Source of the DNA: a bacterium BMS3Abin02
GTDB lineage: Bacteria > Actinomycetota > Acidimicrobiia > Spongiisociales > UBA4744
DNA: 64,000 bases
NCBI GenBank assembly: GCA_002897675.1
Contig: BDSU01000034.1
Span: forward strand, 1 to 64,000
Reading direction: 5' to 3'
A program made the translations under genes and the position numbers. The notes beneath the pieces are model-generated. The model was given only the letters and a program-made list of their open reading frames with translations. It did no database searches and had not been told where the DNA came from. Of the stretch, positions 1 through 64,000 are shown piece by piece. How positions within the stretch are numbered: position 1 is the first letter of the stretch; each line of letters opens with the position of its first letter.

Positions 1-1
1 G

Positions 2-88
2 AATCGCTACCAGGTGGTCACTTCCACCGGCGCCCTGCTCTGTGATGTCCGCGAAGGGAAGAGCTATCTGGCCGGGCTCTACGATTGA
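2..88 (+). CDS. C-terminal end of an unidentified protein (cut by window edge)
   Basis: Only the last 28 residues are inside the window, ending in LAGLYD before a TGA stop. The reading frame is open to the left edge. The ending is loosely like the C-termini of some actinobacterial ImuB-type Y-family polymerases, and dnaE2 lies 3.2 kb away on the same strand, but 28 residues cannot establish this. Treat it as an unidentified partial gene. Confidence 0.35.
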   Translation, partial: NRYQVVTSTGALLCDVREGKSYLAGLYD

Positions 89-124
89 AGAGGCTCGCTT
101 CGCGAACCGTATTCGGTATCGTGG

Positions 125-844
125 TCAGGTGGAGGAGAGGCGCTTCAGCGTTTCGGCGATCCATGCTCGTACCCGATCCCTGAGGTCATCCACATCGGCG
201 AGGGTGAGACCGGTCGTCTTGATCGGCTCACCGATCTCCACTTTGACCGAGCCCGGGTGCATCATCTTTGCTCCTGGCGGCCAGATGGCGTTGGTTCCTT
301 CGATGGCAACCGGCACGATCGGCAGCCCCGTATGGATCGCGATGACGAAGGGTCCTTTCTTGAACGGTCCCAGCTCGCCGGTCTTGCTGCGAGTGCCTTC
401 TCCATAGATGATGATCGATCTGCCGCGCGCCACGGCTTTGTCCACTTGCTTGTTGATGTAGGCCATCGATGGCTGGTTCCGGTCGACTTTGATCATGCCG
501 AATGCCTTGATGGCGATGCCGAACACGGGTACCGAGTACAGCTCCTTCTTGGAAAGGAAACGGAGTGGCACCGGGAGGGTGAGGAAGTGAATCACCGGGT
601 CGAGGTTCGACTGGTGGTTGCCGACGACGATGTACGAGCCTGAGGGGTCAACTCGATCTACACCTTCAACCTTAGGCCGAACGTTAAGCCCGATGAGCCA
701 GAGGTGCGACCAGAACGTGGCGAAACGCTCCATCCAGGGGCTCGCAGGGTTGATCCACCCGATCACGATGAACGCCGGAGTGACGATCAGCGTTCCGAGA
801 GCGATCAGAAGGTACGTGATGCCGGTTCTGATGACGTCGATCAT
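125..844 (-). CDS. 1-acyl-sn-glycerol-3-phosphate acyltransferase (PlsC family)
   Basis: This 239-residue protein should transfer an acyl chain from acyl-CoA or acyl-ACP to lysophosphatidic acid at the membrane, the second acylation of phospholipid synthesis. The N-terminus is a hydrophobic segment (about residues 10-30). Acyltransferase motif I is NHQSNLD (HX4D) and motif III is EGTRSKTG, with a following PFKKG. Its ATG overlaps the stop of the upstream acyltransferase by 4 nt (ATGA at 841-844), so the two paralogues are probably translationally coupled. The acyl acceptor cannot be told from sequence. Confidence 0.9.
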   Translation of the reverse strand: MIDVIRTGITYLLIALGTLIVTPAFIVIGWINPASPWMERFATFWSHLWLIGLNVRPKVEGVDRVDPSGSYIVVGNHQSNLDPVIHFLTLPVPLRFLSKKELYSVPVFGIAIKAFGMIKVDRNQPSMAYINKQVDKAVARGRSIIIYGEGTRSKTGELGPFKKGPFVIAIHTGLPIVPVAIEGTNAIWPPGAKMMHPGSVKVEIGEPIKTTGLTLADVDDLRDRVRAWIAETLKRLSST

Positions 845-1575
845 GGGAGCACCCGGGAGAGCTCGTCGAGCGTGTCCTGGATGACGGCTTTCGTCTCGTC
901 TCTCAGGCGGCTGACGTCACCGTCGGTCAGTCCCGCGGTGGGGATAGGAGCTCCGATGGACACGGTGATCGGCCCTCCTTCGATCCTCTTTTGATTCGGA
1001 ACCCAGGCCTTGTTTCCCCCGTAGATGGTCGTCGGGAGGATGGGAAGGCCGGTATGAACGGCGATGGCGAAGGCGCCCCGTTTGAACGGCAGCAGGTTGC
1101 CGTCTCTGGTGCGAGTTCCCTCCGGATAGACGATGATCGACTTGCCGAGCTTTGCGACTCGTAGTGCGCCTTCCTCCACCTTTCGGTAGGAACTGCGTGC
1201 CTTCCGGTCCACAGGCACCATCGACATCGCCTTCAATGCCCATCCCAGCAGTGGAACGGAGAAGAGCTCCTTCTTGGCGAGGAAACGGATGGGTACGGGG
1301 ATGGCGATGAAGTGCGCCATGATGTCGAACGTGGACTGGTGGTTGGACACGACGACGTATGACGTGTCCGGGTCGACATTGTCGGCTCCCCGAATGTCGA
1401 GCCGAACGCCGGATGGCCACAGGCAGGCCTTGGCCCAAGCGACTGCGATCTTGTCGACCCAGGGGGACTCGGGGCGGATCAACCCGACGATCGTCACGGC
1501 GATCGAAGCCATTGCCGTGACGAGCAGTCCGTTCGCCACCGTCAGGACCGTGCGGATCGGAGATGCCAGCCTCAT
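841..1575 (-). CDS. 1-acyl-sn-glycerol-3-phosphate acyltransferase, second paralogue
   Basis: This 244-residue PlsC-family protein has an N-terminal membrane segment, motif I NHQSTFD (HX4D) and motif III PEGTRTRDG. It is clearly a paralogue of the downstream gene: both share the RFL(A/S)KKELFSVP-type stretch after motif I. The frame stays open far upstream, but sequence before the ATG at 1575 reads as arginine-rich, non-conserved protein. The ATG followed by RLASPIRTV gives the normal family length. The tandem pair may split substrate preference or act at different steps. That is inference. Confidence 0.88.
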   Translation of the reverse strand: MRLASPIRTVLTVANGLLVTAMASIAVTIVGLIRPESPWVDKIAVAWAKACLWPSGVRLDIRGADNVDPDTSYVVVSNHQSTFDIMAHFIAIPVPIRFLAKKELFSVPLLGWALKAMSMVPVDRKARSSYRKVEEGALRVAKLGKSIIVYPEGTRTRDGNLLPFKRGAFAIAVHTGLPILPTTIYGGNKAWVPNQKRIEGGPITVSIGAPIPTAGLTDGDVSRLRDETKAVIQDTLDELSRVLP

Positions 1576-1784
1576 GGGGCGGCAGCGTAGTCGATGCGCA
1601 TAGACGGGAGACAAGATGCTTCGCAGGATCATTCCGCCGGCGTTCCTCGGCCTTGCGGGTCTCCTCGATCGTGTGCCTCGAGTCGGTCGCAGGAGGCTCG
1701 TATCACGTACTTCGTGCCACGGCTTCACGCGGACCCGGTACCGTGGGGCGAGCGTCACGGCTCTTTCCGGCTGATGACCGACAC

Positions 1785-2528
1785 TCACCGTCCGAGGTAC
1801 TCGAGTGCCTCGGTGATTGTAGGGAGTGCCGCTTCGGCGAACAGGGCATGACCTCTGCTGCTTGCGTGGAACAGGTCGGGGGACCACAGCGTCAGGTCCT
1901 TGTGGAACGCCTCGGCGAAGTTCCACAACGGTACCTTGAAAACGTTGGGCCGGTTCTCTGCAACGCGGGCGTGGGTCCGATCGGCAGCGCGCCCTCTGGC
2001 ATGTGCGGGCCACCTGAGGAGGAGTGGAAGGCGAGGGATGCTTCCCATGTCGCCGACGCCGGAGAGCACGATCGCCTCTGTCGAAGGGGTGAGGGCATCC
2101 ACGATGGAGGCCAACTGCCGGTGGAAGCTCGCGATGGGGACACCGAAGAGCATGTCGTTGCCTCCGACCGACACGATCGCGAGGTCGTAGCGACGTTCGA
2201 TCGCCTTGGGGACTTGATCGGTCAGCACGTCCCGTGTTTTCGAGCCGCCGATCGCGAAGCTGTCCAGCGTCACGTGGAAGCGCTGTCCGAGTTCGCGTCC
2301 GATGCGCTGGATCCAGACGTCTTGTGGGCGTTCGAGACCCGGACCGGTGCAACTCGAGTCACCGAGGACGACGATGGACAACTCCGCGAGGCCGGCATCG
2401 CCGAAGACCCCCGACGCGTCGCTTCCTTGGAAGCTCGGCAGGCTGTGCCATCTCGTGTACGCCGTTCCCATCGACCAAGCCAGCGCGATCAAGCCGGCGG
2501 CCCGCAGCGTCCTTCTCATCGGCCTCAT
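1785..2528 (-). CDS. SGNH/GDSL-family hydrolase
   Basis: This is a serine hydrolase of the SGNH fold (lipase/esterase/lysophospholipase group), about 247 residues. An N-terminal hydrophobic stretch (about residues 8-20) suggests membrane anchoring or export. Block I is VLGDSSCTG with the catalytic Ser. Block II Gly lies in FAIGGSKT, and block III is VGGNDM. The C-terminal SPDLFHASSRGHA carries the Asp and His of the catalytic triad. Two in-frame ATGs (2528 and 2519) are possible starts and neither has a strong ribosome site. The substrate is unknown. Its place beside two acyltransferases fits a lipid esterase. Confidence 0.8.
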   Translation of the reverse strand: MRPMRRTLRAAGLIALAWSMGTAYTRWHSLPSFQGSDASGVFGDAGLAELSIVVLGDSSCTGPGLERPQDVWIQRIGRELGQRFHVTLDSFAIGGSKTRDVLTDQVPKAIERRYDLAIVSVGGNDMLFGVPIASFHRQLASIVDALTPSTEAIVLSGVGDMGSIPRLPLLLRWPAHARGRAADRTHARVAENRPNVFKVPLWNFAEAFHKDLTLWSPDLFHASSRGHALFAEAALPTITEALEYLGR

Positions 2529-2560
2529 CGGCGGGAAGCTACCAGATGAGGGAGCGGCGG

Positions 2561-3124
2561 CTATCGGCGGTAGGTGCCGATCAGCTCGGTCCGATCGATG
2601 ACATGGCCATCCAATGCCGCCTCGACGTCGGCCTTGGTCGCCGACGACGTCAGGGTCAGTGTCGTGTCGAGGGCGAAGAGCTTGAAGAAGTAGCGGTGTG
2701 TGCCGATCGGGGGACAGGGCCCGCCGTAGTCGTTTCGGCCCCACGAGTTCTTGCCTTGAACGGCGCCGCCGGGGACGGAGCCCTCGCCGATCTCGCTCGT
2801 CGCCGGGTCGATGTTCCAGACGACCCAGTGATCCCAAACCATCTTGGGCGCCTTTGGGTCTGGAGCATCGGGATCGTCTACGAACAGGACGAGACTCTGG
2901 GCGTCTCGTGGAACATCACTGATTCGCAGCGGTGGATTCACGTCGAATCCGTCGCACGTGAAGCGCGACGGCATGAGTGTGTTGTGCTCGAATGCAGGGC
3001 TGGAGAGGCGCATGGTTCCTCCTTGGGGTGTCGCGGTGGTGGGGTCTGTGGGGATCGGACCTGCGTCCGGGGCGCATGCAGCGGCGAGCAGGGTGATCCC
3101 AAGGATGAGGCTCGCGGTTCGCAT
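2561..3124 (-). CDS. YbhB/YbcL family (PEBP-like) lipoprotein
   Basis: This 187-residue protein belongs to the phosphatidylethanolamine-binding / Raf-kinase-inhibitor-like family. The first 17 residues form a signal peptide ending in LLAAAC, a weak lipobox, so it is probably an exported lipoprotein. Family motifs are the FVDDPDAPDP ligand-pocket segment, the DHWVVWNI strand and GPCPPIGTHRYFF. Bacterial members have no settled function. It is divergent from dnaE2, with the LexA box at 3259-3270 lying between them. Confidence 0.85.
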   Translation of the reverse strand: MRTASLILGITLLAAACAPDAGPIPTDPTTATPQGGTMRLSSPAFEHNTLMPSRFTCDGFDVNPPLRISDVPRDAQSLVLFVDDPDAPDPKAPKMVWDHWVVWNIDPATSEIGEGSVPGGAVQGKNSWGRNDYGGPCPPIGTHRYFFKLFALDTTLTLTSSATKADVEAALDGHVIDRTELIGTYRR

Positions 3125-3258
3125 GCGTCTCCCTTCATGATCAACCTACCGATCCTGTGAGGCAATGTGGAGCCTGCCGAGCCTGTTTCCTTTTCCGGAG
3201 GCCCCTTTGGGACGGAGGGGAGTTTGGCGCACATCTCGCCGACCCGACTCTGCGAACC

Positions 3259-3270
3259 GAACATACGTTC
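3259..3270. promoter_or_regulatory. LexA (SOS) box upstream of dnaE2
   Basis: The sequence GAAC-ATAC-GTTC is a perfect GAAC-N4-GTTC palindrome with C and G flanks. It lies 30 nt before the dnaE2 ATG. The same core occurs before recA and lexA in this window, which supports SOS control of the error-prone polymerase. Confidence 0.85.
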
Positions 3271-3300
3271 GATAGTATGGGGGCCCGACAGAAACGAAGC

Positions 3301-6300
3301 ATGACCTACGCAGAGCTGCACTGCCACACCAACTTCTCTTTCCTCGACGGTGCTTCTCCTCCCGAGGAACTCGTGGAGCGGGCCGTGGCGCTCGGCTACC
3401 GGGCGCTGGCGGTCACCGACCACAACGGGTTCTACGGTGCGGTGCGGTTCTCCGGAGCTGCTCGTGGCGCCGGCCTGCCCGCGGTGTACGGGGTGGAAAT
3501 CGGGCTTGCCGTAGGCGCCGACTCGGGGGCGCCGCTCACGAGGGAACAGGGCGAGGACGCCGGGAGCGACGTTCCCGTCCTGTCGAGCGGTGCAACGGCC
3601 GGTGGTCGAGGCACGAGGCCCCGCCGACGGGGTCGGACCAGGCGGATGCACGGCACGAAGCCGGTGGATGCTCCGCAGACCGACCATCTCGTACTCCTTG
3701 CGCCATCGGCGGACGGGTACGCGGCGCTGAGCCGATTCGTGACCCGAGCCCAGTTCCGCGGTGAGAAGGACCGTCCCGTCTACACCTGGCGGGATCTCGA
3801 AGAAGCGGCACGAGAAGGGGGTCTGTATGCGTTGACGGGCTGTCATCATGGAGCGGTGCCCAGGGCGGCCCAGATCGGAGATCTGGAGGGAGCGTTGCGC
3901 GAGGCGGCCCATCTGCGGGAGGTCTTCGGACACAGATTGCACGTCGAGATGTGGCATCACGCGATGCCGGAGGACGATCCCCGCAACGATCTGCTGTGGG
4001 ACGTCGCCCGCCGGCTGCGACTGCCGGTGGTCGCCACCAACAACGTCCACTATGCAGACCGCAGCGACGCAGATCTCGCCGACGTGCTGGCCGCCATCGG
4101 GGGACGGAGAAGCCTCGACGATGCGGATGGGTACCGCTCCGCCACCGACGAACGGTACCTGAAGGACCCTTCCGAGATGGTGAGGCGTTTCGCCAGGTAT
4201 CGAGGGGCGGTGGAACGTGCCGGCGAGCTCGGGGATGCGCTCTCTTTCGACCTGCGACTCGTTGCCCCGAAGCTTCCCGATTTTCCGATGCCGGGCCATT
4301 TCCGCTCCGAGATGGAGTATCTGCGGTATCTCACCTTCGAAGGAGCCCGCGGCGTGTATCCGGGCTCCGATGACGGTGTCGAACCGAGGGCACGAGAACG
4401 ACTCGAACACGAGCTCGACGTGATCGGGCGCCTCGGGTTTCCCGGCTACTTCCTCGTCGTTTGGGATATCGTCAACTTCGCTCGTTCGCAGGATATCTAC
4501 TGCCAAATTCGCGGATCAGGCGCCGACTCTGCGGTGTGTCGTTGCATCGGCCTCACCAGGGTCGATCCGATTCGGCTGCACCTGCCGTTCGAGCGGTTCC
4601 TCTCCGACGAGCGGGGGCGGCCTCCGGACATCGATCTCGACCTCGAGGCCGAGCGCCGGGAGGAGGTCATCCAATACTGCTACCGCCGATACGGGCGTGA
4701 ACGTGCGGCGATGGTCGCCAATGTCATCACCTACCGTGCCCGCTCGGTGCTGCGTGATGTCGGCAAAGCCTTCGGGCTGACCCAGGCTCAGGTGGATGGC
4801 CTGTCCAAGTACGTCGATACTCGCAATCCGGCGAAACTGCGGCTGGAGGCGCCGTTGCCGGCGGGAATGACCGCCGAGTTCATCTACGACGTGTGCCACC
4901 GGCTCGACGGGTTTCCCCGACATCTTGGCATCCATTCGAGCGGAATGGTGATCGCCGACCGTCCTCTGTGGCAGGTCGTCCCCATGGAGTGGGGCCGGAT
5001 GCAGGATCGGTCCGTGCTGCAGTGGGACAAGGACGACTGCGCCGCGATCGGAATCGTCAAGTTCGATCTCCTCGCTCTCGGCATGCTCAACGCCCTCCAC
5101 CTCACCGTTGACACGATCGCGGATGCGCACGGCGTCGTCATCGACCTGGCCACGATCCCGCAGGAACCGGCCATCTACGAGATGCTCACGACTGCGGACA
5201 CGGTCGGGGTCTTCCAGGTGGAGTCCAGGGCGCAGATGGCGACCCTCCCGAAGATGAAACCGAAAACGTTCTACGACCTCGCGGTGGAGGTCGCGTTGAT
5301 TCGGCCCGGACCGATCCAAGGCCAGTCCGTGCATCCGTACCTGCGGCGCCGCAATGGCGAGGATCCGGTTCGATACCCACATCCGTCGACGGAGCCGATT
5401 CTCGCCAAGACCCTCGGGGTGCCGATCTTCCAGGAGCAGTTGATGGAACTCGCCAGGGTCTGCGCGGGATTCGACGGCAGCCAGTCCGACCGCTTGCGAT
5501 CCGCGATGACCCACAAACGCTCCGACGAGGCGATGGGGAAACTGCGTACCGAGGTTTTCGCCGGGATGGCGAGAAACGGGATCACCGGTCCGGCGGCAGA
5601 CGAGATCTGGGAGAAACTCCAGGGGTTCGCCAGCTTCGGATTCCCCGAGAGTCACTCGGTGAGTTTCGCTTACATCGTGTACATGTCCGCCTGGTTGAAG
5701 TATCACTGGCCGACCGAATTCCTGGCCGGTTTGTTGAATGCCTACCCGATGGGGTTCTACAGCCCCAATACGCTGGTGCAAGATGCCCAACGCCACGGTG
5801 TCGTGGTCCTGGAACCGGACGTGAATCGTTCCTCTCACGACTGCACCGTCGAGCCGTATGACGCCGATCCGGACGATGTGGTGACGTACTACGGCAAGTC
5901 GTGGCGACGGGGAAGGGGAGCGACCGACGATCCCGTCCGTGCGGCGGTCGCGTTGCGTATGGGACTGCGGTATGTACGGAACCTGGGGGAGGCGGAGATC
6001 GGCCGAATAGAAGCTGCGCGACTGATCGGTGGTGCGTTCCGGGACGTACGGGACTTGGCGCAGCGCACCGGCCTGCCGGTCGATGCGTTCGAGGGATTGG
6101 CTGCTGCGGGTGCACTCGGATCGCTCGGCGTGTCCCGCAGGGAAGGGCTGTGGGCGGCCGGGTCGCTCGCGGAGATCGATCCGGAGCGGTTGGCGCTTGC
6201 TCCCGGCGTCGATGCGCCTGCGTTGCCGGGGATGAACGACGCCGAGCAGCACCGGGCAGACCTGTGGGCGACGGGCGTGTCGCCGCGCCACCCCGTCGAG

Positions 6301-6642
6301 TTCGTGAGAGAATGGCTCGACGAGCAGGGATGTGTCCGCATCGCAGACGTGTTGGAGCGCCGCCGCAACGGATGGCGAGCTCGAGTCGGTGGGATCGTGA
6401 CGCACCGACAGCGCCCTGGTACGGCGAACGGGGTGGTGTTCTTCAATATCGAGGACGAGACGGGGTTGCTCAATGTCGTCGTGCTGCCCGAGGTGTGGCA
6501 GACCAATCGTGAGACGGCCAGGCGCAACGTGGGATTGGTGGTCGAGGGGGTCGTCGAGTACCGAGACGGTGTCACCAACCTGGTGGCGCGCGGGTTCACC
6601 TCATGGCCGGTCGAAGGGGTCCGGTCCAGGGATTTTCGGTGA
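3301..6642 (+). CDS. dnaE2: Error-prone DNA polymerase DnaE2 (ImuC)
   Basis: This is a 1113-residue C-family DNA polymerase used for damage-tolerant, mutagenic synthesis. The N-terminal PHP domain (1-240) starts with ELHCHTNFSFLDG and has VTDHNGFYG. An Arg/Gly-rich insertion of about 55 residues (roughly 71-127) interrupts the PHP domain. The palm has the catalytic PDIDLD (D443, D445, D447). An OB-fold near the C-terminus (GVVFFNIEDETG) and the terminal SRDFR are typical of DnaE2 rather than replicative DnaE1. The ATG at 3301 follows the LexA box directly and starts at the conserved PHP motif. No imuA or imuB is visible beside it; its partners must lie elsewhere. Confidence 0.93.
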   Translation: MTYAELHCHTNFSFLDGASPPEELVERAVALGYRALAVTDHNGFYGAVRFSGAARGAGLPAVYGVEIGLAVGADSGAPLTREQGEDAGSDVPVLSSGATAGGRGTRPRRRGRTRRMHGTKPVDAPQTDHLVLLAPSADGYAALSRFVTRAQFRGEKDRPVYTWRDLEEAAREGGLYALTGCHHGAVPRAAQIGDLEGALREAAHLREVFGHRLHVEMWHHAMPEDDPRNDLLWDVARRLRLPVVATNNVHYADRSDADLADVLAAIGGRRSLDDADGYRSATDERYLKDPSEMVRRFARYRGAVERAGELGDALSFDLRLVAPKLPDFPMPGHFRSEMEYLRYLTFEGARGVYPGSDDGVEPRARERLEHELDVIGRLGFPGYFLVVWDIVNFARSQDIYCQIRGSGADSAVCRCIGLTRVDPIRLHLPFERFLSDERGRPPDIDLDLEAERREEVIQYCYRRYGRERAAMVANVITYRARSVLRDVGKAFGLTQAQVDGLSKYVDTRNPAKLRLEAPLPAGMTAEFIYDVCHRLDGFPRHLGIHSSGMVIADRPLWQVVPMEWGRMQDRSVLQWDKDDCAAIGIVKFDLLALGMLNALHLTVDTIADAHGVVIDLATIPQEPAIYEMLTTADTVGVFQVESRAQMATLPKMKPKTFYDLAVEVALIRPGPIQGQSVHPYLRRRNGEDPVRYPHPSTEPILAKTLGVPIFQEQLMELARVCAGFDGSQSDRLRSAMTHKRSDEAMGKLRTEVFAGMARNGITGPAADEIWEKLQGFASFGFPESHSVSFAYIVYMSAWLKYHWPTEFLAGLLNAYPMGFYSPNTLVQDAQRHGVVVLEPDVNRSSHDCTVEPYDADPDDVVTYYGKSWRRGRGATDDPVRAAVALRMGLRYVRNLGEAEIGRIEAARLIGGAFRDVRDLAQRTGLPVDAFEGLAAAGALGSLGVSRREGLWAAGSLAEIDPERLALAPGVDAPALPGMNDAEQHRADLWATGVSPRHPVEFVREWLDEQGCVRIADVLERRRNGWRARVGGIVTHRQRPGTANGVVFFNIEDETGLLNVVVLPEVWQTNRETARRNVGLVVEGVVEYRDGVTNLVARGFTSWPVEGVRSRDFR

Positions 6643-6648
6643 CGACTC

Positions 6649-6698
6649 CGAACCCTGGGCTCAGGGGTGTCCACAGGGCCCCTACGAGCCCAGGGTTC
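6649..6698. terminator. Bidirectional hairpin terminator
   Basis: A perfect 13-bp inverted repeat (arms 6650-6662 and 6686-6698) encloses a further 5-bp GGGG/CCCC pairing, giving a stem of about 18 bp with a 2-nt bulge. It sits exactly between the convergent dnaE2 and YhhN-family genes, so it probably ends transcription from both sides. There is no strong T-tract. Confidence 0.7.
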
Positions 6699-6726
6699 AA
6701 TGGGGGGGCAGCGGATCGGTAATCGC

Positions 6727-7365
6727 CTAGTTCGAGACCGATATCACCGACCAGGCGATGAGCAGCTGGCCGGCGTAGTAGAGGGGCAGACCCCACACCC
6801 TGTTGACGAAACCGGGTGCCACGAAGCGGTCGCGGGCAACGGAGAGGTCCGAGAGGTAGAACGCAACGGCACCGGCGAGGAGCATCGGCGTCGCCCCGGA
6901 TGCCGTTGCCCCAACCGCCACGACGAGCATTGTCGAGATGACGGCGATGTATCCGATGACCGGGCCGACCATTGCAGTCGGCAGGTGGGGGCGCAGCCAG
7001 ACGAAGACCAACGCGGCGACGACGAGTGCAACGCTCGCGGCGATGAAGGACACGCCGGAATCGACGCCAAGCGTGAAGAAAGCGGCGATATAGGCGACAT
7101 TCCCCAGGAGGAACGCGACGAGGCCGACGAGGAACGCGGTCTGCGATGCGCCGAGCAGCAGCACGTCACCCGACGCCCCGAGTACGAGTCCGAGAAAGAT
7201 CCACGTTCCGAAGTTCGTGTCGAGTGCGCCGGCGCTCAGGGCGACTCCGACGAACCCGGCAGAGGCGACCGGCTTGGCGAGATTGCGAAGCGTGACATTG
7301 CCGCGCTCACCGGAGAGCAGGACCATCAAGGCCAGGACGGTCATGGCGGTGAATACCCAGGTCAT
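6727..7365 (-). CDS. YhhN-family membrane protein (lysoplasmalogenase-like)
   Basis: This 212-residue integral membrane protein is predicted from hydrophobicity to have about eight transmembrane helices. It matches the YhhN/TMEM86 family, whose characterised animal member hydrolyses the vinyl-ether bond of lysoplasmalogen. Conserved features include the LGLVLGASGDVLLL segment with its membrane Asp and the LSDLSVARDRFV stretch near the C-terminus. The ATG at 7365 overlaps the stop of the upstream fusion gene by 4 nt (ATGA), arguing for that start. The biochemical role in bacteria is not established. Confidence 0.82.
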   Translation of the reverse strand: MTWVFTAMTVLALMVLLSGERGNVTLRNLAKPVASAGFVGVALSAGALDTNFGTWIFLGLVLGASGDVLLLGASQTAFLVGLVAFLLGNVAYIAAFFTLGVDSGVSFIAASVALVVAALVFVWLRPHLPTAMVGPVIGYIAVISTMLVVAVGATASGATPMLLAGAVAFYLSDLSVARDRFVAPGFVNRVWGLPLYYAGQLLIAWSVISVSN

Positions 7366-8519
7366 GGCAGCATCCCGGCGAGCCGACCGGCGATGTCCGA
7401 CCAACCCGCACCTTGTTCGTCGATGAGGCTCGTGTGTCCGGCGGACGCAAGTTCGAGGTACTCGATCTCCTCTCCGGCCGCCCGGGCGGAATCGACGTAG
7501 CGGCGGCTGTAGTCGACCGGGACATCGTCGTCGTCGGTCCCGTGGACGACCAGCTGTCGAACCCCGAGAGGGAGCATGGCGGTGGGTGATGCCTGGGCGA
7601 TGGCCGTCTGGGAGGTCGCATCACCCATGAAGGCGGCGACCGCGCCGGACCCGAGCCCGTCTCGGAGAGCTGCGCCGAGGTCGGTGATGCCGGCCAGTGA
7701 GACGAGAAGTGCGGGCGTGACTGCATCGGTCCGGCCAGAAGAGGCGAGCGCGAGATGGCCGCCTGCCGAGTGACCGATGACGGCGACCCGGTCCCGGTCG
7801 ATGGCGGCGTCCAGAAGCGCGACGTGATCGATTCCTCGTGCAACATCGAGTACGGTTGCCGGCCATCCTCCTCCCGCACCGACTCTCCGATACTCGAGGT
7901 TCCAAGTGGCGAATCCTCTCTCCACGAGGTCGGTCGCCAGACCATCCATGAGGTCCCTGGTCCACTGCCGTCTCCAGAAACCGCCGTGCACCAGAACGGC
8001 GATCGGATGTGGTCCGGGTCCGCTGGGGAGGCGGAGGTCTCCGACCTGGTCGGGGCCTTCTCCATAGGCAACGATCTTCGGCGGAACTCGGTGGGCGAAG
8101 ACGAGGTGACGGAGTGCCCAACGGTATCCTTGGATCCCGCGACCATAGATCGTTGCGGTGCAGGCGGGTGCGGTCACCGAGACGCTTCTCCACGGTTCTC
8201 GTTCCTCGACGTTGGAGATGTGGACTTCGACCGTCGGGATGCCGGCAGCTTCGATCGCGTCATGGATGGCGTAGGACGTGTGCGCGTAGGCGCCAGGGTT
8301 GAGAACGACGCCGTCGAACACCTCCCGGGCTTCGTGGAGCCCGTCGATCAGGGCTCCTTCGTGGTTCGACTGGAAGGCCCGCACCTCGATCCCCAGTTCC
8401 TCGCCCCAGGATCTGCAGAGAGCCTCGAGATCGGTGAGCGTCGTCGTTCCGTAGATCTCCGGGCTTCGCGTGCCCAGGAGGTTCAGGTTCGGTCCGTTGA
8501 TCACCAGGATGCGTTGCAT
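7362..8519 (-). CDS. aroQ: Fusion: type II 3-dehydroquinate dehydratase + alpha/beta hydrolase
   Basis: One continuous 385-residue frame carries two enzymes. Residues 1-145 form a complete type II dehydroquinase (shikimate pathway, 3-dehydroquinate to 3-dehydroshikimate) with R18, Y23, N74, H80, H100 and R111 at the expected catalytic positions, and motifs GPNLNLLG and GRGIQGY. Residues 155-385 form an alpha/beta hydrolase of the kynurenine-formamidase/esterase type, with oxyanion HGGFW (178-182), nucleophile S251 in GHSAGGH, an Asp in HGTDDDD (about 330) and H362. A linker of about 10-15 residues joins them. Free-standing AroQ is about 145 residues, so this is a true C-terminal addition. Substrate and reason for the fusion are unknown. 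Confidence 0.9.
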   Translation of the reverse strand: MQRILVINGPNLNLLGTRSPEIYGTTTLTDLEALCRSWGEELGIEVRAFQSNHEGALIDGLHEAREVFDGVVLNPGAYAHTSYAIHDAIEAAGIPTVEVHISNVEEREPWRSVSVTAPACTATIYGRGIQGYRWALRHLVFAHRVPPKIVAYGEGPDQVGDLRLPSGPGPHPIAVLVHGGFWRRQWTRDLMDGLATDLVERGFATWNLEYRRVGAGGGWPATVLDVARGIDHVALLDAAIDRDRVAVIGHSAGGHLALASSGRTDAVTPALLVSLAGITDLGAALRDGLGSGAVAAFMGDATSQTAIAQASPTAMLPLGVRQLVVHGTDDDDVPVDYSRRYVDSARAAGEEIEYLELASAGHTSLIDEQGAGWSDIAGRLAGMLP

Positions 8520-8664
8520 GGTGCAAGGCTATCGAGTTTCCCGGCTGCCGTGACGATCGGGGACGTCTCATGCGAAGATCTCGACGTCACGGTGCAGTGA
8601 ATCGGCGTGTCCTGTTTGTGGTTCGACGATCGTGATCGGACTCGAGAGGCGCAGTTCGTAACGT

Positions 8665-8970
8665 CTATTGGGGCCTCCTTCTCGAAAACCGTGGGGTGAG
8701 CACGATGATGGCCACTGCCACAGGGAGGAGTAGCGCTGCGAGGCGAGGTCGGTACAGCAGTGCGAGCCCGACGGCGGCCAGGGGAACGGCGACTCGCGCA
8801 CGCACCCGGCGCAGATCGGGGAAGGCGAGCCAGACGGCGCCGAAAAGGACGCCGACACGGACCGCCATGCCGCCGACGAGACGGGTGGGTTCGTCCAGCG
8901 ACGGTGACAGCATCACAAGGGTTCCGACGATGAGGAGGACGGCCACGATGGCACCCAGGACGGCCCTCAT
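8665..8970 (-). CDS. Small hydrophobic membrane protein, unknown function
   Basis: This 101-residue protein has three to four predicted transmembrane helices (about residues 4-22, 36-48, 60-75 and 80-92) and a basic C-terminus ending SRRRPQ. Third-position GC richness fits a coding sequence and it lies in a minus-strand run between the LplA-like gene and the aroQ fusion. No family is recognised. The ATG at 8970 has only a weak ribosome site. Confidence 0.55.
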   Translation of the reverse strand: MRAVLGAIVAVLLIVGTLVMLSPSLDEPTRLVGGMAVRVGVLFGAVWLAFPDLRRVRARVAVPLAAVGLALLYRPRLAALLLPVAVAIIVLTPRFSRRRPQ

Positions 8971-9035
8971 GTGTTACGACCCGACATGGAAGAGGAGCGT
9001 ACCTGACGGCCAGCGGGACATCGCGTCCTTCGAGA

Positions 9036-9797
9036 TCATCGGCCACGCGCGGTGAGGCGAGTCGGACGGTGGAGCGGCTCGAGTTCCGAGGCGAGAGCGA
9101 GTGTCGCTTCGTCCAACCTGGCAGGCTCGAGCGTGTAGCCTGCCGCGAATTCGTCGAGGATGGCACGTTGGACGTCCGCCATCGTGATGTCGGGCGTGCC
9201 AGAGCGCAGGTCTCCACTCGTCGCCGGGTTCCATTCGATGCCCAGAGCTTCATATACGGGGATCAGCACGTTCGCCACCCGATCACCACCGGAGACGACG
9301 ACGACCCCGCCGATGTGTGCGGCTCCCGACACGATCCGTTGGCCCACGCCCATCACTTTTCGTACTCCGCCGATGTTGACACTGTGCGCTCCCGGGCAGT
9401 ACTCGCCTGGCACCTCCCCGACGTGAGCATCTGCACCGAGGGCGCGAAAGGCGTCGACCATGATGGTGCTGATTTCTTCGAAGCGCTCGTTGATGCCGGC
9501 GCGAGGGTCGTCGACGGGGACTGTCCACGAGAACGCGATCGTGCCGTCATGGAACACTGCGGCGCGTCCTCCTGCGAGTCGCTCCACGGCGCCGAATCCG
9601 AAGGCAAGGGCGGCATCGACGGCGCGCCGATACCCGGGCTGGACGGCGTCTCGCCGACCGAAGGCCACGACGGGGCCCGGCTCGTGCAGGCGCAGGACCG
9701 GTTCTCGTTCTCGACGAGCGACCTGGAGGAGCAGGGCGTGGGAGACGGCGGTATCCAACCCGGGCGGGTAGGGGAACCCGGCATCCATGAACAACAT
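9036..9797 (-). CDS. Lipoate-protein ligase A family protein (BPL/LplA/LipB fold)
   Basis: About 253 residues of the biotin/lipoate protein-ligase fold, which attaches lipoate, octanoate or a related acyl group to lysines of target proteins. Recognisable parts are LRLHEPGPVVAFGRRD near the N-terminus, RLAGGRAAVFHDGTIAFSW (the RxxGGxAVxHxxG-type motif) and VNIGGVRKVMGVGQRI. The last contains the lysine that in LplA contacts the acyl-adenylate (family knowledge). Starts at 9797 (MLFMDAG) or 9788 are equally possible. The gene is divergent from the repeat protein at 9878. Whether it acts as ligase or octanoyltransferase cannot be decided. Confidence 0.78.
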   Translation of the reverse strand: MLFMDAGFPYPPGLDTAVSHALLLQVARREREPVLRLHEPGPVVAFGRRDAVQPGYRRAVDAALAFGFGAVERLAGGRAAVFHDGTIAFSWTVPVDDPRAGINERFEEISTIMVDAFRALGADAHVGEVPGEYCPGAHSVNIGGVRKVMGVGQRIVSGAAHIGGVVVVSGGDRVANVLIPVYEALGIEWNPATSGDLRSGTPDITMADVQRAILDEFAAGYTLEPARLDEATLALASELEPLHRPTRLTARGR

Positions 9798-9877
9798 CGG
9801 CGCAGTATCCCAGAAACTCGCTTTTCTAACAGTTCTCGAACATCCATGGTTCACAATGGCCGCAAAGGAGATTGATG

Positions 9878-10705
9878 ATGCAACGTGCAGCCAAGATTGG
9901 AATCCTCGTCCTGATCGTCGGGGGCCTTCTCGTCGGAGGTTTCGCGGTGGCGGGAGCAGTCGAGAGCAACCATGCGACGGCCGCGCAGACGGGAATCGTG
10001 GCAGCGTTGCGACCGCTCATCGACGACGGAACCATCACAGAGTCCCAGGCCGAGGCAGTCGCCGGGCGGCTCGCTCCGATCGTCAGATCCGAGAGGATCC
10101 GTCGTGACGCGGAACGCTTCCGGGATCGGTCGATGGCCACGGCGCGCCGTGTCGCCGACATGCTCGACATGACGGTGCCCGAGCTCGAGAACGAACTCAA
10201 GCGGGGCACGACACTGGCACAGATCGCAGAGAGCCGGGGGTCGAGCGGCGGGGAGATCGTGACCGCGCTCGTGAGTGACATCTCCAAGCGTCTCGCCGAC
10301 CAGGTCGCCGAAGGGCGGATCACGCAGGAAAGAGCCGATGAACTCGTTGCAGCCGCAACCGGGCGGATCGCCGATCTCGTCGAATCTCCGCATCCTGGGC
10401 GAGCAGCGTTCAAGGAACATCGCACTCGGCTCGCCAGGCTGGGCGCGCTGCGTATCAGTGCGGACGTCCTGGACACGACTCCGGAGGAGCTGAAAGGCAC
10501 TCTGGAGAGCGGTCAGAGTCTCGGCGAGGTCGCGGAGAGCAGGGGCGTCGACGAGGGCGTGCTGATCGATGCCCTCCTCGAGCCGATTCGTGAGCAGATC
10601 GGTCTCGCCGTCGAGCGCGGTCGCATCGACGAAGCCCGTGCAGGGAAGATGCTCGACCAGGCCGCCGAGAGGGTTCGGAATCTGGTTGAGAGGCAGCGCG
10701 GGTAG
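9878..10705 (+). CDS. Exported protein with two internal helical repeats, unknown function
   Basis: This 275-residue protein begins with a hydrophobic signal or anchor (about residues 6-26). The rest is two homologous alpha-helical units of about 75 residues. Each has a TPEEL/VPELE start, a GQSLGEVAESRGV or GTTLAQIAESRGS core, and a tail like EGRITQERADELV or RGRIDEARAGKML. Such repeats are common in secreted proteins of actinobacteria and Firmicutes but no function is known. An AAAGGAG ribosome site ends 7 nt before the ATG at 9878; an ATG at 9875 is the alternative. Confidence 0.75.
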   Translation: MQRAAKIGILVLIVGGLLVGGFAVAGAVESNHATAAQTGIVAALRPLIDDGTITESQAEAVAGRLAPIVRSERIRRDAERFRDRSMATARRVADMLDMTVPELENELKRGTTLAQIAESRGSSGGEIVTALVSDISKRLADQVAEGRITQERADELVAAATGRIADLVESPHPGRAAFKEHRTRLARLGALRISADVLDTTPEELKGTLESGQSLGEVAESRGVDEGVLIDALLEPIREQIGLAVERGRIDEARAGKMLDQAAERVRNLVERQRG

Positions 10706-10723
10706 GCGGAACCCGCCGGCAGC

Positions 10724-10933
10724 TCATCGGGCCCGCACCAGATTCTCCGTATGGAGCGCCGCGGTGGGTGAGAGCAGCGGATGCCCGTCATCGTGAGACG
10801 TCCTATTGTCGATGTGCAGCTCGAAGTGTCCGAACAGGAAGGCCATTCCCACGGCCGGGTCGAGGTCATCGCCATTGCGACTCCGTGTGATCGCATCAGC
10901 ATCGATCTCCAGGCGAATACCATCCGTGTTCAT
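10724..10933 (-). CDS. Possible small protein, unknown function
   Basis: A 69-residue frame that starts MNTDGIRLEID and is rich in Asp and His. Third codon positions are mostly G or C, as in the neighbouring real genes, and it fills an otherwise empty gap of about 350 bp, convergent with the repeat protein and divergent from the PLP enzyme. No family is recognised and an opposite-strand frame covers part of the same DNA, so it may not be real. Confidence 0.35.
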   Translation of the reverse strand: MNTDGIRLEIDADAITRSRNGDDLDPAVGMAFLFGHFELHIDNRTSHDDGHPLLSPTAALHTENLVRAR

Positions 10934-11055
10934 ACCGACGGTGTGTGGCAGGGGTGTGGCAGAAGCGAATCCCCGATCTGCGACAGGTACACTGAGGGTG
11001 CTCCGAGGGTGGGGACCTGGGCACGGGGCACGGCTGGTGGGCCGAACGGAGACTG

Positions 11056-12321
11056 ATGCCTTCATCGAATCGTCAAGAGCGACTCCTCAGGCGCTTCGAA
11101 CGTGATTCTCTCGCGGGCGCAGAAGCGGGTGTGTTCCGTGTCCGGGTGGAGGATCGTGTCCTCGGCGGTGAGACGATCACCATCAATGGTCGCGAACTCC
11201 TCAACTTCGGTATGGCGTCGTACCTCGGCCTCAACCTGGACCCACGTCTCAAGGCAGGAGCGATCGACGCCATTTCACGCTATGGGCCTGTCTATTCATC
11301 GTCGACGGCCTTCACTTCACTGCCTCTGTACACGACGCTCGAGGAAAGACTGGAGCGCATGTTCGGAGGACACGTGGTCATCGCGCCAACCACCACGCTT
11401 GCGCATCTCGCTGCGCTTCCACTGATCGTTCCTGTCGGATCGGAGGTTTTGATCGACGCACAGGCGCACGAGTCGCTTCGCCTGGCCGGCCAGGTCCTGC
11501 GAGCTTCCGGATCGTCCGTCTCTTCAGTACCGCACAACGACTTGGAGGCGCTTGCAGACGCCGTGGAGCAATCGTCGGACTCTCCCGTGTGGTACATGGC
11601 CGATGGTGTCTACTCGATGTTTGGGGATCTTGCACCCGTCCGTGAGATCTCGACACTCATGGACCGCTTTGCGAACCTGCATGTGTACTTCGACGATGCA
11701 CACGGTTTCGGATGGGCAGGTCTACACGGGCGGGGTTACGTGCTGGGCGAGGTGTCGATCCGTGAGCGTATGGTGGTCGCAGGATCGCTCTCCAAGTCGA
11801 TCGGTGCGGGCGGGGGGGCGCTCGTCTTCCCGGATGAGAAGACCGCCAGACGCGTACGAACGCTCGGAGGAACGATGACGTTCTCCGGCCCGCTGCATCC
11901 CGCCGAGCTTGGCGCCGCGCTCGCTTCGGCAGACATTCACCTGTCGGGCGAGCATGCAGTACTGCAGGCCCGGCTGATGACACAGATCGAGTTGACTCGT
12001 GGCCTTCTGGCAGAACGGGGACTCCCCGTCGTCGAGGTGGCCGATTCGCCCGTGTGGTTCATCCGCATCGGCACTCCCGGTGACACGATCGAGGTGGCGA
12101 AGCGCCTGCAAACGGATGGTTTCTATGTAAACCCCTCGGGATACCCCGCAGTTCCGATCGGTTCTGCAGGATTGCGACTCGCCAACACGCTGTATCTCCA
12201 AGACGACGCATACGTCGCGCTCGCCGATGCGCTCGCAAGGCGCGTTCCCGAGGTAGTAGGTGGTATGGAGATCATGATCGATCTGACCGAGGAGGAATCA
12301 CCGCACGCCGATCGACTTTAG
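11056..12321 (+). CDS. Alpha-oxoamine synthase family PLP enzyme (AONS/KBL/CqsA type)
   Basis: This 421-residue fold-type I PLP enzyme condenses an amino acid with an acyl-thioester, with loss of CO2, in known family members (8-amino-7-oxononanoate synthase, glycine C-acetyltransferase, serine palmitoyltransferase, CqsA). Visible residues are the PLP lysine K247 in SLSKSIGAGG, the PLP-binding DDAHGFG (213-219) and the N-terminal SYLGLN. The region usually reading GSGxSR is YSSSTAF here, so it is not a standard biotin-pathway enzyme. No bio genes are nearby. The gene is followed after 29 nt by a membrane histidine kinase on the same strand. A GGAG ribosome site precedes the ATG. The exact substrate is unknown. 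Confidence 0.82.
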   Translation: MPSSNRQERLLRRFERDSLAGAEAGVFRVRVEDRVLGGETITINGRELLNFGMASYLGLNLDPRLKAGAIDAISRYGPVYSSSTAFTSLPLYTTLEERLERMFGGHVVIAPTTTLAHLAALPLIVPVGSEVLIDAQAHESLRLAGQVLRASGSSVSSVPHNDLEALADAVEQSSDSPVWYMADGVYSMFGDLAPVREISTLMDRFANLHVYFDDAHGFGWAGLHGRGYVLGEVSIRERMVVAGSLSKSIGAGGGALVFPDEKTARRVRTLGGTMTFSGPLHPAELGAALASADIHLSGEHAVLQARLMTQIELTRGLLAERGLPVVEVADSPVWFIRIGTPGDTIEVAKRLQTDGFYVNPSGYPAVPIGSAGLRLANTLYLQDDAYVALADALARRVPEVVGGMEIMIDLTEEESPHADRL

Positions 12322-12350
12322 GCGTGGAGGCGCCGTGCCGATAAAAGGGC

Positions 12351-14060
12351 GTGCAATCGTTCCTGAACGTCTGGAAGCGACACCCGGTGTGGTTCCGATG
12401 GTCGGCAGCGGTCGTGTTCGCGCTGCTGTCGGTTTTGGCCGTCATCTCGGCCACGGTCCCCTCTGCGGCGGACACCGCAGGACCCATCGGTCTTTTCCTC
12501 GGCGGAATCTCCGCAGGGGTCACTTTTCTCGTCGGGGCCCGGCATCTCGAGGGGAGAGAGCGCGTCTCGTGGACGCTCGTCGGTATCGGCCTGCTTCTGA
12601 TCGCGACCGGCGTGTTCTCGGTGGCGCTCATCTCGTCACTCACCGAGATGGCAGCCTTCGGGCCGCCGGATATCCTCTTTCTCGGTGGGTACGCGTTCGG
12701 CATCGTCGGATTCGCCCTGCTCCCGCAGGTCGCCTCCGACTGGTCGGTGCGGCTGCGAGTCATCCTCGACGGCCTCATCGGTGCGATCTCGCTGGGTGTC
12801 ATCGCCTGGCTTCTGGTGCTCGGCGACCTGCTCGGGCGGTTGCAGTCGTTCACTGCATGGGAACGATGGGCAGGTTCGGCGTATCCGGTGCTCGACGCGG
12901 TGGCGATGATCGTGATCATCCTGGTGTTCGTGCGCCGCAGCGCCTACCGCTTCGACATCCGGTTGCTGCTCGTCGGCGCAGCGTTCATTGCCCAGGTGGT
13001 GGCGGATCTGGCGTATCTGGAGTCGGGTGTCGGGCGCACGTTCGCGGAGGCGAGGCCGATCTACGCACTCAATATCGCAGTGCTCATCCTTTTCTTTGCT
13101 GCTGCGCTGATGGTTCGGTCTCGTCCCCAACGTCGCGAGTACGCGGATCGTAGGGCGTCGCTGCTCGTGCTGGTCGCTCCGTACTCGCTCGCCGCGGCGA
13201 TGACGACCCTGCTCATCGTGCGTATCGTTCAGGCGCGACTCGACACAGGCTTTTGGGCACTCCTGTGGGGAACGATCGCAGTCGGCATGCTCGTCTTCAT
13301 CAGGCAAGGTGTCGCCATTCGCGAGAACAGAAAGCTCGTCGAGCGCCAGCGTGCAGCGCTCGTCTCGTCGATCTCCCATGAGCTGCGCACTCCGTTGACC
13401 GCCGTCGTCGGGTTCCTGGATCTCGTGATCGACAAGGAGAACCCGCTCAGTGCAGGAGAACGGGATGAGCTCCTGCAGGTCGTCCACCAGCAGGCGCGCT
13501 ACATGGCCCGGATCGTGTCCGACCTCATCTTGCTGGCCAGAGGCAGTCTCGACAGTATCGACATCACTCCTGCGAAGGTGCCACTCGAAGACCTCCTGAG
13601 CTCCGCGTTTGCGACCGTCGACTCCGGCAGGGCCTCCGTAAAAGTCGAATCGGACGCGGACCTCGAAGTCTTCGTAGACTCCGAGCGGCTGCAGCAACTC
13701 ATCGTCAATCTCGTGTCGAATGCAATCCGCTATGGAAGAGGTCGCGTCGACGTCGTGGCAAAGAGGGTGGGCTCGGCGCTCGTGATGGAGGTTCACGACG
13801 ATGGGCTGGGTGTCCCGAAGAGGCATGAGTTGACCATCTGGGAACGCTTCGAGAGAGGCGCCCATCGTCTCGACGGAAGGCGACCTGGATCGGGAATCGG
13901 GCTGGCGATCGTGCGCGTCGTCGCCGAGGCGCACGGGGGAAGGGCCGACTATCGACGCTCGGAACGTCTCGGGGGCTCGTGTTTCTCCGTGACCTTGCCA
14001 CAGAGCATCGTCGAAACCCACCGGGAGAAACTCGACCGTCCGGTTCAGGTCGCCGGCTGA
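12351..14060 (+). CDS. Membrane sensor histidine kinase
   Basis: This 569-residue kinase has an N-terminal sensor of about eight to nine transmembrane helices (residues 8-315), with no obvious extracellular domain, then HisKA and HATPase domains. H343 in SISHELRTPL is the phosphorylated histidine. The N-box is LIVNLVSNAIRYG, the G1 box DDGLGV and the G2 box GSGIGLAI. It should autophosphorylate in response to a membrane or small hydrophobic signal. No response regulator is adjacent, so the partner is elsewhere. The start is GTG at 12351, 29 nt after the PLP enzyme. The pairing suggests a shared function. Confidence 0.9.
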   Translation: MQSFLNVWKRHPVWFRWSAAVVFALLSVLAVISATVPSAADTAGPIGLFLGGISAGVTFLVGARHLEGRERVSWTLVGIGLLLIATGVFSVALISSLTEMAAFGPPDILFLGGYAFGIVGFALLPQVASDWSVRLRVILDGLIGAISLGVIAWLLVLGDLLGRLQSFTAWERWAGSAYPVLDAVAMIVIILVFVRRSAYRFDIRLLLVGAAFIAQVVADLAYLESGVGRTFAEARPIYALNIAVLILFFAAALMVRSRPQRREYADRRASLLVLVAPYSLAAAMTTLLIVRIVQARLDTGFWALLWGTIAVGMLVFIRQGVAIRENRKLVERQRAALVSSISHELRTPLTAVVGFLDLVIDKENPLSAGERDELLQVVHQQARYMARIVSDLILLARGSLDSIDITPAKVPLEDLLSSAFATVDSGRASVKVESDADLEVFVDSERLQQLIVNLVSNAIRYGRGRVDVVAKRVGSALVMEVHDDGLGVPKRHELTIWERFERGAHRLDGRRPGSGIGLAIVRVVAEAHGGRADYRRSERLGGSCFSVTLPQSIVETHREKLDRPVQVAG

Positions 14061-14606
14061 GCCCGCCCCACAGCGGGCATACGCTCCCTTCCGCGCAGAG
14101 CGTCAGGGGAGCCGATCCGGATGCAGTGATCGTGTGGATCCCGTGGATGCCGGCAACACACCAGTCGTGCCCCGGCATCTCTACCACGCGTTACCGGGTC
14201 CGCAGATCGAGGGTGGCGACGTTCGTGACATCTGCGTGATGCGTGCCGAGGCAATTGGCATCCGTGATGGTCGGGATACCTCGACTCGTCGGTTCGAGCT
14301 TGTTGATCGGTACGACCCCGAGGTGGGCTTCGCGGTGATGGAGCGGCTCGCCGGCCGGCACGCGATAATCATGAACTCGCCGCCAGAGGCGATGTCCCCC
14401 TCGGCGTGCATCCCGTGGAGCGTGCGGTCTCGCCGCTGCGTTTCCTCCAAGAGGTGCGTGTGCGGGGATTCGATCTCCGTGAGAACACTCGTCGATAGGT
14501 AGGGACTTTCGGCCCTTTTGTTCGGGACCTTTGCCGGTCCTGCCTGCTCGTGCAGCAAGATTACGATGCAGAGTATGCAGAGTAATGCACGGAAGGCAGG
14601 TCTCGA
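14061..14606. other. 546-bp region without a confident gene
   Basis: A 6-bp GC hairpin (14061-14078) directly after the kinase stop may act as a weak terminator. A plus-strand frame at 14134-14502 (122 residues, several Cys) and overlapping minus-strand frames exist, but none resembles a known family or has a good ribosome site. The right end holds the regulator promoter region with a tandem 9-bp repeat (14566-14583). The middle part could be a decayed gene. Confidence 0.4.
14566..14589. promoter_or_regulatory. Tandem direct repeat before the PocR regulator (candidate operator)
   Basis: Two exact, adjacent copies of ATGCAGAGT (14566-14574 and 14575-14583) are followed by a partial third copy, AATGCA. 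They end 17 nt before the TTG start of the HTH-PocR regulator. MerR/excisionase-type HTH proteins often bind short direct repeats, so autoregulation is possible. This is inference from position and repetition. Confidence 0.4.
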
Positions 14607-15368
14607 TTGGCCGGCATGCTGACGTCCAAGGAGCTACAGGAGTTGCTCCAGGTGGATCGGTCGACGATCTACCGCATGGCCGAAGCCGGGTCGCTCCCTG
14701 CGGTCAAGGTGGGACGTCAGTGGCGGTTTCCCGAGGCGGCCATCGAACGCTGGCTCATATCTGGACACCAAGGTACGGGCAGACCGCGTGCCGTCGAGCC
14801 GGATGACGGAGCCGCCTTGGCACCGAGCTCGTGTATCCAGCCGATCATCGACCTGCTTGCCGACATTCTGGGCGTCATGCTCGTTGTCACCGACATGCAC
14901 GGCGTCCCCATCACCGACGTGTCCAATCCCTGCGGGTTGTTCGACGCTGTCGCGCAGATTCCCGGCGGAACCGCCGAATGCATCGCGGGATGGCAGGATC
15001 TCGCCGGATCCGCCGACCTCGAACCTCGCTTCACCGGAAGTCATCTCGGCCTCATGTGCGCACGCTCGTTCATTCGGGTGGGCGCCGAGTTGAAGGCGAT
15101 GGTGATCGCCGGAGGCATTGCTCCAGGCGTATGGCCGCCAAGTGATGCAGAGCTGGACTCGATGGCGCAGGGTTTTGGCGCCGATTCGGCGGATCTCGCC
15201 GCTCACGTCGGCGAGGTGTACGACCTCGACGCGAATGCCCGGCAGAGAGTGCTGGAGGCACTGCCGCGTGTCGCAGCAATGATTTCCGAGATCTCGGCGG
15301 AGTTCCGGTCGTTGCGAGGCAAGCTCGAAGCGATCGCAGTCCTCACCGAGCGATCAACAAGGAGTTGA
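14607..15368 (+). CDS. HTH regulator with PocR-type sensor domain
   Basis: This 253-residue regulator has an excisionase/MerR-like winged HTH at residues 1-52 (LTSKELQELLQVDRSTIYR, with WRFPEAAIERW), then a linker and a PocR-family ligand-binding domain (about 75-230; LLADILGVMLVVTDMHGVPIT is cut here to its key VVTDMHG). PocR domains bind small metabolites in other bacteria. The stop lies 4 nt before the SQR-like gene, so it is first in the sulfur operon and probably its local sensor. The start is TTG at 14607 with GGAAGG upstream; an ATG at 14616 is the alternative. Confidence 0.78.
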   Translation: MAGMLTSKELQELLQVDRSTIYRMAEAGSLPAVKVGRQWRFPEAAIERWLISGHQGTGRPRAVEPDDGAALAPSSCIQPIIDLLADILGVMLVVTDMHGVPITDVSNPCGLFDAVAQIPGGTAECIAGWQDLAGSADLEPRFTGSHLGLMCARSFIRVGAELKAMVIAGGIAPGVWPPSDAELDSMAQGFGADSADLAAHVGEVYDLDANARQRVLEALPRVAAMISEISAEFRSLRGKLEAIAVLTERSTRS

Positions 15369-15372
15369 AGGA

Positions 15373-16608
15373 ATGAGGAAGCTACTGGTCTTGGGCGCCG
15401 GCACTGCCGGCACCATGGTGGTGAACAAGATGAGCCACCATCTCGATCCCGACGAATGGCAGATCACGATCGTGGATCAAGAGGAGACGCACTACTACCA
15501 GCCGGGGTTCCTGTTCATTCCGTTCGGGATGTACGGGCGTAATGACGTCATCAAGGCCAAGCGGGACTACATCCCGATTGGTATCGAGATGATCGTCTCC
15601 GAGATCGATCTGATCGAAGCGGACAAGAACCGGGTGAAGCTCGTCAAGGGAGACCGCCGGCTGGACTACGACTATCTGGTCATCGCCACCGGCACGCATC
15701 CGAGGCTGGACCAGACGCCGGGGCTCCTCGACGAAGAGAAACTTCCGGAGAACGTGCACACGTTCTACACACTCGAAGGAGCCGTGAACCTCGCCAAGTA
15801 CCTACGATCCTGGGAAGGCGGGCGGTTGGTGCTCAACATCATGGAATACCCGTTCAAGTGCCCGGTTGCCCCGCTGGAGTTCATCTTTCTCGCCGACTGG
15901 TGGTTCACCGAGCAGGGCCTTCGCGACAAGGTGGACTTGACGTTCGTAACCCCGCTCCCGGGGGCGTTCACGAAGCCGATCGCCTCTCGGGCGCTCGGTG
16001 GGATGCTGGAGGAGAAGAAGATCACGCTGGTCCCAGACTTCATGCCCGAGCGGGTCGATCCGGACCGCAACACCCTCGTCGCCTTCGACGAGGAGGAAGT
16101 CGAGTATGACCTGCTCGTCACCGTGCCGGTCAGCATGGGTGCGGATGTGATCGGGCGGTCGGGACTGGGAGACGAACTGAACCACGTTCCGGTGGACAAG
16201 GAAACGTTCGTTTCCAAGAAGCACGACAACATTTTCGCTCTGGGCGACGCCGCGGCGCTGCCGACGTCCAAGGCGGGATCGGTTGCGCATTTCGCCGTCG
16301 ATGTCTGGACCGAGAACTTCCTTCGGTACATCGACGGCCTGCCCATGCTGGAGAAGTTCGACGGTCACGCGAACTGCTTCATCGAGTCGGGCTTCGGCAA
16401 GGGACTCCTGATCGACTTCAACTACGACACGGAGCCGCTTCCGGGCAAGTACCCCCTTCCCGGCGTAGGCCCGTTCTCGTTGCTCCAGGAATCCGAGATG
16501 AACCATTGGGGCAAGATGATGTTCCGGTGGATGTACTGGAACGTGCTGCTCAAGGGCAAGGAGATGCCGGTTACGTCCTACATGACGATGGCGGGGAAGT
16601 GGAGCTGA
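15373..16608 (+). CDS. Sulfide:quinone oxidoreductase-like flavoprotein
   Basis: This 411-residue FAD protein of the pyridine-nucleotide-disulfide family is of the SQR/FCC type. It oxidises sulfide and passes electrons to quinone in known members. FAD motifs are GAGTAG (8-13), ATGTHP (105-110) and FALGDAAALPT (288-298). C163 (FKCPVAP) and C335 (NCF) match the two redox cysteines expected to carry polysulfide; the third Cys of type I enzymes is absent. The hydrophobic C-terminus (about 360-400) fits monotopic membrane attachment. AAGGAG lies 8 nt before the ATG. The downstream genes DUF1641, TusE-like and DsrE2-like support sulfide or persulfide chemistry. Direct activity is unproven. Confidence 0.85.
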   Translation: MRKLLVLGAGTAGTMVVNKMSHHLDPDEWQITIVDQEETHYYQPGFLFIPFGMYGRNDVIKAKRDYIPIGIEMIVSEIDLIEADKNRVKLVKGDRRLDYDYLVIATGTHPRLDQTPGLLDEEKLPENVHTFYTLEGAVNLAKYLRSWEGGRLVLNIMEYPFKCPVAPLEFIFLADWWFTEQGLRDKVDLTFVTPLPGAFTKPIASRALGGMLEEKKITLVPDFMPERVDPDRNTLVAFDEEEVEYDLLVTVPVSMGADVIGRSGLGDELNHVPVDKETFVSKKHDNIFALGDAAALPTSKAGSVAHFAVDVWTENFLRYIDGLPMLEKFDGHANCFIESGFGKGLLIDFNYDTEPLPGKYPLPGVGPFSLLQESEMNHWGKMMFRWMYWNVLLKGKEMPVTSYMTMAGKWS

Positions 16609-16609
16609 G

Positions 16610-17299
16610 ATGAGCACGACGACCACCACCGACGTCGCCGAGCTGAGCCGCAAGATCGACCAACTCGCCGCTCAGGTGCAGTTCCTCACCGAGGAGGCAC
16701 TCATCGCGAGGGAGCGTCGCCAGGAGCGAGATGAGCTCATGGCCGACATCACGCCGCTTGCCGGTGAGGCGTACCAGTACGCGGTGCGTCAGCTCGAGCA
16801 GGTAGATCGGTACGTCACACTCGACGACATGACGCACATGGTCAAGAAACTGTTGCGAAACGTCAAGAATCTCGAAGAGCTCCTCGACAGGATGGAGAGC
16901 ATCAAGGAGTTCATCGAGGACGCGACTCCGTTGACGCAGAGTGGAGTCATCAGCCTGATGGACGCGTTGCAGGATCTCGAGCACCGCGGTTACTTCGCGT
17001 TCATCCGAAGCGGTGGACGGGTGTTGGACAACATCGTCACCAGTTTCACGGAGGAAGACGTGCGCGCATTGGGCGACAACATCGTGCTGATCCTTCAGAC
17101 GGTGCGTGAGATGACTCAGCCCGAAGTGATGACGATGCTGCAGGACACGGCGAGGACCGTCCGTGAAGAGGAAGTTCCGGAAGACATCACGTGGCGGGCG
17201 TTGGCTCGGCAGATGCGTGATCCGGCGACAAAGAAGGGTCTGGCGAAGTTGATGCTGACCCTTCGAACGATTTCCGGCGAACAGCCGGGTGAGCACTGA
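16610..17299 (+). CDS. DUF1641 family protein
   Basis: This 229-residue, mostly helical protein contains DUF1641 in its second half (about residues 80-190, including the NLEELLDRMESIKEFIED and FIRSGGRVLDN areas). DUF1641 genes commonly sit next to SQR-like or formate-dehydrogenase genes but have no known activity. It starts 1 nt after the SQR stop and runs 11 nt past the earliest possible start of the next gene. The N-terminus has a coiled-coil-like stretch (8-40). It may be an assembly or membrane-association partner of the flavoprotein (inference). Confidence 0.82.
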   Translation: MSTTTTTDVAELSRKIDQLAAQVQFLTEEALIARERRQERDELMADITPLAGEAYQYAVRQLEQVDRYVTLDDMTHMVKKLLRNVKNLEELLDRMESIKEFIEDATPLTQSGVISLMDALQDLEHRGYFAFIRSGGRVLDNIVTSFTEEDVRALGDNIVLILQTVREMTQPEVMTMLQDTARTVREEEVPEDITWRALARQMRDPATKKGLAKLMLTLRTISGEQPGEH

Positions 17300-17312
17300 C
17301 AAAGGAGAAGCC

Positions 17313-17630
17313 ATGGCAACAGAAGTGATTGCCGGTCATGAGATCAGCGTCGACGACGAAGGCTTCATGACCGACCCGAGCGAGTGGAGCGAAGAGCTCG
17401 CCGAAGCACTCGCCAAGGAGATCCACATCGACGAGCTGACCGAAGTTCACTGGAAGGTGATCCGGTTCCTGCGAGCGGACCATGCAGAGGCAGGGGAGAC
17501 GGCGACGATCCGGCGAGTTTCGATGCAGACCGGTTTGACGACGAAGCAGCTGTATCAGCTCTTCCCGAAAAAGCCTGCCAAGAAGATGGCGTACATTTCC
17601 GGTCTTCCAAAGCCGACCGGTTGCGTGTGA
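17313..17630 (+). CDS. TusE/DsrC-family sulfur carrier
   Basis: This 105-residue member of the DsrC/TusE family ends in the invariant GLPKPTGCV arm. Penultimate C104 is the persulfide-carrying cysteine. The second cysteine of true DsrC, 11 residues earlier, is replaced (A93), so by that criterion it is TusE-like: it can carry a persulfide but cannot form the intramolecular trisulfide of DsrC. AAAGGAG stands 5 nt before the ATG at 17313. A location between an SQR-like flavoprotein and a DsrE2-like protein suggests sulfur relay rather than tRNA thiolation alone; no tusBCD is nearby. Confidence 0.88.
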   Translation: MATEVIAGHEISVDDEGFMTDPSEWSEELAEALAKEIHIDELTEVHWKVIRFLRADHAEAGETATIRRVSMQTGLTTKQLYQLFPKKPAKKMAYISGLPKPTGCV

Positions 17631-17643
17631 AGGGAGAGCGCCG

Positions 17644-18123
17644 ATGCCGAAGTTTGATGATGAGGCGGATCGAAAGATCAGCATCATCCTGAGTAAGGGG
17701 AGCCTGGACTGGGCGACCGCAGCAATGGTGATCGCCAACGCGGCGGTCTCCGAAGGAACCGAGCTGCACATCTTCTTCACCTTTTACGGCATGGATGCCG
17801 TGCTGAAGAAGAAGATGGATCGTCTCAAGGTCACACCCCTCGCGAATCCATCGATGGGAATGCCGAATGCCGTTGCCGCCCTGCCGGGAGTAACGGCGAT
17901 GGCGACGGCGATGATGAAGAAGATGATGAAGAAGCAGAACGTTCCGGAGCATCGCGACTTCATTCAGATGATCGCCGATGCGGGCGGCCACCTGCACGTG
18001 TGCCGGATGACGTTCGACATGTTCGGATTCAAGGAGGAGGACCTCTACGAAGAGGTGGAAGACGTGCTCAATGCAACCGATTTTCTCGAGCTTGCAGACG
18101 GCGGCCAGATCATCTTCATCTGA
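17644..18123 (+). CDS. DsrE2-like sulfur-transfer protein
   Basis: This 159-residue protein of the DsrE/DsrF fold resembles DsrE2 (peroxiredoxin-family-like) proteins. Features are ISIILSKGSLDWATAAM at the start, FFTFYGMDA, a Met/Lys-rich loop (MMKKMMKKQN, 90-99) and HVCRMTFDMFGF, whose C120 aligns with the conserved cysteine of the family. In sulfur oxidisers DsrE2 exchanges persulfide sulfur with TusA and DsrC-type carriers. It lies 13 nt after the TusE-like gene and is the last gene before a strong hairpin. Confidence 0.82.
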   Translation: MPKFDDEADRKISIILSKGSLDWATAAMVIANAAVSEGTELHIFFTFYGMDAVLKKKMDRLKVTPLANPSMGMPNAVAALPGVTAMATAMMKKMMKKQNVPEHRDFIQMIADAGGHLHVCRMTFDMFGFKEEDLYEEVEDVLNATDFLELADGGQIIFI

Positions 18124-18140
18124 TACCCGAGCAGTTGTGT

Positions 18141-18164
18141 GGAGGGGCCTCAGGTGAGGCCCCT
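18141..18164 (+). terminator. Terminator-like hairpin after the sulfur operon
   Basis: GGAGGGGCCTC is followed by its complement GAGGCCCCTCC with only a 4-nt loop region, an 11-12 bp GC-rich stem starting 18 nt after the DsrE2 stop. Only a short T run follows. Confidence 0.65.
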
Positions 18165-18245
18165 CCTTCGCGCGCCGGCCCCCTCCCCCCGGTTCTTGCG
18201 TGAGCTGGTTGCCCATGCCACGGGCGGCCTCGCGCAAGAAGGGTT

Positions 18246-18280
18246 GGAGGCGCCTTCGCTGTGCGGGTCTTGCGATCGAT
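18246..18280. repeat. Dispersed intergenic repeat, copy 1
   Basis: A 35-nt stretch beginning GGAGGCGCCTTCG is about 85% identical to 21826-21859, differing by four substitutions and one indel. Both copies lie outside genes and inside larger imperfect inverted repeats. It may be a REP-like element or a mobile relic. Confidence 0.5.
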
Positions 18281-18382
18281 ACCGGCCCGACAACTCGACT
18301 CGAACGAAACAGACGGGTCGATCCGTGTCGACCAGACGTCCCTGCCTCGGCATCGACACCTCGAACGTCACCGGCCACGGCG

Positions 18383-18868
18383 CTAGGAGCGGGGGCCGTC
18401 CTCGTGTTCGGTGGGTGGGACCAGGATCACCGGAACATGGGTCTGTTCCATGACCTCGGCGGAGACGGAGCGCCACGCCCCGTCGCTGAACAACCTGCGG
18501 GTTACTCCGAGGAGGACGAGGTCGGCACCGATACTGTCTGCCGTACGGCAGATCACTTTGGCGGGATCCGATCCCTCCAGGAAGAGCTTTTCCGGGACCA
18601 TGCTTCTCGCGATCAGTGCAGCCACGACGGGGGCGGCGAGTCGCTCGCCACGCTCCTCCACATAGCGGGCGGTTCGTGCCTGTTCACTCTCGGCGCCGTG
18701 CGGAAACTCGGTGAGCGGATGCCATAGCTCGAGCTCCAGGGTGTCCAGGAACTCCTGGGGAGCAGGGACGACGGTGAGTACGGAGACGTGCCCCGCTGTG
18801 CCCGCGAGACGCAGAGTCAGGTCCGCGACGGGACCCGGAGGAAGGACACCCGTGGTGGCTATCAACAC
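18383..18868 (-). CDS. Universal stress protein family
   Basis: About 161 residues of the UspA fold. It begins VLIATTGV and ends with the nucleotide-loop-like VLLGVTRR...GSVS region (GAWRSVSAEVMEQ) and the PVILVPP strand. The glycine-rich ATP loop (GxxGx9GS) is poorly kept, so it may not bind ATP. AGAGGT stands 7 nt before the GTG at 18868; a second GTG at 18874 is also possible. It is convergent with the sulfur operon and divergent from the flavin reductase. Confidence 0.75.
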   Translation of the reverse strand: MLIATTGVLPPGPVADLTLRLAGTAGHVSVLTVVPAPQEFLDTLELELWHPLTEFPHGAESEQARTARYVEERGERLAAPVVAALIARSMVPEKLFLEGSDPAKVICRTADSIGADLVLLGVTRRLFSDGAWRSVSAEVMEQTHVPVILVPPTEHEDGPRS

Positions 18869-19124
18869 GTGCACACCTCTAGCGTAAACGAGTTTTCGAT
18901 CGAAGATTCTGCTGGAAGTCCGCTGGGCGATACATGGCATGTATCTGAACGGCCGAGCATCGCCGATCGCAGCATTCTCCGACTCCTCGAGTTGATGGCA
19001 ACGGCCGTCACGCTCGCCCCGCGGTCTCGCAGCGATCTCGGGCTGCGATAGGAGATGCAAGGCACAACGCACCGGTCCCGGCATCCTTCGACTCGTAGGC
19101 GCTCCTGTTGGGTACAGTGCGCGC

Positions 19125-19634
19125 ATGTCCAAACTGAGCCCCGAACTGATCAACCAGGTGACGTGGATGATTCCCAACGCGCTGGTCCTCATCGGAGCAC
19201 GCTCCGGCGACGAGTGGAATGCCATGACGGCTTCGTGGATTACTCAGGTGTCCATGGAGCCGGTCTCGATCGCCGTATCCATCGACAAGAAGGCACTGAC
19301 ACACCGACTCGTCGGTGAAAGCGGGGCCTTCTCGGTGAATCTGTGGTCGCCGGACGACACTCGCGTTTTCGTGAAATTCTCGAAGCCGGCCACGAAGGAT
19401 GGTATGCGACTCAACGACCGGCCCTTCCGAGAAGGTGCGACCGGTGTGCCCGTCTTCGAAGCGTCTGTCGCGTGGATCGAGGCGGCTGTGGTCGACTCCG
19501 TCGATGTTGGCACCCACACGCTGTTCATCGGCGAAGTCGTCGCTGCCGGCAGAGACGCGAGACACCAGGGGCGAGCAGCATCCATGTCCGACACACGCAT
19601 GAAGTATGGAGGCGTGCGGCGGGGAGGGCATTGA
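19125..19634 (+). CDS. Flavin reductase-like FMN-binding protein
   Basis: This 169-residue protein has the FMN-binding split-barrel fold of the flavin reductase (DIM6/NTAB) family. Such enzymes reduce FMN or FAD with NAD(P)H for two-component monooxygenases, or act as FMN proteins. Recognisable are the N-terminal VTWMIPNALVLIG with the AMTASWITQVS strand, and the FSVNLWS segment. It ends in a basic tail. No monooxygenase is adjacent, so the partner is unknown. An SDR follows 84 nt later on the same strand. Confidence 0.8.
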   Translation: MSKLSPELINQVTWMIPNALVLIGARSGDEWNAMTASWITQVSMEPVSIAVSIDKKALTHRLVGESGAFSVNLWSPDDTRVFVKFSKPATKDGMRLNDRPFREGATGVPVFEASVAWIEAAVVDSVDVGTHTLFIGEVVAAGRDARHQGRAASMSDTRMKYGGVRRGGH

Positions 19635-19718
19635 GTTTCCGGATCACGGTTGGCGGTTGACCGTGTCACAGAGAGTCCGTGGCGGGGTCCGGTACCATAC
19701 GGAACCGGAGGTGAGGGC

Positions 19719-20483
19719 ATGGACATACGCGTCGACGGCAAGGTCGCGCTGATCACCGGCGGCAGCAGGGGGATCGGAGAGGCTGTCGCCAGGGAGTTTC
19801 TCGCCAGTGGCGCCACAGGGGTCGTGATCACAGGCAGGAGGCAGGCAGGGCTCGACCAGGCTCTGAAAGAGATCGACGGGGGCGATCGCGTTATCGCCGT
19901 GGCGGGAGGCGCCGACGATGCAGACCATGTCACGCGTGCCGTGCAGCAGACGATCCGCGAGTTCGGCTCCTGTGATGTTCTCGTGAACAACGCGGCGACC
20001 AACCCGGTCGCAGGGAACATCACCGATGTCGACCTCGGAGCGCTCGACAAGACATGGTCGGTGAATCAGCGGGGTCCTCTCATGTTCGCGCGAGAGACCT
20101 GGCGGCAGTGGATGCGCGAACACGGTGGCTCGATCGTCAACGTCGCATCGGTCGGGGGGCTGATGCCCGGGCCGTTGCTCGGCGCGTACAACGTGTCCAA
20201 GGCAGCGCTCATCTTCATGACACGGCAACTCGCCTTTGAGATGGCCCCGGGCGTGCGGGTGAACGCCGTTGCGCCGGGCATCGTGAAGACCAGATTCTCG
20301 CGACTTCTCTGGGAGATGAACGAGGAAGCAGCCGGTGGCCTCCATCCACTGAAACGTCTCGGGGAGGTGGAAGACGTGGCGACGGCGGTCCTGTTCCTCG
20401 CCTCGGACGCTGCTTCGTGGATCACCGCGGTGACCGTCCCGATCGACGGTGGGATGACGGGAGCGAGACCCGGCATCGGGTAG
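19719..20483 (+). CDS. Short-chain dehydrogenase/reductase (FabG-like)
   Basis: This is a 254-residue classical SDR. The NAD(P) motif is TGGSRGIG (about 13-20), the structural NNAAT is present, and the catalytic Ser and Tyr-Lys lie in NVASVGG and YNVSK. The C-terminus reads ITAVTVPIDGGMTG, typical of FabG-type reductases. It probably reduces a keto group of an acyl or small substrate, not determinable here. The ATG at 19719 gives the normal family start (MDIRVDGKVALITGG). It is convergent with the DUF4032 gene. Confidence 0.87.
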   Translation: MDIRVDGKVALITGGSRGIGEAVAREFLASGATGVVITGRRQAGLDQALKEIDGGDRVIAVAGGADDADHVTRAVQQTIREFGSCDVLVNNAATNPVAGNITDVDLGALDKTWSVNQRGPLMFARETWRQWMREHGGSIVNVASVGGLMPGPLLGAYNVSKAALIFMTRQLAFEMAPGVRVNAVAPGIVKTRFSRLLWEMNEEAAGGLHPLKRLGEVEDVATAVLFLASDAASWITAVTVPIDGGMTGARPGIG

Positions 20484-20498
20484 TTCCGATACCAGGCG

Positions 20499-21668
20499 TC
20501 ACGCCGGCGTGTAGCCGGGCCGTCCGGCTTCGATCCAGTCGTCGAAAGCAGCATCTGTCCCAACATCACACCCGGCGTCGACGGACATCAGGTAGCGATG
20601 GTGGAGCAGATCGCAGTAGGCCTGGATGGCATCGTGGACTTCCGGGATGTCTCGGAGGCGCCGTAGCGTGGGTTCGAACGCATCGACTCGCCACTGGACG
20701 GCTGCGACGGGAGGGGAGAGTTCGAACTTCACCGCGTGATAGTAGAGGTCGTCCAGGATCTGGCGTGCCTGGCGTTCACCCGCTTCGACTCCGGTCAACT
20801 CTTTCAGCTTGTTGGCATGGAACGTGCGTCCTCCGGCTCGGGTCCGCACCTCCAGTCGGTCACCTGTGGCGGCGACAGAGACTTCTTCCACGTTGAAGCC
20901 GAGATCGTTGATCCGGTTGATTCGCTCTGCGATCTTGTACCGCTCGTCCGGCCCAACGACCCACACTGCCGAGAGCTCGTCCCAGAGGGCGGCGTATCGT
21001 TCTGCGACATCCTCTCCGAGGGAGAGGTCGGCGTCGTCGAGCGGTATCCCTCGTTCGGCAGCGATGTCGGCCATCCCGCCGGCAACGTTCTCGATCATGA
21101 TCGCCAGATCCTCTCCACGGCGGCCGTCGGTCAAGGTGGGCTGAATGGCTGCGGTTTCGGCATCCACCATGCGGGTTTCAAGGCCGTCTGCATCCCAGCG
21201 ATACAGGGTGTTCGACAGGGAGCAATCACCCCAGAAGCATCCCGCAAGGTGTAGTTGCACGAGGAGTGAGGCGAACGCATCGAGCATCTGATTGCGACGG
21301 GCGCCGAATCCTGGTCCTTGCAGGAGCTCGCGATACGAGAAGGAGTAGTCGAGATAACGCGTGATGAGTGCTGCCGAGGCCTCTGCTGCGGCATCATCTG
21401 CCCTCCCGGTCACCAGCCCGATCGCGGTGACGGCCGGAGCATTGAGATCTTCCAGGGCACGCAGTACCTCGTAGTCACGACGGGCTGCCTCGGTCGGGAG
21501 CTCCTTGATCGCATAGATGCCATGGCGATAGGAAACGAACCGGACTTCGTGTCTGGAGATTCCACGGGGGAGGTCGACGAGCCTCGTCGAGGTCCACGTG
21601 CTCAAGGGTCGATCCCAGGACAAGTCCAGGAAGTCCGGATGACCAGGACGAATTGTGAGGTCGGGCAT
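20499..21668 (-). CDS. DUF4032 protein with kinase-like N-terminal half
   Basis: This 389-residue protein belongs to the DUF4032 family found mainly in actinobacteria. The N-terminal half resembles small-molecule (WaaP/APH-like) kinases: IYAIKELP carries a possible ATP-binding lysine, GDCSLSNTLYR a catalytic-loop-like Asp/Asn pair, and MVDAETAAI a metal-binding Asp. The C-terminal half is the DUF4032 domain proper. Substrate and pathway are unknown. Divergent from the DUF971 gene by 282 bp. Confidence 0.75.
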   Translation of the reverse strand: MPDLTIRPGHPDFLDLSWDRPLSTWTSTRLVDLPRGISRHEVRFVSYRHGIYAIKELPTEAARRDYEVLRALEDLNAPAVTAIGLVTGRADDAAAEASAALITRYLDYSFSYRELLQGPGFGARRNQMLDAFASLLVQLHLAGCFWGDCSLSNTLYRWDADGLETRMVDAETAAIQPTLTDGRRGEDLAIMIENVAGGMADIAAERGIPLDDADLSLGEDVAERYAALWDELSAVWVVGPDERYKIAERINRINDLGFNVEEVSVAATGDRLEVRTRAGGRTFHANKLKELTGVEAGERQARQILDDLYYHAVKFELSPPVAAVQWRVDAFEPTLRRLRDIPEVHDAIQAYCDLLHHRYLMSVDAGCDVGTDAAFDDWIEAGRPGYTPA

Positions 21669-21825
21669 GGGCGAACGTTAGTGCTTCGACAGACGACCTC
21701 TGCGGCGTTCTGCCGGTCAGGAACGCCTCGTCGACACAGATCCACCCGATGGTGTCGGCTGGATCCGAAGGGACCGGGTGAATGTGCGTCGATCGTTGCG
21801 TTCTCCGCCGCGACGCACCGAAGCG

Positions 21826-21859
21826 GGGGGCGCCTTCGTTGTGCGGCCTTGCGAGCGAT
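21826..21859. repeat. Dispersed intergenic repeat, copy 2
   Basis: A 34-nt stretch (starting GGGGGCGCCTTCG) matches the copy at 18246-18280. Here it forms the right arm of a hairpin: GCACCGAAG at 21815-21823 pairs with CTTCG at 21834-21838 and GTGC at 21841-21844. It lies 92 nt before the DUF971 gene. Confidence 0.5.
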
Positions 21860-21950
21860 GAGACTCGGCATCGACCGCACGAACGCCTCCTGCCAAGGCA
21901 CCATCCGATCTTTGGGAGTGCTGCTCGTCGGGCCTCCTATTCTTGGTTGC

Positions 21951-22241
21951 ATGGAGCTGCCCATCACGATCGAACTGGAACGGGGTGAGCGGTTGACGCT
22001 CATCTGGGAAGACGGGGAACGCACCGAGCTGACCGCCGCGCCGTTGCGTAGAGCGTGTCCGTGCGCCGTGTGCGAGGGCACCGCAGCTGGTTGGCCGATT
22101 CGTTCGGTCACGATCGCGAACATCGAGGAATCCGGGGCATACGGACTGCGTCTGGTTTTCGCACCGGACGGTCATCAGGCGGGCATCTACGACTACGACT
22201 ACCTGCGGGCGCTGGGGAGACGGGACGAGGACGCCCTCTGA
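21951..22241 (+). CDS. DUF971 (gamma-butyrobetaine hydroxylase N-terminal-like) protein
   Basis: This 96-residue stand-alone DUF971 domain has the CPCAVCEG cysteine cluster, where the family normally binds zinc through Cys and His, and the C-terminal GIYDYDYLRALG signature. DUF971 proteins are often near Mrp/ApbC-type ATPases, suggesting Fe-S work, but none is nearby here. The ATG at 21951 begins MELPITIELER, the usual start. Convergent with the HD-GYP gene. Confidence 0.85.
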   Translation: MELPITIELERGERLTLIWEDGERTELTAAPLRRACPCAVCEGTAAGWPIRSVTIANIEESGAYGLRLVFAPDGHQAGIYDYDYLRALGRRDEDAL

Positions 22242-22248
22242 GGCTTGG

Positions 22249-22800
22249 TCAGGCGGCGAAGACGAGTTGGTGTTCCAGCATTGTTGCGACGACGGTCGGG
22301 TCGAATTGGGCGCCTGCGTGAAGTTGGAGTTCGGCGAGCGCGATCTCTGTGGGGAGGGCCGGCTGGTAGGGACGATCACTGGTGATGGCGTCGAAGGCGT
22401 CGGCGACGAAGAGGATGCGGGAGAGGTGGGGGATGGAGGTTCCCGAGAGGCCGTACGGGTAGCCGTCTCCGTCGAAGCGTTCGTGGTGGAAGAGGACCGC
22501 CTTGGCGATGTCGGGGTGGACGAGTCCGTCGAGGAGGAAGAACCCTTCTGCGGGGTGGCGGCGCATCTCGTCCCATTCTTGGTCTAGGAGCGGGCCGGGT
22601 TTGTTCACGAGTTCGTTATCGATGTGGATCTTGCCGACGTCGTGTAGATGGGCCGCCACGTGGAGTCGTCGCAGTTGTTCGGTGTCGAGGGCGAGCCGGG
22701 TTCCGAGGGCCGTCGCGATACGGGCGACACGCGATCCGTGATCCACCAGCCACGCTTCCTGTTCCCAGATGAGGTCTGTGAACGTCTCGACGGTGTTCAT
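22249..22800 (-). CDS. Stand-alone HD-GYP domain protein (putative c-di-GMP phosphodiesterase)
   Basis: This 183-residue protein consists almost wholly of an HD-GYP domain, which hydrolyses cyclic di-GMP in characterised members. The motifs are complete: HLHDVGKI (metal His/Asp, 51-58), HPAEG, HHERFDGDGYP (the GYP loop) and ADAFDAITSDRPY. There is no receiver or sensor domain, so any regulation must come from partners or expression. GGAAGG stands 4 nt before the ATG at 22800. It is divergent from the gene at 22938. Confidence 0.88.
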   Translation of the reverse strand: MNTVETFTDLIWEQEAWLVDHGSRVARIATALGTRLALDTEQLRRLHVAAHLHDVGKIHIDNELVNKPGPLLDQEWDEMRRHPAEGFFLLDGLVHPDIAKAVLFHHERFDGDGYPYGLSGTSIPHLSRILFVADAFDAITSDRPYQPALPTEIALAELQLHAGAQFDPTVVATMLEHQLVFAA

Positions 22801-22937
22801 ACTGCCTTCCAAATCCCGCCACGATGCGTAGTGTTACACGCGCGGAGGGTGGTGTCACGCGAAATGGGCCTTTCGACCTACATCGCAACTTCTGCTCTCT
22901 CGAGGGCACAGAGCCCGGAGTGAGCAAGAATGCGGGC

Positions 22938-23558
22938 ATGGATATCGCTGTGAATCTCGTGCAGGCATACCTTCGCGTCAACGGCTATCTGACGATCACC
23001 GAGTTCGAGGTGCAGCGCAGGCGCAGCGATGGCACCTACGAGACCGCAACGGACGTCGATATCATCGCGCTTCGTCTTCCGGGGCAGGTGTATCAGGGCG
23101 ATCCTCACGAAGACCCCGATTGCCAGATGCTGCTGATTCGTGATGAGGAGCTGCGCTTGGGACCGGACGTCATCGATGTGATCCTCGGCGAGGTGAAGGA
23201 GGGGCAGGCCGAGTTCAACCCCGGACTGAAGCGACACGAGGTGTTGCACTCTGTGCTGCGGCGCCTCGATTGGCTCTACGCCTCGCCACTCGACGAGGTC
23301 GTTGATGCCGTGCACCGCCATGGCCTGTCGGAGAATCCCGCCAGGGGCAGCGGTATCGTCCGGACACGACTGGTCGCATTCGGCCGCAGTCCGAAGACGG
23401 ACCTGCACACCATCTCATTGACTCATGTGGTCGAGACCATGCTCGACTACCTCTATCAGTTCGAAGACATTCTACGGCCGGCGACCTACAAGAATCCAGC
23501 GCCGGCGCTCCTCAACCTGCTCGTAAAGACGGGCTTTGTGATCCGCAAGAGGGACTGA
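22938..23558 (+). CDS. Unknown protein with possible PD-(D/E)XK nuclease-like core
   Basis: This 206-residue protein of no recognised family starts MDIAVNLVQAYL. A segment TEFEVQRR...TATDVDIIALR followed about 50 residues later by ILGEVKEG has the E...D-V-D...E-V-K spacing of PD-(D/E)XK nuclease-like folds. This is a pattern match only. The C-terminal half (about 130-206) is helical. An upstream GTG (22920) could extend it by six residues. The neighbours (HD-GYP and enoyl-CoA hydratase) do not hint at a role. Confidence 0.6.
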   Translation: MDIAVNLVQAYLRVNGYLTITEFEVQRRRSDGTYETATDVDIIALRLPGQVYQGDPHEDPDCQMLLIRDEELRLGPDVIDVILGEVKEGQAEFNPGLKRHEVLHSVLRRLDWLYASPLDEVVDAVHRHGLSENPARGSGIVRTRLVAFGRSPKTDLHTISLTHVVETMLDYLYQFEDILRPATYKNPAPALLNLLVKTGFVIRKRD

Positions 23559-23563
23559 CGGGC

Positions 23564-24352
23564 TCAGGACCCTCGACGATCTTCCATGATCGCCTCGACG
23601 GCTTCGCGATGCTCTTGCGTATGGTGGGCGATCGCCTGGAAGGCGGCCGTCATGTCGAGAAAAGCATCGAGGTCGGTGCTCCTGGCGTGTCGCAGGAGAC
23701 GTTTGGTGAGCCGAATGGCGTGGGGAGGCTTCGTTGCGATGGTGTGTGCAAGATCATCGACCCGTTCCATGAGGAGATCCGCGTCCGTCAGTTCGAGCAC
23801 GAGACCGAGCGCGAGCGCCTCATCGGCTTCGACGAGTCTGCCGGTGAAGATGAGTTCGGCGGCACGTTGCCATCCGACGATCCGTGGGAGGATCCAGGCG
23901 CCGCCGTCACCCGGCACGAGGCCGAGGTTGACGGCAGGCTGTCCCAGGCGTGCGGCATGGGAGGCGAGTCGCAGGTCGCAGATGAGGGCAAGATCACAGC
24001 CTCCTCCGACGGCAGGGCCGTTGACGGCGGCGATCGTCACCAGGTCGAGAGAGGCGACGGTGCGCATGAGCCGAAGCACGCTCGTCCTGTAGGACTCTGC
24101 GATGCGTCGTGCGGAGCCTTCGAAGATCCCTTCACCGGCCTGCATGTCTTTCAGATTGCCGCCGGCGCTGAAGGCGCTGCCCGCACCGGTGAGGATGAGC
24201 ACCGACAGGGCCGGATCGTCCTTGATCGTGTCGAGCGACGCGAGGAGACCTTCCAGGACACCCGTTCCGGTCAGGGCGTTGCGGACGGCAGGACGGTTCA
24301 TCGTGACCGTGGCGATGCGGCCCTCGACGGAGAGGAGCACTGCGCCGCTCAT
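23564..24352 (-). CDS. Enoyl-CoA hydratase/isomerase family protein
   Basis: This is a 262-residue crotonase-fold enzyme acting on acyl-CoA. The oxyanion-hole segments are AFSAGGNLKDM and GPAVGGGCDLAL. The second catalytic glutamate position reads LGLVPGDGGA, with Asp instead of the usual residues, so hydratase activity is uncertain and isomerase or hydrolase chemistry is possible. Its ATG overlaps the stop of the upstream BtpA gene by 4 nt, indicating coupling. Confidence 0.88.
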   Translation of the reverse strand: MSGAVLLSVEGRIATVTMNRPAVRNALTGTGVLEGLLASLDTIKDDPALSVLILTGAGSAFSAGGNLKDMQAGEGIFEGSARRIAESYRTSVLRLMRTVASLDLVTIAAVNGPAVGGGCDLALICDLRLASHAARLGQPAVNLGLVPGDGGAWILPRIVGWQRAAELIFTGRLVEADEALALGLVLELTDADLLMERVDDLAHTIATKPPHAIRLTKRLLRHARSTDLDAFLDMTAAFQAIAHHTQEHREAVEAIMEDRRGS

Positions 24353-25128
24353 CCGGAGGCCTCTCTGGCCGCGGCAACGAATGCGACTGCACGCTCTGGA
24401 TCGACAGGATTCGTCGTGTGTCCGTCTGCCTCGATTGCCGTCCCGACGATCACTCCATCCGCGTGCTGGAGGATCTTCGCGATCGTATCGATACGCGCCC
24501 CCGACCCGACCAAGATGGGAAGTCGGCCACAAGCCGCTCTCACCTCGTCGACGGCGGCGATCTCTGCCGGCCTACCAGTTCCGGTGCCGGAGACGACGAT
24601 CGCGTCGGCGCCACCGCGCTCGCAGAGGTCCTCGGCCGCCTGCGTGAGTGTGAGACCCGGGGGTGGAACGGCATGCTTGACGAACACGTCGGCGAGGATC
24701 TCGATATCCGGGCCAAGCGACGATCGCAGGCGCGATAGCTCTGCCGGCCGGCCCTCGAGCACGCCCTGATCGGTGAACATGGTGCCGCTCAGGACGTTGA
24801 CGCGGATGAAGGATGCGTCGCATGCCGCGGCAATGGAGAGTGCGCTCATCGCGTCGTTACGGAGCACGTTGACGCCGACCGGGATGGACGTCGCGGCGAT
24901 GACGGCACTCAGCGTGCGGGCCATGGCGGCGACGGTCACCGGGGGGACGGCGTCGGCAAAGAAGGGAGCATCACCGAAGTTCTCGACGAGGACGGCGTCG
25001 AATCCGGCTCGTTCGAGTGTGACGGCATCGTCGACGGCGCGCTGGACGACCGAGCGCATGCTGTTGCCGAAACGGGGGGATCCGACCAGGGCACCGAGAT
25101 GCACCATGCCGATGAGCGGGCCCGGCAT
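24349..25128 (-). CDS. BtpA/SgcQ family TIM-barrel protein
   Basis: This 259-residue protein of the BtpA family begins GPLIGMVHLGALVGSP, with AVLVENFGDAPF, GVNVLRND and the C-terminal VGSGARIDT phosphate-site loop of TIM barrels. The cyanobacterial founder affects photosystem I accumulation. Other members such as SgcQ sit in sugar operons, so the activity is not settled. The ATG shares one base with the stop of the upstream gene. No photosynthesis genes are visible. Confidence 0.85.
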   Translation of the reverse strand: MPGPLIGMVHLGALVGSPRFGNSMRSVVQRAVDDAVTLERAGFDAVLVENFGDAPFFADAVPPVTVAAMARTLSAVIAATSIPVGVNVLRNDAMSALSIAAACDASFIRVNVLSGTMFTDQGVLEGRPAELSRLRSSLGPDIEILADVFVKHAVPPPGLTLTQAAEDLCERGGADAIVVSGTGTGRPAEIAAVDEVRAACGRLPILVGSGARIDTIAKILQHADGVIVGTAIEADGHTTNPVDPERAVAFVAAAREASG

Positions 25129-25862
25129 CAAACGGCGGTACTGGCAATCAGAAGGGCAAGCTCGGCTGCTTCGCCCTCCGCGGAGAGCGACGTCTCTGAG
25201 GCCGAGAGGCGCCGCACCGCGACGCGGCACCATTCGCCGGCGGAGCCCTTGATGCGCTGGCCGGAGTCCTCGGGGCCGTAGACCCACTTCGCGTATCCGG
25301 GGCCGATCACTTCCACGCGAACCGGTACATAGGCATGGCCGGCTCTCTTGAATGCATACGGAAGGGTCCGCCAGGCGAGCCATGCGATGTGGCGGAGCCT
25401 CGGTGTGTCCTCCAGCTGGGTTTCGGCGACGGATTGGACATCGAGCCCGTATGCCCATGCCTCGGCGAGACGCGCAGTGGCGAACGTCTGCGCGGAGATG
25501 TCGTCGACGAACCAGGGGATTCGTTGGGATCGGGTCATTCGCGAGAGAGCATCGACGACGCCTGCGCGCGCCCCTCGCCACCATTCGATGACGTCCTGAG
25601 GTCGCATCGACCGCCCGCGATCGATCCCGGAAGTGGCGAAATCCTCGAGTGAAGCGTAGGTCTCGGTCTCGACCAAGGGCGCACGACCCTCTTGAAGTAC
25701 TCGGAGTGCGAACTCTTCCGAGGATGCGAGAAACGCGACGATGTCCTGGATGGACCAGTTGTTTGTCGGAGTCCTGCGTTTCCAGTCGCGAATCGCGATC
25801 TTCTGCAGCAACTGGTCGAGTGCCTGCTCTTCGGCCACCAAGTCTGAAAGAATCTCACGCAC
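25128..25862 (-). CDS. Maleylpyruvate-isomerase-fold (MDMPI/DinB-like) protein, TIGR03084-like
   Basis: This is a protein of about 244 residues with the four-helix DinB/MDMPI fold at its N-terminus (NWSIQDIVAFLASSEEFAL is the helix with the metal-ligand region) and an alpha/beta C-terminal domain. Members are thiol-dependent, usually mycothiol, enzymes of actinobacteria. The frame has no ATG near the family start. GTG at 25862 (reading VREILSDLVAEEQ) is the best candidate. It is coupled to the BtpA gene. Function unknown. Confidence 0.7.
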   Translation of the reverse strand: MREILSDLVAEEQALDQLLQKIAIRDWKRRTPTNNWSIQDIVAFLASSEEFALRVLQEGRAPLVETETYASLEDFATSGIDRGRSMRPQDVIEWWRGARAGVVDALSRMTRSQRIPWFVDDISAQTFATARLAEAWAYGLDVQSVAETQLEDTPRLRHIAWLAWRTLPYAFKRAGHAYVPVRVEVIGPGYAKWVYGPEDSGQRIKGSAGEWCRVAVRRLSASETSLSAEGEAAELALLIASTAV

Positions 25863-25993
25863 AATCTCATAGGATAGTGCAATGAATAGGTGCCAAGAAG
25901 CCGTCGGCTCACATCGTTTCTTCGTTCTCCCGCTCCGGAATCCGGCGGAGAGGTACGGGAACGCCACCGGCCGAGGGGTGGTGGGTCCGGCGA

Positions 25994-27064
25994 TCAGATG
26001 TTGAAGGTCGGCGGCGGGTGCACGAGCGGTCGCGGTTCGACGAGTTCGTTCAATGCGTCGACAAACTGGCGGAGGCGCCCGTAGGAGCGCCGGTTGAAAT
26101 GCAGGGCCACCCGGCTCGCATCGATGGAATCGCCGTCCCTGACTTCCGCCGGTGTGGCTTCGATGACCTCGATGGCGCTTTTGGCGACGATGTCGGAGAA
26201 TTCGTCGTTGAGCTGCTCGAGATGATCGGCACTCGGCGCCTGGTGGAGGCGGATGATGAGCCGACCGTCGACATAGCGTTGCGACTGGTAGTTGGCATAG
26301 AAATGACAAATCTCGTCTACGGCGTCTTCGACACTGCTCATCGTCTTGTAGATGCTGAGGTCGTCGGGCGAGATCAGGCCCTTGCCCAGGAGATCCTCCC
26401 GAACGAACTGGTTGAACGTCTCCCAGTAGCCCGTTCCCTCGGCTTCGAGAAGGACGATCGGGTGCAGGTCGCTCTTGCCGGTCTGGACCAGCGTCAGCAG
26501 TTCGAACGTCTCGTCCATGGTCCCGAATCCTCCTGGGAACAGGGCGAAGGCGTGTGATTCCTTGATGAATCCGACCTTGCGGGTGAAGAAGTACTTGAAA
26601 TTGATGATGCGTTCCGTGTCCAGATATGGATTCGCGGAATCTTCGAACGGGAGCCGGATGTTCACACCGAACGAGTGGTCTGCCCCTGCACCCTCGTTGC
26701 CGGCCTGCATGATCCCCGGTCCGGCGCCGGTCACCACCATCCAGCCGCGTTCATGCACCATCGTGCGGGCGAAGTCGTAGGCGAGTTGGTAATTCGGTTC
26801 GCCCTTGCCGGTTCTCGCCGATCCGAAGACGGTCACCTTCGGGATGTCACGATATCGGGAGAACACGAGCGTGGAGTACCGCATCTCCTTGACTGCTGCG
26901 TTGATGAGCTTGACGTCACCCCGGTCGGCGCGATCGTGATACAGCTTGATCGCCGAGACGATCAGTTCCCTCACCAGATCCTCGTGGGCACCGTCGCCGG
27001 CAGCTTCGAGAAGCTCGTCGATCATCCTGGCAAGTTTGTCCTGTCCGGTGGAGTAAGGGCGCAT
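25994..27064 (-). CDS. LOG family protein (nucleotide 5'-monophosphate phosphoribohydrolase-like)
   Basis: This 356-residue protein contains the LOG/TIGR00730 Rossmann-like core. It has VFGSARTG, the GAGPGIMQAGNEGA loop and the diagnostic PGGFGTMDE. Core members cleave the base from nucleoside 5'-monophosphates; they were long mislabelled lysine decarboxylases. Here about 80 residues precede and 80 follow the core, as in the long PpnN-like class rather than the short 190-residue LOG type. A 36-nt gap separates it from the AAA ATPase gene upstream. Confidence 0.85.
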   Translation of the reverse strand: MRPYSTGQDKLARMIDELLEAAGDGAHEDLVRELIVSAIKLYHDRADRGDVKLINAAVKEMRYSTLVFSRYRDIPKVTVFGSARTGKGEPNYQLAYDFARTMVHERGWMVVTGAGPGIMQAGNEGAGADHSFGVNIRLPFEDSANPYLDTERIINFKYFFTRKVGFIKESHAFALFPGGFGTMDETFELLTLVQTGKSDLHPIVLLEAEGTGYWETFNQFVREDLLGKGLISPDDLSIYKTMSSVEDAVDEICHFYANYQSQRYVDGRLIIRLHQAPSADHLEQLNDEFSDIVAKSAIEVIEATPAEVRDGDSIDASRVALHFNRRSYGRLRQFVDALNELVEPRPLVHPPPTFNI

Positions 27065-27100
27065 CGGCAGAGGGTACCGCAGGAAGCCGGCTTCGTCCGA

Positions 27101-28099
27101 TCAGTCGTCCTCAAAGGGTGGTTCGGGCGGACCTTTGCGCACGACGGCACTCCAGACGGTCTCATAGTGATCCCGGTCGTACGGATCGACGTGGGGAAGC
27201 ACGAAGTCCTGCCACGCCCGGCGCAGAGGATCATCGGCCTTCGCGAAGACGGCCAGTCCGGTCGGCACCCGGTCGAGGACGGTCCGCAGACTCATCGGTG
27301 TCTCGACCCTCGTGCCGGCGTCCCTTGCCTGGAAGGACTCGTTGACCTCGACCGCGAGTCGGGCGATCGCGTCGACGAACACGGCTTTCATGGTCGGATA
27401 CCGTCGCCGGAGCATCTCTTCGAGCTGTTCCCTGCTCGGGAAGTCCTTCTCCCAGATGAGCCATCGATCTGCAAAGGCCTTGTTGAGGGTCTGGGTTCCC
27501 GCATAGTCCCTCAGATCGGTGGGGTTCATCGTCCCGAACAGGCGGACGTCGTCGCGAAGACGGACCGTGTCTCCGTTCGGCAGGTCGAGACTCTGGTAGC
27601 GGTCCAGCAGTCCGTGCAGAGCGAAGAGCGTCTCCGCACCGGCCGCGTTGAGTTCCGACAGGTTCACGAGTGCGGGTCCCCGCAGTGCTCGGGTGATGTC
27701 CCCATCCTCCCAGCGACTTTCCGTGCCACCCTTGCCGTCGCCGTGCAACTGTGTCGACCCGATCAGTGTCACGTCCCTCACTTCGCCGGTGAGTGGAATC
27801 CGGTAGTAGGGGAGCCGGAGCAGTGCTGCGAACTGCTCGATGTCGTGATCCTTGCCGGTGCCCATGTGGCCGCGGACGGCGACGTGAAGGGGGACGAATG
27901 CGGGTCCCGTGCAGCGGCGCACCCGTTCGATCGCCGCAAAACGGTACAACATGCCGAGATCCACGTAGTAAGGGTCGGGGTCCGGGATCTTTCTGACGCG
28001 CTGGCCATGGTCGGAGACTGCTTCTGCAACTTCGAAGACCTCGAGGCGAATCGGTTCGCCCTCTCCTGTCGGGTCGGTGAAGGTAACGGTGTCAACCAC
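27101..28099 (-). CDS. CobS/MoxR-like AAA ATPase with altered Walker motifs
   Basis: This 332-residue AAA protein is closest in layout to CobS/NorQ-type MoxR ATPases. Walker A reads GHMGTGKD (77-84), with Asp in place of Thr/Ser after the lysine. Walker B reads LVNLSE, with Ser instead of the Mg-binding Asp but with the catalytic Glu (E149) kept. Sensor 1 is FGTMNP and the arginine-finger region ADRW. It starts at GTG 28099, with AAGGAG 7 nt upstream, and overlaps the VWA gene by 8 nt. Such pairs remodel or load metals into target proteins; no chelatase CobN or other client is nearby. Confidence 0.8.
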   Translation of the reverse strand: MVDTVTFTDPTGEGEPIRLEVFEVAEAVSDHGQRVRKIPDPDPYYVDLGMLYRFAAIERVRRCTGPAFVPLHVAVRGHMGTGKDHDIEQFAALLRLPYYRIPLTGEVRDVTLIGSTQLHGDGKGGTESRWEDGDITRALRGPALVNLSELNAAGAETLFALHGLLDRYQSLDLPNGDTVRLRDDVRLFGTMNPTDLRDYAGTQTLNKAFADRWLIWEKDFPSREQLEEMLRRRYPTMKAVFVDAIARLAVEVNESFQARDAGTRVETPMSLRTVLDRVPTGLAVFAKADDPLRRAWQDFVLPHVDPYDRDHYETVWSAVVRKGPPEPPFEDD

Positions 28100-30110
28100 G
28101 AGTCGGCTCCTTGGGTTCGGTTCTTGCTGCTCGACCCCACCACGTGTCGACACCCCAGAGAGCGAGGCTCCGGCGTAGCGCGCCGCGTACTCCGTCGACC
28201 ATGGCGCGGGTCAGTTCTTCAGGTTGCCTCGCTATCTCGAAACGACCGTAGGTGTCTTGCACCGTAGCGTCGCCGATTCCGATGCCGAGAACGGTCGTGC
28301 CGGTCCGTTCGATATCCCGAGCAGTGGCGGCGAGAGCGGAGGCGGACCCCCGTGTCATCCCGTCGGAGAGCACGACGAGCACACGGACATTGCTGCGCCG
28401 GCGAGCCATCCGATCTGCGGCGTGTACGAGGTTGAACTCGTCGACGTTCGCCGCCTTGTCGAATAGGGAAACAGGTGGAGCTCCAGCCTCGTCGCGGCGG
28501 GCCGACGCCGCCGCCTTCGCCGGTTCCATGGCCGTCCAGAACAATCCTGCCAGGAGGTCCTCGGCACGGCGCCATGGGTCGTCGAAGGTCTTGATCAGAT
28601 AGTGGTTGATCGTGTTCGTGAGGCGCTGCGCGTCGGTGCCCCTGGACTGTCGCAACCCCCCCATCGTGCGACGGCGGCGCCGTATGAATGATCTTTCGGT
28701 GTCGTCCACCCTGGCCGCAAACGAACGGTTGAAGAGCGCGATCTCGAATTCGACCTGCAACTCGTCGGCAAGGTGCGCGAGGGTCCAGGCGCCGAGGGTG
28801 GCTGCGGCCATCGGCCAGTGTCCGGACCGCCGCAGCATCGATGCCGATCCGTCGATGAGCAGACTCACCGAATACGCCCTGCGGGTCGGCAGATCGCGTC
28901 GCTCGTACATGCGCCGATACAAGCCCGCGCCGAGGAACAGGGCGGCGTGTGGCGAAAGGTCGCCGGCGTCGTAGCCGGCTCTGAGCCCACGCCGCTGATT
29001 GGCGACGAAAAGAGGATGCAACTCTCCGGAGACGTGATGCTGGGCCACCGACCAGAGGCGAGCGGCATGAGCCATCGCGTCACGTCCTTGTGCTGCGAAC
29101 GAGCGGAAGCGAGTGGGAAATGGGGACACGACGAGCTTGCCCTTCTGCCCGGTGGGCAGGTAGATCGTCGGGGCCTGGCCGACTCGCAGCAGCTGATCGG
29201 TCGAGGCCTCGCCGGCCAGCTGGGACGGAGCCTTCCGGCCCGAGGCTCCCGACCGGGCCTCGGCAGCGTCCCTCGTGCTTTCGTAGCCTTCTGCATCCTG
29301 GACGACGGGGGAGTGGAGTCGAACTTCGTCGACCCCCTCGAGGATGGCATCCGCGTCCGACTTGGCATGGTTTGCACCGGTCGGTGAGAGCAGCCGGTGT
29401 CGGCGGGCGATCTGCGCGAGCTTGGCAGCGAGATCGGCGACTTCCCACGCGTCTCGAGCACGGCCAACCTCGTCGAGGAGCCGGTCCGCCTCGGTGAGGG
29501 CGGCCGCTGTCTTCGCGTGAAGACCCTGTAGGTTCACCACGTATCCGCCGGCCTTGAGGAAACACAAGAGGGCGAACTGCGCGAGCGGCCCGGATGTTTC
29601 GAGTGCCGGCCGATATGCGGCGTCATACAGGTCCGCCAGGACCGAAAGAGCCCCCGGATACCGGCCGAGGTTGGTCTTCTCTTGTCGAGCATCCTCGAGA
29701 GCGAAGAACAGTGCCTCGGTCTCGGGGTGCCCGGCGAGCGCGGTGAGGAGGCCGATCGGTTCGTCTCCGCAGTCGAAACCCCATGATGCGGGGACCCGTC
29801 GTTGTTCGGTCAGGTCCGTTGCGATGAGGTGTACGACCTCATGGAGCGCCGAGGCGAGCGCCACCTCCCGGGCGGTCACCGGGGCGTTGCGCGCGTACGC
29901 AGCCTGGAACGTGGCCGGGTTGAGCACGATCTCGTCGGCGCTCGCGGATGGATTGGGGCCGAGCAGCACTTTCAACTCGTCGTTTCCCGTCAGCGACCGG
30001 GCGAGTCGGGTGACGGCAGGCGCGACCGACTGATAGCGAGCCACGACAGACTCGATGGCGTGCTCGTCGGCCGGGAGAATGGTGCTGAGAGTGGTTCGGC
30101 GGTGTGTCAC
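28092..30110 (-). CDS. CobT-like VWA domain protein with metallopeptidase-like N-terminal part
   Basis: This 672-residue protein pairs with the AAA ATPase downstream. The C-terminal VWA domain (about 412-640) has the MIDAS motif DGSAS (420-424). The N-terminal part carries HEVVH (90-94) in a helix, as in VWA-associated putative metallopeptidase domains. The middle (250-330) is low complexity. It starts at GTG 30110, 17 nt after the rhomboid gene. AAA plus VWA partners form co-chaperone complexes in CobS-CobT, NorQ-NorD and RavA-ViaA systems. The client here is unknown. Confidence 0.8.
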   Translation of the reverse strand: MTHRRTTLSTILPADEHAIESVVARYQSVAPAVTRLARSLTGNDELKVLLGPNPSASADEIVLNPATFQAAYARNAPVTAREVALASALHEVVHLIATDLTEQRRVPASWGFDCGDEPIGLLTALAGHPETEALFFALEDARQEKTNLGRYPGALSVLADLYDAAYRPALETSGPLAQFALLCFLKAGGYVVNLQGLHAKTAAALTEADRLLDEVGRARDAWEVADLAAKLAQIARRHRLLSPTGANHAKSDADAILEGVDEVRLHSPVVQDAEGYESTRDAAEARSGASGRKAPSQLAGEASTDQLLRVGQAPTIYLPTGQKGKLVVSPFPTRFRSFAAQGRDAMAHAARLWSVAQHHVSGELHPLFVANQRRGLRAGYDAGDLSPHAALFLGAGLYRRMYERRDLPTRRAYSVSLLIDGSASMLRRSGHWPMAAATLGAWTLAHLADELQVEFEIALFNRSFAARVDDTERSFIRRRRRTMGGLRQSRGTDAQRLTNTINHYLIKTFDDPWRRAEDLLAGLFWTAMEPAKAAASARRDEAGAPPVSLFDKAANVDEFNLVHAADRMARRRSNVRVLVVLSDGMTRGSASALAATARDIERTGTTVLGIGIGDATVQDTYGRFEIARQPEELTRAMVDGVRGALRRSLALWGVDTWWGRAARTEPKEPTRG

Positions 30111-30127
30111 AACCGATCATTGTCTCA

Positions 30128-30946
30128 TCAGCCGAGCAGAAGCGCCACTACGGAGAGCAGGATGGCGACCGCTGCAGCCACAACCGCCACCGCAGACCTG
30201 GCACCGGCCGCTTGGCGCCGCATTCCTACCTTCTGCCAGACCCACACGATCCCCAGACCGGCGATGAGTCCCCCCACGTGCGCCTGCCACGCGACGCCGG
30301 GGATGATGAAAGGGAGGAACATGTTGATGCCGAGCAGCACGATGAGCTGCCGGAAGAGGCGCCTGCCCGCGGGCGTGTGTCGCACGCGGTATGAAGCGGC
30401 GATCCATCCACCGAACAGTCCAAAGATTGCGCCGGATGCACCGATCGCGACCCCTGTGGGGACCATGATCAGAAAGAGTGCCGATCCCCAGAGCAGTGAG
30501 GCGCCGTAGAGGGCGGCGAACGAAACCGAACCGACCTGTCGCTCGATCTGCGGACCGAAGAGCCAGAGCGCGTACATGTTGAAGAAGATGTGCATGATTC
30601 CACCGTGCAGGAACGCGCCGGTGACGAGTCGCCACCATTCGCCGGCATGGATCAGCCGGTTGCTCTGTTCGAACAGGACGAACAGAGAGGGTATGAGGTA
30701 GTAGCTCAGGACGAACATGCCGATGTTGATGGCGAGGAGCGCTGCGGTGACCGGCGGCAGCTTCGTCACCGCGGCGCGACCGTGAATCACCTTCGTTGTG
30801 GACCGTGCGCATTCGGGGCACTTTTGTCCCCCCGGCGTGTCCACGGAGCACTCGGGACAGATCGGTTTGCCGCAGGACGCACATCGAAGGCGCGTGCGCC
30901 GGTGCGGATGGCGGTAGCAGACGGGGACCGTGGTTTCTTCTGTCAC
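30128..30946 (-). CDS. Rhomboid intramembrane serine protease with N-terminal zinc ribbon
   Basis: This 272-residue membrane protease cuts substrates within the bilayer. Residues 10-46 form a B-box-like zinc finger (C22, C25, C30, C33, C43, C46 and nearby His). Six to seven helices follow, and the catalytic dyad is S171 in GASGAIFG and H223 in WQAHVGG. The HGGIMHIFFNM loop is also typical. The cytosolic zinc module may bind substrate or partner. First gene of the minus-strand run rhomboid-VWA-AAA-LOG; divergent from the M16 peptidase gene. Confidence 0.92.
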   Translation of the reverse strand: MTEETTVPVCYRHPHRRTRLRCASCGKPICPECSVDTPGGQKCPECARSTTKVIHGRAAVTKLPPVTAALLAINIGMFVLSYYLIPSLFVLFEQSNRLIHAGEWWRLVTGAFLHGGIMHIFFNMYALWLFGPQIERQVGSVSFAALYGASLLWGSALFLIMVPTGVAIGASGAIFGLFGGWIAASYRVRHTPAGRRLFRQLIVLLGINMFLPFIIPGVAWQAHVGGLIAGLGIVWVWQKVGMRRQAAGARSAVAVVAAAVAILLSVVALLLG

Positions 30947-31023
30947 AAGGGGCCACTGTAGAGACTTGCAGTGTTTTCTTCGACGGTGGTCCCGGCGATC
31001 GCGGAGTCCCCTATCATCGCGCC

Positions 31024-32271
31024 ATGTCCTTCGATCGTACGGTGCTGCACAATGGACTGACGGTCATCACGGAGGCGATGACGGGAATTCGGTCTGTCGC
31101 AGTGGGAATCTGGGTCGATACGGGGACCAGGGACGAGCTTGCGACAGAGCGGGGAGCTTCGCATTTCCTCGAGCACCTGCTCTTCAAAGGAACCGATGAG
31201 CTCGGATCGCTGGAGATCTCCCGGCGGTTCGACGCGATCGGCGCCGAGGCGAACGCGTTCACGTCCAAGGATTCGACCTGCTTCTGGGTCCGGCTTCTCG
31301 ACGAGGATCTCGCCGAGGGCCTCGGGCTCTTGGCGCAGATGCTGCAACGTCCCGCGTTCCGTCCCGGCGACGTGGATTCGGAACGGGACGTCGTGATCGA
31401 AGAGATCAACATGAACGACGACGATCCGGGAGACCTCGCTCATGAGCAGTTCTTCCGGGCCGTGTTCTCCGGGCATCCGCTCGAGCATCCTGTGTTGGGT
31501 TCAAAGGCCTCCGTCAAGGCCCTCACCCCCGAACTGCTGGAGCGATACTGGCGTCGTCGATATCGGGCGGGATCCACCGTGCTGGCGGTCGCCGGGAATC
31601 TGGATCATCGGCGCGTCGTCGATCTCGCAGGGAGGCTCTTCGGAGTGTGGGACGGCGGTTCCGTCACACACTCGCTCGAGGAGCCCCCTGCCGACCCGGG
31701 GGTTCGGGCGGTGCGGCGCGAAACCGAGCAGGTACACGTCGTACTGGGAGGTCGGGGGCTCGTCAGAGGTGACGACCGCAGGTATGCGTTCGGAGTGCTG
31801 GACTCGGTGCTGGGGGGCACGGCATCGTCACGGCTGTTCCGCACCATTCGTGAAGACCGCGGATTGGCGTACTCCGTGTACAGCTTTCGCGCGGCGTACG
31901 CAGACGCCGGTGCCTACGGCGTGTACGCGGGGACTACGGCGCGTAACGTCGGTACGGTGCTCGATCTGGCGAACCGGGAACTCGCGAACGTCGCACGCAA
32001 CGGTGTCACCGATGAGGAGCTGGCGCGGGCGAAGGGTGGGATGCGCGGCTCCATGGCCCTCGCCCTCGAAGACCCGAACAGCCGCATGGTGCGTCTCGGC
32101 AAGGAGGAGATCGCCGGGATGGAGCATCTCTCGGTGGATCAGCGGATCGCCAGGTTGAACGCGGTCACGGCCGACGATGTGCACGAGGTGGCCGAAGTGG
32201 TGTTGACTGGACCGCGAACCTTGGGAGTCGTCGGACCGTTCGATACGGCAGAGGTAGAGAGGTTTCTGTGA
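31024..32271 (+). CDS. M16 family zinc peptidase
   Basis: This 415-residue pitrilysin/processing-peptidase-like protein has the inverted zinc motif HFLEH (47-51) and the third zinc-ligand Glu in IEEINM (126-127), so it should be an active cytosolic M16B peptidase. The C-terminal half has the substrate-groove RGLAYSVYSF motif. In many actinobacteria this gene sits between pnp and dapB; here it overlaps the dapB start and lacks pnp. Confidence 0.9.
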   Translation: MSFDRTVLHNGLTVITEAMTGIRSVAVGIWVDTGTRDELATERGASHFLEHLLFKGTDELGSLEISRRFDAIGAEANAFTSKDSTCFWVRLLDEDLAEGLGLLAQMLQRPAFRPGDVDSERDVVIEEINMNDDDPGDLAHEQFFRAVFSGHPLEHPVLGSKASVKALTPELLERYWRRRYRAGSTVLAVAGNLDHRRVVDLAGRLFGVWDGGSVTHSLEEPPADPGVRAVRRETEQVHVVLGGRGLVRGDDRRYAFGVLDSVLGGTASSRLFRTIREDRGLAYSVYSFRAAYADAGAYGVYAGTTARNVGTVLDLANRELANVARNGVTDEELARAKGGMRGSMALALEDPNSRMVRLGKEEIAGMEHLSVDQRIARLNAVTADDVHEVAEVVLTGPRTLGVVGPFDTAEVERFL

Positions 32272-33020
32272 TGCTGAGGGTTGGTGTTTCTGGTGCGGCA
32301 GGTCGCATGGGCGGCGCGGTCGCCGCTGCAATCGGTGCGGATCCGGAGTTCGCCGTCGGCGGTCTGTTCGATCCGGCGGGAGGACAGGTCGGGGGGATGG
32401 CTATCTCGACGGAGCCGGACACGATCGAGGGGTGCGACGTCGTTGTCGAGTTCACGAATCCTGCCGTGGTGATGGACAACCTTGCGACCTGGCGGCGGAT
32501 GGGTGTCCATGCGGTCGTCGGCACGTCCGGCTTCACCGAAGAGCGGATCGAAGCGGTGAGAACATCCTGGGGCGGCGGCCCCCCCAACTGTCTGATCGTC
32601 CCCAACTTCTCGATCGGAGCCGTGCTGATGATGCGGTTCGCGGAACTGGCGGCGCCGCACTTCGATGCAGCCGAGATCGTCGAACTGCACCATGATCGCA
32701 AGGCAGATGCACCGTCGGGGACTGCTGCTGCAACGGCGTCACGGATCGCCGAAGCGAACCCCGAACAACGACGCGCCGTAGAGTCGAGCGAACTCGTACC
32801 TGGTGCCAGGGGCGCCTCGATCGCCGGCGTTCCCGTACATGCGGTCCGACTCCCCGGGCTGCTCGCTCACCAAGAGGTGCTCTTCGGTGCCGCGGGCGAG
32901 GTGCTGCGAATCCGTCACGATACGACCGATCGGTCCTCGTTCCTGCCGGGCGTGCTGCTCGCGGTCCGTGGGATCGGTGAGCTGCCCGGCGTGACGGTCG
33001 GCCTGGACGCCCTCCTCTGA
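32271..33020 (+). CDS. dapB: 4-hydroxy-tetrahydrodipicolinate reductase
   Basis: This 249-residue enzyme reduces HTPA with NAD(P)H in diaminopimelate/lysine synthesis. The nucleotide motif is GAAGRMG (9-15). The catalytic signature ELHHDRKADAPSGTA has the conserved His-His and Lys, and VVGTSG and PNFSIG are also typical. The ATG at 32271 shares its A with the M16 stop; a GTG at 32268 is the alternative. dapA lies about 1.8 kb downstream and dapF at 52 kb. Confidence 0.95.
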   Translation: MLRVGVSGAAGRMGGAVAAAIGADPEFAVGGLFDPAGGQVGGMAISTEPDTIEGCDVVVEFTNPAVVMDNLATWRRMGVHAVVGTSGFTEERIEAVRTSWGGGPPNCLIVPNFSIGAVLMMRFAELAAPHFDAAEIVELHHDRKADAPSGTAAATASRIAEANPEQRRAVESSELVPGARGASIAGVPVHAVRLPGLLAHQEVLFGAAGEVLRIRHDTTDRSSFLPGVLLAVRGIGELPGVTVGLDALL

Positions 33021-33056
33021 ACCATTCTGAACCGTTCTCGTGACGCTCGACCGCAA

Positions 33057-33563
33057 CTAACCGGCCGAGACATCACAAGAACGGATGAATGCGTCCTCGG
33101 CGGGTCGTTCGCCGTGCAGCGGTGTCGTCGCGATGGCGTCGACGGCGTCCATGCCCTCGGTCACCTTGCCGAAGATCGTGTAGGCGTGGGGGAGTCCTAC
33201 GTCTTCGAGGCAGATGAAGAACTGCGATCCGTTCGTGTTGGGACCGGAGTTTGCCATCGCCACGGTGCTCCGCGTGTAGCTCCTCGGGTGATCGAGTTCG
33301 TCCCGGAAGCGATAGCCGGGACCTCCCCGGCCGGTGCCTGTCGGGTCGCCACCCTGGATGACGAAGCCGGGCACGACACGGTGGAAGATCGCACCGTCGA
33401 AGAATCCTTCTCTTGCGAGGAACACGAAGTTGTTGACGGCCTGCGGGGCTTCCTCGGCGTAGAACTCGATCTCGATATCGCCGTGGCTCGTGTGCACGGT
33501 CGCCGTGTGGGTTTTCGACAGGTCGATCGTGATCTCGGGCGGGTTGGAGTACTGCTTGGACAT
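33057..33563 (-). CDS. Peptidyl-prolyl cis-trans isomerase (cyclophilin type)
   Basis: This 168-residue cyclophilin isomerises Xaa-Pro bonds during protein folding. Active-site features are FHRVVPGFVIQGGD, with the catalytic Arg, and SQFFICL. There is no signal peptide, so it is cytosolic. The ATG at 33563 (MSKQYSNPP) gives a normal short N-terminal extension. Convergent with dapB. Confidence 0.92.
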   Translation of the reverse strand: MSKQYSNPPEITIDLSKTHTATVHTSHGDIEIEFYAEEAPQAVNNFVFLAREGFFDGAIFHRVVPGFVIQGGDPTGTGRGGPGYRFRDELDHPRSYTRSTVAMANSGPNTNGSQFFICLEDVGLPHAYTIFGKVTEGMDAVDAIATTPLHGERPAEDAFIRSCDVSAG

Positions 33564-33795
33564 GGGCACCTCGTTCGGGGAGCCGCCAGCGTACCGTGCG
33601 GCCGACACAAGCTATGTTCCCGGGAGTGCCCACGTCGTCCACGACCATCCACACGTGGCGGGGTGCGATGCGTTGAAGGGGTCACTCGACGCGATCGGAC
33701 TCGGCCGTGCACTCATGCGTCACTTCGTCCCGATCGTCCGTGACGTCGTCGATTCCGCTGGACCGGTGACCGTATACGCCTGAGCCGGTGCGGCC

Positions 33796-34635
33796 TCAGA
33801 ACAGCGCGCTGGCCAACTTGCGGCGGTACTGGCCTGTCAGCGGATCGTCCGGTCCGAGGATCTCGAAGATGTCCAGCATGGCCTTGCGTCCCTCCTCTCG
33901 AGGTTCCCCTCCGAGAGTGACGGCGTGCAGGAGGGCATCCAACGCCTCCTGCGTGCGTCCTGCTGCGCTCAGCGCGCGGCCGAGGTGCACGAGGAGTACG
34001 CCGTTGCCCGGGTCGTCGGCGAGTTTCATCTGGAGATCGTCGATCGAGGACGTGTCCACGCTGCCGATCCGGGCCATGGCTTGCAGGCGTTGGACCTCGG
34101 GGGTCGGAGGGAGCGGGTCCAGGAGGGCCAGCGCCTCCTGCTCGAGGCCCTGGGTGACCAGGAGGTCGGCCAGTCCGATCGCCGCCTCCTCATGCGTCGG
34201 TTCGACGGCCAGGACTTCACGGAAGAGACGTTCGGCGGTGGCGACGTCGCCGGACGAGACGGCCGACAGTGCCGCGGCACACGTCTTGTCGGCCTCGGAT
34301 GGGATGATCTTGCGGAGCCACGCGCGAATCTGCGCCTCGGGGAGCGCGCCCGTGAAGCGGTCGACCGGCTCGCCATCCCTGAAGGCGATGACGGTCGGTA
34401 TTCCCTGCACCTGAAACCGGCCGGCCAGGCTCTGGTTCGTGTCCACGTCCAGTTTCGCCAGCTCGAACCCGCCGTCGTATTCGTCGGCAAGGCGCTCGAG
34501 CGTGGGCCCGAGCACCCGGCACGGGCCACACCATGGAGCCCAGAAGTCCACGACCACGGGTACCTCTCGGCTCCGCTCGAGGACTTCGGTGGAAAAGTCT
34601 GCAGCATCGACGTTCTTGACGGATGTAGTTTCCAT
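33796..34635 (-). CDS. Thioredoxin-TPR protein (CnoX/YbbN-like)
   Basis: This 279-residue protein has an N-terminal thioredoxin domain (1-110) with an intact WCGPC site (C36, C39) and cis-Pro in GIPTVIAF, followed by TPR-like repeats (about 120-279). E. coli CnoX lacks this active site and acts as a chaperone/holdase; keeping CGPC suggests redox activity is retained here. Divergent from dapA. Confidence 0.87.
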   Translation of the reverse strand: METTSVKNVDAADFSTEVLERSREVPVVVDFWAPWCGPCRVLGPTLERLADEYDGGFELAKLDVDTNQSLAGRFQVQGIPTVIAFRDGEPVDRFTGALPEAQIRAWLRKIIPSEADKTCAAALSAVSSGDVATAERLFREVLAVEPTHEEAAIGLADLLVTQGLEQEALALLDPLPPTPEVQRLQAMARIGSVDTSSIDDLQMKLADDPGNGVLLVHLGRALSAAGRTQEALDALLHAVTLGGEPREEGRKAMLDIFEILGPDDPLTGQYRRKLASALF

Positions 34636-34795
34636 GACGTGAGAAGAGTAGTGGCATGGCGTGGGAACAATGGCCACGTCGGACCATTCGAGCGGGCAAG
34701 ATTCAGGTGATGGCCGTTCCTGGCCTGGTCATTGTGGGGCGGTCGATCCCAGTCTCATAATGGCTAGTCTGCAGCCAGTGACCGGAGGAGGCACA

Positions 34796-35680
34796 TTGAC
34801 AGCGCCATTCGGTGAAGTACTCACCGCCATGATCACTCCATTCGACGCCGAAGGGAACGTGGATTACCAGCAGGCGTGGAACCTGGCAACACATCTGGTC
34901 GAGAGCGGTTCCGACGGGCTCGTTCTCACAGGGACGACCGGCGAAGCGCCAACCTTGACGACCGACGAAAAGGTGGCACTCTATCGTACGGTCGTCGAGG
35001 CCGTCGGCGGGAAGGCGACCGTCGTTGCGGGAACCGGCACGAACAACACGGCCGCGTCCGTGGAACTCACCAGACGCGCCGCCGATGTCGGTTGCGACGG
35101 CGTGATGGCGGTGACACCGTATTACTCGAAACCTTCCCAGGCGGGCCTCGTCTCCCACTTCACGGCGATAGCCGACGCATCGGAGCTTCCGGTGTTGCTG
35201 TACAACATTCCGGCGAGGACGGGTCGGCTGATCGAGATCCCGACCCTGGTGAAAGTCGCGGCGCATTCTCGGATCGTTGCGGTGAAGGACGCCGTCATGG
35301 ACATCGATCATACGGCGCAGGCCAGGGCCGCCCTGCCCGAAGACTTCTGCATCTACTCCGGTCAGGACAGCTACACGCTGGCGATGATGACGGTGGGGGC
35401 GATCGGGGTCGTCTCCGTCGCTTCTCATCTTGCCGGCAAGCAGATCAGGCGGATGGTGTCCGCGTTCACCGGTGGTGACATCGACGAGGCGATGCGGCTG
35501 AATTACGGGCTGCTTCCGCTGTTCTACGCATGCTTCCTCGAACCGAACCCCGCACCGGTGAAGGCGGCCGTGGACAAGCTGTGGGGAACGGTGGGAACAC
35601 CAAGATTGCCGCTCCAAGCGGCCTCCGCAGAGACGGTCGCCGCCATCGAACGCGCTCTCGGAGTGGTGCAGCAGCTGTGA
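34796..35680 (+). CDS. dapA: 4-hydroxy-tetrahydrodipicolinate synthase
   Basis: This 294-residue TIM-barrel aldolase condenses pyruvate with aspartate semialdehyde, the first committed step to diaminopimelate and lysine. TGTTGEAPTLT binds substrate, the Tyr of VTPYYSKPS is catalytic, and the Schiff-base Lys is in VAVKDAV (the usual reading is IKDA). The start is TTG 34796 with a strong GGAGGAGG just upstream; ATG at 34760 has no ribosome site. Its stop overlaps the RNase J start by 4 nt. Confidence 0.94.
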   Translation: MTAPFGEVLTAMITPFDAEGNVDYQQAWNLATHLVESGSDGLVLTGTTGEAPTLTTDEKVALYRTVVEAVGGKATVVAGTGTNNTAASVELTRRAADVGCDGVMAVTPYYSKPSQAGLVSHFTAIADASELPVLLYNIPARTGRLIEIPTLVKVAAHSRIVAVKDAVMDIDHTAQARAALPEDFCIYSGQDSYTLAMMTVGAIGVVSVASHLAGKQIRRMVSAFTGGDIDEAMRLNYGLLPLFYACFLEPNPAPVKAAVDKLWGTVGTPRLPLQAASAETVAAIERALGVVQQL

Positions 35681-37308
35681 GCGTACGAATCTCCTTCCTC
35701 GGCGGTCTGGGCGAGATCGGTCGCAACTGTGCGGCGATCGAGCACGATGGGAAGATCGCCCTCATCGATTGCGGGCTCATGTTCCCGGAAGAGCACATGC
35801 TCGGCGTCGATCTCGTCTTTCCCGATTGGGGATGGCTCGTCGAACGCAAGAAGGATGTCGTCTGTGTCGTGATCACGCACGGTCACGAAGACCATATCGG
35901 GGCGCTCGGACAGTTCCTCGGCGAGGTCAACGTGCCGGTGTATGGGACCGAGTTCTCGATGGCACTCGTAGCCAAGCGGGTCGAAGAGTACGGCGTCGAT
36001 GCCGATTTGCGTCCCGTCGCCGACAACGAATGGGTCGAAGAAGATCCGTTCCGATTCGTGCTCATTCCCGTCTCACACAGCGTGCCGCAGGGTGCAGGGA
36101 TCGCCTTCGATACTCCGGAGGGTCTCATCGTGCACTCGGGAGACTTCAAGCTCGATCCGACGCCGATCGACGGGCGGCCGACCGACCTACCGGGCTTCGC
36201 TGCGCTGGGGCGTGACGGAGTCAGGCTGCTGCTGGCCGACAGCACCAACGCGGAGGAGCCGGGATTCGTCCCCTCGGAGACGTCACTGGCGACGCCGATT
36301 CGGGAGATCGTCCAGCATGCCCCTGGACGGGTGATCTCTGCCTGCTTTGCCTCCCATGTCCATCGAGTTCAGCAGATCGCGGACGCTGCAGTGGCGAGTG
36401 GACGTAGCATCGCATTCCTCGGACGGTCGATGCAACGGGTGAGCGGCGTCGCCATCGAACTCGGCATCCTGCAGATTCCCGAGGACCGGATCATGGACAT
36501 TGTCGACCTGATCGATTTGCCGCCACACAAGCAGATGGTCATCTCGACCGGCAGTCAGGGCGAGCCATTTGCGGCCCTCTCACTCATCGCGTCGGGCCGT
36601 CACAAGTTCGTCGAGCTCGACCCGACAGATACGGTGCTGGTGAGCGCAACACCGATCCCCGGAAATGAGGCGGCAGTGTCGCGAGTCATCAGCAGGCTCT
36701 GGCGCTCCGGCGCGACCGTGTATCACGGTCGAAACTCCCACGTCCACGTCTCGGGGCACGGTGCGCAAGATGAACTGAAGACTTTCCTCAACGTCGTTCG
36801 ACCAAGGTCGTTCGTCCCCGTCCACGGCGAATATCGGCATCTTCGCGCGCACTCGGATCTCGCACGGCAGATGCGTGTGCCGGATGTGTTCACTCTCGAA
36901 GACGGAGATGCGATCGTCATCGACGGCGACGAGACGCGGGTCGAGTGGGGGGCAGTCTCCGGGGACTTCGTCTATTTCGACGGGTCGGAGTTCGGCGATG
37001 TGGGAGCGTCCGTTATCCGGGATCGCCGGCACCTCGGCGACGACGGGGTCGTGATCGCAATCGTGGGAGTGCGCCACGGAACCGCGGAAGTCACCTATGG
37101 GCCCGAGCTGCACAGTCACGGTCTGATGGACGACCCGACAACGGTGCTCGCGGAGGTCAAGGACGCCATCGTGGCCGAACTCGCCTCCCGGAACGGCTCC
37201 TGTGAGGCGGCGGTCATCAAGAAGGCCACGCGGGACACCGTTCGACGGATCGTCCGAGAGAAGACCGCCCGCAAGCCTGTGGTGGTCTCCGTCGTCCTCG
37301 AAACCTGA
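35677..37308 (+). CDS. rnj: Ribonuclease J
   Basis: This 543-residue metallo-beta-lactamase/beta-CASP nuclease processes and degrades mRNA (endo- and 5'-exonuclease). The zinc site is THGHEDHIG, later HSVPQ, HSGDFKLD and the C-terminal HVSGHG and PVHGEYRH. The GTG start at 35677 overlaps dapA by GTGA, the arrangement common in actinobacteria. RNase Y is also encoded in this window, so both enzymes coexist. Confidence 0.94.
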   Translation: MSVRISFLGGLGEIGRNCAAIEHDGKIALIDCGLMFPEEHMLGVDLVFPDWGWLVERKKDVVCVVITHGHEDHIGALGQFLGEVNVPVYGTEFSMALVAKRVEEYGVDADLRPVADNEWVEEDPFRFVLIPVSHSVPQGAGIAFDTPEGLIVHSGDFKLDPTPIDGRPTDLPGFAALGRDGVRLLLADSTNAEEPGFVPSETSLATPIREIVQHAPGRVISACFASHVHRVQQIADAAVASGRSIAFLGRSMQRVSGVAIELGILQIPEDRIMDIVDLIDLPPHKQMVISTGSQGEPFAALSLIASGRHKFVELDPTDTVLVSATPIPGNEAAVSRVISRLWRSGATVYHGRNSHVHVSGHGAQDELKTFLNVVRPRSFVPVHGEYRHLRAHSDLARQMRVPDVFTLEDGDAIVIDGDETRVEWGAVSGDFVYFDGSEFGDVGASVIRDRRHLGDDGVVIAIVGVRHGTAEVTYGPELHSHGLMDDPTTVLAEVKDAIVAELASRNGSCEAAVIKKATRDTVRRIVREKTARKPVVVSVVLET

Positions 37309-37407
37309 TCCGGTCGCCGGGCTGCAACGCGCGGTTCGCGCGGAGCGCGCGGACCGGCGCTCAAATGATTGGCCCTGCCGCGTGCCCGGTGTAGAGTCTG
37401 CAACAAC

Positions 37408-39708
37408 ATGCCAACCCGGACACCCACCCGCCGGGGAGCAAGCGGGCGGAAGCGGGTGTCACGGACAAGAAAGCAGGCACCTCGCGCGACGCGCGGCCGC
37501 TCGAAGGCGCCGAAGAAGACGTCGGCTGTGAAGCGTTTCGCAGCGTTTCGTGATCGTATTCGTCATCACCTCGGACGCCAGACCGATGATGTTTGGGGGA
37601 TGGTGCTGATCGTGCTGGCCGTCCTGCTCACACTCGCGTTCTTCGGAAAGGCGGGTCCTGCGGGGAAATGGACCCTGGCCGTGCTCGAGTTGCTGTTCGG
37701 CCTCTGGTCGTACGCCGTGCCGGTTGCACTCGCCGGCCTCGGACTCCTCTTGGTTGCGGACGGGCGCAGATCCCCCTCGGGGCGCATCGCCACAGGGGTC
37801 ATTCTCGCCTTTGTCGGGACGCTCGCTCTGTTCCACCTCATGACCGGCACAGTCTCGCTTTCCGCATCGATCGAGCTCGTGAAGGAGCGTGGCGGAGCCG
37901 TCGGGTCACTCGTGGCCTTCCCGCTGCGCAGGGTGATCGGTTTCTGGGGTGCGTTCGTCGTGTTGGTCGCCGTCACGGGAGCGGGCCTGTTGATCCTCAC
38001 CCGGAGCACCGTTCGCCAGATGTGGCTCGCCATCGTGGAGATCTTCGGGGCGTTGCGTGCGTGGTCCCGACAGGTTCGCGTCAAACCGAGACGCGCCCCG
38101 GTCGTCCAGCAGGTGAAGCCGCGACCAAAGCATCGCGCCGTCACACAGCAGCCTCCCAGGAAGCCGTCTCGTCCCCCGAAAGCGTCACGGGCGAAGGCCA
38201 AGCCGGGCCCGGGCCAGACCTCCATTCCGTTGCCCGCACCGGCTCCCGGGGAGGGCTACCGCAAGCCCCCGCTGGAACTGCTGAGCATCGGGGCCGGAGA
38301 AGCCCACAGCCGGCGCGCGCTGGAGGAGACGGCTCGGGAACTCGCAGACGCTCTCACGCAGCATGGGGTCGACGCTCATCTGACCAAGATCGTTCCGGGA
38401 CCGACGGTGACCCGTTATGAGATCGAGTTGGCGCCCGGCGTCAAAGTTGCCAAGGTGACGAGCCTGGCACACGACATCGCGTACGCGTTAGCAACGCCGG
38501 ACGTGAGGCTTCTCGCGCCGATACCCGGCAAGAGTGCGATCGGCGTCGAGGTCCCGAACCGCAGACGCCGCCTCATTACGCTCGGTGACGTCCTGCGGAG
38601 CAGGGAGGCCGAAGAGGACGCCGATCCTCTCACCGTCGGCCTCGGGCTCGATATTTCCGGCAACCCGACGCTGCTGCATCTCGGAGAGTTGCCGCATGTC
38701 CTCATCGCCGGCGCGACGGGAGCAGGCAAGTCGTCATGCATCAACTCGATGGTGACGTCTCTGTTGATGCGCACGAACCCGGAAGACGTCCGACTCATCA
38801 TGGTCGATCCGAAGCGAGTCGAGTTGGGCCAGTACAACGGCGTACCGCATCTGCTGACGAAAGTGATCACGAATCCGAAAAAGGCCGCGGATGCGCTCCA
38901 GTGGGTGGTCGCCGAGATGGACCGTCGGTACGACCTCGTCGCGGACGCGCAGGTGCGCGACATCGTCGGCTACCGAGAGAAGTGGGACGCCGATGCCCTG
39001 GACAGGGATGCATTCGACCGGTTTCCCTACATCGTCGTGATCGTGGACGAGTTGAACGATCTCATGATGGTGGCCGGCCGTCAGGTGGAAGCGGCAATCG
39101 TGAGGATCGCGCAGATGGCGCGGGCCGTCGGCATCCATCTCGTCATTGCGACTCAGCGTCCGTCGGTCGACGTGATCACCGGCGTGATCAAGGCGAACAT
39201 CCCCAGCCGTCTCGCGTTTTCTGTCGCATCGATGGCCGACAGCAGGGTGATTCTCGACACGGGTGGTGCCGAGAAACTCGTTGGCATGGGCGACATGCTG
39301 GTCGCAACCGCGACCCATCCGCGGCCCGAGCGAATCCAGGGCGCCTGGGTGAGCGAAGACGAGATCCACTCGGTGGTGAGTTGGGTCAAACAGCAGCGGA
39401 AGGCGCGCTACGAGGATCAAGTGATCGAAGCAGTTGCCAGGCAACAGCAGGCGGCGGCCGAGAAGGACGAAGGGGAGGACGCAGCCTTGCTTCGCCAGGC
39501 GATGGAGCTGGTCGTACGCTCCCAACTGGGATCTACCTCGATGCTGCAGCGCAAACTGCGCGTCGGGTTTGCGAGGGCGGGCAGGCTCATGGACATTCTG
39601 GAGCGCAAAGGTGTCGTCGGTCCTTCCGAGGGATCGAAGGCCAGGGCGGTCCTGATGACGGTGGAGGAATTCGAGGAGCTCCTGGCCGGTGCCGGGACGC
39701 AGGCGTGA
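37408..39708 (+). CDS. ftsK: DNA translocase FtsK/SpoIIIE
   Basis: This 766-residue motor pumps chromosome ends through the division septum. There is a basic N-terminal tail (1-55), about four membrane helices (60-215), and a short linker rich in Pro/Lys/Arg (220-285). The motor has Walker A GATGAGKS (435-442) and Walker B IVVIVDELNDL. A C-terminal gamma winged helix (about 700-760, SMLQRKLRVGFARAGRLM) reads KOPS-like sites. GC-rich inverted repeats at 37340-37375 precede it. It ends 2 nt from the convergent SLH gene. Confidence 0.94.
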   Translation: MPTRTPTRRGASGRKRVSRTRKQAPRATRGRSKAPKKTSAVKRFAAFRDRIRHHLGRQTDDVWGMVLIVLAVLLTLAFFGKAGPAGKWTLAVLELLFGLWSYAVPVALAGLGLLLVADGRRSPSGRIATGVILAFVGTLALFHLMTGTVSLSASIELVKERGGAVGSLVAFPLRRVIGFWGAFVVLVAVTGAGLLILTRSTVRQMWLAIVEIFGALRAWSRQVRVKPRRAPVVQQVKPRPKHRAVTQQPPRKPSRPPKASRAKAKPGPGQTSIPLPAPAPGEGYRKPPLELLSIGAGEAHSRRALEETARELADALTQHGVDAHLTKIVPGPTVTRYEIELAPGVKVAKVTSLAHDIAYALATPDVRLLAPIPGKSAIGVEVPNRRRRLITLGDVLRSREAEEDADPLTVGLGLDISGNPTLLHLGELPHVLIAGATGAGKSSCINSMVTSLLMRTNPEDVRLIMVDPKRVELGQYNGVPHLLTKVITNPKKAADALQWVVAEMDRRYDLVADAQVRDIVGYREKWDADALDRDAFDRFPYIVVIVDELNDLMMVAGRQVEAAIVRIAQMARAVGIHLVIATQRPSVDVITGVIKANIPSRLAFSVASMADSRVILDTGGAEKLVGMGDMLVATATHPRPERIQGAWVSEDEIHSVVSWVKQQRKARYEDQVIEAVARQQQAAAEKDEGEDAALLRQAMELVVRSQLGSTSMLQRKLRVGFARAGRLMDILERKGVVGPSEGSKARAVLMTVEEFEELLAGAGTQA

Positions 39709-39710
39709 CG

Positions 39711-40922
39711 CTACATCCCTCCGAGAAATGCCCGATCCACCATCACGGCCATCTCGGCGCGGGTGATCTGTTGAGCGGGACGGAACGTTCCGTCTGCGTA
39801 GCCGCCGGTTATGCCGAGTGTGGCCAGCTGCTCCACGTAGGGCGCGAACCACGCATCCGGGGAGACATCGGAGAACGAGCCCTGGGAGTCGCCGACCGGC
39901 GCGCCGAGCGCGCGAATGATGAACACCGCCATTTCGGCTCTCGTCACGAGGTCCTCGGGGCAGTAGCGCAGCGGATCCGCGGCACATCCCGTCGTGATTC
40001 CCTCCTGGTAGAGGCGCTCTACCAACCCTGCATACCAGTCGTTCGCGGAGACGTCACCGAACAAGCCGGTGAAGGACACGGCGGTCTCGTCGATACCGAG
40101 AGAGCGCAGCAGGAACGCTGCCATTTCGGCTCTCGTCACTGGGTCTTCGGGGCAGTAGCGGAGCGGATCTGAGGCACATCCCTGCGTCACACCGTTCGCG
40201 TAGAGGGCATCGACGGAGGCGCGAGCCCAGTAGTCGGGCAGCACGTCGGTCCACGGGTCACATCGGTCGCCGATGCCGTTGCCGTCGGTGTCGGCTTGGC
40301 CCGGGTTGGTGACATCGGGGCAGTTGTCGACTGCGTCGGACACACCGTCGCCATCTCGATCATCGATCGTGCGCGGAACCGTGATCACCGTAGCGGAGAG
40401 GAGGCTCTCGTAGGGATTGAATTTCGTGCCGTCGGGTCGGTGCAACTCGAAGTGAAGTTGAGGCGCAACGTTCTCGGCATTACCACTGTCACCGACCCAC
40501 CCGATCAGCTGACCGGCGACGACGTGGACGCCTTGTGTGATGCCTTCGGCAAAGCCCCATCCCTGTCCATCATCGGTTCCGGGAGTGTCGTTGTTCATGT
40601 GGATGTACCAGCTGACCCAGCCGTCGTCGTGGCGCAGCTCCATGGCACAGCATCTCCCACCGCGTTCATCCTGCATCCATCCAACGGTCCCGTCGGCAAC
40701 TGCCACGATCGGGATCATTCTGTCGGCCATGATGTCGGTGGCGCCATGAGTTCGTCCACCTGATCGGGAAGTAGTGAAGGTGTCGGTGTAGTGGTTCGGG
40801 CCGAGCACAGGGAAGATCATCGGGTAGATCTCGCCGGCGGAGGAAGCAGGAACGTTGCCGATCAAAGTGGGGAGGACGAGGGCGAACGCGATGAGAGCGC
40901 GTCGTGCTCGCGCAGCCCCCAT
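39711..40922 (-). CDS. Secreted M23-like protein with TSP3 and three SLH domains
   Basis: This 403-residue exported protein has a signal peptide (about 1-29, cut near SSAG). Residues 30-180 are an M23/LysM-peptidase-like fold: H59 and D63 are zinc-ligand-like, H108 is in YIHMN, and QLHFELH carries H157. The first His of the usual HxH is Gln (Q155), so hydrolysis may be lost. Residues 188-222 are thrombospondin type 3 calcium repeats (DRDGDGVSD). Three SLH repeats follow (TRAEMAxF signatures), which would tether it to the cell wall or S-layer. GGGAG stands 6 nt before the ATG. Probably a wall-bound structural or degenerate peptidoglycan-binding protein. Confidence 0.83.
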   Translation of the reverse strand: MGAARARRALIAFALVLPTLIGNVPASSAGEIYPMIFPVLGPNHYTDTFTTSRSGGRTHGATDIMADRMIPIVAVADGTVGWMQDERGGRCCAMELRHDDGWVSWYIHMNNDTPGTDDGQGWGFAEGITQGVHVVAGQLIGWVGDSGNAENVAPQLHFELHRPDGTKFNPYESLLSATVITVPRTIDDRDGDGVSDAVDNCPDVTNPGQADTDGNGIGDRCDPWTDVLPDYWARASVDALYANGVTQGCASDPLRYCPEDPVTRAEMAAFLLRSLGIDETAVSFTGLFGDVSANDWYAGLVERLYQEGITTGCAADPLRYCPEDLVTRAEMAVFIIRALGAPVGDSQGSFSDVSPDAWFAPYVEQLATLGITGGYADGTFRPAQQITRAEMAVMVDRAFLGGM

Positions 40923-41056
40923 GCTGGTCTCCCTTCTGATGCGTTCTCGTGACATCGGCACGACCGTCTGAAACCTTGAGACCCGAGGGTGCCCCGTCGG
41001 CGCAGTCGGTTGCATCGCCGTAAGCTGAGGGTACGAGAGCCGATCCAGGAGGAGCA

Positions 41057-42850
<1,794 letters not shown>

Positions 42851-43160
42851 GAACCGGGCCGTAGGACGGCCCACTCGCGATGCGTCGGATGCCCGGTCCC
42901 GATGGCGCAGTTCTCGCTCTCGTATGACCATCGCGTCATCGACGACGGCCTCGGACGGCGTCTCATGGCTGCGCTCATGGAGAAGTTCGAGGAGCCGGTG
43001 GCGTTTCTCTCGGGAGTGGCTCGCCGTGCTCGCCGTACCCGGCACTTCGTATCGCAGCCTCGAGTTCATACAAGACCGCGGGACGGGCATGGCGGCTCCT
43101 GCCCGAAGCCGGCTACCGGAGACTGGAAACTGGCTACCGGCCGGCGACCGCGAACGGGGA
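42851..43160. other. Gap with gene relic and short repeats
   Basis: This 310-bp gap holds a fragment of a 2-oxoacid dehydrogenase E2 gene (42902-43015). It also holds a short repeat in which GGCTACCGG occurs at 43111-43119 and 43132-43140 around a GACTGGAAACTGG stretch. No promoter or complete gene is seen. Confidence 0.5.
42902..43015 (+). pseudogene. Relic of a 2-oxoacid dehydrogenase E2 acyltransferase C-terminus
   Basis: The frame starting MAQFSLSYDHRVID, then LMAALMEKFEEPVAFL, reproduces the very end of E2 lipoyl acyltransferases, whose catalytic motif is SYDHRxxDG with a final helix before EDP. Here the motif reads DHRVIDDG with one extra Asp. Only about 38 residues are recognisable. 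The upstream lipoyl and core parts are missing, and after residue 38 the frame turns into unrelated arginine-rich sequence. It is therefore a dead fragment left by deletion or rearrangement. Confidence 0.6.
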
Positions 43161-43937
43161 TCAGCGGTTTCTGAGCACCCTGCCGACCACACGTGTCATC
43201 AGGCGCCTCGGGAGGAGACGATTCGCCTGGACGGTCGCCTTGTTCAACGCTCCGGGGATGACGATCCTCTTGCCGGCCAGCATCCCTTCGTACCCGACGG
43301 TGGCGACATCGTGGGCGCTCATCATGCCGATCTGGATGAGACGGGATGCCTCGATCCCTGCACGTCTCTGAAAGCCGGTCTCCGTCGGGCCCGGGCAGAG
43401 GGTCGTGACGGTCACACCGGAGTTCGTGAGTTCCTGTGCGATCGCTTCGGAGAAGGACAGCACGTAGGCCTTCGTCGCGTAGTAGACCGCCATTCCCGGC
43501 CCGGGTTCGAACGCCGCCGTGGACGCCACGTTGAGGATCTTGCCGTGGCCGCGTCGCACCATCAGGCGGGCGAGTCGGTAGGTCAACTCCGTCAAGGATG
43601 CGATGTTGAGGCGGATCATCCCCAACTGGGTATCCAGATCGAGTTCCGTGAAGGACCCGCTCGCACCGTAGGCGGCGTTGTTGACGAGCACCTCGATCTC
43701 GAGGCCCCGCTCGCCGAGCTGATCGACGAGCCGCTCGGTCGCCCCCGGCTGTGACAGATCCGTCGAGAGGGTGATGGATCGGCACGGTTGATCCAGCTCG
43801 AGCTGAGCGGCGGCCAGTTCGAGGTTGTGTGGATCGCGCCCGACGAGTACCAGGCAGTATCCGTCCGCCGCCAGACGCTCCGCAAGCTCGAGTCCGATCC
43901 CTTGTGATGCTCCGGTGACGAGCGCGATCTTGGGCAT
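43161..43937 (-). CDS. Short-chain dehydrogenase/reductase
   Basis: This 258-residue SDR is of the DltE/YqjQ-like type. The cofactor motif is TGASQGIG (8-15), VNNAAYG is present, and the catalytic Ser and YxxxK lie in NVASTAAF and YYATKAY. The C-terminal AGKRIVIPGALNKATV is typical of this group. Substrate unknown. AGGAG lies 6 nt before the ATG at 43937, and the gene is divergent from rimO. Confidence 0.87.
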   Translation of the reverse strand: MPKIALVTGASQGIGLELAERLAADGYCLVLVGRDPHNLELAAAQLELDQPCRSITLSTDLSQPGATERLVDQLGERGLEIEVLVNNAAYGASGSFTELDLDTQLGMIRLNIASLTELTYRLARLMVRRGHGKILNVASTAAFEPGPGMAVYYATKAYVLSFSEAIAQELTNSGVTVTTLCPGPTETGFQRRAGIEASRLIQIGMMSAHDVATVGYEGMLAGKRIVIPGALNKATVQANRLLPRRLMTRVVGRVLRNR

Positions 43938-44004
43938 GGCAGGCTCCTTCGTGACCAAAGTCTAGGGGCCTGGCCTGGGCCTGCGCCGGGAGTACTCTGT
44001 GGCC

Positions 44005-45312
44005 ATGTCCTCTCCCTCCGTCTGGCTGACGACGCTCGGATGCGCCAAGAACCAGGTCGATTCCGACAAGGTCTCCGGCCTGCTCGAAGCTGTCGGTTTT
44101 CGGATGTCGTCCTCGCCGGAAGACGCCGATATCGTCATGGTCAACACGTGCGCGTTCATCGGCGAGGCGCGTCGGGAATCCATCGGCGCGATCCTCGATG
44201 CAGAGCAGTTCATGCGACCGGACGCGAGGCTGGTGGTGTTGGGGTGCATGGCCCAGCGCTACGGGGGCGAGATCAGCGACGCCATTCCCGAGGTCGACGC
44301 CGTCGTCGGAATCGATCGATATCCCGAACTCGTGGAGACACTGGCCAAGATGACCGACTGGCAGCCGGTAGCGCTCCAGAGGTCGCCGATGGCGATTCTG
44401 CACGAGGTCCGAAGGACGTCACCGGCGATGCCATATGCCTACCTCAAGATCGCCGAGGGATGCGACAAGGGCTGCACGTTCTGTGCGATTCCGTCGTTCC
44501 GGGGAAGGCAACAGTCCCGGCCGGCGGCCGAGATCGCCGCCGAGGCCGCCGGGCTCGTGAAGGAGGGTGTGACCGAGCTCGTGTTGGTCGCTCAGGACCT
44601 CGCCGCCTACGGGCACGATACGCGCGACCCGGATGGGATCACCGGCCTGGTCCATCGCATCGCAAGGACTCCAGGACTCCACCGGCTCCGGCTTCTCTAC
44701 CTGTATCCGTCAGAGATACGCGCAGCGCTCATCGACGAGATCGTGTCCAATCCGGTGGTGGCCACCTACTTCGATCTGAGTCTGCAGCACGCGGAGCCGA
44801 AGCTCTTGCGCGCCATGGCTCGTCCCGGGGGAGGGGAGCGGTATCTCTCGCTGATCGGGCGCATCCGAGCGGCTGCCCCGGAGGCGGCGCTGCGCTCGAG
44901 CTTCATCGTCGGTTTTCCCGGCGAGACGGAGACCGATGTGCAGACGATGGCCGACTTCCTGGAGGCGGCGCGTCTCGACTGGGCCGGCTTCTTCCCCTAC
45001 TCGGCGGAAGAGGGCACACCGGCGGCGCTCCTGCCCGCCCGGGTCGATCCGATCGAAGTCACGGAGAGGGCTCGACATCTGCAACGGATCCAGGAACGGA
45101 TCACGGCGGAGCGCCAGGTTGGCCGGGTCGGCGAGGTGGTCGACGTGCTCGTCGACCAGGTGGAGGATGGCGTTGCCGTCGGGCGCTCCTTCAGAGAGGC
45201 TCCGGAGATCGACGGGATGATCACCCTCGACCGCGGAGCGCAGGGGTCATGGGTGCGTGCCAAGATCAGCGGTGCGTACGGACCCGACCTCGAAGGAGAA
45301 GTGCAGGAGTGA
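44005..45312 (+). CDS. rimO: Ribosomal protein S12 methylthiotransferase RimO
   Basis: This 435-residue radical-SAM enzyme adds a methylthio group to the conserved aspartate of ribosomal protein S12. The N-terminal UPF0004 domain has TLGCAKNQVDS (first cluster Cys), NTCAFI and LGCMAQRY. The radical-SAM site is CDKGCTFCAIP, and a C-terminal TRAM domain follows. LGCAKN distinguishes RimO from MiaB. ATG at 44005 or GTG at 43999. Its stop overlaps cinA by GTGA. In many actinobacteria pgsA follows rimO; it is absent here. Confidence 0.93.
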   Translation: MSSPSVWLTTLGCAKNQVDSDKVSGLLEAVGFRMSSSPEDADIVMVNTCAFIGEARRESIGAILDAEQFMRPDARLVVLGCMAQRYGGEISDAIPEVDAVVGIDRYPELVETLAKMTDWQPVALQRSPMAILHEVRRTSPAMPYAYLKIAEGCDKGCTFCAIPSFRGRQQSRPAAEIAAEAAGLVKEGVTELVLVAQDLAAYGHDTRDPDGITGLVHRIARTPGLHRLRLLYLYPSEIRAALIDEIVSNPVVATYFDLSLQHAEPKLLRAMARPGGGERYLSLIGRIRAAAPEAALRSSFIVGFPGETETDVQTMADFLEAARLDWAGFFPYSAEEGTPAALLPARVDPIEVTERARHLQRIQERITAERQVGRVGEVVDVLVDQVEDGVAVGRSFREAPEIDGMITLDRGAQGSWVRAKISGAYGPDLEGEVQE

Positions 45313-46547
45313 TCGTCGAGATCATCGCCATCGGCACAGAGCTGCTGCTCGGTCAGATCGTCAACGGAAACGGGGCGTCGATTGGTCGGCGCATCGCCGA
45401 AGAGGGCCATGACGCCCACTATCAGGTGGTCGTGGGCGACAATATCGCTCGAATCGCATCGGCGATCAGGGAAGCGATGGCGCGTGCGGACGCAGTGATC
45501 CTCACCGGCGGTCTCGGGCCGACTCAGGACGACCTGACGAGAGAAGCGATCTGCGAAGCGACCGGCAGACCGATGGTGTTCGAGCCCAAGGTCGCCGATC
45601 GCCTCCGGGAGAGATTCGCTGCACTGGGGCGGTCGATGCCGGCGTCGAACCTCCGTCAGGCGGAACGGCCCGACGGCTCCGTGCAACTCGACAACACCAA
45701 AGGCACCGCGCCGGGTATCGCCCTCGAACACGAAGGTACATGGATCTTCGCGCTTCCCGGAGTACCTGAGGAGATGGAGACCCTGCTCGAGGACGAGATC
45801 CTGCCCCGCTTACGGCGTGATGTCGAAGGCGCATCCGTGTTGAAGAGCCGGCTTCTTCGTACCTGGGGCTCGAGTGAGTCGACGGTGGCAGAGATCCTCG
45901 ACGACCTCTACGGACCGGCCAATCCGTCGCTGGCTTTCCTGGCGTCCGGCGGCGAGATCAAGATCCGTATCACCGCGAAGGCAGACACCGATGCCGAGGC
46001 CGAAGCGATGATCGCCCCGCTCGAGGCGGAGGTCCGCTCGAGGCTCGGAGCACGAGTGTTCGCAACGGATCAGGACACGATCGAAGTCGTTCTGCTGCGT
46101 CTCCTGCGGGAGCGGCGATGGCATCTTGCAGTCGCCGAGTCGGCGACCGGTGGGATGATCGCCACGCGCCTCACCGCTGTGCCGGGAGCTTCGAGCGTGT
46201 TTCGTGGCGCGGTCATCGCCTATGCCACGGATCTCAAGACGACGCTGTTGGGCGTGCCGGAGCAGGCCATCGAACGGAGCGGTGTCGTGAGTGAGAGTAC
46301 GGCGCTGGCAATGGCCGAGGGTGCGGCGCTGCGCCTGGGCGCCGAAGTGTCGATCTCGATCACGGGTTCCGCAGGACCGGAACCACAAGAGAAGCCGGTG
46401 GGAACCATGGTGGTGGGGATCGGCACTCCGGAAGGGGCGAAGGCCCGGACCCTGCACCTTCCCGGGGATCGAGAACGCATTCGCACGTACGCGACGACGG
46501 CGGCGTTGCACCTGGCACGTCTCGGGGTCACGGGATTCTGGTGGTAG
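45309..46547 (+). CDS. cinA: CinA (competence/damage-inducible; NMN deamidase)
   Basis: This 412-residue protein joins an N-terminal MoCF/COG1058 domain (AIGTELLLGQIVN, ILTGGLGPTQDD) with a C-terminal PncC-type domain (AVAESATGG, ITGSAGP) that deamidates nicotinamide mononucleotide. Both functional halves are present. GTG start overlapping rimO; the thpR start overlaps its end by 7 nt. It precedes recA, as in many bacteria. Confidence 0.93.
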   Translation: MIVEIIAIGTELLLGQIVNGNGASIGRRIAEEGHDAHYQVVVGDNIARIASAIREAMARADAVILTGGLGPTQDDLTREAICEATGRPMVFEPKVADRLRERFAALGRSMPASNLRQAERPDGSVQLDNTKGTAPGIALEHEGTWIFALPGVPEEMETLLEDEILPRLRRDVEGASVLKSRLLRTWGSSESTVAEILDDLYGPANPSLAFLASGGEIKIRITAKADTDAEAEAMIAPLEAEVRSRLGARVFATDQDTIEVVLLRLLRERRWHLAVAESATGGMIATRLTAVPGASSVFRGAVIAYATDLKTTLLGVPEQAIERSGVVSESTALAMAEGAALRLGAEVSISITGSAGPEPQEKPVGTMVVGIGTPEGAKARTLHLPGDRERIRTYATTAALHLARLGVTGFWW

Positions 46548-47083
46548 GGAGACTCTTCGTCGCCGTCGCACCGTCCGACGATGCTCGGCACGCCCTCGCC
46601 GCCCGCCTCTGCGATCCTGCACGTCCGCTGCCGGGACGACCGGTCCATCCTCGCAACTGGCATCTGACGCTGCGATTCCTCGGAGATGTGGACGGTCCGG
46701 CGTATGACCGGTTGCTGGCTGCGCTCGACGAAGCGGACCTGGGGGAGTGCTTTCGTGTCCGTCTCGGCGGCCTTGGGGCATTCCCGAAGCCTTTGCGGGC
46801 GACCGTCCTGTGGGCTGCTTTCACAGAAGGAGAAGACCGGTTGGAGGATCTTGCCGCGCGGGTGGAACAGGCCGTGGAGATCTCCGGGGCGCCAGGAGAG
46901 GATCGGCCGTTCCGGGCGCATCTGACCCTGGCGCGGATCCGTCCGCACCAGGATGTGCGCCCGATCCTCGAGCTGGTCGATCCTCTCGGGATCGGGTGGA
47001 TCGTCGATCGTGTCGTCCTGTATCGAAGCCATCTCGGCCGTGGCGGACCCCGGTATGAGGAGATGGCGGTGTTTCCTCTCTAG
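46541..47083 (+). CDS. thpR: RNA 2',3'-cyclic phosphodiesterase
   Basis: This 180-residue 2H phosphoesterase opens 2',3'-cyclic phosphates on RNA ends. The two HxTx motifs are HLTLRFLG and HLTLARI. The GTG start at 46541 lies inside the end of cinA, so it is likely co-translated. The gene commonly lies between cinA and recA in actinobacteria. Confidence 0.9.
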   Translation: MVGRLFVAVAPSDDARHALAARLCDPARPLPGRPVHPRNWHLTLRFLGDVDGPAYDRLLAALDEADLGECFRVRLGGLGAFPKPLRATVLWAAFTEGEDRLEDLAARVEQAVEISGAPGEDRPFRAHLTLARIRPHQDVRPILELVDPLGIGWIVDRVVLYRSHLGRGGPRYEEMAVFPL

Positions 47084-47139
47084 TCCCTCGATGCCGTAAA
47101 CGTTGCCGGACAAGCGCTCGGGACGGCATCCTTGGATGC

Positions 47140-47151
47140 GAACACACGTTC
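47140..47151. promoter_or_regulatory. LexA (SOS) box upstream of recA
   Basis: GAAC-ACAC-GTTC, flanked by C and G, lies 98 nt before the recA GTG. It matches the core found before dnaE2 and lexA, so recA is expected to be damage-inducible. Confidence 0.83.
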
Positions 47152-47248
47152 GACTAGTCTCTGCGTCACATCCGCAATAAGATGACATATGTGTAATTTG
47201 TCACACCGACCTCGTACGGTGACATCACATCCAGAAGGGAGCAGGCAA

Positions 47249-48274
47249 GTGGAAGGTGACAAGGCCCTCGAGATGGCGATGTCGCAGATCGAGCGCCAGT
47301 TCGGTAAAGGCGCCATCATGAGAATGGGCGACGGTGCTCATGAGAAGATGGCCTCGATCTCGACCGGCGCTCTCTCCCTCGACTTGGCGCTAGGCATCGG
47401 AGGTGTCCCCAGAGGGCGGGTCGTCGAGATCTTCGGACCCGAGAGCAGTGGGAAGACGACCCTGGCGCTGCACATCATCGCCGAGGCACAACGCAACGGG
47501 GGGATCGCAGCGTTCATCGACGCGGAGCATGCCCTGGATGCGCTCTACGCGAGGGCCCTCGGTGTGGACATCGACGAGTTGCTGATCTCGCAGCCCGACA
47601 CCGGTGAACAGGCCCTGGAGATCATGGACATGCTGATCAGATCCGGTGCGCTGGACGTCGTCGTGATCGACTCTGTGGCAGCTCTCGTTCCCAAAGCCGA
47701 GATCGAAGGTGAGATGGGCGATTCTCATGTTGGCCTCCAGGCTCGCCTCATGTCGCAGGCACTGCGCAAGCTCACCGGCAACATTCATCGGTCGCAGACG
47801 ACCGCCATCTTCATCAACCAGCTTCGTGAGAAGATCGGGGTGATGTACGGCTCGCCGGAAATCACGCCCGGGGGCAGGGCGTTGAAGTTCTACTCGTCGG
47901 TTCGTATCGACATTCGCAGGATCGAAACGATCAAGGACGGTCAGACTTCGATCGGAAACCGGGTGCGGACGAAGATCGTCAAGAACAAGGTCGCCCCACC
48001 GTTCCGCCTGGCCGAGTTCGACATCATGTTCGGGGAGGGTATCTCTCGTATCGGGAGTCTCCTGGACGTCGCGGTGACCGAAGGCATCGTTCGCAAGAGT
48101 GGCGCCTGGTACAGCTACGACAACGATCAGCTCGGGCAGGGACGTGAGAATTCAAAGCGATTCCTTCAGGAGAACCCGGAGGTTGCGGTCCAATTGCAGG
48201 CGAAGGTGCTCGAAGCGGTCGGGCTTCTCGAAGAAGAGGAACCGGAAGAAGCGGAAGAAGCCCGGGAGCAGTGA
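47249..48274 (+). CDS. recA: Recombinase RecA
   Basis: This 341-residue strand-exchange ATPase also activates LexA self-cleavage. Walker A is GPESSGKT (63-70), Walker B VVVIDS, and loop L2 and the [16 protein letters not shown] signature are intact. The tail is acidic ([11 protein letters not shown]). The GTG at 47249 (reading [10 protein letters not shown]) gives the canonical N-terminus; a longer frame has no conserved sequence. No recX follows, although actinobacterial recA usually has one. Confidence 0.97.
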
Positions 48275-48472
48275 ACCTTCGGTTGTCTCCCTGTCGGGCC
48301 CCAATCTTCTCCTGTGCGCAGCGAGTTCGATGCGGTACGATGCAGGCAACGCACACACATGAAGAACACCAATTGAAACTCACGAAAAACACCAGAGAAC
48401 CCGCAACGAAGGGGGAGTGCCGGACGAGACGACGGTAACAAGCCGACGTGTCGAGTGACCGGATGTGTGTGT

Positions 48473-48494
48473 GCCGGGCCCGTGTGGGCTCGGC
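48473..48494 (+). terminator. Hairpin in the recA-rny gap
   Basis: GCCGGGCCC and GGGCTCGGC pair over 9 bp with one G-T pair around a GTGT loop, 38 nt before the RNase Y start. There is no T-tract, so it may be a weak terminator for recA or a leader structure. The remaining 257-bp gap shows no gene. Confidence 0.4.
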
Positions 48495-48531
48495 ATCTGC
48501 GTTGTGAAGGTTCTGAGAAAGCGAAGAAACA

Positions 48532-50061
48532 ATGGATGTCATCGTTGGGGCCGTCGGTGTAGCAGTCGGCGGGATCTTCGGTTTCCTCTGGGCAAAGTAC
48601 CGCGTACGGATGGCTCGTACGAACGCCGAATCGACCGCCGAGGGCATGCTGGCCAGAGCCCGTGTGGAAGCCCAGGAGCTGCTATCACGAGGTGAGGACG
48701 AGGCGCGCGCAAAGGCAGATGCCTATCGCGAGCGCGAGGATGCTGCACTCGAACATCGGCGTATCGAACTCAAGTCATCCGAGGAGCGCCTGTCGCAGCG
48801 GGAGCAGACGCTCGAGCAACGAGCGGCCAATCTCGCCCAACGCGAGCAGATCCTGATCCGTCGCGAGAACGAGACGACCGTCCTGCAGGCCGAGACCGGA
48901 AAGCTCCGTGAACAGGCGAGGAGCGAGCTCGAGAGGCTCGCGGGATTCGATGCCAACGCAGCGAAGGCCGACCTTCTCCATCAGGTCGAGGATGAGGCCA
49001 GAAGGGAAGCCATGGTGCTCGTGCGCGACATGGAGATTCGGGCTCGGGAAGAGGCCGATCGTCGCGCTCGTCGAATCTTGGCGACTGCCATCCAGCGTCT
49101 GTCCTCGGAGGTGGTCACCGAATCGACGGTCTCTGTGGTCGAGCTCCCCAGTGACGAGATGAAGGGACGCATCATCGGGCGCGAGGGTCGCAACATTCGC
49201 GCCTTCGAGGCGATCACGGGTGTGAACTTGATCGTCGACGACACTCCTGAGGCCGTCTCCGTCTCCTCGTTCGACCCGGTGCGCCGAGAAGTGGCACGTC
49301 TCGCGTTGGAGCATCTCGTGCAGGACGGAAGGATTCATCCGGCTTCGATCGAAGAGATGTTCGAAAAGGCCAGAGCGGAAGTGGAAGAGTCGGTTCGCGA
49401 TGCCGGAGAGTGGGCACTCGTGGAGGTCGGCGTGTCGCGCGTCCACCAGGAACTCGTCACGCTGCTGGGGCGGTTGAAGTACCGGACGTCGTATGGCCAG
49501 AACGTGCTCAAGCATCTGGTCGAATGTGCGCATGTGGCGGGGATGCTCGCCTCCGAACTCGGCATCGATGTTGCCCAGGTCAAACGCGCGGCACTGCTGC
49601 ACGATCTCGGTAAGGCCGTCACGCACGAGGTCGACGGCTCTCATGCACTGATCGGAGCCGAGATCGCTCGCAGGTTTGGCGAGGACCCTGCGGTCGTCCA
49701 TGGCATCGAGGCCCATCACAACGAGGTGGAACCGAGAACCGTGCTCGCGGTCGTTGTGCAAGCCGCCGACGCCGTGTCTGCCGCCCGCCCGGGAGCGCGG
49801 CGCGAAGCGCTGGAATCCTATGTGCGGCGTCTCGAGAAACTCGAGGAGCTGGCGTACGACTTCAAGGGAGTCGAGAAAGTCTTTGCGATGCAGGCGGGAC
49901 GAGAGGTGAGGGTGGTCGTGGACCCCGGCAAGGTCGACGACCTGGGTGCATCCGACCTTGCCCGTCGTATCGCCAAACGGCTCGAAGAGGATCTGCAGTA
50001 TCCCGGCCAGATCCAGGTCACGGTGATTCGGGAGCTGCGCGTGAGTGACTACGCGCGATGA
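48532..50061 (+). CDS. rny: Ribonuclease Y
   Basis: This 509-residue membrane-anchored endoribonuclease starts mRNA decay. It has one N-terminal transmembrane helix (about 3-22), a long coiled coil (30-190), a KH domain with GRIIGREGRNIRAFE, and an HD domain with LLHDLGKAV and AHHNEVEP. RNase Y is the usual partner of RNase J in Firmicutes and is present in only some actinobacteria. Its stop overlaps miaB by ATGA. Confidence 0.95.
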   Translation: MDVIVGAVGVAVGGIFGFLWAKYRVRMARTNAESTAEGMLARARVEAQELLSRGEDEARAKADAYREREDAALEHRRIELKSSEERLSQREQTLEQRAANLAQREQILIRRENETTVLQAETGKLREQARSELERLAGFDANAAKADLLHQVEDEARREAMVLVRDMEIRAREEADRRARRILATAIQRLSSEVVTESTVSVVELPSDEMKGRIIGREGRNIRAFEAITGVNLIVDDTPEAVSVSSFDPVRREVARLALEHLVQDGRIHPASIEEMFEKARAEVEESVRDAGEWALVEVGVSRVHQELVTLLGRLKYRTSYGQNVLKHLVECAHVAGMLASELGIDVAQVKRAALLHDLGKAVTHEVDGSHALIGAEIARRFGEDPAVVHGIEAHHNEVEPRTVLAVVVQAADAVSAARPGARREALESYVRRLEKLEELAYDFKGVEKVFAMQAGREVRVVVDPGKVDDLGASDLARRIAKRLEEDLQYPGQIQVTVIRELRVSDYAR

Positions 50062-51434
50062 CTGAGATGCTCCTCGGGATGGCTGTCGTCGCCGATCATG
50101 CACCGAGGCGCGCGGGCAAACGCTACGTGATCATGACCTTCGGTTGCCAGATGAACGAGCACGACAGTGAGCGGGTCGCAGGTCTCTTCGAGGTCGACGG
50201 CATGGAACGGACGTCCGACATCGACGAAGCCGACGTGATCTTCGTCAACACGTGCACGATTCGTGAGAACGCAGACAACCGGCTTTACGGAAACCTCGGC
50301 CATCTGAAACAGTTCAAAGACGAGCACCCTGAGGCGACGCTCATCGTCGGTGGATGTGCCGCACAAAAGGACCGGGACCTCGTTCGGGAGCGTGCACCGT
50401 GGGTGGATGTCGTACTCGGGACCCACAATCTCGATCGTGTCCTCGATCTCATGGATGTCGCTGCCGTGAGCGGGGGAGTGACCGAGGTCGTCGACGAACT
50501 GGAGACCATGCCTTCGCTGCTGCCCGTCCGGCGCCGGCACGCGCACTCGGCGTGGGTGACCATCCAGATCGGATGCAACAACACATGTACGTTCTGCATC
50601 GTTCCCTCGGTGCGTGGTCACGAGATCAGCCGCCGTCCGGGAGATATCGTGGCAGAGATCGAGAAGTTGGCGGCCGAAGGGGTCGTAGAGGTGACGCTCC
50701 TCGGTCAGAACGTCAACACGTACGGCCGCGACCTCGCGCTCGACGGAAAGCGCAGACCGATCTTCGCCGAGCTGCTTCGGCGAGTCGGCGACGTCGAAGG
50801 GATTCGTCGCATTCGGTTCACGAGCCCACACCCTGCCGACTTCCGTGAAGACGTTGCGGCGGCGATGGCGCAGACCGACACGGTGTGCGATCAGCTCCAT
50901 CTTCCCCTACAGAGTGGCAGCGACCGCATCCTGGCTGCAATGCATCGCGGCTACAACGTGGAGCGGTTCCTCCAGCGCCTCGCGCTCGCTCGTTCCTACA
51001 TTCCGACGCTCGCGGTCTCGACCGATGTGATCGTCGGCTTTCCCGGTGAAACGGAACAGGATTTCGATGGCACGATGAGCGTGATGGAGACGGCTCGCTT
51101 CGATCAGGCCTTCACCTTCATCTTCTCACCTCGTCCGGGAACCCTTGCAGCAGAGATGAAGGACCGATTCGTGGATGTGGAAGTCGTGCGGAACCGCTAC
51201 CGGCGGCTGATTGAGCTCCAGAATCGGATCGGTCTCGAGAAGAACCGTGACCATATAGGGCGCGTTGTGGAAGTGCTCACAGAAGGCCCTTCGAAGAAGA
51301 ATGCGGCGATGGCGACGACCCGGACCACGGGGAATAGGGTGGTCCACATTCCGGGAGAATACCCGGCAGGGGAGTTCTTGAACGTGGAGATCACCGGGGC
51401 GGCCAGGCATCACCTCGTGGGGGCCGTACGCTGA
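50058..51434 (+). CDS. miaB: tRNA-2-methylthio-N6-dimethylallyladenosine synthase MiaB
   Basis: This 458-residue radical-SAM enzyme adds the 2-methylthio group to i6A37 of tRNAs. Clusters are TFGCQMNEHDSE, NTCTIRENA and VGGCAAQ for the auxiliary site, and CNNTCTFCIVP for radical SAM; the TRAM domain is C-terminal. Directly followed by miaA, which makes its substrate i6A. Confidence 0.95.
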   Translation: MTEMLLGMAVVADHAPRRAGKRYVIMTFGCQMNEHDSERVAGLFEVDGMERTSDIDEADVIFVNTCTIRENADNRLYGNLGHLKQFKDEHPEATLIVGGCAAQKDRDLVRERAPWVDVVLGTHNLDRVLDLMDVAAVSGGVTEVVDELETMPSLLPVRRRHAHSAWVTIQIGCNNTCTFCIVPSVRGHEISRRPGDIVAEIEKLAAEGVVEVTLLGQNVNTYGRDLALDGKRRPIFAELLRRVGDVEGIRRIRFTSPHPADFREDVAAAMAQTDTVCDQLHLPLQSGSDRILAAMHRGYNVERFLQRLALARSYIPTLAVSTDVIVGFPGETEQDFDGTMSVMETARFDQAFTFIFSPRPGTLAAEMKDRFVDVEVVRNRYRRLIELQNRIGLEKNRDHIGRVVEVLTEGPSKKNAAMATTRTTGNRVVHIPGEYPAGEFLNVEITGAARHHLVGAVR

Positions 51435-52327
51435 TTCTCGCCATCCTCGGGCCGACCGCTTCGGGTAAGAGCGAGGTGGCGCTGCGCCTCGCAGAAGAGA
51501 TCGGCGCAGAGGTCCTCTCCGTCGACTCGATGCAGGTGTACCGCGAGATGGACATTGGCACCGCAAAAGCCACTCCGGCCCAGCAGGCTCGTGTCCAACA
51601 CCACATGGTGGATCTCGTGGATCCGGAGGTGGAGTTCAGCGTTGCCGAGTTTCAGAAGGTGGCCAGGGGAGTCCTCGAACGGGCGGAACGTATCGTCATG
51701 GTCGGAGGATCCGGCCTGCACTTTCGAGCCGTCGTGGATCCGATGACGTTCCCACCGTCCGATGCGGCGCTTCGTACGGAGCTGGAGGCGCTCGGCGAGA
51801 GCGCAGCTGTCACGGCGCTGCTGCAAGCCGACTCTGCGGCGGGAACCCAGGTCGATCTGAACAACCCGCGCAGGGTGATCAGAGCTTTGGAGATCCACCG
51901 GCTGACCGGTGAGACGCCAACCGAGCGGGCCCGTACACGAGAGGCCGAGGCGGTGCGGTCCTATCAGGCCGCCTTCGAGTTCAGCGCCGTTGGCCTCGAC
52001 CCCGGCCGGTCGTTGGCAGGTCGCGTGACTCGGCGGCTCGCCGGCATGCTCGACGCCGGCCTCCTCGACGAGGTCGAGAGCCTCGCGCCACGGCTCGGGA
52101 GAACGGCCAGACAGGCCGTCGGCTACAAGGAGCTGCTGCCGGTCGTTCGAGGAGAGGAGACGATCGAGGAGGGGATGGCTGCGGCAACGAAGGCGACGCT
52201 GCGGCTCGCGAAGCATCAGCGGACGTATTTCCGCCGCGATCCGAGAATCGTCTGGGTACCGTGGGACCAAGATCGGCACGTTCGATACGCCCGTGTTCGT
52301 TCGGTGTTGGAGGAGGTGATCGGGTGA
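51431..52327 (+). CDS. miaA: tRNA dimethylallyltransferase MiaA (non-standard start)
   Basis: This protein of about 298 residues puts the dimethylallyl group on A37 of tRNAs reading UNN codons. P-loop GPTASGKS (7-14), DSMQVYREMDIGTAK and GGSGLHFRA are all family motifs. No ATG, GTG or TTG lies in frame between the preceding stop-free region and the P-loop; the first GTG (51476) falls after it. CTG at 51431, which overlaps the miaB stop as CTGA just like the neighbouring ATGA/GTGA overlaps, or ATT at 51434, is the likely start. Its stop overlaps dapF by GTGA. Confidence 0.9.
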   Translation: MILAILGPTASGKSEVALRLAEEIGAEVLSVDSMQVYREMDIGTAKATPAQQARVQHHMVDLVDPEVEFSVAEFQKVARGVLERAERIVMVGGSGLHFRAVVDPMTFPPSDAALRTELEALGESAAVTALLQADSAAGTQVDLNNPRRVIRALEIHRLTGETPTERARTREAEAVRSYQAAFEFSAVGLDPGRSLAGRVTRRLAGMLDAGLLDEVESLAPRLGRTARQAVGYKELLPVVRGEETIEEGMAAATKATLRLAKHQRTYFRRDPRIVWVPWDQDRHVRYARVRSVLEEVIG

Positions 52328-53073
52328 GGTTCACGAAGATGGAGGGTCTCGGCAACGACTTCGTGGTTCTCCAAGGGCCACGACCGATCGGCGCCGAAGA
52401 CGTCAGGAGGCTTTGTGATCGCCGCAGGGGAGTGGGAGCGGACGGCGTGCTGGTCGTCTCGCCGATCGATGCGAAGCGGATCCGAATGCAGTACTGGAAC
52501 GCAGATGGTTCACCGGCCGAGCTCTGCGGCAACGGAATGCGGTGCGCCGCGGCATTCGCCGTGGATCGGGCTCTCGTCGAAGCATCGGAGTTCACGGTCG
52601 AGACCGCGGCCGGGCCTCGAGAGGCAAGGGTCGGGGAGGATGCGATCACCGTGGAGCTCGGGACCGTACGGGTGGCCACCGAAAAGCGCCGGGTGTCCGG
52701 CGAGATGGTGCGCGAAGTCACGGTCGGGAACCCCCACGTGGTACTGCAGGTGCCGGGGATTTGCGAGGCGGCAGTCGCCACACTCGGGCCGAGCATCGAG
52801 GCAGCGTTTGAGGACGGCGTGAACGTCGAGTTCCTCAGCGTGCGTTCACCCGGATTGCTGGAGCTGCGCGTATGGGAACGGGGGGTGGGAGAGACGCTTG
52901 CGTGTGGAACCGGGGCTGCCGCCGCGGCCGCGGCGGCGAGAGTGGAGGGACTTGCCGGTTCCGAGACCATGGTGCGTCTTCCGGGCGGCGATCTGAACGT
53001 GCTTCTGGATGGCGACAGGGCATGGATCAGCGGTCCGGCGGCATTCGTGTACGAGGGGGAATGGCGTGACTGA
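52324..53073 (+). CDS. dapF: Diaminopimelate epimerase
   Basis: This 249-residue PLP-independent racemase converts LL- to meso-diaminopimelate for peptidoglycan and lysine. The two catalytic cysteines lie in LCGNGMRC and ACGTGAAA, and GLGNDFVV starts the fold. GTG start overlapping miaA; 8-nt overlap with hflX. Completes the lysine set seen with dapA and dapB. Confidence 0.95.
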   Translation: MRFTKMEGLGNDFVVLQGPRPIGAEDVRRLCDRRRGVGADGVLVVSPIDAKRIRMQYWNADGSPAELCGNGMRCAAAFAVDRALVEASEFTVETAAGPREARVGEDAITVELGTVRVATEKRRVSGEMVREVTVGNPHVVLQVPGICEAAVATLGPSIEAAFEDGVNVEFLSVRSPGLLELRVWERGVGETLACGTGAAAAAAAARVEGLAGSETMVRLPGGDLNVLLDGDRAWISGPAAFVYEGEWRD

Positions 53074-54289
53074 GCGGGCACTGCTCGTATCGGTGACGAC
53101 GAGCAGCTCGACCGGCACGTCTCTGGACGAGCTTGCACGTCTGGCCGACACTGCGGGTGCGACCGTCATCGATGAGGTGGTGCAGCGCAGAGAGCGGCTG
53201 GATCCGGCGACGCTCATGGGGTCGGGAAGGCTCGCAGAGCTGCGGGAGATCGTCGATGTCGAAGACATCGAGGTCGTGATCTTCGACGAGGAGATCACCC
53301 CGGCACAGGAGCGGAATCTGAGCGCCGCGCTCGACGTGCGCGTGCTGGATCGAACGGCACTGATTCTCGACATATTCGCTTTGCACGCCAACAGCAGCGA
53401 GGGACGGCTCCAGGTGGAGCTGGCTCAACTCCAGTACCTGCTGCCCCGGTTGCGGGGGCGGGGCATCGAGTTGTCTCGTCTCGGTGGAGGCATCGGGACG
53501 CGCGGTCCCGGTGAGACACAGCTCGAAACGGACCGGCGGCGGATCGCGAGGAGAGTGTCGAAGCTCCGGAGGGATCTGGAGAGCCTCGAACGCACGAGAC
53601 TGGTCAAGCGGGACCAGCGGAGACAGCAAGGAATCCCCATCGTGTCGCTCGTCGGGTACACGAACTCCGGCAAGTCGAGCCTGCTGAATGCACTGACAGG
53701 ATCCTCGGTACCGGTGGAGGATCAGCTGTTCGCGACCCTTGATCCGGCGACCCGTAGGTGCACGCTGCCCGGGGGAAGGGAGCTGTTGATCACCGACACG
53801 GTCGGCTTCATCCAGCGGCTGCCTCACCAGCTCGTAGAGGCGTTCAGGTCGACACTGGAGCTTGTTGCGGAATCCGACCTCCTGATCCATCTGGTCGACG
53901 TGACGGGCGTGGAAGTGGACACTCAGATCGACGCGGTCCGAGCGGTGCTGGAAGAGATCGGTGCGGCACAGATACCCGAGGTGCTCGTCGGAACGAAGGT
54001 GGACGTCGCGACCTCCGAACATCGCGAACGGTTCCTCTCGGGCCATGACGGTTCTCTGGTCGTGTCTTCTGTCGACGGCGAGGGGATCGGTGAGCTCACG
54101 GACCGTGTCTGGGAGCTGTTGTCCCGGCAGTTCTCGGAACTCGAGGTCATCGTGCCTTTTGGAGCCGAGGTCGAGCGTCTCCATCGTGTGGCGGATGTCC
54201 TGGAAGAGGAGTACCGATTCGACGGTGTGCGTCTCAGAGTGAGGCTCTCGCGGGGCGAAGCCGACAGGGTGCGTCGCTACGCAGTGTGA
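53066..54289 (+). CDS. hflX: GTPase HflX
   Basis: This is a 407-residue ribosome-associated GTPase that splits stalled or stress-inactivated ribosomes in characterised species. It has an N-terminal HflX domain (with GGGIGTRGPGETQLE) and a GTPase domain with G1 GYTNSGKSS, G3 DTVGF and G4 as TKVD instead of NKxD. GTG at 53066 is inside the dapF end. Convergent with lexA, 15 nt apart. Confidence 0.94.
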   Translation: MTERALLVSVTTSSSTGTSLDELARLADTAGATVIDEVVQRRERLDPATLMGSGRLAELREIVDVEDIEVVIFDEEITPAQERNLSAALDVRVLDRTALILDIFALHANSSEGRLQVELAQLQYLLPRLRGRGIELSRLGGGIGTRGPGETQLETDRRRIARRVSKLRRDLESLERTRLVKRDQRRQQGIPIVSLVGYTNSGKSSLLNALTGSSVPVEDQLFATLDPATRRCTLPGGRELLITDTVGFIQRLPHQLVEAFRSTLELVAESDLLIHLVDVTGVEVDTQIDAVRAVLEEIGAAQIPEVLVGTKVDVATSEHRERFLSGHDGSLVVSSVDGEGIGELTDRVWELLSRQFSELEVIVPFGAEVERLHRVADVLEEEYRFDGVRLRVRLSRGEADRVRRYAV

Positions 54290-54304
54290 GCACTCCCAGC
54301 AGGT

Positions 54305-54925
54305 TCAGCCGATGGTGCGCAGTACGGCGACGACCTTTCCGAGGATCTGGATACCTTCGGTGAACACCATCTCTTGATAGGCCGGGTTCTCGGGAATGAG
54401 TACGACTTGCCCGTCACGGCGGGAAAACCGCTTGACGGTGGCTTCTTCTCCGTCGACGAGTGCAGCGACGATCTCTCCGTTGTTGGCCACGTTCTGACTC
54501 CGGACAACGACGTAGTCGCCATCGAGAATGCCGGCGCCGAGCATCGAATCGCCGCGAACCCTGAGGAGGAAGACGGGACCCTGGCCGGTGAACTCGGTGG
54601 GGAGTGTGAGGACTTCTTCGATCTGTTCCTCTGCCAGGATGGGCGCCCCTGCCGCGATTCTGCCGATGAGCGGGACATCGCGCGTGGTCGACCGGCGTAG
54701 GGACGGGGCAGCCGGATCGATGACCTCGATGGCGCGCGGCTTTGCGGGGTCACGACGCAGATAACCGGCTCGCACGAGCGATGAGAGATGGCTGTGCACC
54801 GTCGAAGGGGAGCGGAGCCCGAGAGCATCGCCGATCTCGCGCACGGACGGTGGGTATCCGCGATCGGCGACGGTGGTGCGGATGAGGTCCAGAATCTCCC
54901 GTTGTCTACCGGTCAGGTCCTCCAT
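54305..54925 (-). CDS. lexA: LexA repressor
   Basis: This 206-residue SOS repressor has a winged HTH (about 1-65, SVREIGDALGLRSPSTVHSHL core), then the self-cleavage domain: scissile bond A92-G93 in AAGAP, catalytic S127 in GDSML and K165 in TVKRF. All catalytic residues are present. A LexA box lies just before its ribosome site, so it is autoregulated. GAGGAGGAG precedes the ATG. Confidence 0.97.
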   Translation of the reverse strand: MEDLTGRQREILDLIRTTVADRGYPPSVREIGDALGLRSPSTVHSHLSSLVRAGYLRRDPAKPRAIEVIDPAAPSLRRSTTRDVPLIGRIAAGAPILAEEQIEEVLTLPTEFTGQGPVFLLRVRGDSMLGAGILDGDYVVVRSQNVANNGEIVAALVDGEEATVKRFSRRDGQVVLIPENPAYQEMVFTEGIQILGKVVAVLRTIG

Positions 54926-54937
54926 GTGCTCCTCCTC

Positions 54938-54949
54938 GAACGTATGTTC
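54938..54949. promoter_or_regulatory. LexA box at the lexA start
   Basis: GAAC-GTAT-GTTC begins 13 nt before the lexA ATG, immediately next to its ribosome-binding site. A perfect core with T-C/T flanks. It indicates autorepression. Confidence 0.85.
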
Positions 54950-54978
54950 TTATCCTAGCTTCCGCGCAGATCGGATCC

Positions 54979-54990
54979 AAACATACGTTC
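54979..54990. promoter_or_regulatory. Imperfect LexA box in lexA/LysM gap
   Basis: AAAC-ATAC-GTTC differs from the core by one base in the left half-site. It is the middle-left member of a set of four sites between the divergent lexA and LysM genes. Confidence 0.6.
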
Positions 54991-55002
54991 GCCCTTGACG
55001 GC

Positions 55003-55014
55003 GAACGTATGTTC
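55003..55014. promoter_or_regulatory. LexA box in lexA/LysM gap
   Basis: A perfect GAAC-GTAT-GTTC core, with the same spacer as the box next to lexA. It lies 24 nt from the box at 54979 and 26 nt from the one at 55029. Confidence 0.83.
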
Positions 55015-55028
55015 GATATACTGACACC

Positions 55029-55040
55029 GAACATCTGTTC
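55029..55040. promoter_or_regulatory. LexA box upstream of the LysM gene
   Basis: A perfect GAAC-ATCT-GTTC core, 82 nt before the LysM-protein ATG. Together with the two sites to its left it should place that gene under strong SOS control. Confidence 0.8.
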
Positions 55041-55121
55041 GATTGCTTTTCTGTCACTGCCAACCCGTAGCGTGACAGAGGGTGGGGGATCCACCCGAGC
55101 GAGGTAGAGGAGGAAGTAGAC

Positions 55122-55403
55122 ATGACGATACGTACCAACACCCTTTCGAGGGCTGCGGTTCTCCTCACAGCGGTCGTCGTCTTCTTCCTCCTTCTCGCTT
55201 CGGCCGTTGGCGCTCAGAACAAGGTGATCCCGACGGCGCAGCATCGGATCGTCGGCGGGGAGACGCTTTGGAGCATTGCCGGCGAGGTGACGCCCCAAGG
55301 CGGTGACGTTCGCGTGATGGTGTCCGAGATCCGGCGGCTGAACCAGCTGCGGGGAGCCGTGATCTATCCGGGCGACGTGTTGATCGTTCCTGCGGCCGGC
55401 TGA
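55122..55403 (+). CDS. Small SOS-controlled LysM protein (putative division inhibitor)
   Basis: This 93-residue membrane or exported protein has a single N-terminal hydrophobic segment (about 10-31), then a LysM domain (about 40-90, GETLWSIAGEV to YPGDVLIVP) that binds peptidoglycan. Three or four LexA boxes precede it, in a divergent pair with lexA. Small LysM proteins beside lexA are SOS cell-division inhibitors in other Gram-positives (YneA of Bacillus, ChiZ of mycobacteria), so the same role is likely. GAGGAAG precedes the ATG. Confidence 0.87.
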   Translation: MTIRTNTLSRAAVLLTAVVVFFLLLASAVGAQNKVIPTAQHRIVGGETLWSIAGEVTPQGGDVRVMVSEIRRLNQLRGAVIYPGDVLIVPAAG

Positions 55404-55466
55404 ACGACGGTGTCCGGGCGCTCTCATTGTGCCGCAGCTGGGCGACTCGGGTACGCTGACGGAGAC

Positions 55467-55919
55467 ATGCAGTGTCCGTTCTGCGCCTCTGAAGACACAC
55501 GGGTGATCGACAGTCGACCCGTGGAGGAAGGCTCCGCCATCCGGCGGCGCAGGGAGTGCGTATCGTGTGGCAATCGCTTCACGACCTACGAGCGTGCGGA
55601 TATCCCCCTGATCGTGCGCAAGCGCGACGGCAGGCTCGAGCCGTTTGAGATCGACAAGGTGCGCGCCGGTCTGCACAGTGCCCTTGCCGACCGGCCGGTG
55701 GAGGCCAAGCGTCTCGAGCGAATGCTCGTCCAGATTCGAGACGATGCGAGGGCGCAAGGGCGTGTCGTGTCGTCCGATGACATCGGACGGGCGGTCTTGG
55801 AGCATCTTGCAGGGATCGACCACGTGGCGTATCTGCGGTTCGCCAGCGTCTACAAGGAGTTCGAGGGAACGGTCGACTTCGAGCGCGAAATGGCGGAACT
55901 GCAGCGTCGCGAAGGCTGA
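55467..55919 (+). CDS. nrdR: Transcriptional repressor NrdR
   Basis: This 150-residue repressor controls ribonucleotide reductase genes. The N-terminal zinc ribbon has CPFC (3-6) and CVSCGNRF; the ATP-cone (about 47-137) senses ATP/dATP. The ATG at 55467 is required to keep the CPFC motif at the N-terminus. No reductase gene lies next to it here. Convergent with the following gene, 6 nt apart. Confidence 0.95.
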   Translation: MQCPFCASEDTRVIDSRPVEEGSAIRRRRECVSCGNRFTTYERADIPLIVRKRDGRLEPFEIDKVRAGLHSALADRPVEAKRLERMLVQIRDDARAQGRVVSSDDIGRAVLEHLAGIDHVAYLRFASVYKEFEGTVDFEREMAELQRREG

Positions 55920-55925
55920 GTGAGG

Positions 55926-57194
55926 TCAGCCCAGCTGACCGGAGATTGTGTCGAGCTGGATCTGCAACGTACTGAGTTGGGTCTCGGCCCAGTTGTTCAG
56001 TGTGGCGAGGGGTGCCTCGACGCCCGCATCGAGTGCGGCAACCTTTTGTTGGATCTCCTGGATGAGCAGACTCGCGGTTGTTTCGTCACCCTTTCGCAAG
56101 GCGTCCAGGTACTCCACCTGCCAGTTGTCGAGGCGAAGTGCGAGTTGTTGGGATGCCAGGAGGTGGTTCGCGAAGAAGGGCTCCCCGGGAAGTTTCTCGA
56201 CAGCCTCCTGGGTGTCCGTGACGGCGAGACCCAGCGAGACTCCGAGGGTCGCGATCTCTTGTTGTGATGCGGTTGTGACGAGCGGGGGAAGCCGGAACGC
56301 CCTCCCGAAAACGAGCCGATAGCTCAAGGCGTCGCCGAGGCGCCGCTCCAGGGTCAGGCCGATTTCGGACGCCGTCCCCATGGCACGGCGTGCCGGTGTG
56401 AGCGCTTCGAGCGGGGAACGCGAGATGAGCGGCAGTACCGAGGGGAGAGGATCAGCTGCCACCTCGAAGAGTCGGCGGGCGCTCTCGTCGAGCTTCGAGA
56501 GTGAAACGGCGGCGTCGGCCAGTTGCGTCGTGCCGGCATCGATGTCTGTGACGGTGGCGACGGTCTGTCGTGTCTCGGGTAGCTGGTTCTCAAACGCGGC
56601 CGTGGCGCTCAGGTAGGAGGTTGTTGCCGCAGCGGCGGCACGCTCGGGCATGCTGCTCGCCCAACGAATGAGGGACAAGCCCGCGAACAGCAACACGAGC
56701 GAGGCGATGACGATCGACCATCGAAAGGTCCGCGCCGACGCGGCGAGAGAGTCGAACGATTCCGGCTTCCAGTCCGCAGAGGGTGTGAAGGTCTCGGTCG
56801 CCGCCCAGAGGCGGGTGACCAGCGCCCCGGTGTCCCCGGCGGCATCGGTCGGACGTCGCATCTCTTTCAGCGCGGGAAGTCCTGGCAGAGGTTCGGGTTC
56901 GGGCTTGGGAAGGACGGCAGTGGCGGCGGGTCTCAAGGGCGGCGACTCGGAGAAGCCGAACATCTCGATCAGTGTGGAGTCGTAGGCGATCGGAGGGGAG
57001 GCAGACGCCGGTGAGGGACGAGGCCGGTCGACTGCGGGGGCGGTGACACGGCGCTGAGGGCGGGCGACGCGCCGGTTTGGTGGGGCCCGGTGCTTGCCAC
57101 CGCGGCGGCGGCCCACGGCGTGACCTTCGGGACACAATCCGCCGGGGTGGATGAGGACCTGGCGTTTACACGTTGTACAGTAGGCGTATGGCAC
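55926..57194 (-). CDS. Membrane protein with N-terminal zinc-ribbon-like motif, unknown function
   Basis: This 422-residue protein of no recognised family has C6 and C9, with C21 and H25, which could bind zinc. Residues 30-115 are basic and proline-rich, probably disordered. One transmembrane helix (about 159-178) follows, then a long helical region (180-422) that is probably outside the membrane, with many Leu/Ala heptads (for example [15 protein letters not shown]). It is divergent from dut by 47 bp. Confidence 0.7.
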
Positions 57195-57241
57195 GCGACA
57201 CTCCGTTGTGCGCCTCCGCCCGCCGAAAGCCCTTACTCGCC

Positions 57242-57670
57242 ATGCAGGTTAGCTTCACGAGACTGGATAGGGAACTACCCGCGCCGCGCCGCGCCCATCC
57301 GGGAGATGCGGGGGCCGATCTGCATGCACGCGAGAGTCTGGTGCTTGCACCGGGGGAGCGGGCGGTCGTCCCGACGGGGATCGCCGTCGCCGTGCCTGAC
57401 GGCTACGCCGGCCTGGTCGTACCGCGGAGCGGGTTGGCGGCGCGCCACGGGATCGGCGTCGTGAACGGGCCTGGTCTGATCGATGCCGGCTACCGGGGTG
57501 AGGTGAAGATCATTGTGATCAACCACGGCTCGGAGCCGCTCGAGATCGAACGGGGAGAGCGGATCGCACAGCTCGTGATCGTGCCGGTCTACATCGGAGA
57601 ATTCGTGGAGGTTGACGAGCTTCCCGGGACGAAACGAGGCGATGGAGGCTTTGGTTCGACAGGGCGGTGA
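57242..57670 (+). CDS. dut: dUTP diphosphatase
   Basis: This 142-residue trimeric dUTPase turns dUTP into dUMP, keeping uracil out of DNA and supplying dTMP precursors. Motifs in order: [41 protein letters not shown] and the C-terminal arm [10 protein letters not shown]. The ATG at 57242 gives the standard N-terminus MQVSFTRLD. Its end lies 32 bp before tRNA-Gly. Confidence 0.94.
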
Positions 57671-57702
57671 CGGCTTATGGAACCGCTACACTACCGGCCC
57701 AC

Positions 57703-57775
57703 GCGGAAGTAGCTCAGTTGGTAGAGCGCAACCTTGCCAAGGTTGAGGTCGCGGGTTCGAGCCCCGTCTTCCGCT
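57703..57775 (+). tRNA. tRNA-Gly (anticodon GCC)
   Basis: A 73-nt cloverleaf: 7-bp acceptor GCGGAAG/CTTCCGC, D-arm GCTC/GAGC, anticodon loop CTTGCCAA with GCC, and T-arm GCGGG-TTCGAGC-CCCGT. The 3' CCA is not encoded. Confidence 0.92.
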
Positions 57776-57814
57776 CCCGTGGGGCGGCGAGAGTTACTCC
57801 CGGCTGTGAGGTGC

Positions 57815-57886
57815 GGCGACGTGGCCGAGTGGTTTAGGCACGGGTCTGCAAAACCCGGTACACCGGTTCGATTCCGGTCGTCGCCT
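57815..57886 (+). tRNA. tRNA-Cys (anticodon GCA)
   Basis: A 72-nt cloverleaf: acceptor GGCGACG/CGTCGCC, anticodon loop TCTGCAAA with GCA, and T-arm CCGG-TTCGATT-CCGG. The 3' CCA is not encoded. Confidence 0.92.
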
Positions 57887-57926
57887 CGAGGGGGCCCCGC
57901 AGGCGCGGGGGTATACTTGCCGGCAC

Positions 57927-58001
57927 GGGCGCTTAGCTCAGGGGGAGAGCGCTTCCCTGACGCGGAAGAGGTCAGAGGTTCAAATCCTCTAGCGCCCACC
58001 A
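57927..58001 (+). tRNA. tRNA-Val (anticodon GAC), with encoded CCA; attachment site
   Basis: The cloverleaf has acceptor GGGCGCT/AGCGCCC, anticodon loop CTGACGC with GAC and T-arm AGAGG-TTCAAAT-CCTCT, plus a genomic CCA at 57999-58001, unlike its two neighbours. A degraded copy of its 3' half lies at 58876-58924 beyond integrase and excisionase remnants, which marks this tRNA as the att site of an integrative element. Confidence 0.9.
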
Positions 58002-58002
58002 G

Positions 58003-58028
58003 AAAACCCCCGTGTTTACGGGGGTTTT
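58003..58028 (+). terminator. Rho-independent terminator after tRNA-Val
   Basis: A perfect 11-bp stem (AAAACCCCCGT / ACGGGGGTTTT) with a GTTT loop follows the encoded CCA by 1 nt. It should end the three-tRNA transcript, and also works from the other side because the arms carry both A- and T-tracts. Confidence 0.88.
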
Positions 58029-58089
58029 CGCTATGGGGAGTCGAAGGCGAGGAGCTCAGGGCGCGCTCAGGGCGCGGAGAGGGCGCGGC

Positions 58090-58362
58090 AGCTTCGTCCA
58101 GTCGGTCGGCAACGTCCCGGCCGAGGCCTTCGAAGAGATGTCCGTAGATGTCCAACGTTGTGCGGATGGATGCGTGTCCGAGTCGGGTCTGGATCACCTC
58201 GGGATGCTCTCTTTGGGCAATGAGCAGCGCGGCGTGCGTGTGCCTCACCCCGGCGCGGACGATCTGCTCGTTGGTGTGCAACAGGACGGCCAACTGTTTG
58301 GTGTCGAGCACCGCCGGCACCTCCGGATACCAACGTTCATAGTCGATGGTCCCGCCTGTCAC
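58090..58362 (-). pseudogene. Integrase remnant: HTH-like start joined to tyrosine-recombinase C-terminus
   Basis: A minus-strand frame starting at GTG 58362 reads a short HTH-like N-terminus (LDTKQLAVLLHTNEQIVR, residues 19-36). It passes directly into the C-terminal catalytic end of a phage-type integrase: RHTHAALLIAQREHP...RLGHASIRTTLDIYGH, with the His-x-x-Arg region and catalytic Tyr. The core domain (about 250 residues) is missing, so the protein cannot recombine DNA. The frame has no stop and continues antisense through the three tRNA genes to 57691. That part is surely not meaningful protein. GTGA overlap with the excisionase gene. Confidence 0.65.
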
Positions 58363-58628
58363 GTCTCGTCGCCTTGCGTATTGTCGCGAAGGTCTCCATC
58401 CTCGCTCTCCGGTTCGTCGGGTTCGACCGGTTTCATCGCGGCGATCACCTCATCACGAAAGAAGCGGAACTGCCGGCCCCAGCGGAGCGCCGGCAGTTCC
58501 CGACGATGGACCTTGTCGCGCACATCACCGATGGTGCAGTGCATCATCTCCGCTACGAGGGCGGTAGTGAGGATGGGCGGATACAGCTTTCTCAGCTCGT
58601 CTGCGGGGTCGGGGATGTTCATTATCAC
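58359..58628 (-). CDS. Excisionase-like HTH protein of the decayed element
   Basis: This 89-residue DNA-binding protein has a MerR/excisionase-type winged HTH (about 17-66, LVAEMMHCTIGDVRDKV then LRWGRQFRFFRDEV). It overlaps the integrase remnant by 4 nt (GTGA), the usual xis-int arrangement. It appears intact but its integrase partner is broken. Confidence 0.65.
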   Translation of the reverse strand: MIMNIPDPADELRKLYPPILTTALVAEMMHCTIGDVRDKVHRRELPALRWGRQFRFFRDEVIAAMKPVEPDEPESEDGDLRDNTQGDET

Positions 58629-59272
58629 CTGACGCTACGCAACGTTGCGACAGTGGGGAACGCTCTTGGTATTTGGGGTGTCGGATTCCGGGTAGCGTCG
58701 ATCCAGATGAGGACCTTGGAATAACCGTACTCTCTGGTGGATGAGGGAGGCCGAGGGCGCGGAGAGGGCGCGCTAGGTCGAGAATGGATGGGAAGTACTG
58801 CGAACCAACGAGACACAAAAGCCCAGGTAGCGGTACGTGTCGCTCCCGAAGTGGGAGGTTCCAAAAGGGTCTGTTCTTCCCTGACGCGTAAGAGGTCAGT
58901 GGTTCAGACCCTTTGGCGCCCGCCGTCGAAATCCCCTCGTCACACAAGGGGACTTCATCTGTCCGGAGGGAAGTTGGTGATTTCCGGCCCACGGTGGGCC
59001 ACGCGCGCGTCCCTCTTGAGGGTGGCGACTCGCTGGGTGATCGTCTCCGTTCGGCTTGGCACGCGGCGAGGCGCCGCTACTGCCTTGGGCATGGAGGGAT
59101 TGCGGGGCGGGTGCCACCAGTCATGTTCCGGGGCAGGACCTGTAATCCCCGGCCGGAAAGGCCTTTTCCACAGGATTCTGTTCTGCACCACAAGATTCCG
59201 CGCGAGAAGAGAACACCCACCGCTAGCCGGACTGTGCGAACGGTCGGGAGCGGGAGCTACCCTCACCTGGTG
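58629..59272. other. 644-bp region with decayed attachment site and no gene
   Basis: The left part is the presumed promoter side of the excisionase gene. 58876-58924 is the degraded tRNA-Val copy, followed by a weak TCCCCT/AGGGGA hairpin (58932-58952) in the same place where the true tRNA has its terminator. The remainder up to the glycosyltransferase start (59273) shows no recognisable gene. Confidence 0.5.
58876..58924 (+). repeat. Degraded tRNA-Val copy (candidate attR)
   Basis: Forty-two of 49 bases match 57952-58000 of tRNA-Val, from the anticodon stem to the acceptor end. Substitutions break the anticodon and T stems, so it is not a functional tRNA. In the usual logic of tRNA-integrated elements this is the distal attachment site; about 0.9 kb now separates the two copies. 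Confidence 0.65.
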
Positions 59273-60349
59273 ATGTCGTCTCCGTCCATCGCATCCAACC
59301 AGCTTCGGGTGGCAGTGCTCGCCCCGATCTCCTGGAGGGTGCCCCCGCGCCGCTACGGGCCATGGGAGCAGTTCGTTTCCCTTCTCACCGAGGGGCTTGT
59401 CAGCCGGGGAGTCGACGTTACCCTGTTTGCCACGGCCGATTCGGTGACCGGGGCGCGCTTGGTGGGTACAGCTCCGACCGGATACTCCGAAGATGCAAGG
59501 TTGGATCCCAAGGTATGGGAGAGCCTGCACATCTCGGCGGTTTTCGAGCAGGCTGAAGAGTTCGATCTGATCCACAACAGCTTCGATTTCTTGCCGCTCA
59601 CCTACAGCGGTCTGGTTGATACACCGGTTATCACCACTATTCACGGGTTCTCCTCTGAGCGAATCTTGCCCGTCTACGAGAAGTACAACGATCGCGGCTA
59701 CTACGTGGCCATCAGTGATGCGGACCGACATGAGAAACTCGACTACGTCGCAACGATCTACCATGGCATCGACATGCAGGCGTTTGTGGTGCGTCCGTGG
59801 TCGGGCGACTACTTGTTGTTCTTCGGGAGGATCCATCCCGACAAGGGAACCGCCGTGGCCATCGAGGTGGCCGAACGGGCCGGCATGCCACTGACTATCG
59901 CCGGGATCATCCAGGACGATGACTACTTCGATCGGTTCGTGCGACCCCGGGTGGATGGAAAGCAGGTCACGTACATCGGTCCGGTGGGTCCCGAAACGCG
60001 CAGCGACCTGCTGGGCGGTGCCCGGGCACTCCTGCACCTGATCGACTTCGACGAGCCATTCGGTTTCAGCGTCGTAGAGGCGATGGCCTGCGGGACACCA
60101 GTGATCGCCTACGCACGGGGATCGATGCCGGAGCTCATTCGTGAGCGTGAGAGCGGCTTCCTTGTGAGCTCCGTCGACGAGGCCGTCGCAGCCGTGGACG
60201 CCTCGGGTCGCCTGGACCGGATGGCGGTGCGCGCTTCGGTCGAGCATCGTTTCGACGTGAACCGGATGGTCGACGAGTACCTGGCGGCCTATCGGCTCGT
60301 CGTTGGGAACCACTGCGCGGGACAGACCAAAGGAAGCAATGTGCGCTGA
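59273..60349 (+). CDS. GT4-family glycosyltransferase
   Basis: This 358-residue GT-B fold glycosyltransferase has a first Rossmann domain (residues 10-170, with VAVLAPISW and the HNSFDFLPL region). In the second domain FFGRIHPDKGT binds the sugar nucleotide diphosphate, and the EPFGFSVVEAMACGTPV E-x7-E motif is family-typical. Donor is likely a GDP- or UDP-sugar. It is the first gene of a glycan cluster with GH5-like and GH130 enzymes. ATG 59273 or GTG 59270; the ribosome site is weak. Confidence 0.88.
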   Translation: MSSPSIASNQLRVAVLAPISWRVPPRRYGPWEQFVSLLTEGLVSRGVDVTLFATADSVTGARLVGTAPTGYSEDARLDPKVWESLHISAVFEQAEEFDLIHNSFDFLPLTYSGLVDTPVITTIHGFSSERILPVYEKYNDRGYYVAISDADRHEKLDYVATIYHGIDMQAFVVRPWSGDYLLFFGRIHPDKGTAVAIEVAERAGMPLTIAGIIQDDDYFDRFVRPRVDGKQVTYIGPVGPETRSDLLGGARALLHLIDFDEPFGFSVVEAMACGTPVIAYARGSMPELIRERESGFLVSSVDEAVAAVDASGRLDRMAVRASVEHRFDVNRMVDEYLAAYRLVVGNHCAGQTKGSNVR

Positions 60350-61580
60350 CCACTACCGGCCTGATCGGACCGAACGGTTTCGACTGGGCGTCAACTACTG
60401 GCCTGCACGCACCGCGATGGAGTGGTGGACAAACTTCGACGTCGCGGAGGTCGGCACCGACTTCGCACGGATCGCCGGCGCCGGCTTCGACTCGGTACGG
60501 GTGTTCCTGACCTGGGAGGATTTCCAGCCGGCCGTGAGGAAGGTGGACACACGGATGCTCGGTCGGCTCATCACTGTGATGGATCTGGCCGGAGGGGAAG
60601 GCCTGACTGTCATGCCCACTCTCTTCACCGGTCACATGAGCGGAGTGAACTGGATCCCGGCGTGGGCGCTTGGAGGGTCGGATGTCGGCAATCGTTTCCG
60701 GGTCGTGTCCGGCGGAAGGCTCACCAGAGCCGGTTTGCGAAACTGGTACACGGATTCGCAGGTTGGTGAGGCACAGGCGTTGCTGGCAGGAGAGGCGGCT
60801 GCCGCGCTGGCCGGCCACGATGCCGTTTTGGCGTGGGATCTCGGCAACGAGAACTCGAATTGCGTGATACCGTCGAGCCGCTCGTCGGCTCGGGACTGGT
60901 TACAGCGGATGACCGCGGCGATCCGCATGGCCGATCCGGCGGTTCTCATCACCATCGGCCTGCACATGGAAGACTTGGAAGAGGACCGCAGGCTCGGTCC
61001 GGGAGAAGCTGCGGAGGTGTGCGACTTCCTCACCATGCACGGCTACCCCGTCTACGCCCGCTGGGCGGAGAGTCCCACGGATGAGAACGTGTTGCCCTTC
61101 CTGGGCCACCTGACCCGCTGGCTGGGAAAGGGCCATGACGTTCTCTTCTCAGAATTCGGTTTGCCAACTTACCGTCGGGCCGACCCTGACGGGGAGCGAG
61201 CCCGCCGCGAGAGCGCGTGCGCACTCGTCGAAGAGCAGGAAGCGGCCGCTTACACGAAACGTGCCCTGTCCGCCCTCCACGAAGCCGGATGCATCGGTGC
61301 CATGCTGTGGTGTTACTCGGATTACGCCCCGGCTATCTGGGCCAAACCGCCCCTCGACGTTGCGGTGCACGAGCGTTCGTTCGGACTGTGGCGAGCCGAC
61401 GGATCACCCAAGCCGTCCGTGAAAGTCGTGGAGGCGTTCGTCGACGCTGACAAGGTCGTCGGGCCTGACGACTGCGAGTGGATCGATATCCAACCGGACG
61501 AGTTCTACGCGACGCCTGGTGTGCACCTAGCGCGTCTCTACCGCCGCTATCGGACGAGTGGGGTGACTACTTCTCCGTGA
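60339..61580 (+). CDS. Glycoside hydrolase of clan A (GH5-like)
   Basis: This 413-residue (beta/alpha)8 glycosidase has the acid/base in WDLGNENSN (E171) and nucleophile in LFSEFGLPT (E272), the paired glutamates of retaining clan-A enzymes, with LGVNYWPAR opening the barrel. No signal peptide, so it is cytosolic. AAAGGAAG precedes the ATG at 60339, which overlaps the glycosyltransferase end by 11 nt. It is most similar in layout to GH5 mannosidase/cellulase-type proteins. The exact substrate is unknown. Confidence 0.82.
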   Translation: MCADHYRPDRTERFRLGVNYWPARTAMEWWTNFDVAEVGTDFARIAGAGFDSVRVFLTWEDFQPAVRKVDTRMLGRLITVMDLAGGEGLTVMPTLFTGHMSGVNWIPAWALGGSDVGNRFRVVSGGRLTRAGLRNWYTDSQVGEAQALLAGEAAAALAGHDAVLAWDLGNENSNCVIPSSRSSARDWLQRMTAAIRMADPAVLITIGLHMEDLEEDRRLGPGEAAEVCDFLTMHGYPVYARWAESPTDENVLPFLGHLTRWLGKGHDVLFSEFGLPTYRRADPDGERARRESACALVEEQEAAAYTKRALSALHEAGCIGAMLWCYSDYAPAIWAKPPLDVAVHERSFGLWRADGSPKPSVKVVEAFVDADKVVGPDDCEWIDIQPDEFYATPGVHLARLYRRYRTSGVTTSP

Positions 61581-63039
61581 GCCGGGTGAGGAGATCGTCG
61601 AGCGACACCGTAGCTATGCCGGCTCCGATGTCCGAGAACCCGTAGGGAAGCACGAGGTCGTTGCCGTGGATCATGCTGCCGCACGAGTACACGACGTTGG
61701 GCACATACCCGTCGCGTTCGTCCTCATTAGGTTCTAGCAGTGGCTCATCCAGATGGCCGATGACCCGGTAGGGATCTTCTGTGTCGAGAAGGATGGCGCC
61801 CATGACGTAACGGCGAAGAGGCCCCACTCCATGGGTGATCACCAACCATCCGGCCTCGGTCTCGAGCGGTGAACCGCAGTTGCCGAGTTGCATGAGCTCC
61901 CACGGGCGCTCGGGTTCCTGGATTTTCTCGGTCTCGAACCAGAACCGTACGTGGTCCGACATCATGAGATAGTTGTTCTCGTTGTCCTGTCGGGCCAGGG
62001 CCGCGTAGCGACCGTCGATCATCCGAGGAAAGAGCGCAATGCCCTTGTTCTGGGCGCTGGGCCCGTTGAGGGTGGCGATCCGGAACGAGACAAAGTCCGA
62101 TGTCTCGATGAGTTGTGGCAAAATCTGGAAGCCATTGAAGGCCGTGTAGGTCCCGTAGTAGATCACTGAGCCATCGACGTTCGTGAACCGGACGAAACGA
62201 GCGTCTTCCATGCCGTGGCTCTCGGTTGGCCCGGCCGGAAAAAGCACTCGTTCCGAGATCTGCGACTCCGTGGCAAATGTGCTCTCGTAGTTCGAGGCGG
62301 CCAGCCAGTGGATGGTTCTCGTCGTCAGCGCCGAGATCGACCGTTCGATCCCCTGCCGGTCGAGATCCTGAATGGCGGCCTCGAGCTTCTCGAGCGTGAA
62401 ATGCAAAGGGAGCGCGTTGAAGAGGCGCCTTGCGATCTCGTTGAATGCACCCAACTCCGTCAGTTTCGTGCAGAAGACCTCGTTGTCGTAGGTCGCGGAG
62501 CGGCGGTCTGCGGTCGTTGCGTAGCGGCTGGGCAGGTCGATGGTGATGTCTGTTTGCGAGTCGATCACGCCCGAGCGGAACTCGATGGAGGAGACATGAC
62601 CCTCGCCGATCGCCCGCAAGCTCATCACAAAACGTTGCTCTCCGGGGCTGAGGCCGGATTGGTCAGGGGCCGGGACGAGCGACGGGTTGCCGAGGGCTGT
62701 CGCTTCGATCGAGTACTCGTGAGTGAAATAGGCACCGACGAGGTGCCGGCGTTCCAGGGACAGCCCGTCCGGGTTGTCGATGTGGTGGGCCACGATGTCG
62801 AAGTTCCGCTCGAAGACGGCGGTCAGGTCCCTGTGTCGGTATGCGAACCGATCCTGCGTGGCCCTGAGAGTTGACCCCACCTCGGCTTCCGGCATGGCCA
62901 GGATCCGGTCGATGACGAGCGCAGCTCGTGATTGCCCGTCTGGAAAGATGCGCTCGCCGGGTAGGAATGGCTTCGTGATGACGCGAGTCGAGTCGGGGGT
63001 GAAGCGCACCGCTGTTCGCGTGACGGGAATTTGGTTCAT
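61567..63039 (-). CDS. GH130 family mannoside phosphorylase/hydrolase
   Basis: This 490-residue five-bladed beta-propeller of family GH130 acts on beta-mannosides (phosphorolysis or hydrolysis of beta-1,2- or beta-1,4-mannosyl bonds). Clear landmarks are HGMEDARFVRF, YYGTYTAFNG, KGIALFPRMIDGRYAALARQD and GNCGSPLETEAGWLV. The N-terminal extension of about 190 residues places it with the long GH130 members. Converges with the GH5-like gene, overlapping at the ends by 14 nt. Together they point to beta-mannan-type glycan turnover. Confidence 0.88.
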   Translation of the reverse strand: MNQIPVTRTAVRFTPDSTRVITKPFLPGERIFPDGQSRAALVIDRILAMPEAEVGSTLRATQDRFAYRHRDLTAVFERNFDIVAHHIDNPDGLSLERRHLVGAYFTHEYSIEATALGNPSLVPAPDQSGLSPGEQRFVMSLRAIGEGHVSSIEFRSGVIDSQTDITIDLPSRYATTADRRSATYDNEVFCTKLTELGAFNEIARRLFNALPLHFTLEKLEAAIQDLDRQGIERSISALTTRTIHWLAASNYESTFATESQISERVLFPAGPTESHGMEDARFVRFTNVDGSVIYYGTYTAFNGFQILPQLIETSDFVSFRIATLNGPSAQNKGIALFPRMIDGRYAALARQDNENNYLMMSDHVRFWFETEKIQEPERPWELMQLGNCGSPLETEAGWLVITHGVGPLRRYVMGAILLDTEDPYRVIGHLDEPLLEPNEDERDGYVPNVVYSCGSMIHGNDLVLPYGFSDIGAGIATVSLDDLLTRLTEK

Positions 63040-63104
63040 GTGGTGGCTTGCATGCTTCTGAAGATCCGCGTCATCTACCGAGGATAGAAACGCGAAAACA
63101 AAGC

Positions 63105-64000
63105 CTAGGCGACCGGGACGATCAAGTCACGGATCCTGCACGCGCCGCGTTTTGATCCATCGATCAGTTCCGCTTGTTGAAGCGCGGTCAGGGCGGCCAG
63201 TGTCGACTCGGCTCCCTGGTTCAGGTTGATGTGATCGGGACCCAGGCCATCCGCGCATCCCCCGGTTTGCGGGTCGTAGAGAACGGCGCCGGTGTCGTTG
63301 TCACCCACAAACCAGCGAGCCGCACGCTCAACCTGGTCCCTCCATCGATCGCCGCCCGTGAGCGACCACGCCCGGCTGCACGCGTCGGCCATGGCGGCCG
63401 CTTCCACCGGCTGCTGGTCGAATCCCGGCCGGGGTTCACCCGGTGCCCAACCACCCACCGGGGTGAAGCTGAAGTGGCCATCGAGCATTTCCGTGGACAC
63501 CAACCACTCGAGCAGGTGAAGGCCGGTATCGACGAGGCGGTCGTCGGGAAGGAGTGTGCCGGCAGCCAGAAGAGCTTCTGGGATACGGGCATTGTCGTAG
63601 GCGAGCCGCTCTTCCGGCCACGGCCAACGAGCATCATCGCGCACGAGGAGGTGCCCGGAACACTGCTCCAGAATGTGCCGAGCGCGACGATGGTCGGGAG
63701 ATGAGAGCAACACCTCGGTTGCCCCCAGTACCGCAAACGCGTTCGCGCGTGGAAAGGGCGAGTGGAAGTCTCGTTGCCTGTCGAACATGTCCAGCCCAGC
63801 TTCACGCATCCAGGATGCCGGACCGTTGCGAGCGATCGAACCCAGTGCCCAGAGCGCCCGTCCTTGGGAGTCGTCCGATCCGATCTCGTCCTTCCAGGAC
63901 CCGTCGGAGCTGCGCCGGTTGTGGAAGCCGCCATCGGGCAGTTGAGCGTGATGAAGGAACGTCAGATAGGTCTCTGCCAGCGCGACGAGATCATGAGACG
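63105..64000 (-). CDS. Six-hairpin (alpha/alpha)6-type protein, C-terminal part (cut by window edge)
   Basis: The frame is open to the right edge and gives about 297 C-terminal residues. Repeated Leu/Ala-rich helices with aromatic loops (DGGFHNRRSSDGSW, DDSQGRALWALG, DGHFSFTPVGGW, EAAAMADAC) fit an (alpha/alpha)6 toroid as in GH127/epimerase/uronyl-hydrolase-like folds. It lies in the same orientation as GH130, 65 bp upstream, so co-transcription is likely. Family not assigned. Often such domains follow a glycosyltransferase in the same polypeptide. Confidence 0.65.
   Translation of the reverse strand, partial: SHDLVALAETYLTFLHHAQLPDGGFHNRRSSDGSWKDEIGSDDSQGRALWALGSIARNGPASWMREAGLDMFDRQRDFHSPFPRANAFAVLGATEVLLSSPDHRRARHILEQCSGHLLVRDDARWPWPEERLAYDNARIPEALLAAGTLLPDDRLVDTGLHLLEWLVSTEMLDGHFSFTPVGGWAPGEPRPGFDQQPVEAAAMADACSRAWSLTGGDRWRDQVERAARWFVGDNDTGAVLYDPQTGGCADGLGPDHINLNQGAESTLAALTALQQAELIDGSKRGACRIRDLIVPVA

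Follow-up and report, generated by a model that had tools for sequence, protein, structure and literature searches.

A regulator joining a BldC-like domain to a PocR sensor heads a conserved sulfide:quinone oxidoreductase operon, with 9-bp repeats as its predicted operator

The window analyzed here is a stretch of 64,000 nucleotides from the bacterium BMS3Abin02, a member of the Acidimicrobiia (assembly GCA_002897675.1, contig BDSU01000034.1, positions 1 to 64,000 of the forward strand). On its plus strand lie five co-directional and nearly contiguous genes (14616–18123). The first encodes a regulator (14616–15368) with a BldC-like HTH_17 domain (residues 1–47) and a PocR domain (residues 72–227). 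It is followed by the genes for a sulfide:quinone oxidoreductase (SQR) of the type III family (15373–16608), a DUF1641-like helical protein (16610–17299), a TusE-type sulfur carrier (17313–17630), and a DsrE2-like sulfurtransferase (17644–18123). The tight cluster that an initial sequence-only reading had described was confirmed, with all five genes present, short gaps, and family matches. The regulator and SQR are separated by 7 bp as judged by the alignment ends, the SQR stop lies about 1 bp from the start of the DUF1641-like gene, and the following two gaps are 13 bp each. The regulator likely starts at the ATG at 14616 rather than at the TTG at 14607, because the conserved alignment begins there, and the TusE start was taken as the ATG at 17313, which has AGGAG in front of it. 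After the last stop codon there is a perfect 11-bp hairpin with a 4-base loop (18141–18166, plus strand), as the same reading had noticed. Its z value is −2.1 for its stretch, it has no clear T tract, and it was not called by the terminator scan; it is the probable end of the transcript.

Two features are found in front of the regulator on the same strand. The nearer one, at 14566–14590, is a predicted operator built of the direct repeats ATGCAGAGT ATGCAGAGTA ATGCAC with a period of 9–10 bp. The other is a DosR-like box, GGGACTTTCGGCCC (14502–14515), which is a predicted second control input. A scan for sigma-70 promoters found none. Together, the switch, its predicted operator, and the target genes span about 3.6 kb. 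Gene order, linkage, repeats, conserved cysteines, and fold were all computed.

SQR matched NF049943 with 621 bits against a curated cut-off of 525 and also matched Pyr_redox_2. Its Cys163 and Cys335 are invariant in all 45 sequences compared, and Cys335, in the motif HANC, takes the place of the selenocysteine in the HxxU motif of selenoprotein forms (PMC13188914). A selenoprotein form of the enzyme was considered and rejected, as every one of the 45 sequences has a cysteine at this position. The TusE-like carrier was recognized by DsrC PF04358 (E 2e-33) and by TIGR03342 (86 bits; cut-off 53.5). Its penultimate cysteine, Cys105, is kept in 41/41 sequences and forms the one conserved cysteine column of that alignment, so the second cysteine of the C-terminal arm of DsrC proper was not found among these 41 sequences. 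The DsrE2-like protein matched DrsE_2 PF13686 (E 9e-35, 120 bits against 25), fell below the cut-off of the DsrE2 equivalog NF047629 (117.5 bits against a curated 210), and keeps Cys120 in 39/39 sequences. A chain of sulfur-bearing thiols running through SQR, TusE, and DsrE2 is what would be expected from knowledge of these families. The invariant sulfur-bearing cysteines of the three proteins support the proposed relay to a carrier-bound persulfide. A literature search on DsrE2, TusE, SQR, and Chloroflexi together returned no paper.

The DUF1641-like gene occupies this place in the operon in almost all relatives, although the family assignment of the earlier reading is marginal (PF07849, 19.1 bits, below the curated cut-off of 21). 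From this position, the protein is probably a partner of SQR. In Sulfobacillus thermotolerans, SQR and DUF1641 genes have adjacent locus tags, and both are upregulated on sulfide ore (PMC7409299).

The destination of the sulfur can be narrowed down from the rest of the genome (2.5 Mb, 95% complete). Neither SoxB nor a DsrAB pair was found in it. The single sulfite/nitrite reductase (NIR_SIR) is of the assimilatory type, adjoins a siroheme-synthase-like gene, and is one chain of 586 aa, so it does not constitute a DsrAB pair. The earlier observation that dsrAB, sox, and hdr genes were out of view thus extends to the whole genome for SoxB and DsrAB. Eight matches to Hdr-type CCG domains occur at four places elsewhere, and an Hdr-type (sHdr) route for the carried sulfur is possible. 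Because SoxB and the DsrAB pair are absent, the sulfur probably passes to thiolation, to a carrier, or to another oxidation step.

Conservation of the regulator with the operon, on which the sequence-only reading had made its proposal depend, was examined in a sample of 247 genomes of the class, counting as homologues full-length or near full-length matches with E < 1e-30. A homologue is encoded in 27 of the genomes, and all 27 lie directly upstream of SQR. In 26 cases, SQR follows on the same strand with a gap of 5 to 249 bp, while in the 27th (locus L081 of genome G067), an SQR gene begins immediately behind the regulator and is cut off by the end of the contig. The comparison of neighborhoods in relatives agreed with this. 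Among named genomes, a scan recovered 17 loci from Acidimicrobiia, other Actinomycetota, and Chloroflexota (Anaerolineae, Ardenticatenia, Caldilineae, and Thermoflexales), a few of which may duplicate genomes of the class sample. SQR is next to the regulator in 14 of them, mostly with the full five-gene order, which recurs in Anaerolineae, Ardenticatenia, and Caldilineae. Additionally, the three homologues of the Actinomycetota family f62 all head the same operon. The linkage is therefore conserved across two phyla; for Chloroflexota, the evidence of co-occurrence comes from the scan of named genomes, whose reach is limited to close relatives. Distances between pairs of regulators correlate strongly with those between the corresponding SQRs (Mantel r 0.86), and none of 999 permutations reached this value. 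An SQR of this kind is encoded in 68 of the 247 genomes, about 40 of which have no detected regulator. The regulator is therefore dispensable for the pathway and an addition to a wider one.

The absence of the regulator from many SQR operons could also mean that it is a passenger, co-inherited with the gene block and acting elsewhere. This explanation is hardly credible in view of the DNA in front of the regulator. The direct repeat found there, ATGCANNNN, has a period of 9 bp, and relatives have the same pattern, with the TGCA cores kept and the letters between them different. In the 38 linked loci there are 155 copies of TGCA, a threefold excess over the 52 in dinucleotide shuffles, and 57 pairs of TGCA spaced by exactly 9 bp, for which the shuffles give 0.5. 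At least one such exact pair is present in 30 of these loci, and the remaining eight have none. Of the 74 TGCAN5TGCA sites in 509 kb of locus sequence, 64 fall in the last 200 bp ahead of the regulator, where they are enriched 460-fold. Presence of the repeats follows the regulator and not SQR: among eight SQR operons without the regulator, none had 9-bp TGCA repeats (Fisher p 5e-5, to be taken only as a guide because loci that share ancestry do not count as independent). The window genome as a whole has a single copy of the exact three-repeat pattern, the one at this operon. The repeats are common to Actinomycetota and Chloroflexota. Because they go with the regulator, the predicted site at 14566–14590 is likely where the regulator binds. 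The period matches that of BldC, the nearest solved relative of its DNA-binding domain, whose multimers assemble head to tail on adjoining 9-bp direct repeats (PMC5859096).

The regulator itself combines two well-matched domains: HTH_17 (PF12728, E 3e-17, 63 bits against a cut-off of 27) and PocR (PF10114, E 5e-16, 59.3 bits against a curated cut-off of 23.9, covering positions 6–161 of 162). It is the only PocR protein encoded in the window genome. The AlphaFold2 model (mean pLDDT 89) has a clear HTH, a flexible or disordered linker at about residues 51–63, the PocR domain, and a long C-terminal helix (206–249). The only solved structures matched by sequence were those of BldC (6AMA and 6AMK), and these matches were weak (phmmer, E 0.24–0.34). 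A sequence search for a solved PocR domain structure found none. In the model, the sensor part resembles IclR, CodY, DosS, and MglB-type folds (Z of about 9 to 11), an arrangement that is widespread, and likeness of this predicted fold to GAF-like domains such as IclR, CodY, and DosS tells little about the ligand. Three cysteines of the regulator are kept, namely Cys106 (32/39), Cys122 (39/39), and Cys148 (37/39). Their equivalents are present in the PocR domains of other Actinomycetota, so the triad alone is no pointer to sulfur, and it was rejected as a sulfur-specific mark. A fourth cysteine, Cys73, was likewise rejected as a mark, being present in just 16/39 sequences. The three conserved cysteines may have a more general function, with a cofactor or in redox chemistry.

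Such a role leads to an explanation in which the regulator still controls the operon, but what its PocR domain senses is not a sulfur compound. The domain would instead respond to oxygen, to the redox state, or to a cofactor such as a metal or Fe-S site on the cysteine triad. The cysteines shared with other PocR domains and the fold likeness to GAF domains, including DosS, would fit this, and so would signs of low-oxygen control around the regulator. DosR-like boxes (with up to two mismatches to the consensus from PMC2275270) are found in 22 of 28 Acidimicrobiia upstream regions, against 1.35 expected. Almost all are on the strand of the regulator, at a distance of about 95 to 137 bp upstream of its start, and the copy in the window has a perfect core. 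The window genome also encodes a response regulator that is 80% identical to one near the operon at locus L043. The Chloroflexota have no DosR-like box, and some carry FNR/CRP-like palindromes, TGACATTTGTCA, instead, as read by eye. Together, these motifs suggest a lineage-specific low-oxygen input on top of a common local switch. A separate box, however, already seems to supply the oxygen input, and the regulator adjoins sulfide-oxidizing and sulfur-reducing genes alike, with sulfur as the shared factor. Sensing of oxygen or redox state by the PocR domain is consequently regarded as rather unlikely, though it is the strongest competitor of sulfur sensing.

The neighborhoods of homologues that are not linked to SQR are also informative. 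A PhsA-like molybdenum reductase adjoins the homologue at two Anaerolineales-type loci and at three loci of the Actinomycetota family f91. The best NCBIfam match of these reductases is thiosulfate reductase PhsA, below its cut-off, and several of the linked copies also have TGCA repeats. In one Chloroflexota genome, further copies stand by genes for Sulf_transp, rhodanese, and multiheme cytochrome proteins, and others by genes for DsrE, a GcvH-like protein, and a NiFe hydrogenase with a DsrK-like subunit. A few homologues have no clear sulfur neighbor (L146, L149, and L148, the last of which adjoins SCO1 and oxidase genes). Judged from these gene contents, sulfur redox chemistry in both directions is the theme common to the neighborhoods. 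For this reason, a sulfur signal or a linked redox signal is favored over an organic substrate. Sensing of a small organic compound, with sulfide oxidation as one part of a response to organic sulfur or carbon, would agree with what has been proposed for PocR of propanediol use, with the definition of the domain, whose predicted ligands are simple hydrocarbon derivatives (Anantharaman and Aravind 2005, as cited in PMC1592074), and with the lactate or glycolate oxidase-like gene next downstream of the homologue L057. Nevertheless, the conserved operon has no gene for an organic substrate, and the genes to which the regulator and its homologues are linked are those for SQR, DsrE2, PhsA-like reductases, and sulfur transport, which makes such a ligand improbable.

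The preferred reading, with a probability of about 0.6, is that of an autoregulated and self-contained sulfide-capture operon, in which a BldC-like/PocR switch answers a reactive sulfur or redox signal, a DosR-like box provides a second input, and SQR feeds a relay. It is very likely that the regulator controls the sulfur genes, because it has a dedicated predicted operator and sulfur-linked homologues. DNA binding, the sign of control, the ligand, and the flow of sulfur are what we infer. The BldC-like domain, joined to the PocR sensor, would bind head to tail on the 9-bp repeats between the upstream activator box and the regulator's own start codon, and binding there would control transcription of all five genes. 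The oligomer on the DNA would change in response to a reactive sulfur or redox signal. By the position of the repeats, the regulator would most simply be a repressor released by the signal; activation is the alternative. The DosR-like hypoxia box would add the second input in Acidimicrobiia. SQR, partnered by the DUF1641-like protein, would then oxidize sulfide, and DsrE2 and TusE would relay the sulfane sulfur to thiolation or a carrier as the sink rather than to Dsr or Sox. With moderate strength, we infer that the PocR domain reads a sulfur species. A broader proposal is more tentative and somewhat short of an even chance: a new class of one-component sulfur sensors in Actinomycetota and Chloroflexota, in which a BldC-like domain is combined with a PocR cysteine triad reading persulfide or polysulfide, assembles cooperatively on TGCA repeats, and serves genes for both sulfide oxidation and thiosulfate or polysulfide reduction.

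The conserved repeat with a 9-bp period in front of the regulator is new here. A literature search for PocR linked to sulfide returned no relevant paper and no earlier description. If true, a PocR-based sulfide sensor would widen the known uses of a domain so far tied to small organics, and the conserved switch and its matching repeats make a sulfur role of PocR directly testable. Such a sensor could also provide a marker of sulfide use without dsr or sox in environmental Acidimicrobiia and Chloroflexota, and it would add a ligand-controlled regulator to those that bind repeats in the manner of BldC.

Several known systems resemble parts of this arrangement. The PocR regulator of propanediol use shares the PocR sensory domain, but its DNA-binding domain is of the AraC type and its target genes differ from those described here. 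SqrR/BigR of Rhodobacter and relatives is likewise a local regulator of sqr that answers sulfane sulfur, as is proposed here, but SqrR is a small repressor of the ArsR family and has no domain in common with the present regulator. SqrR uses a polysulfide bridge between two cysteines (PMC9995734). The known sulfide sensors include SqrR, CstR, FisR, and MarR-type proteins, and none of these is PocR-based. With the DosR regulon, the likeness is one of sequence, since the box agrees with the DosR motif in its core. The parallel in DNA binding is the MerR-like BldC of Streptomyces, which has the same HTH_17-type winged helix and an operator of 9-bp direct repeats. However, BldC is a stand-alone domain of 68 residues with a developmental role and AT-rich repeats, whereas the regulator described here carries an attached PocR sensor and its repeats have TGCA as their core.

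Operons composed of SQR, DUF1641, TusE and DsrE2 genes also occur without the PocR-type regulator (loci L084-L091), and the TGCA direct repeats predicted to be its operator are absent from these regulator-less operons. Homologues of the regulator are adjoined elsewhere by genes for a PhsA-like molybdenum oxidoreductase and for Fe-S and membrane subunits (L158-L160, L056, L058). Because of these neighbours, sulfur respiration genes are suggested as a second target set of the homologues. At L152:546-8649, a paralogue of the regulator is the first gene of a cluster that continues with genes for DsrE, for a lipoyl protein resembling GcvH and for a NiFe hydrogenase, one subunit of which is DsrK-like. 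Another, at L148, adjoins SCO1 and oxidase genes and is preceded by possible TAGCAAACG-type repeats (upstream of 9763, reverse strand); a repeat core that differs would suggest changed specificity of this paralogue.

In the window, a universal stress protein gene (18383-18901, reverse strand) and a flavin reductase gene (19125-19631, forward strand) are located just 3' of the operon. Upstream of the operon lies a perfect DosR-like core box (14502-14515, forward strand). In some Chloroflexota (L045, L046, L147), FNR/CRP-like palindromes TGACATTTGTCA are found close to the predicted operator, 5' of the regulator genes. Across the upstream regions of regulator loci, the DosR-like box is absent from Chloroflexota and kept in Acidimicrobiia, where it may mark a low-oxygen regulon.
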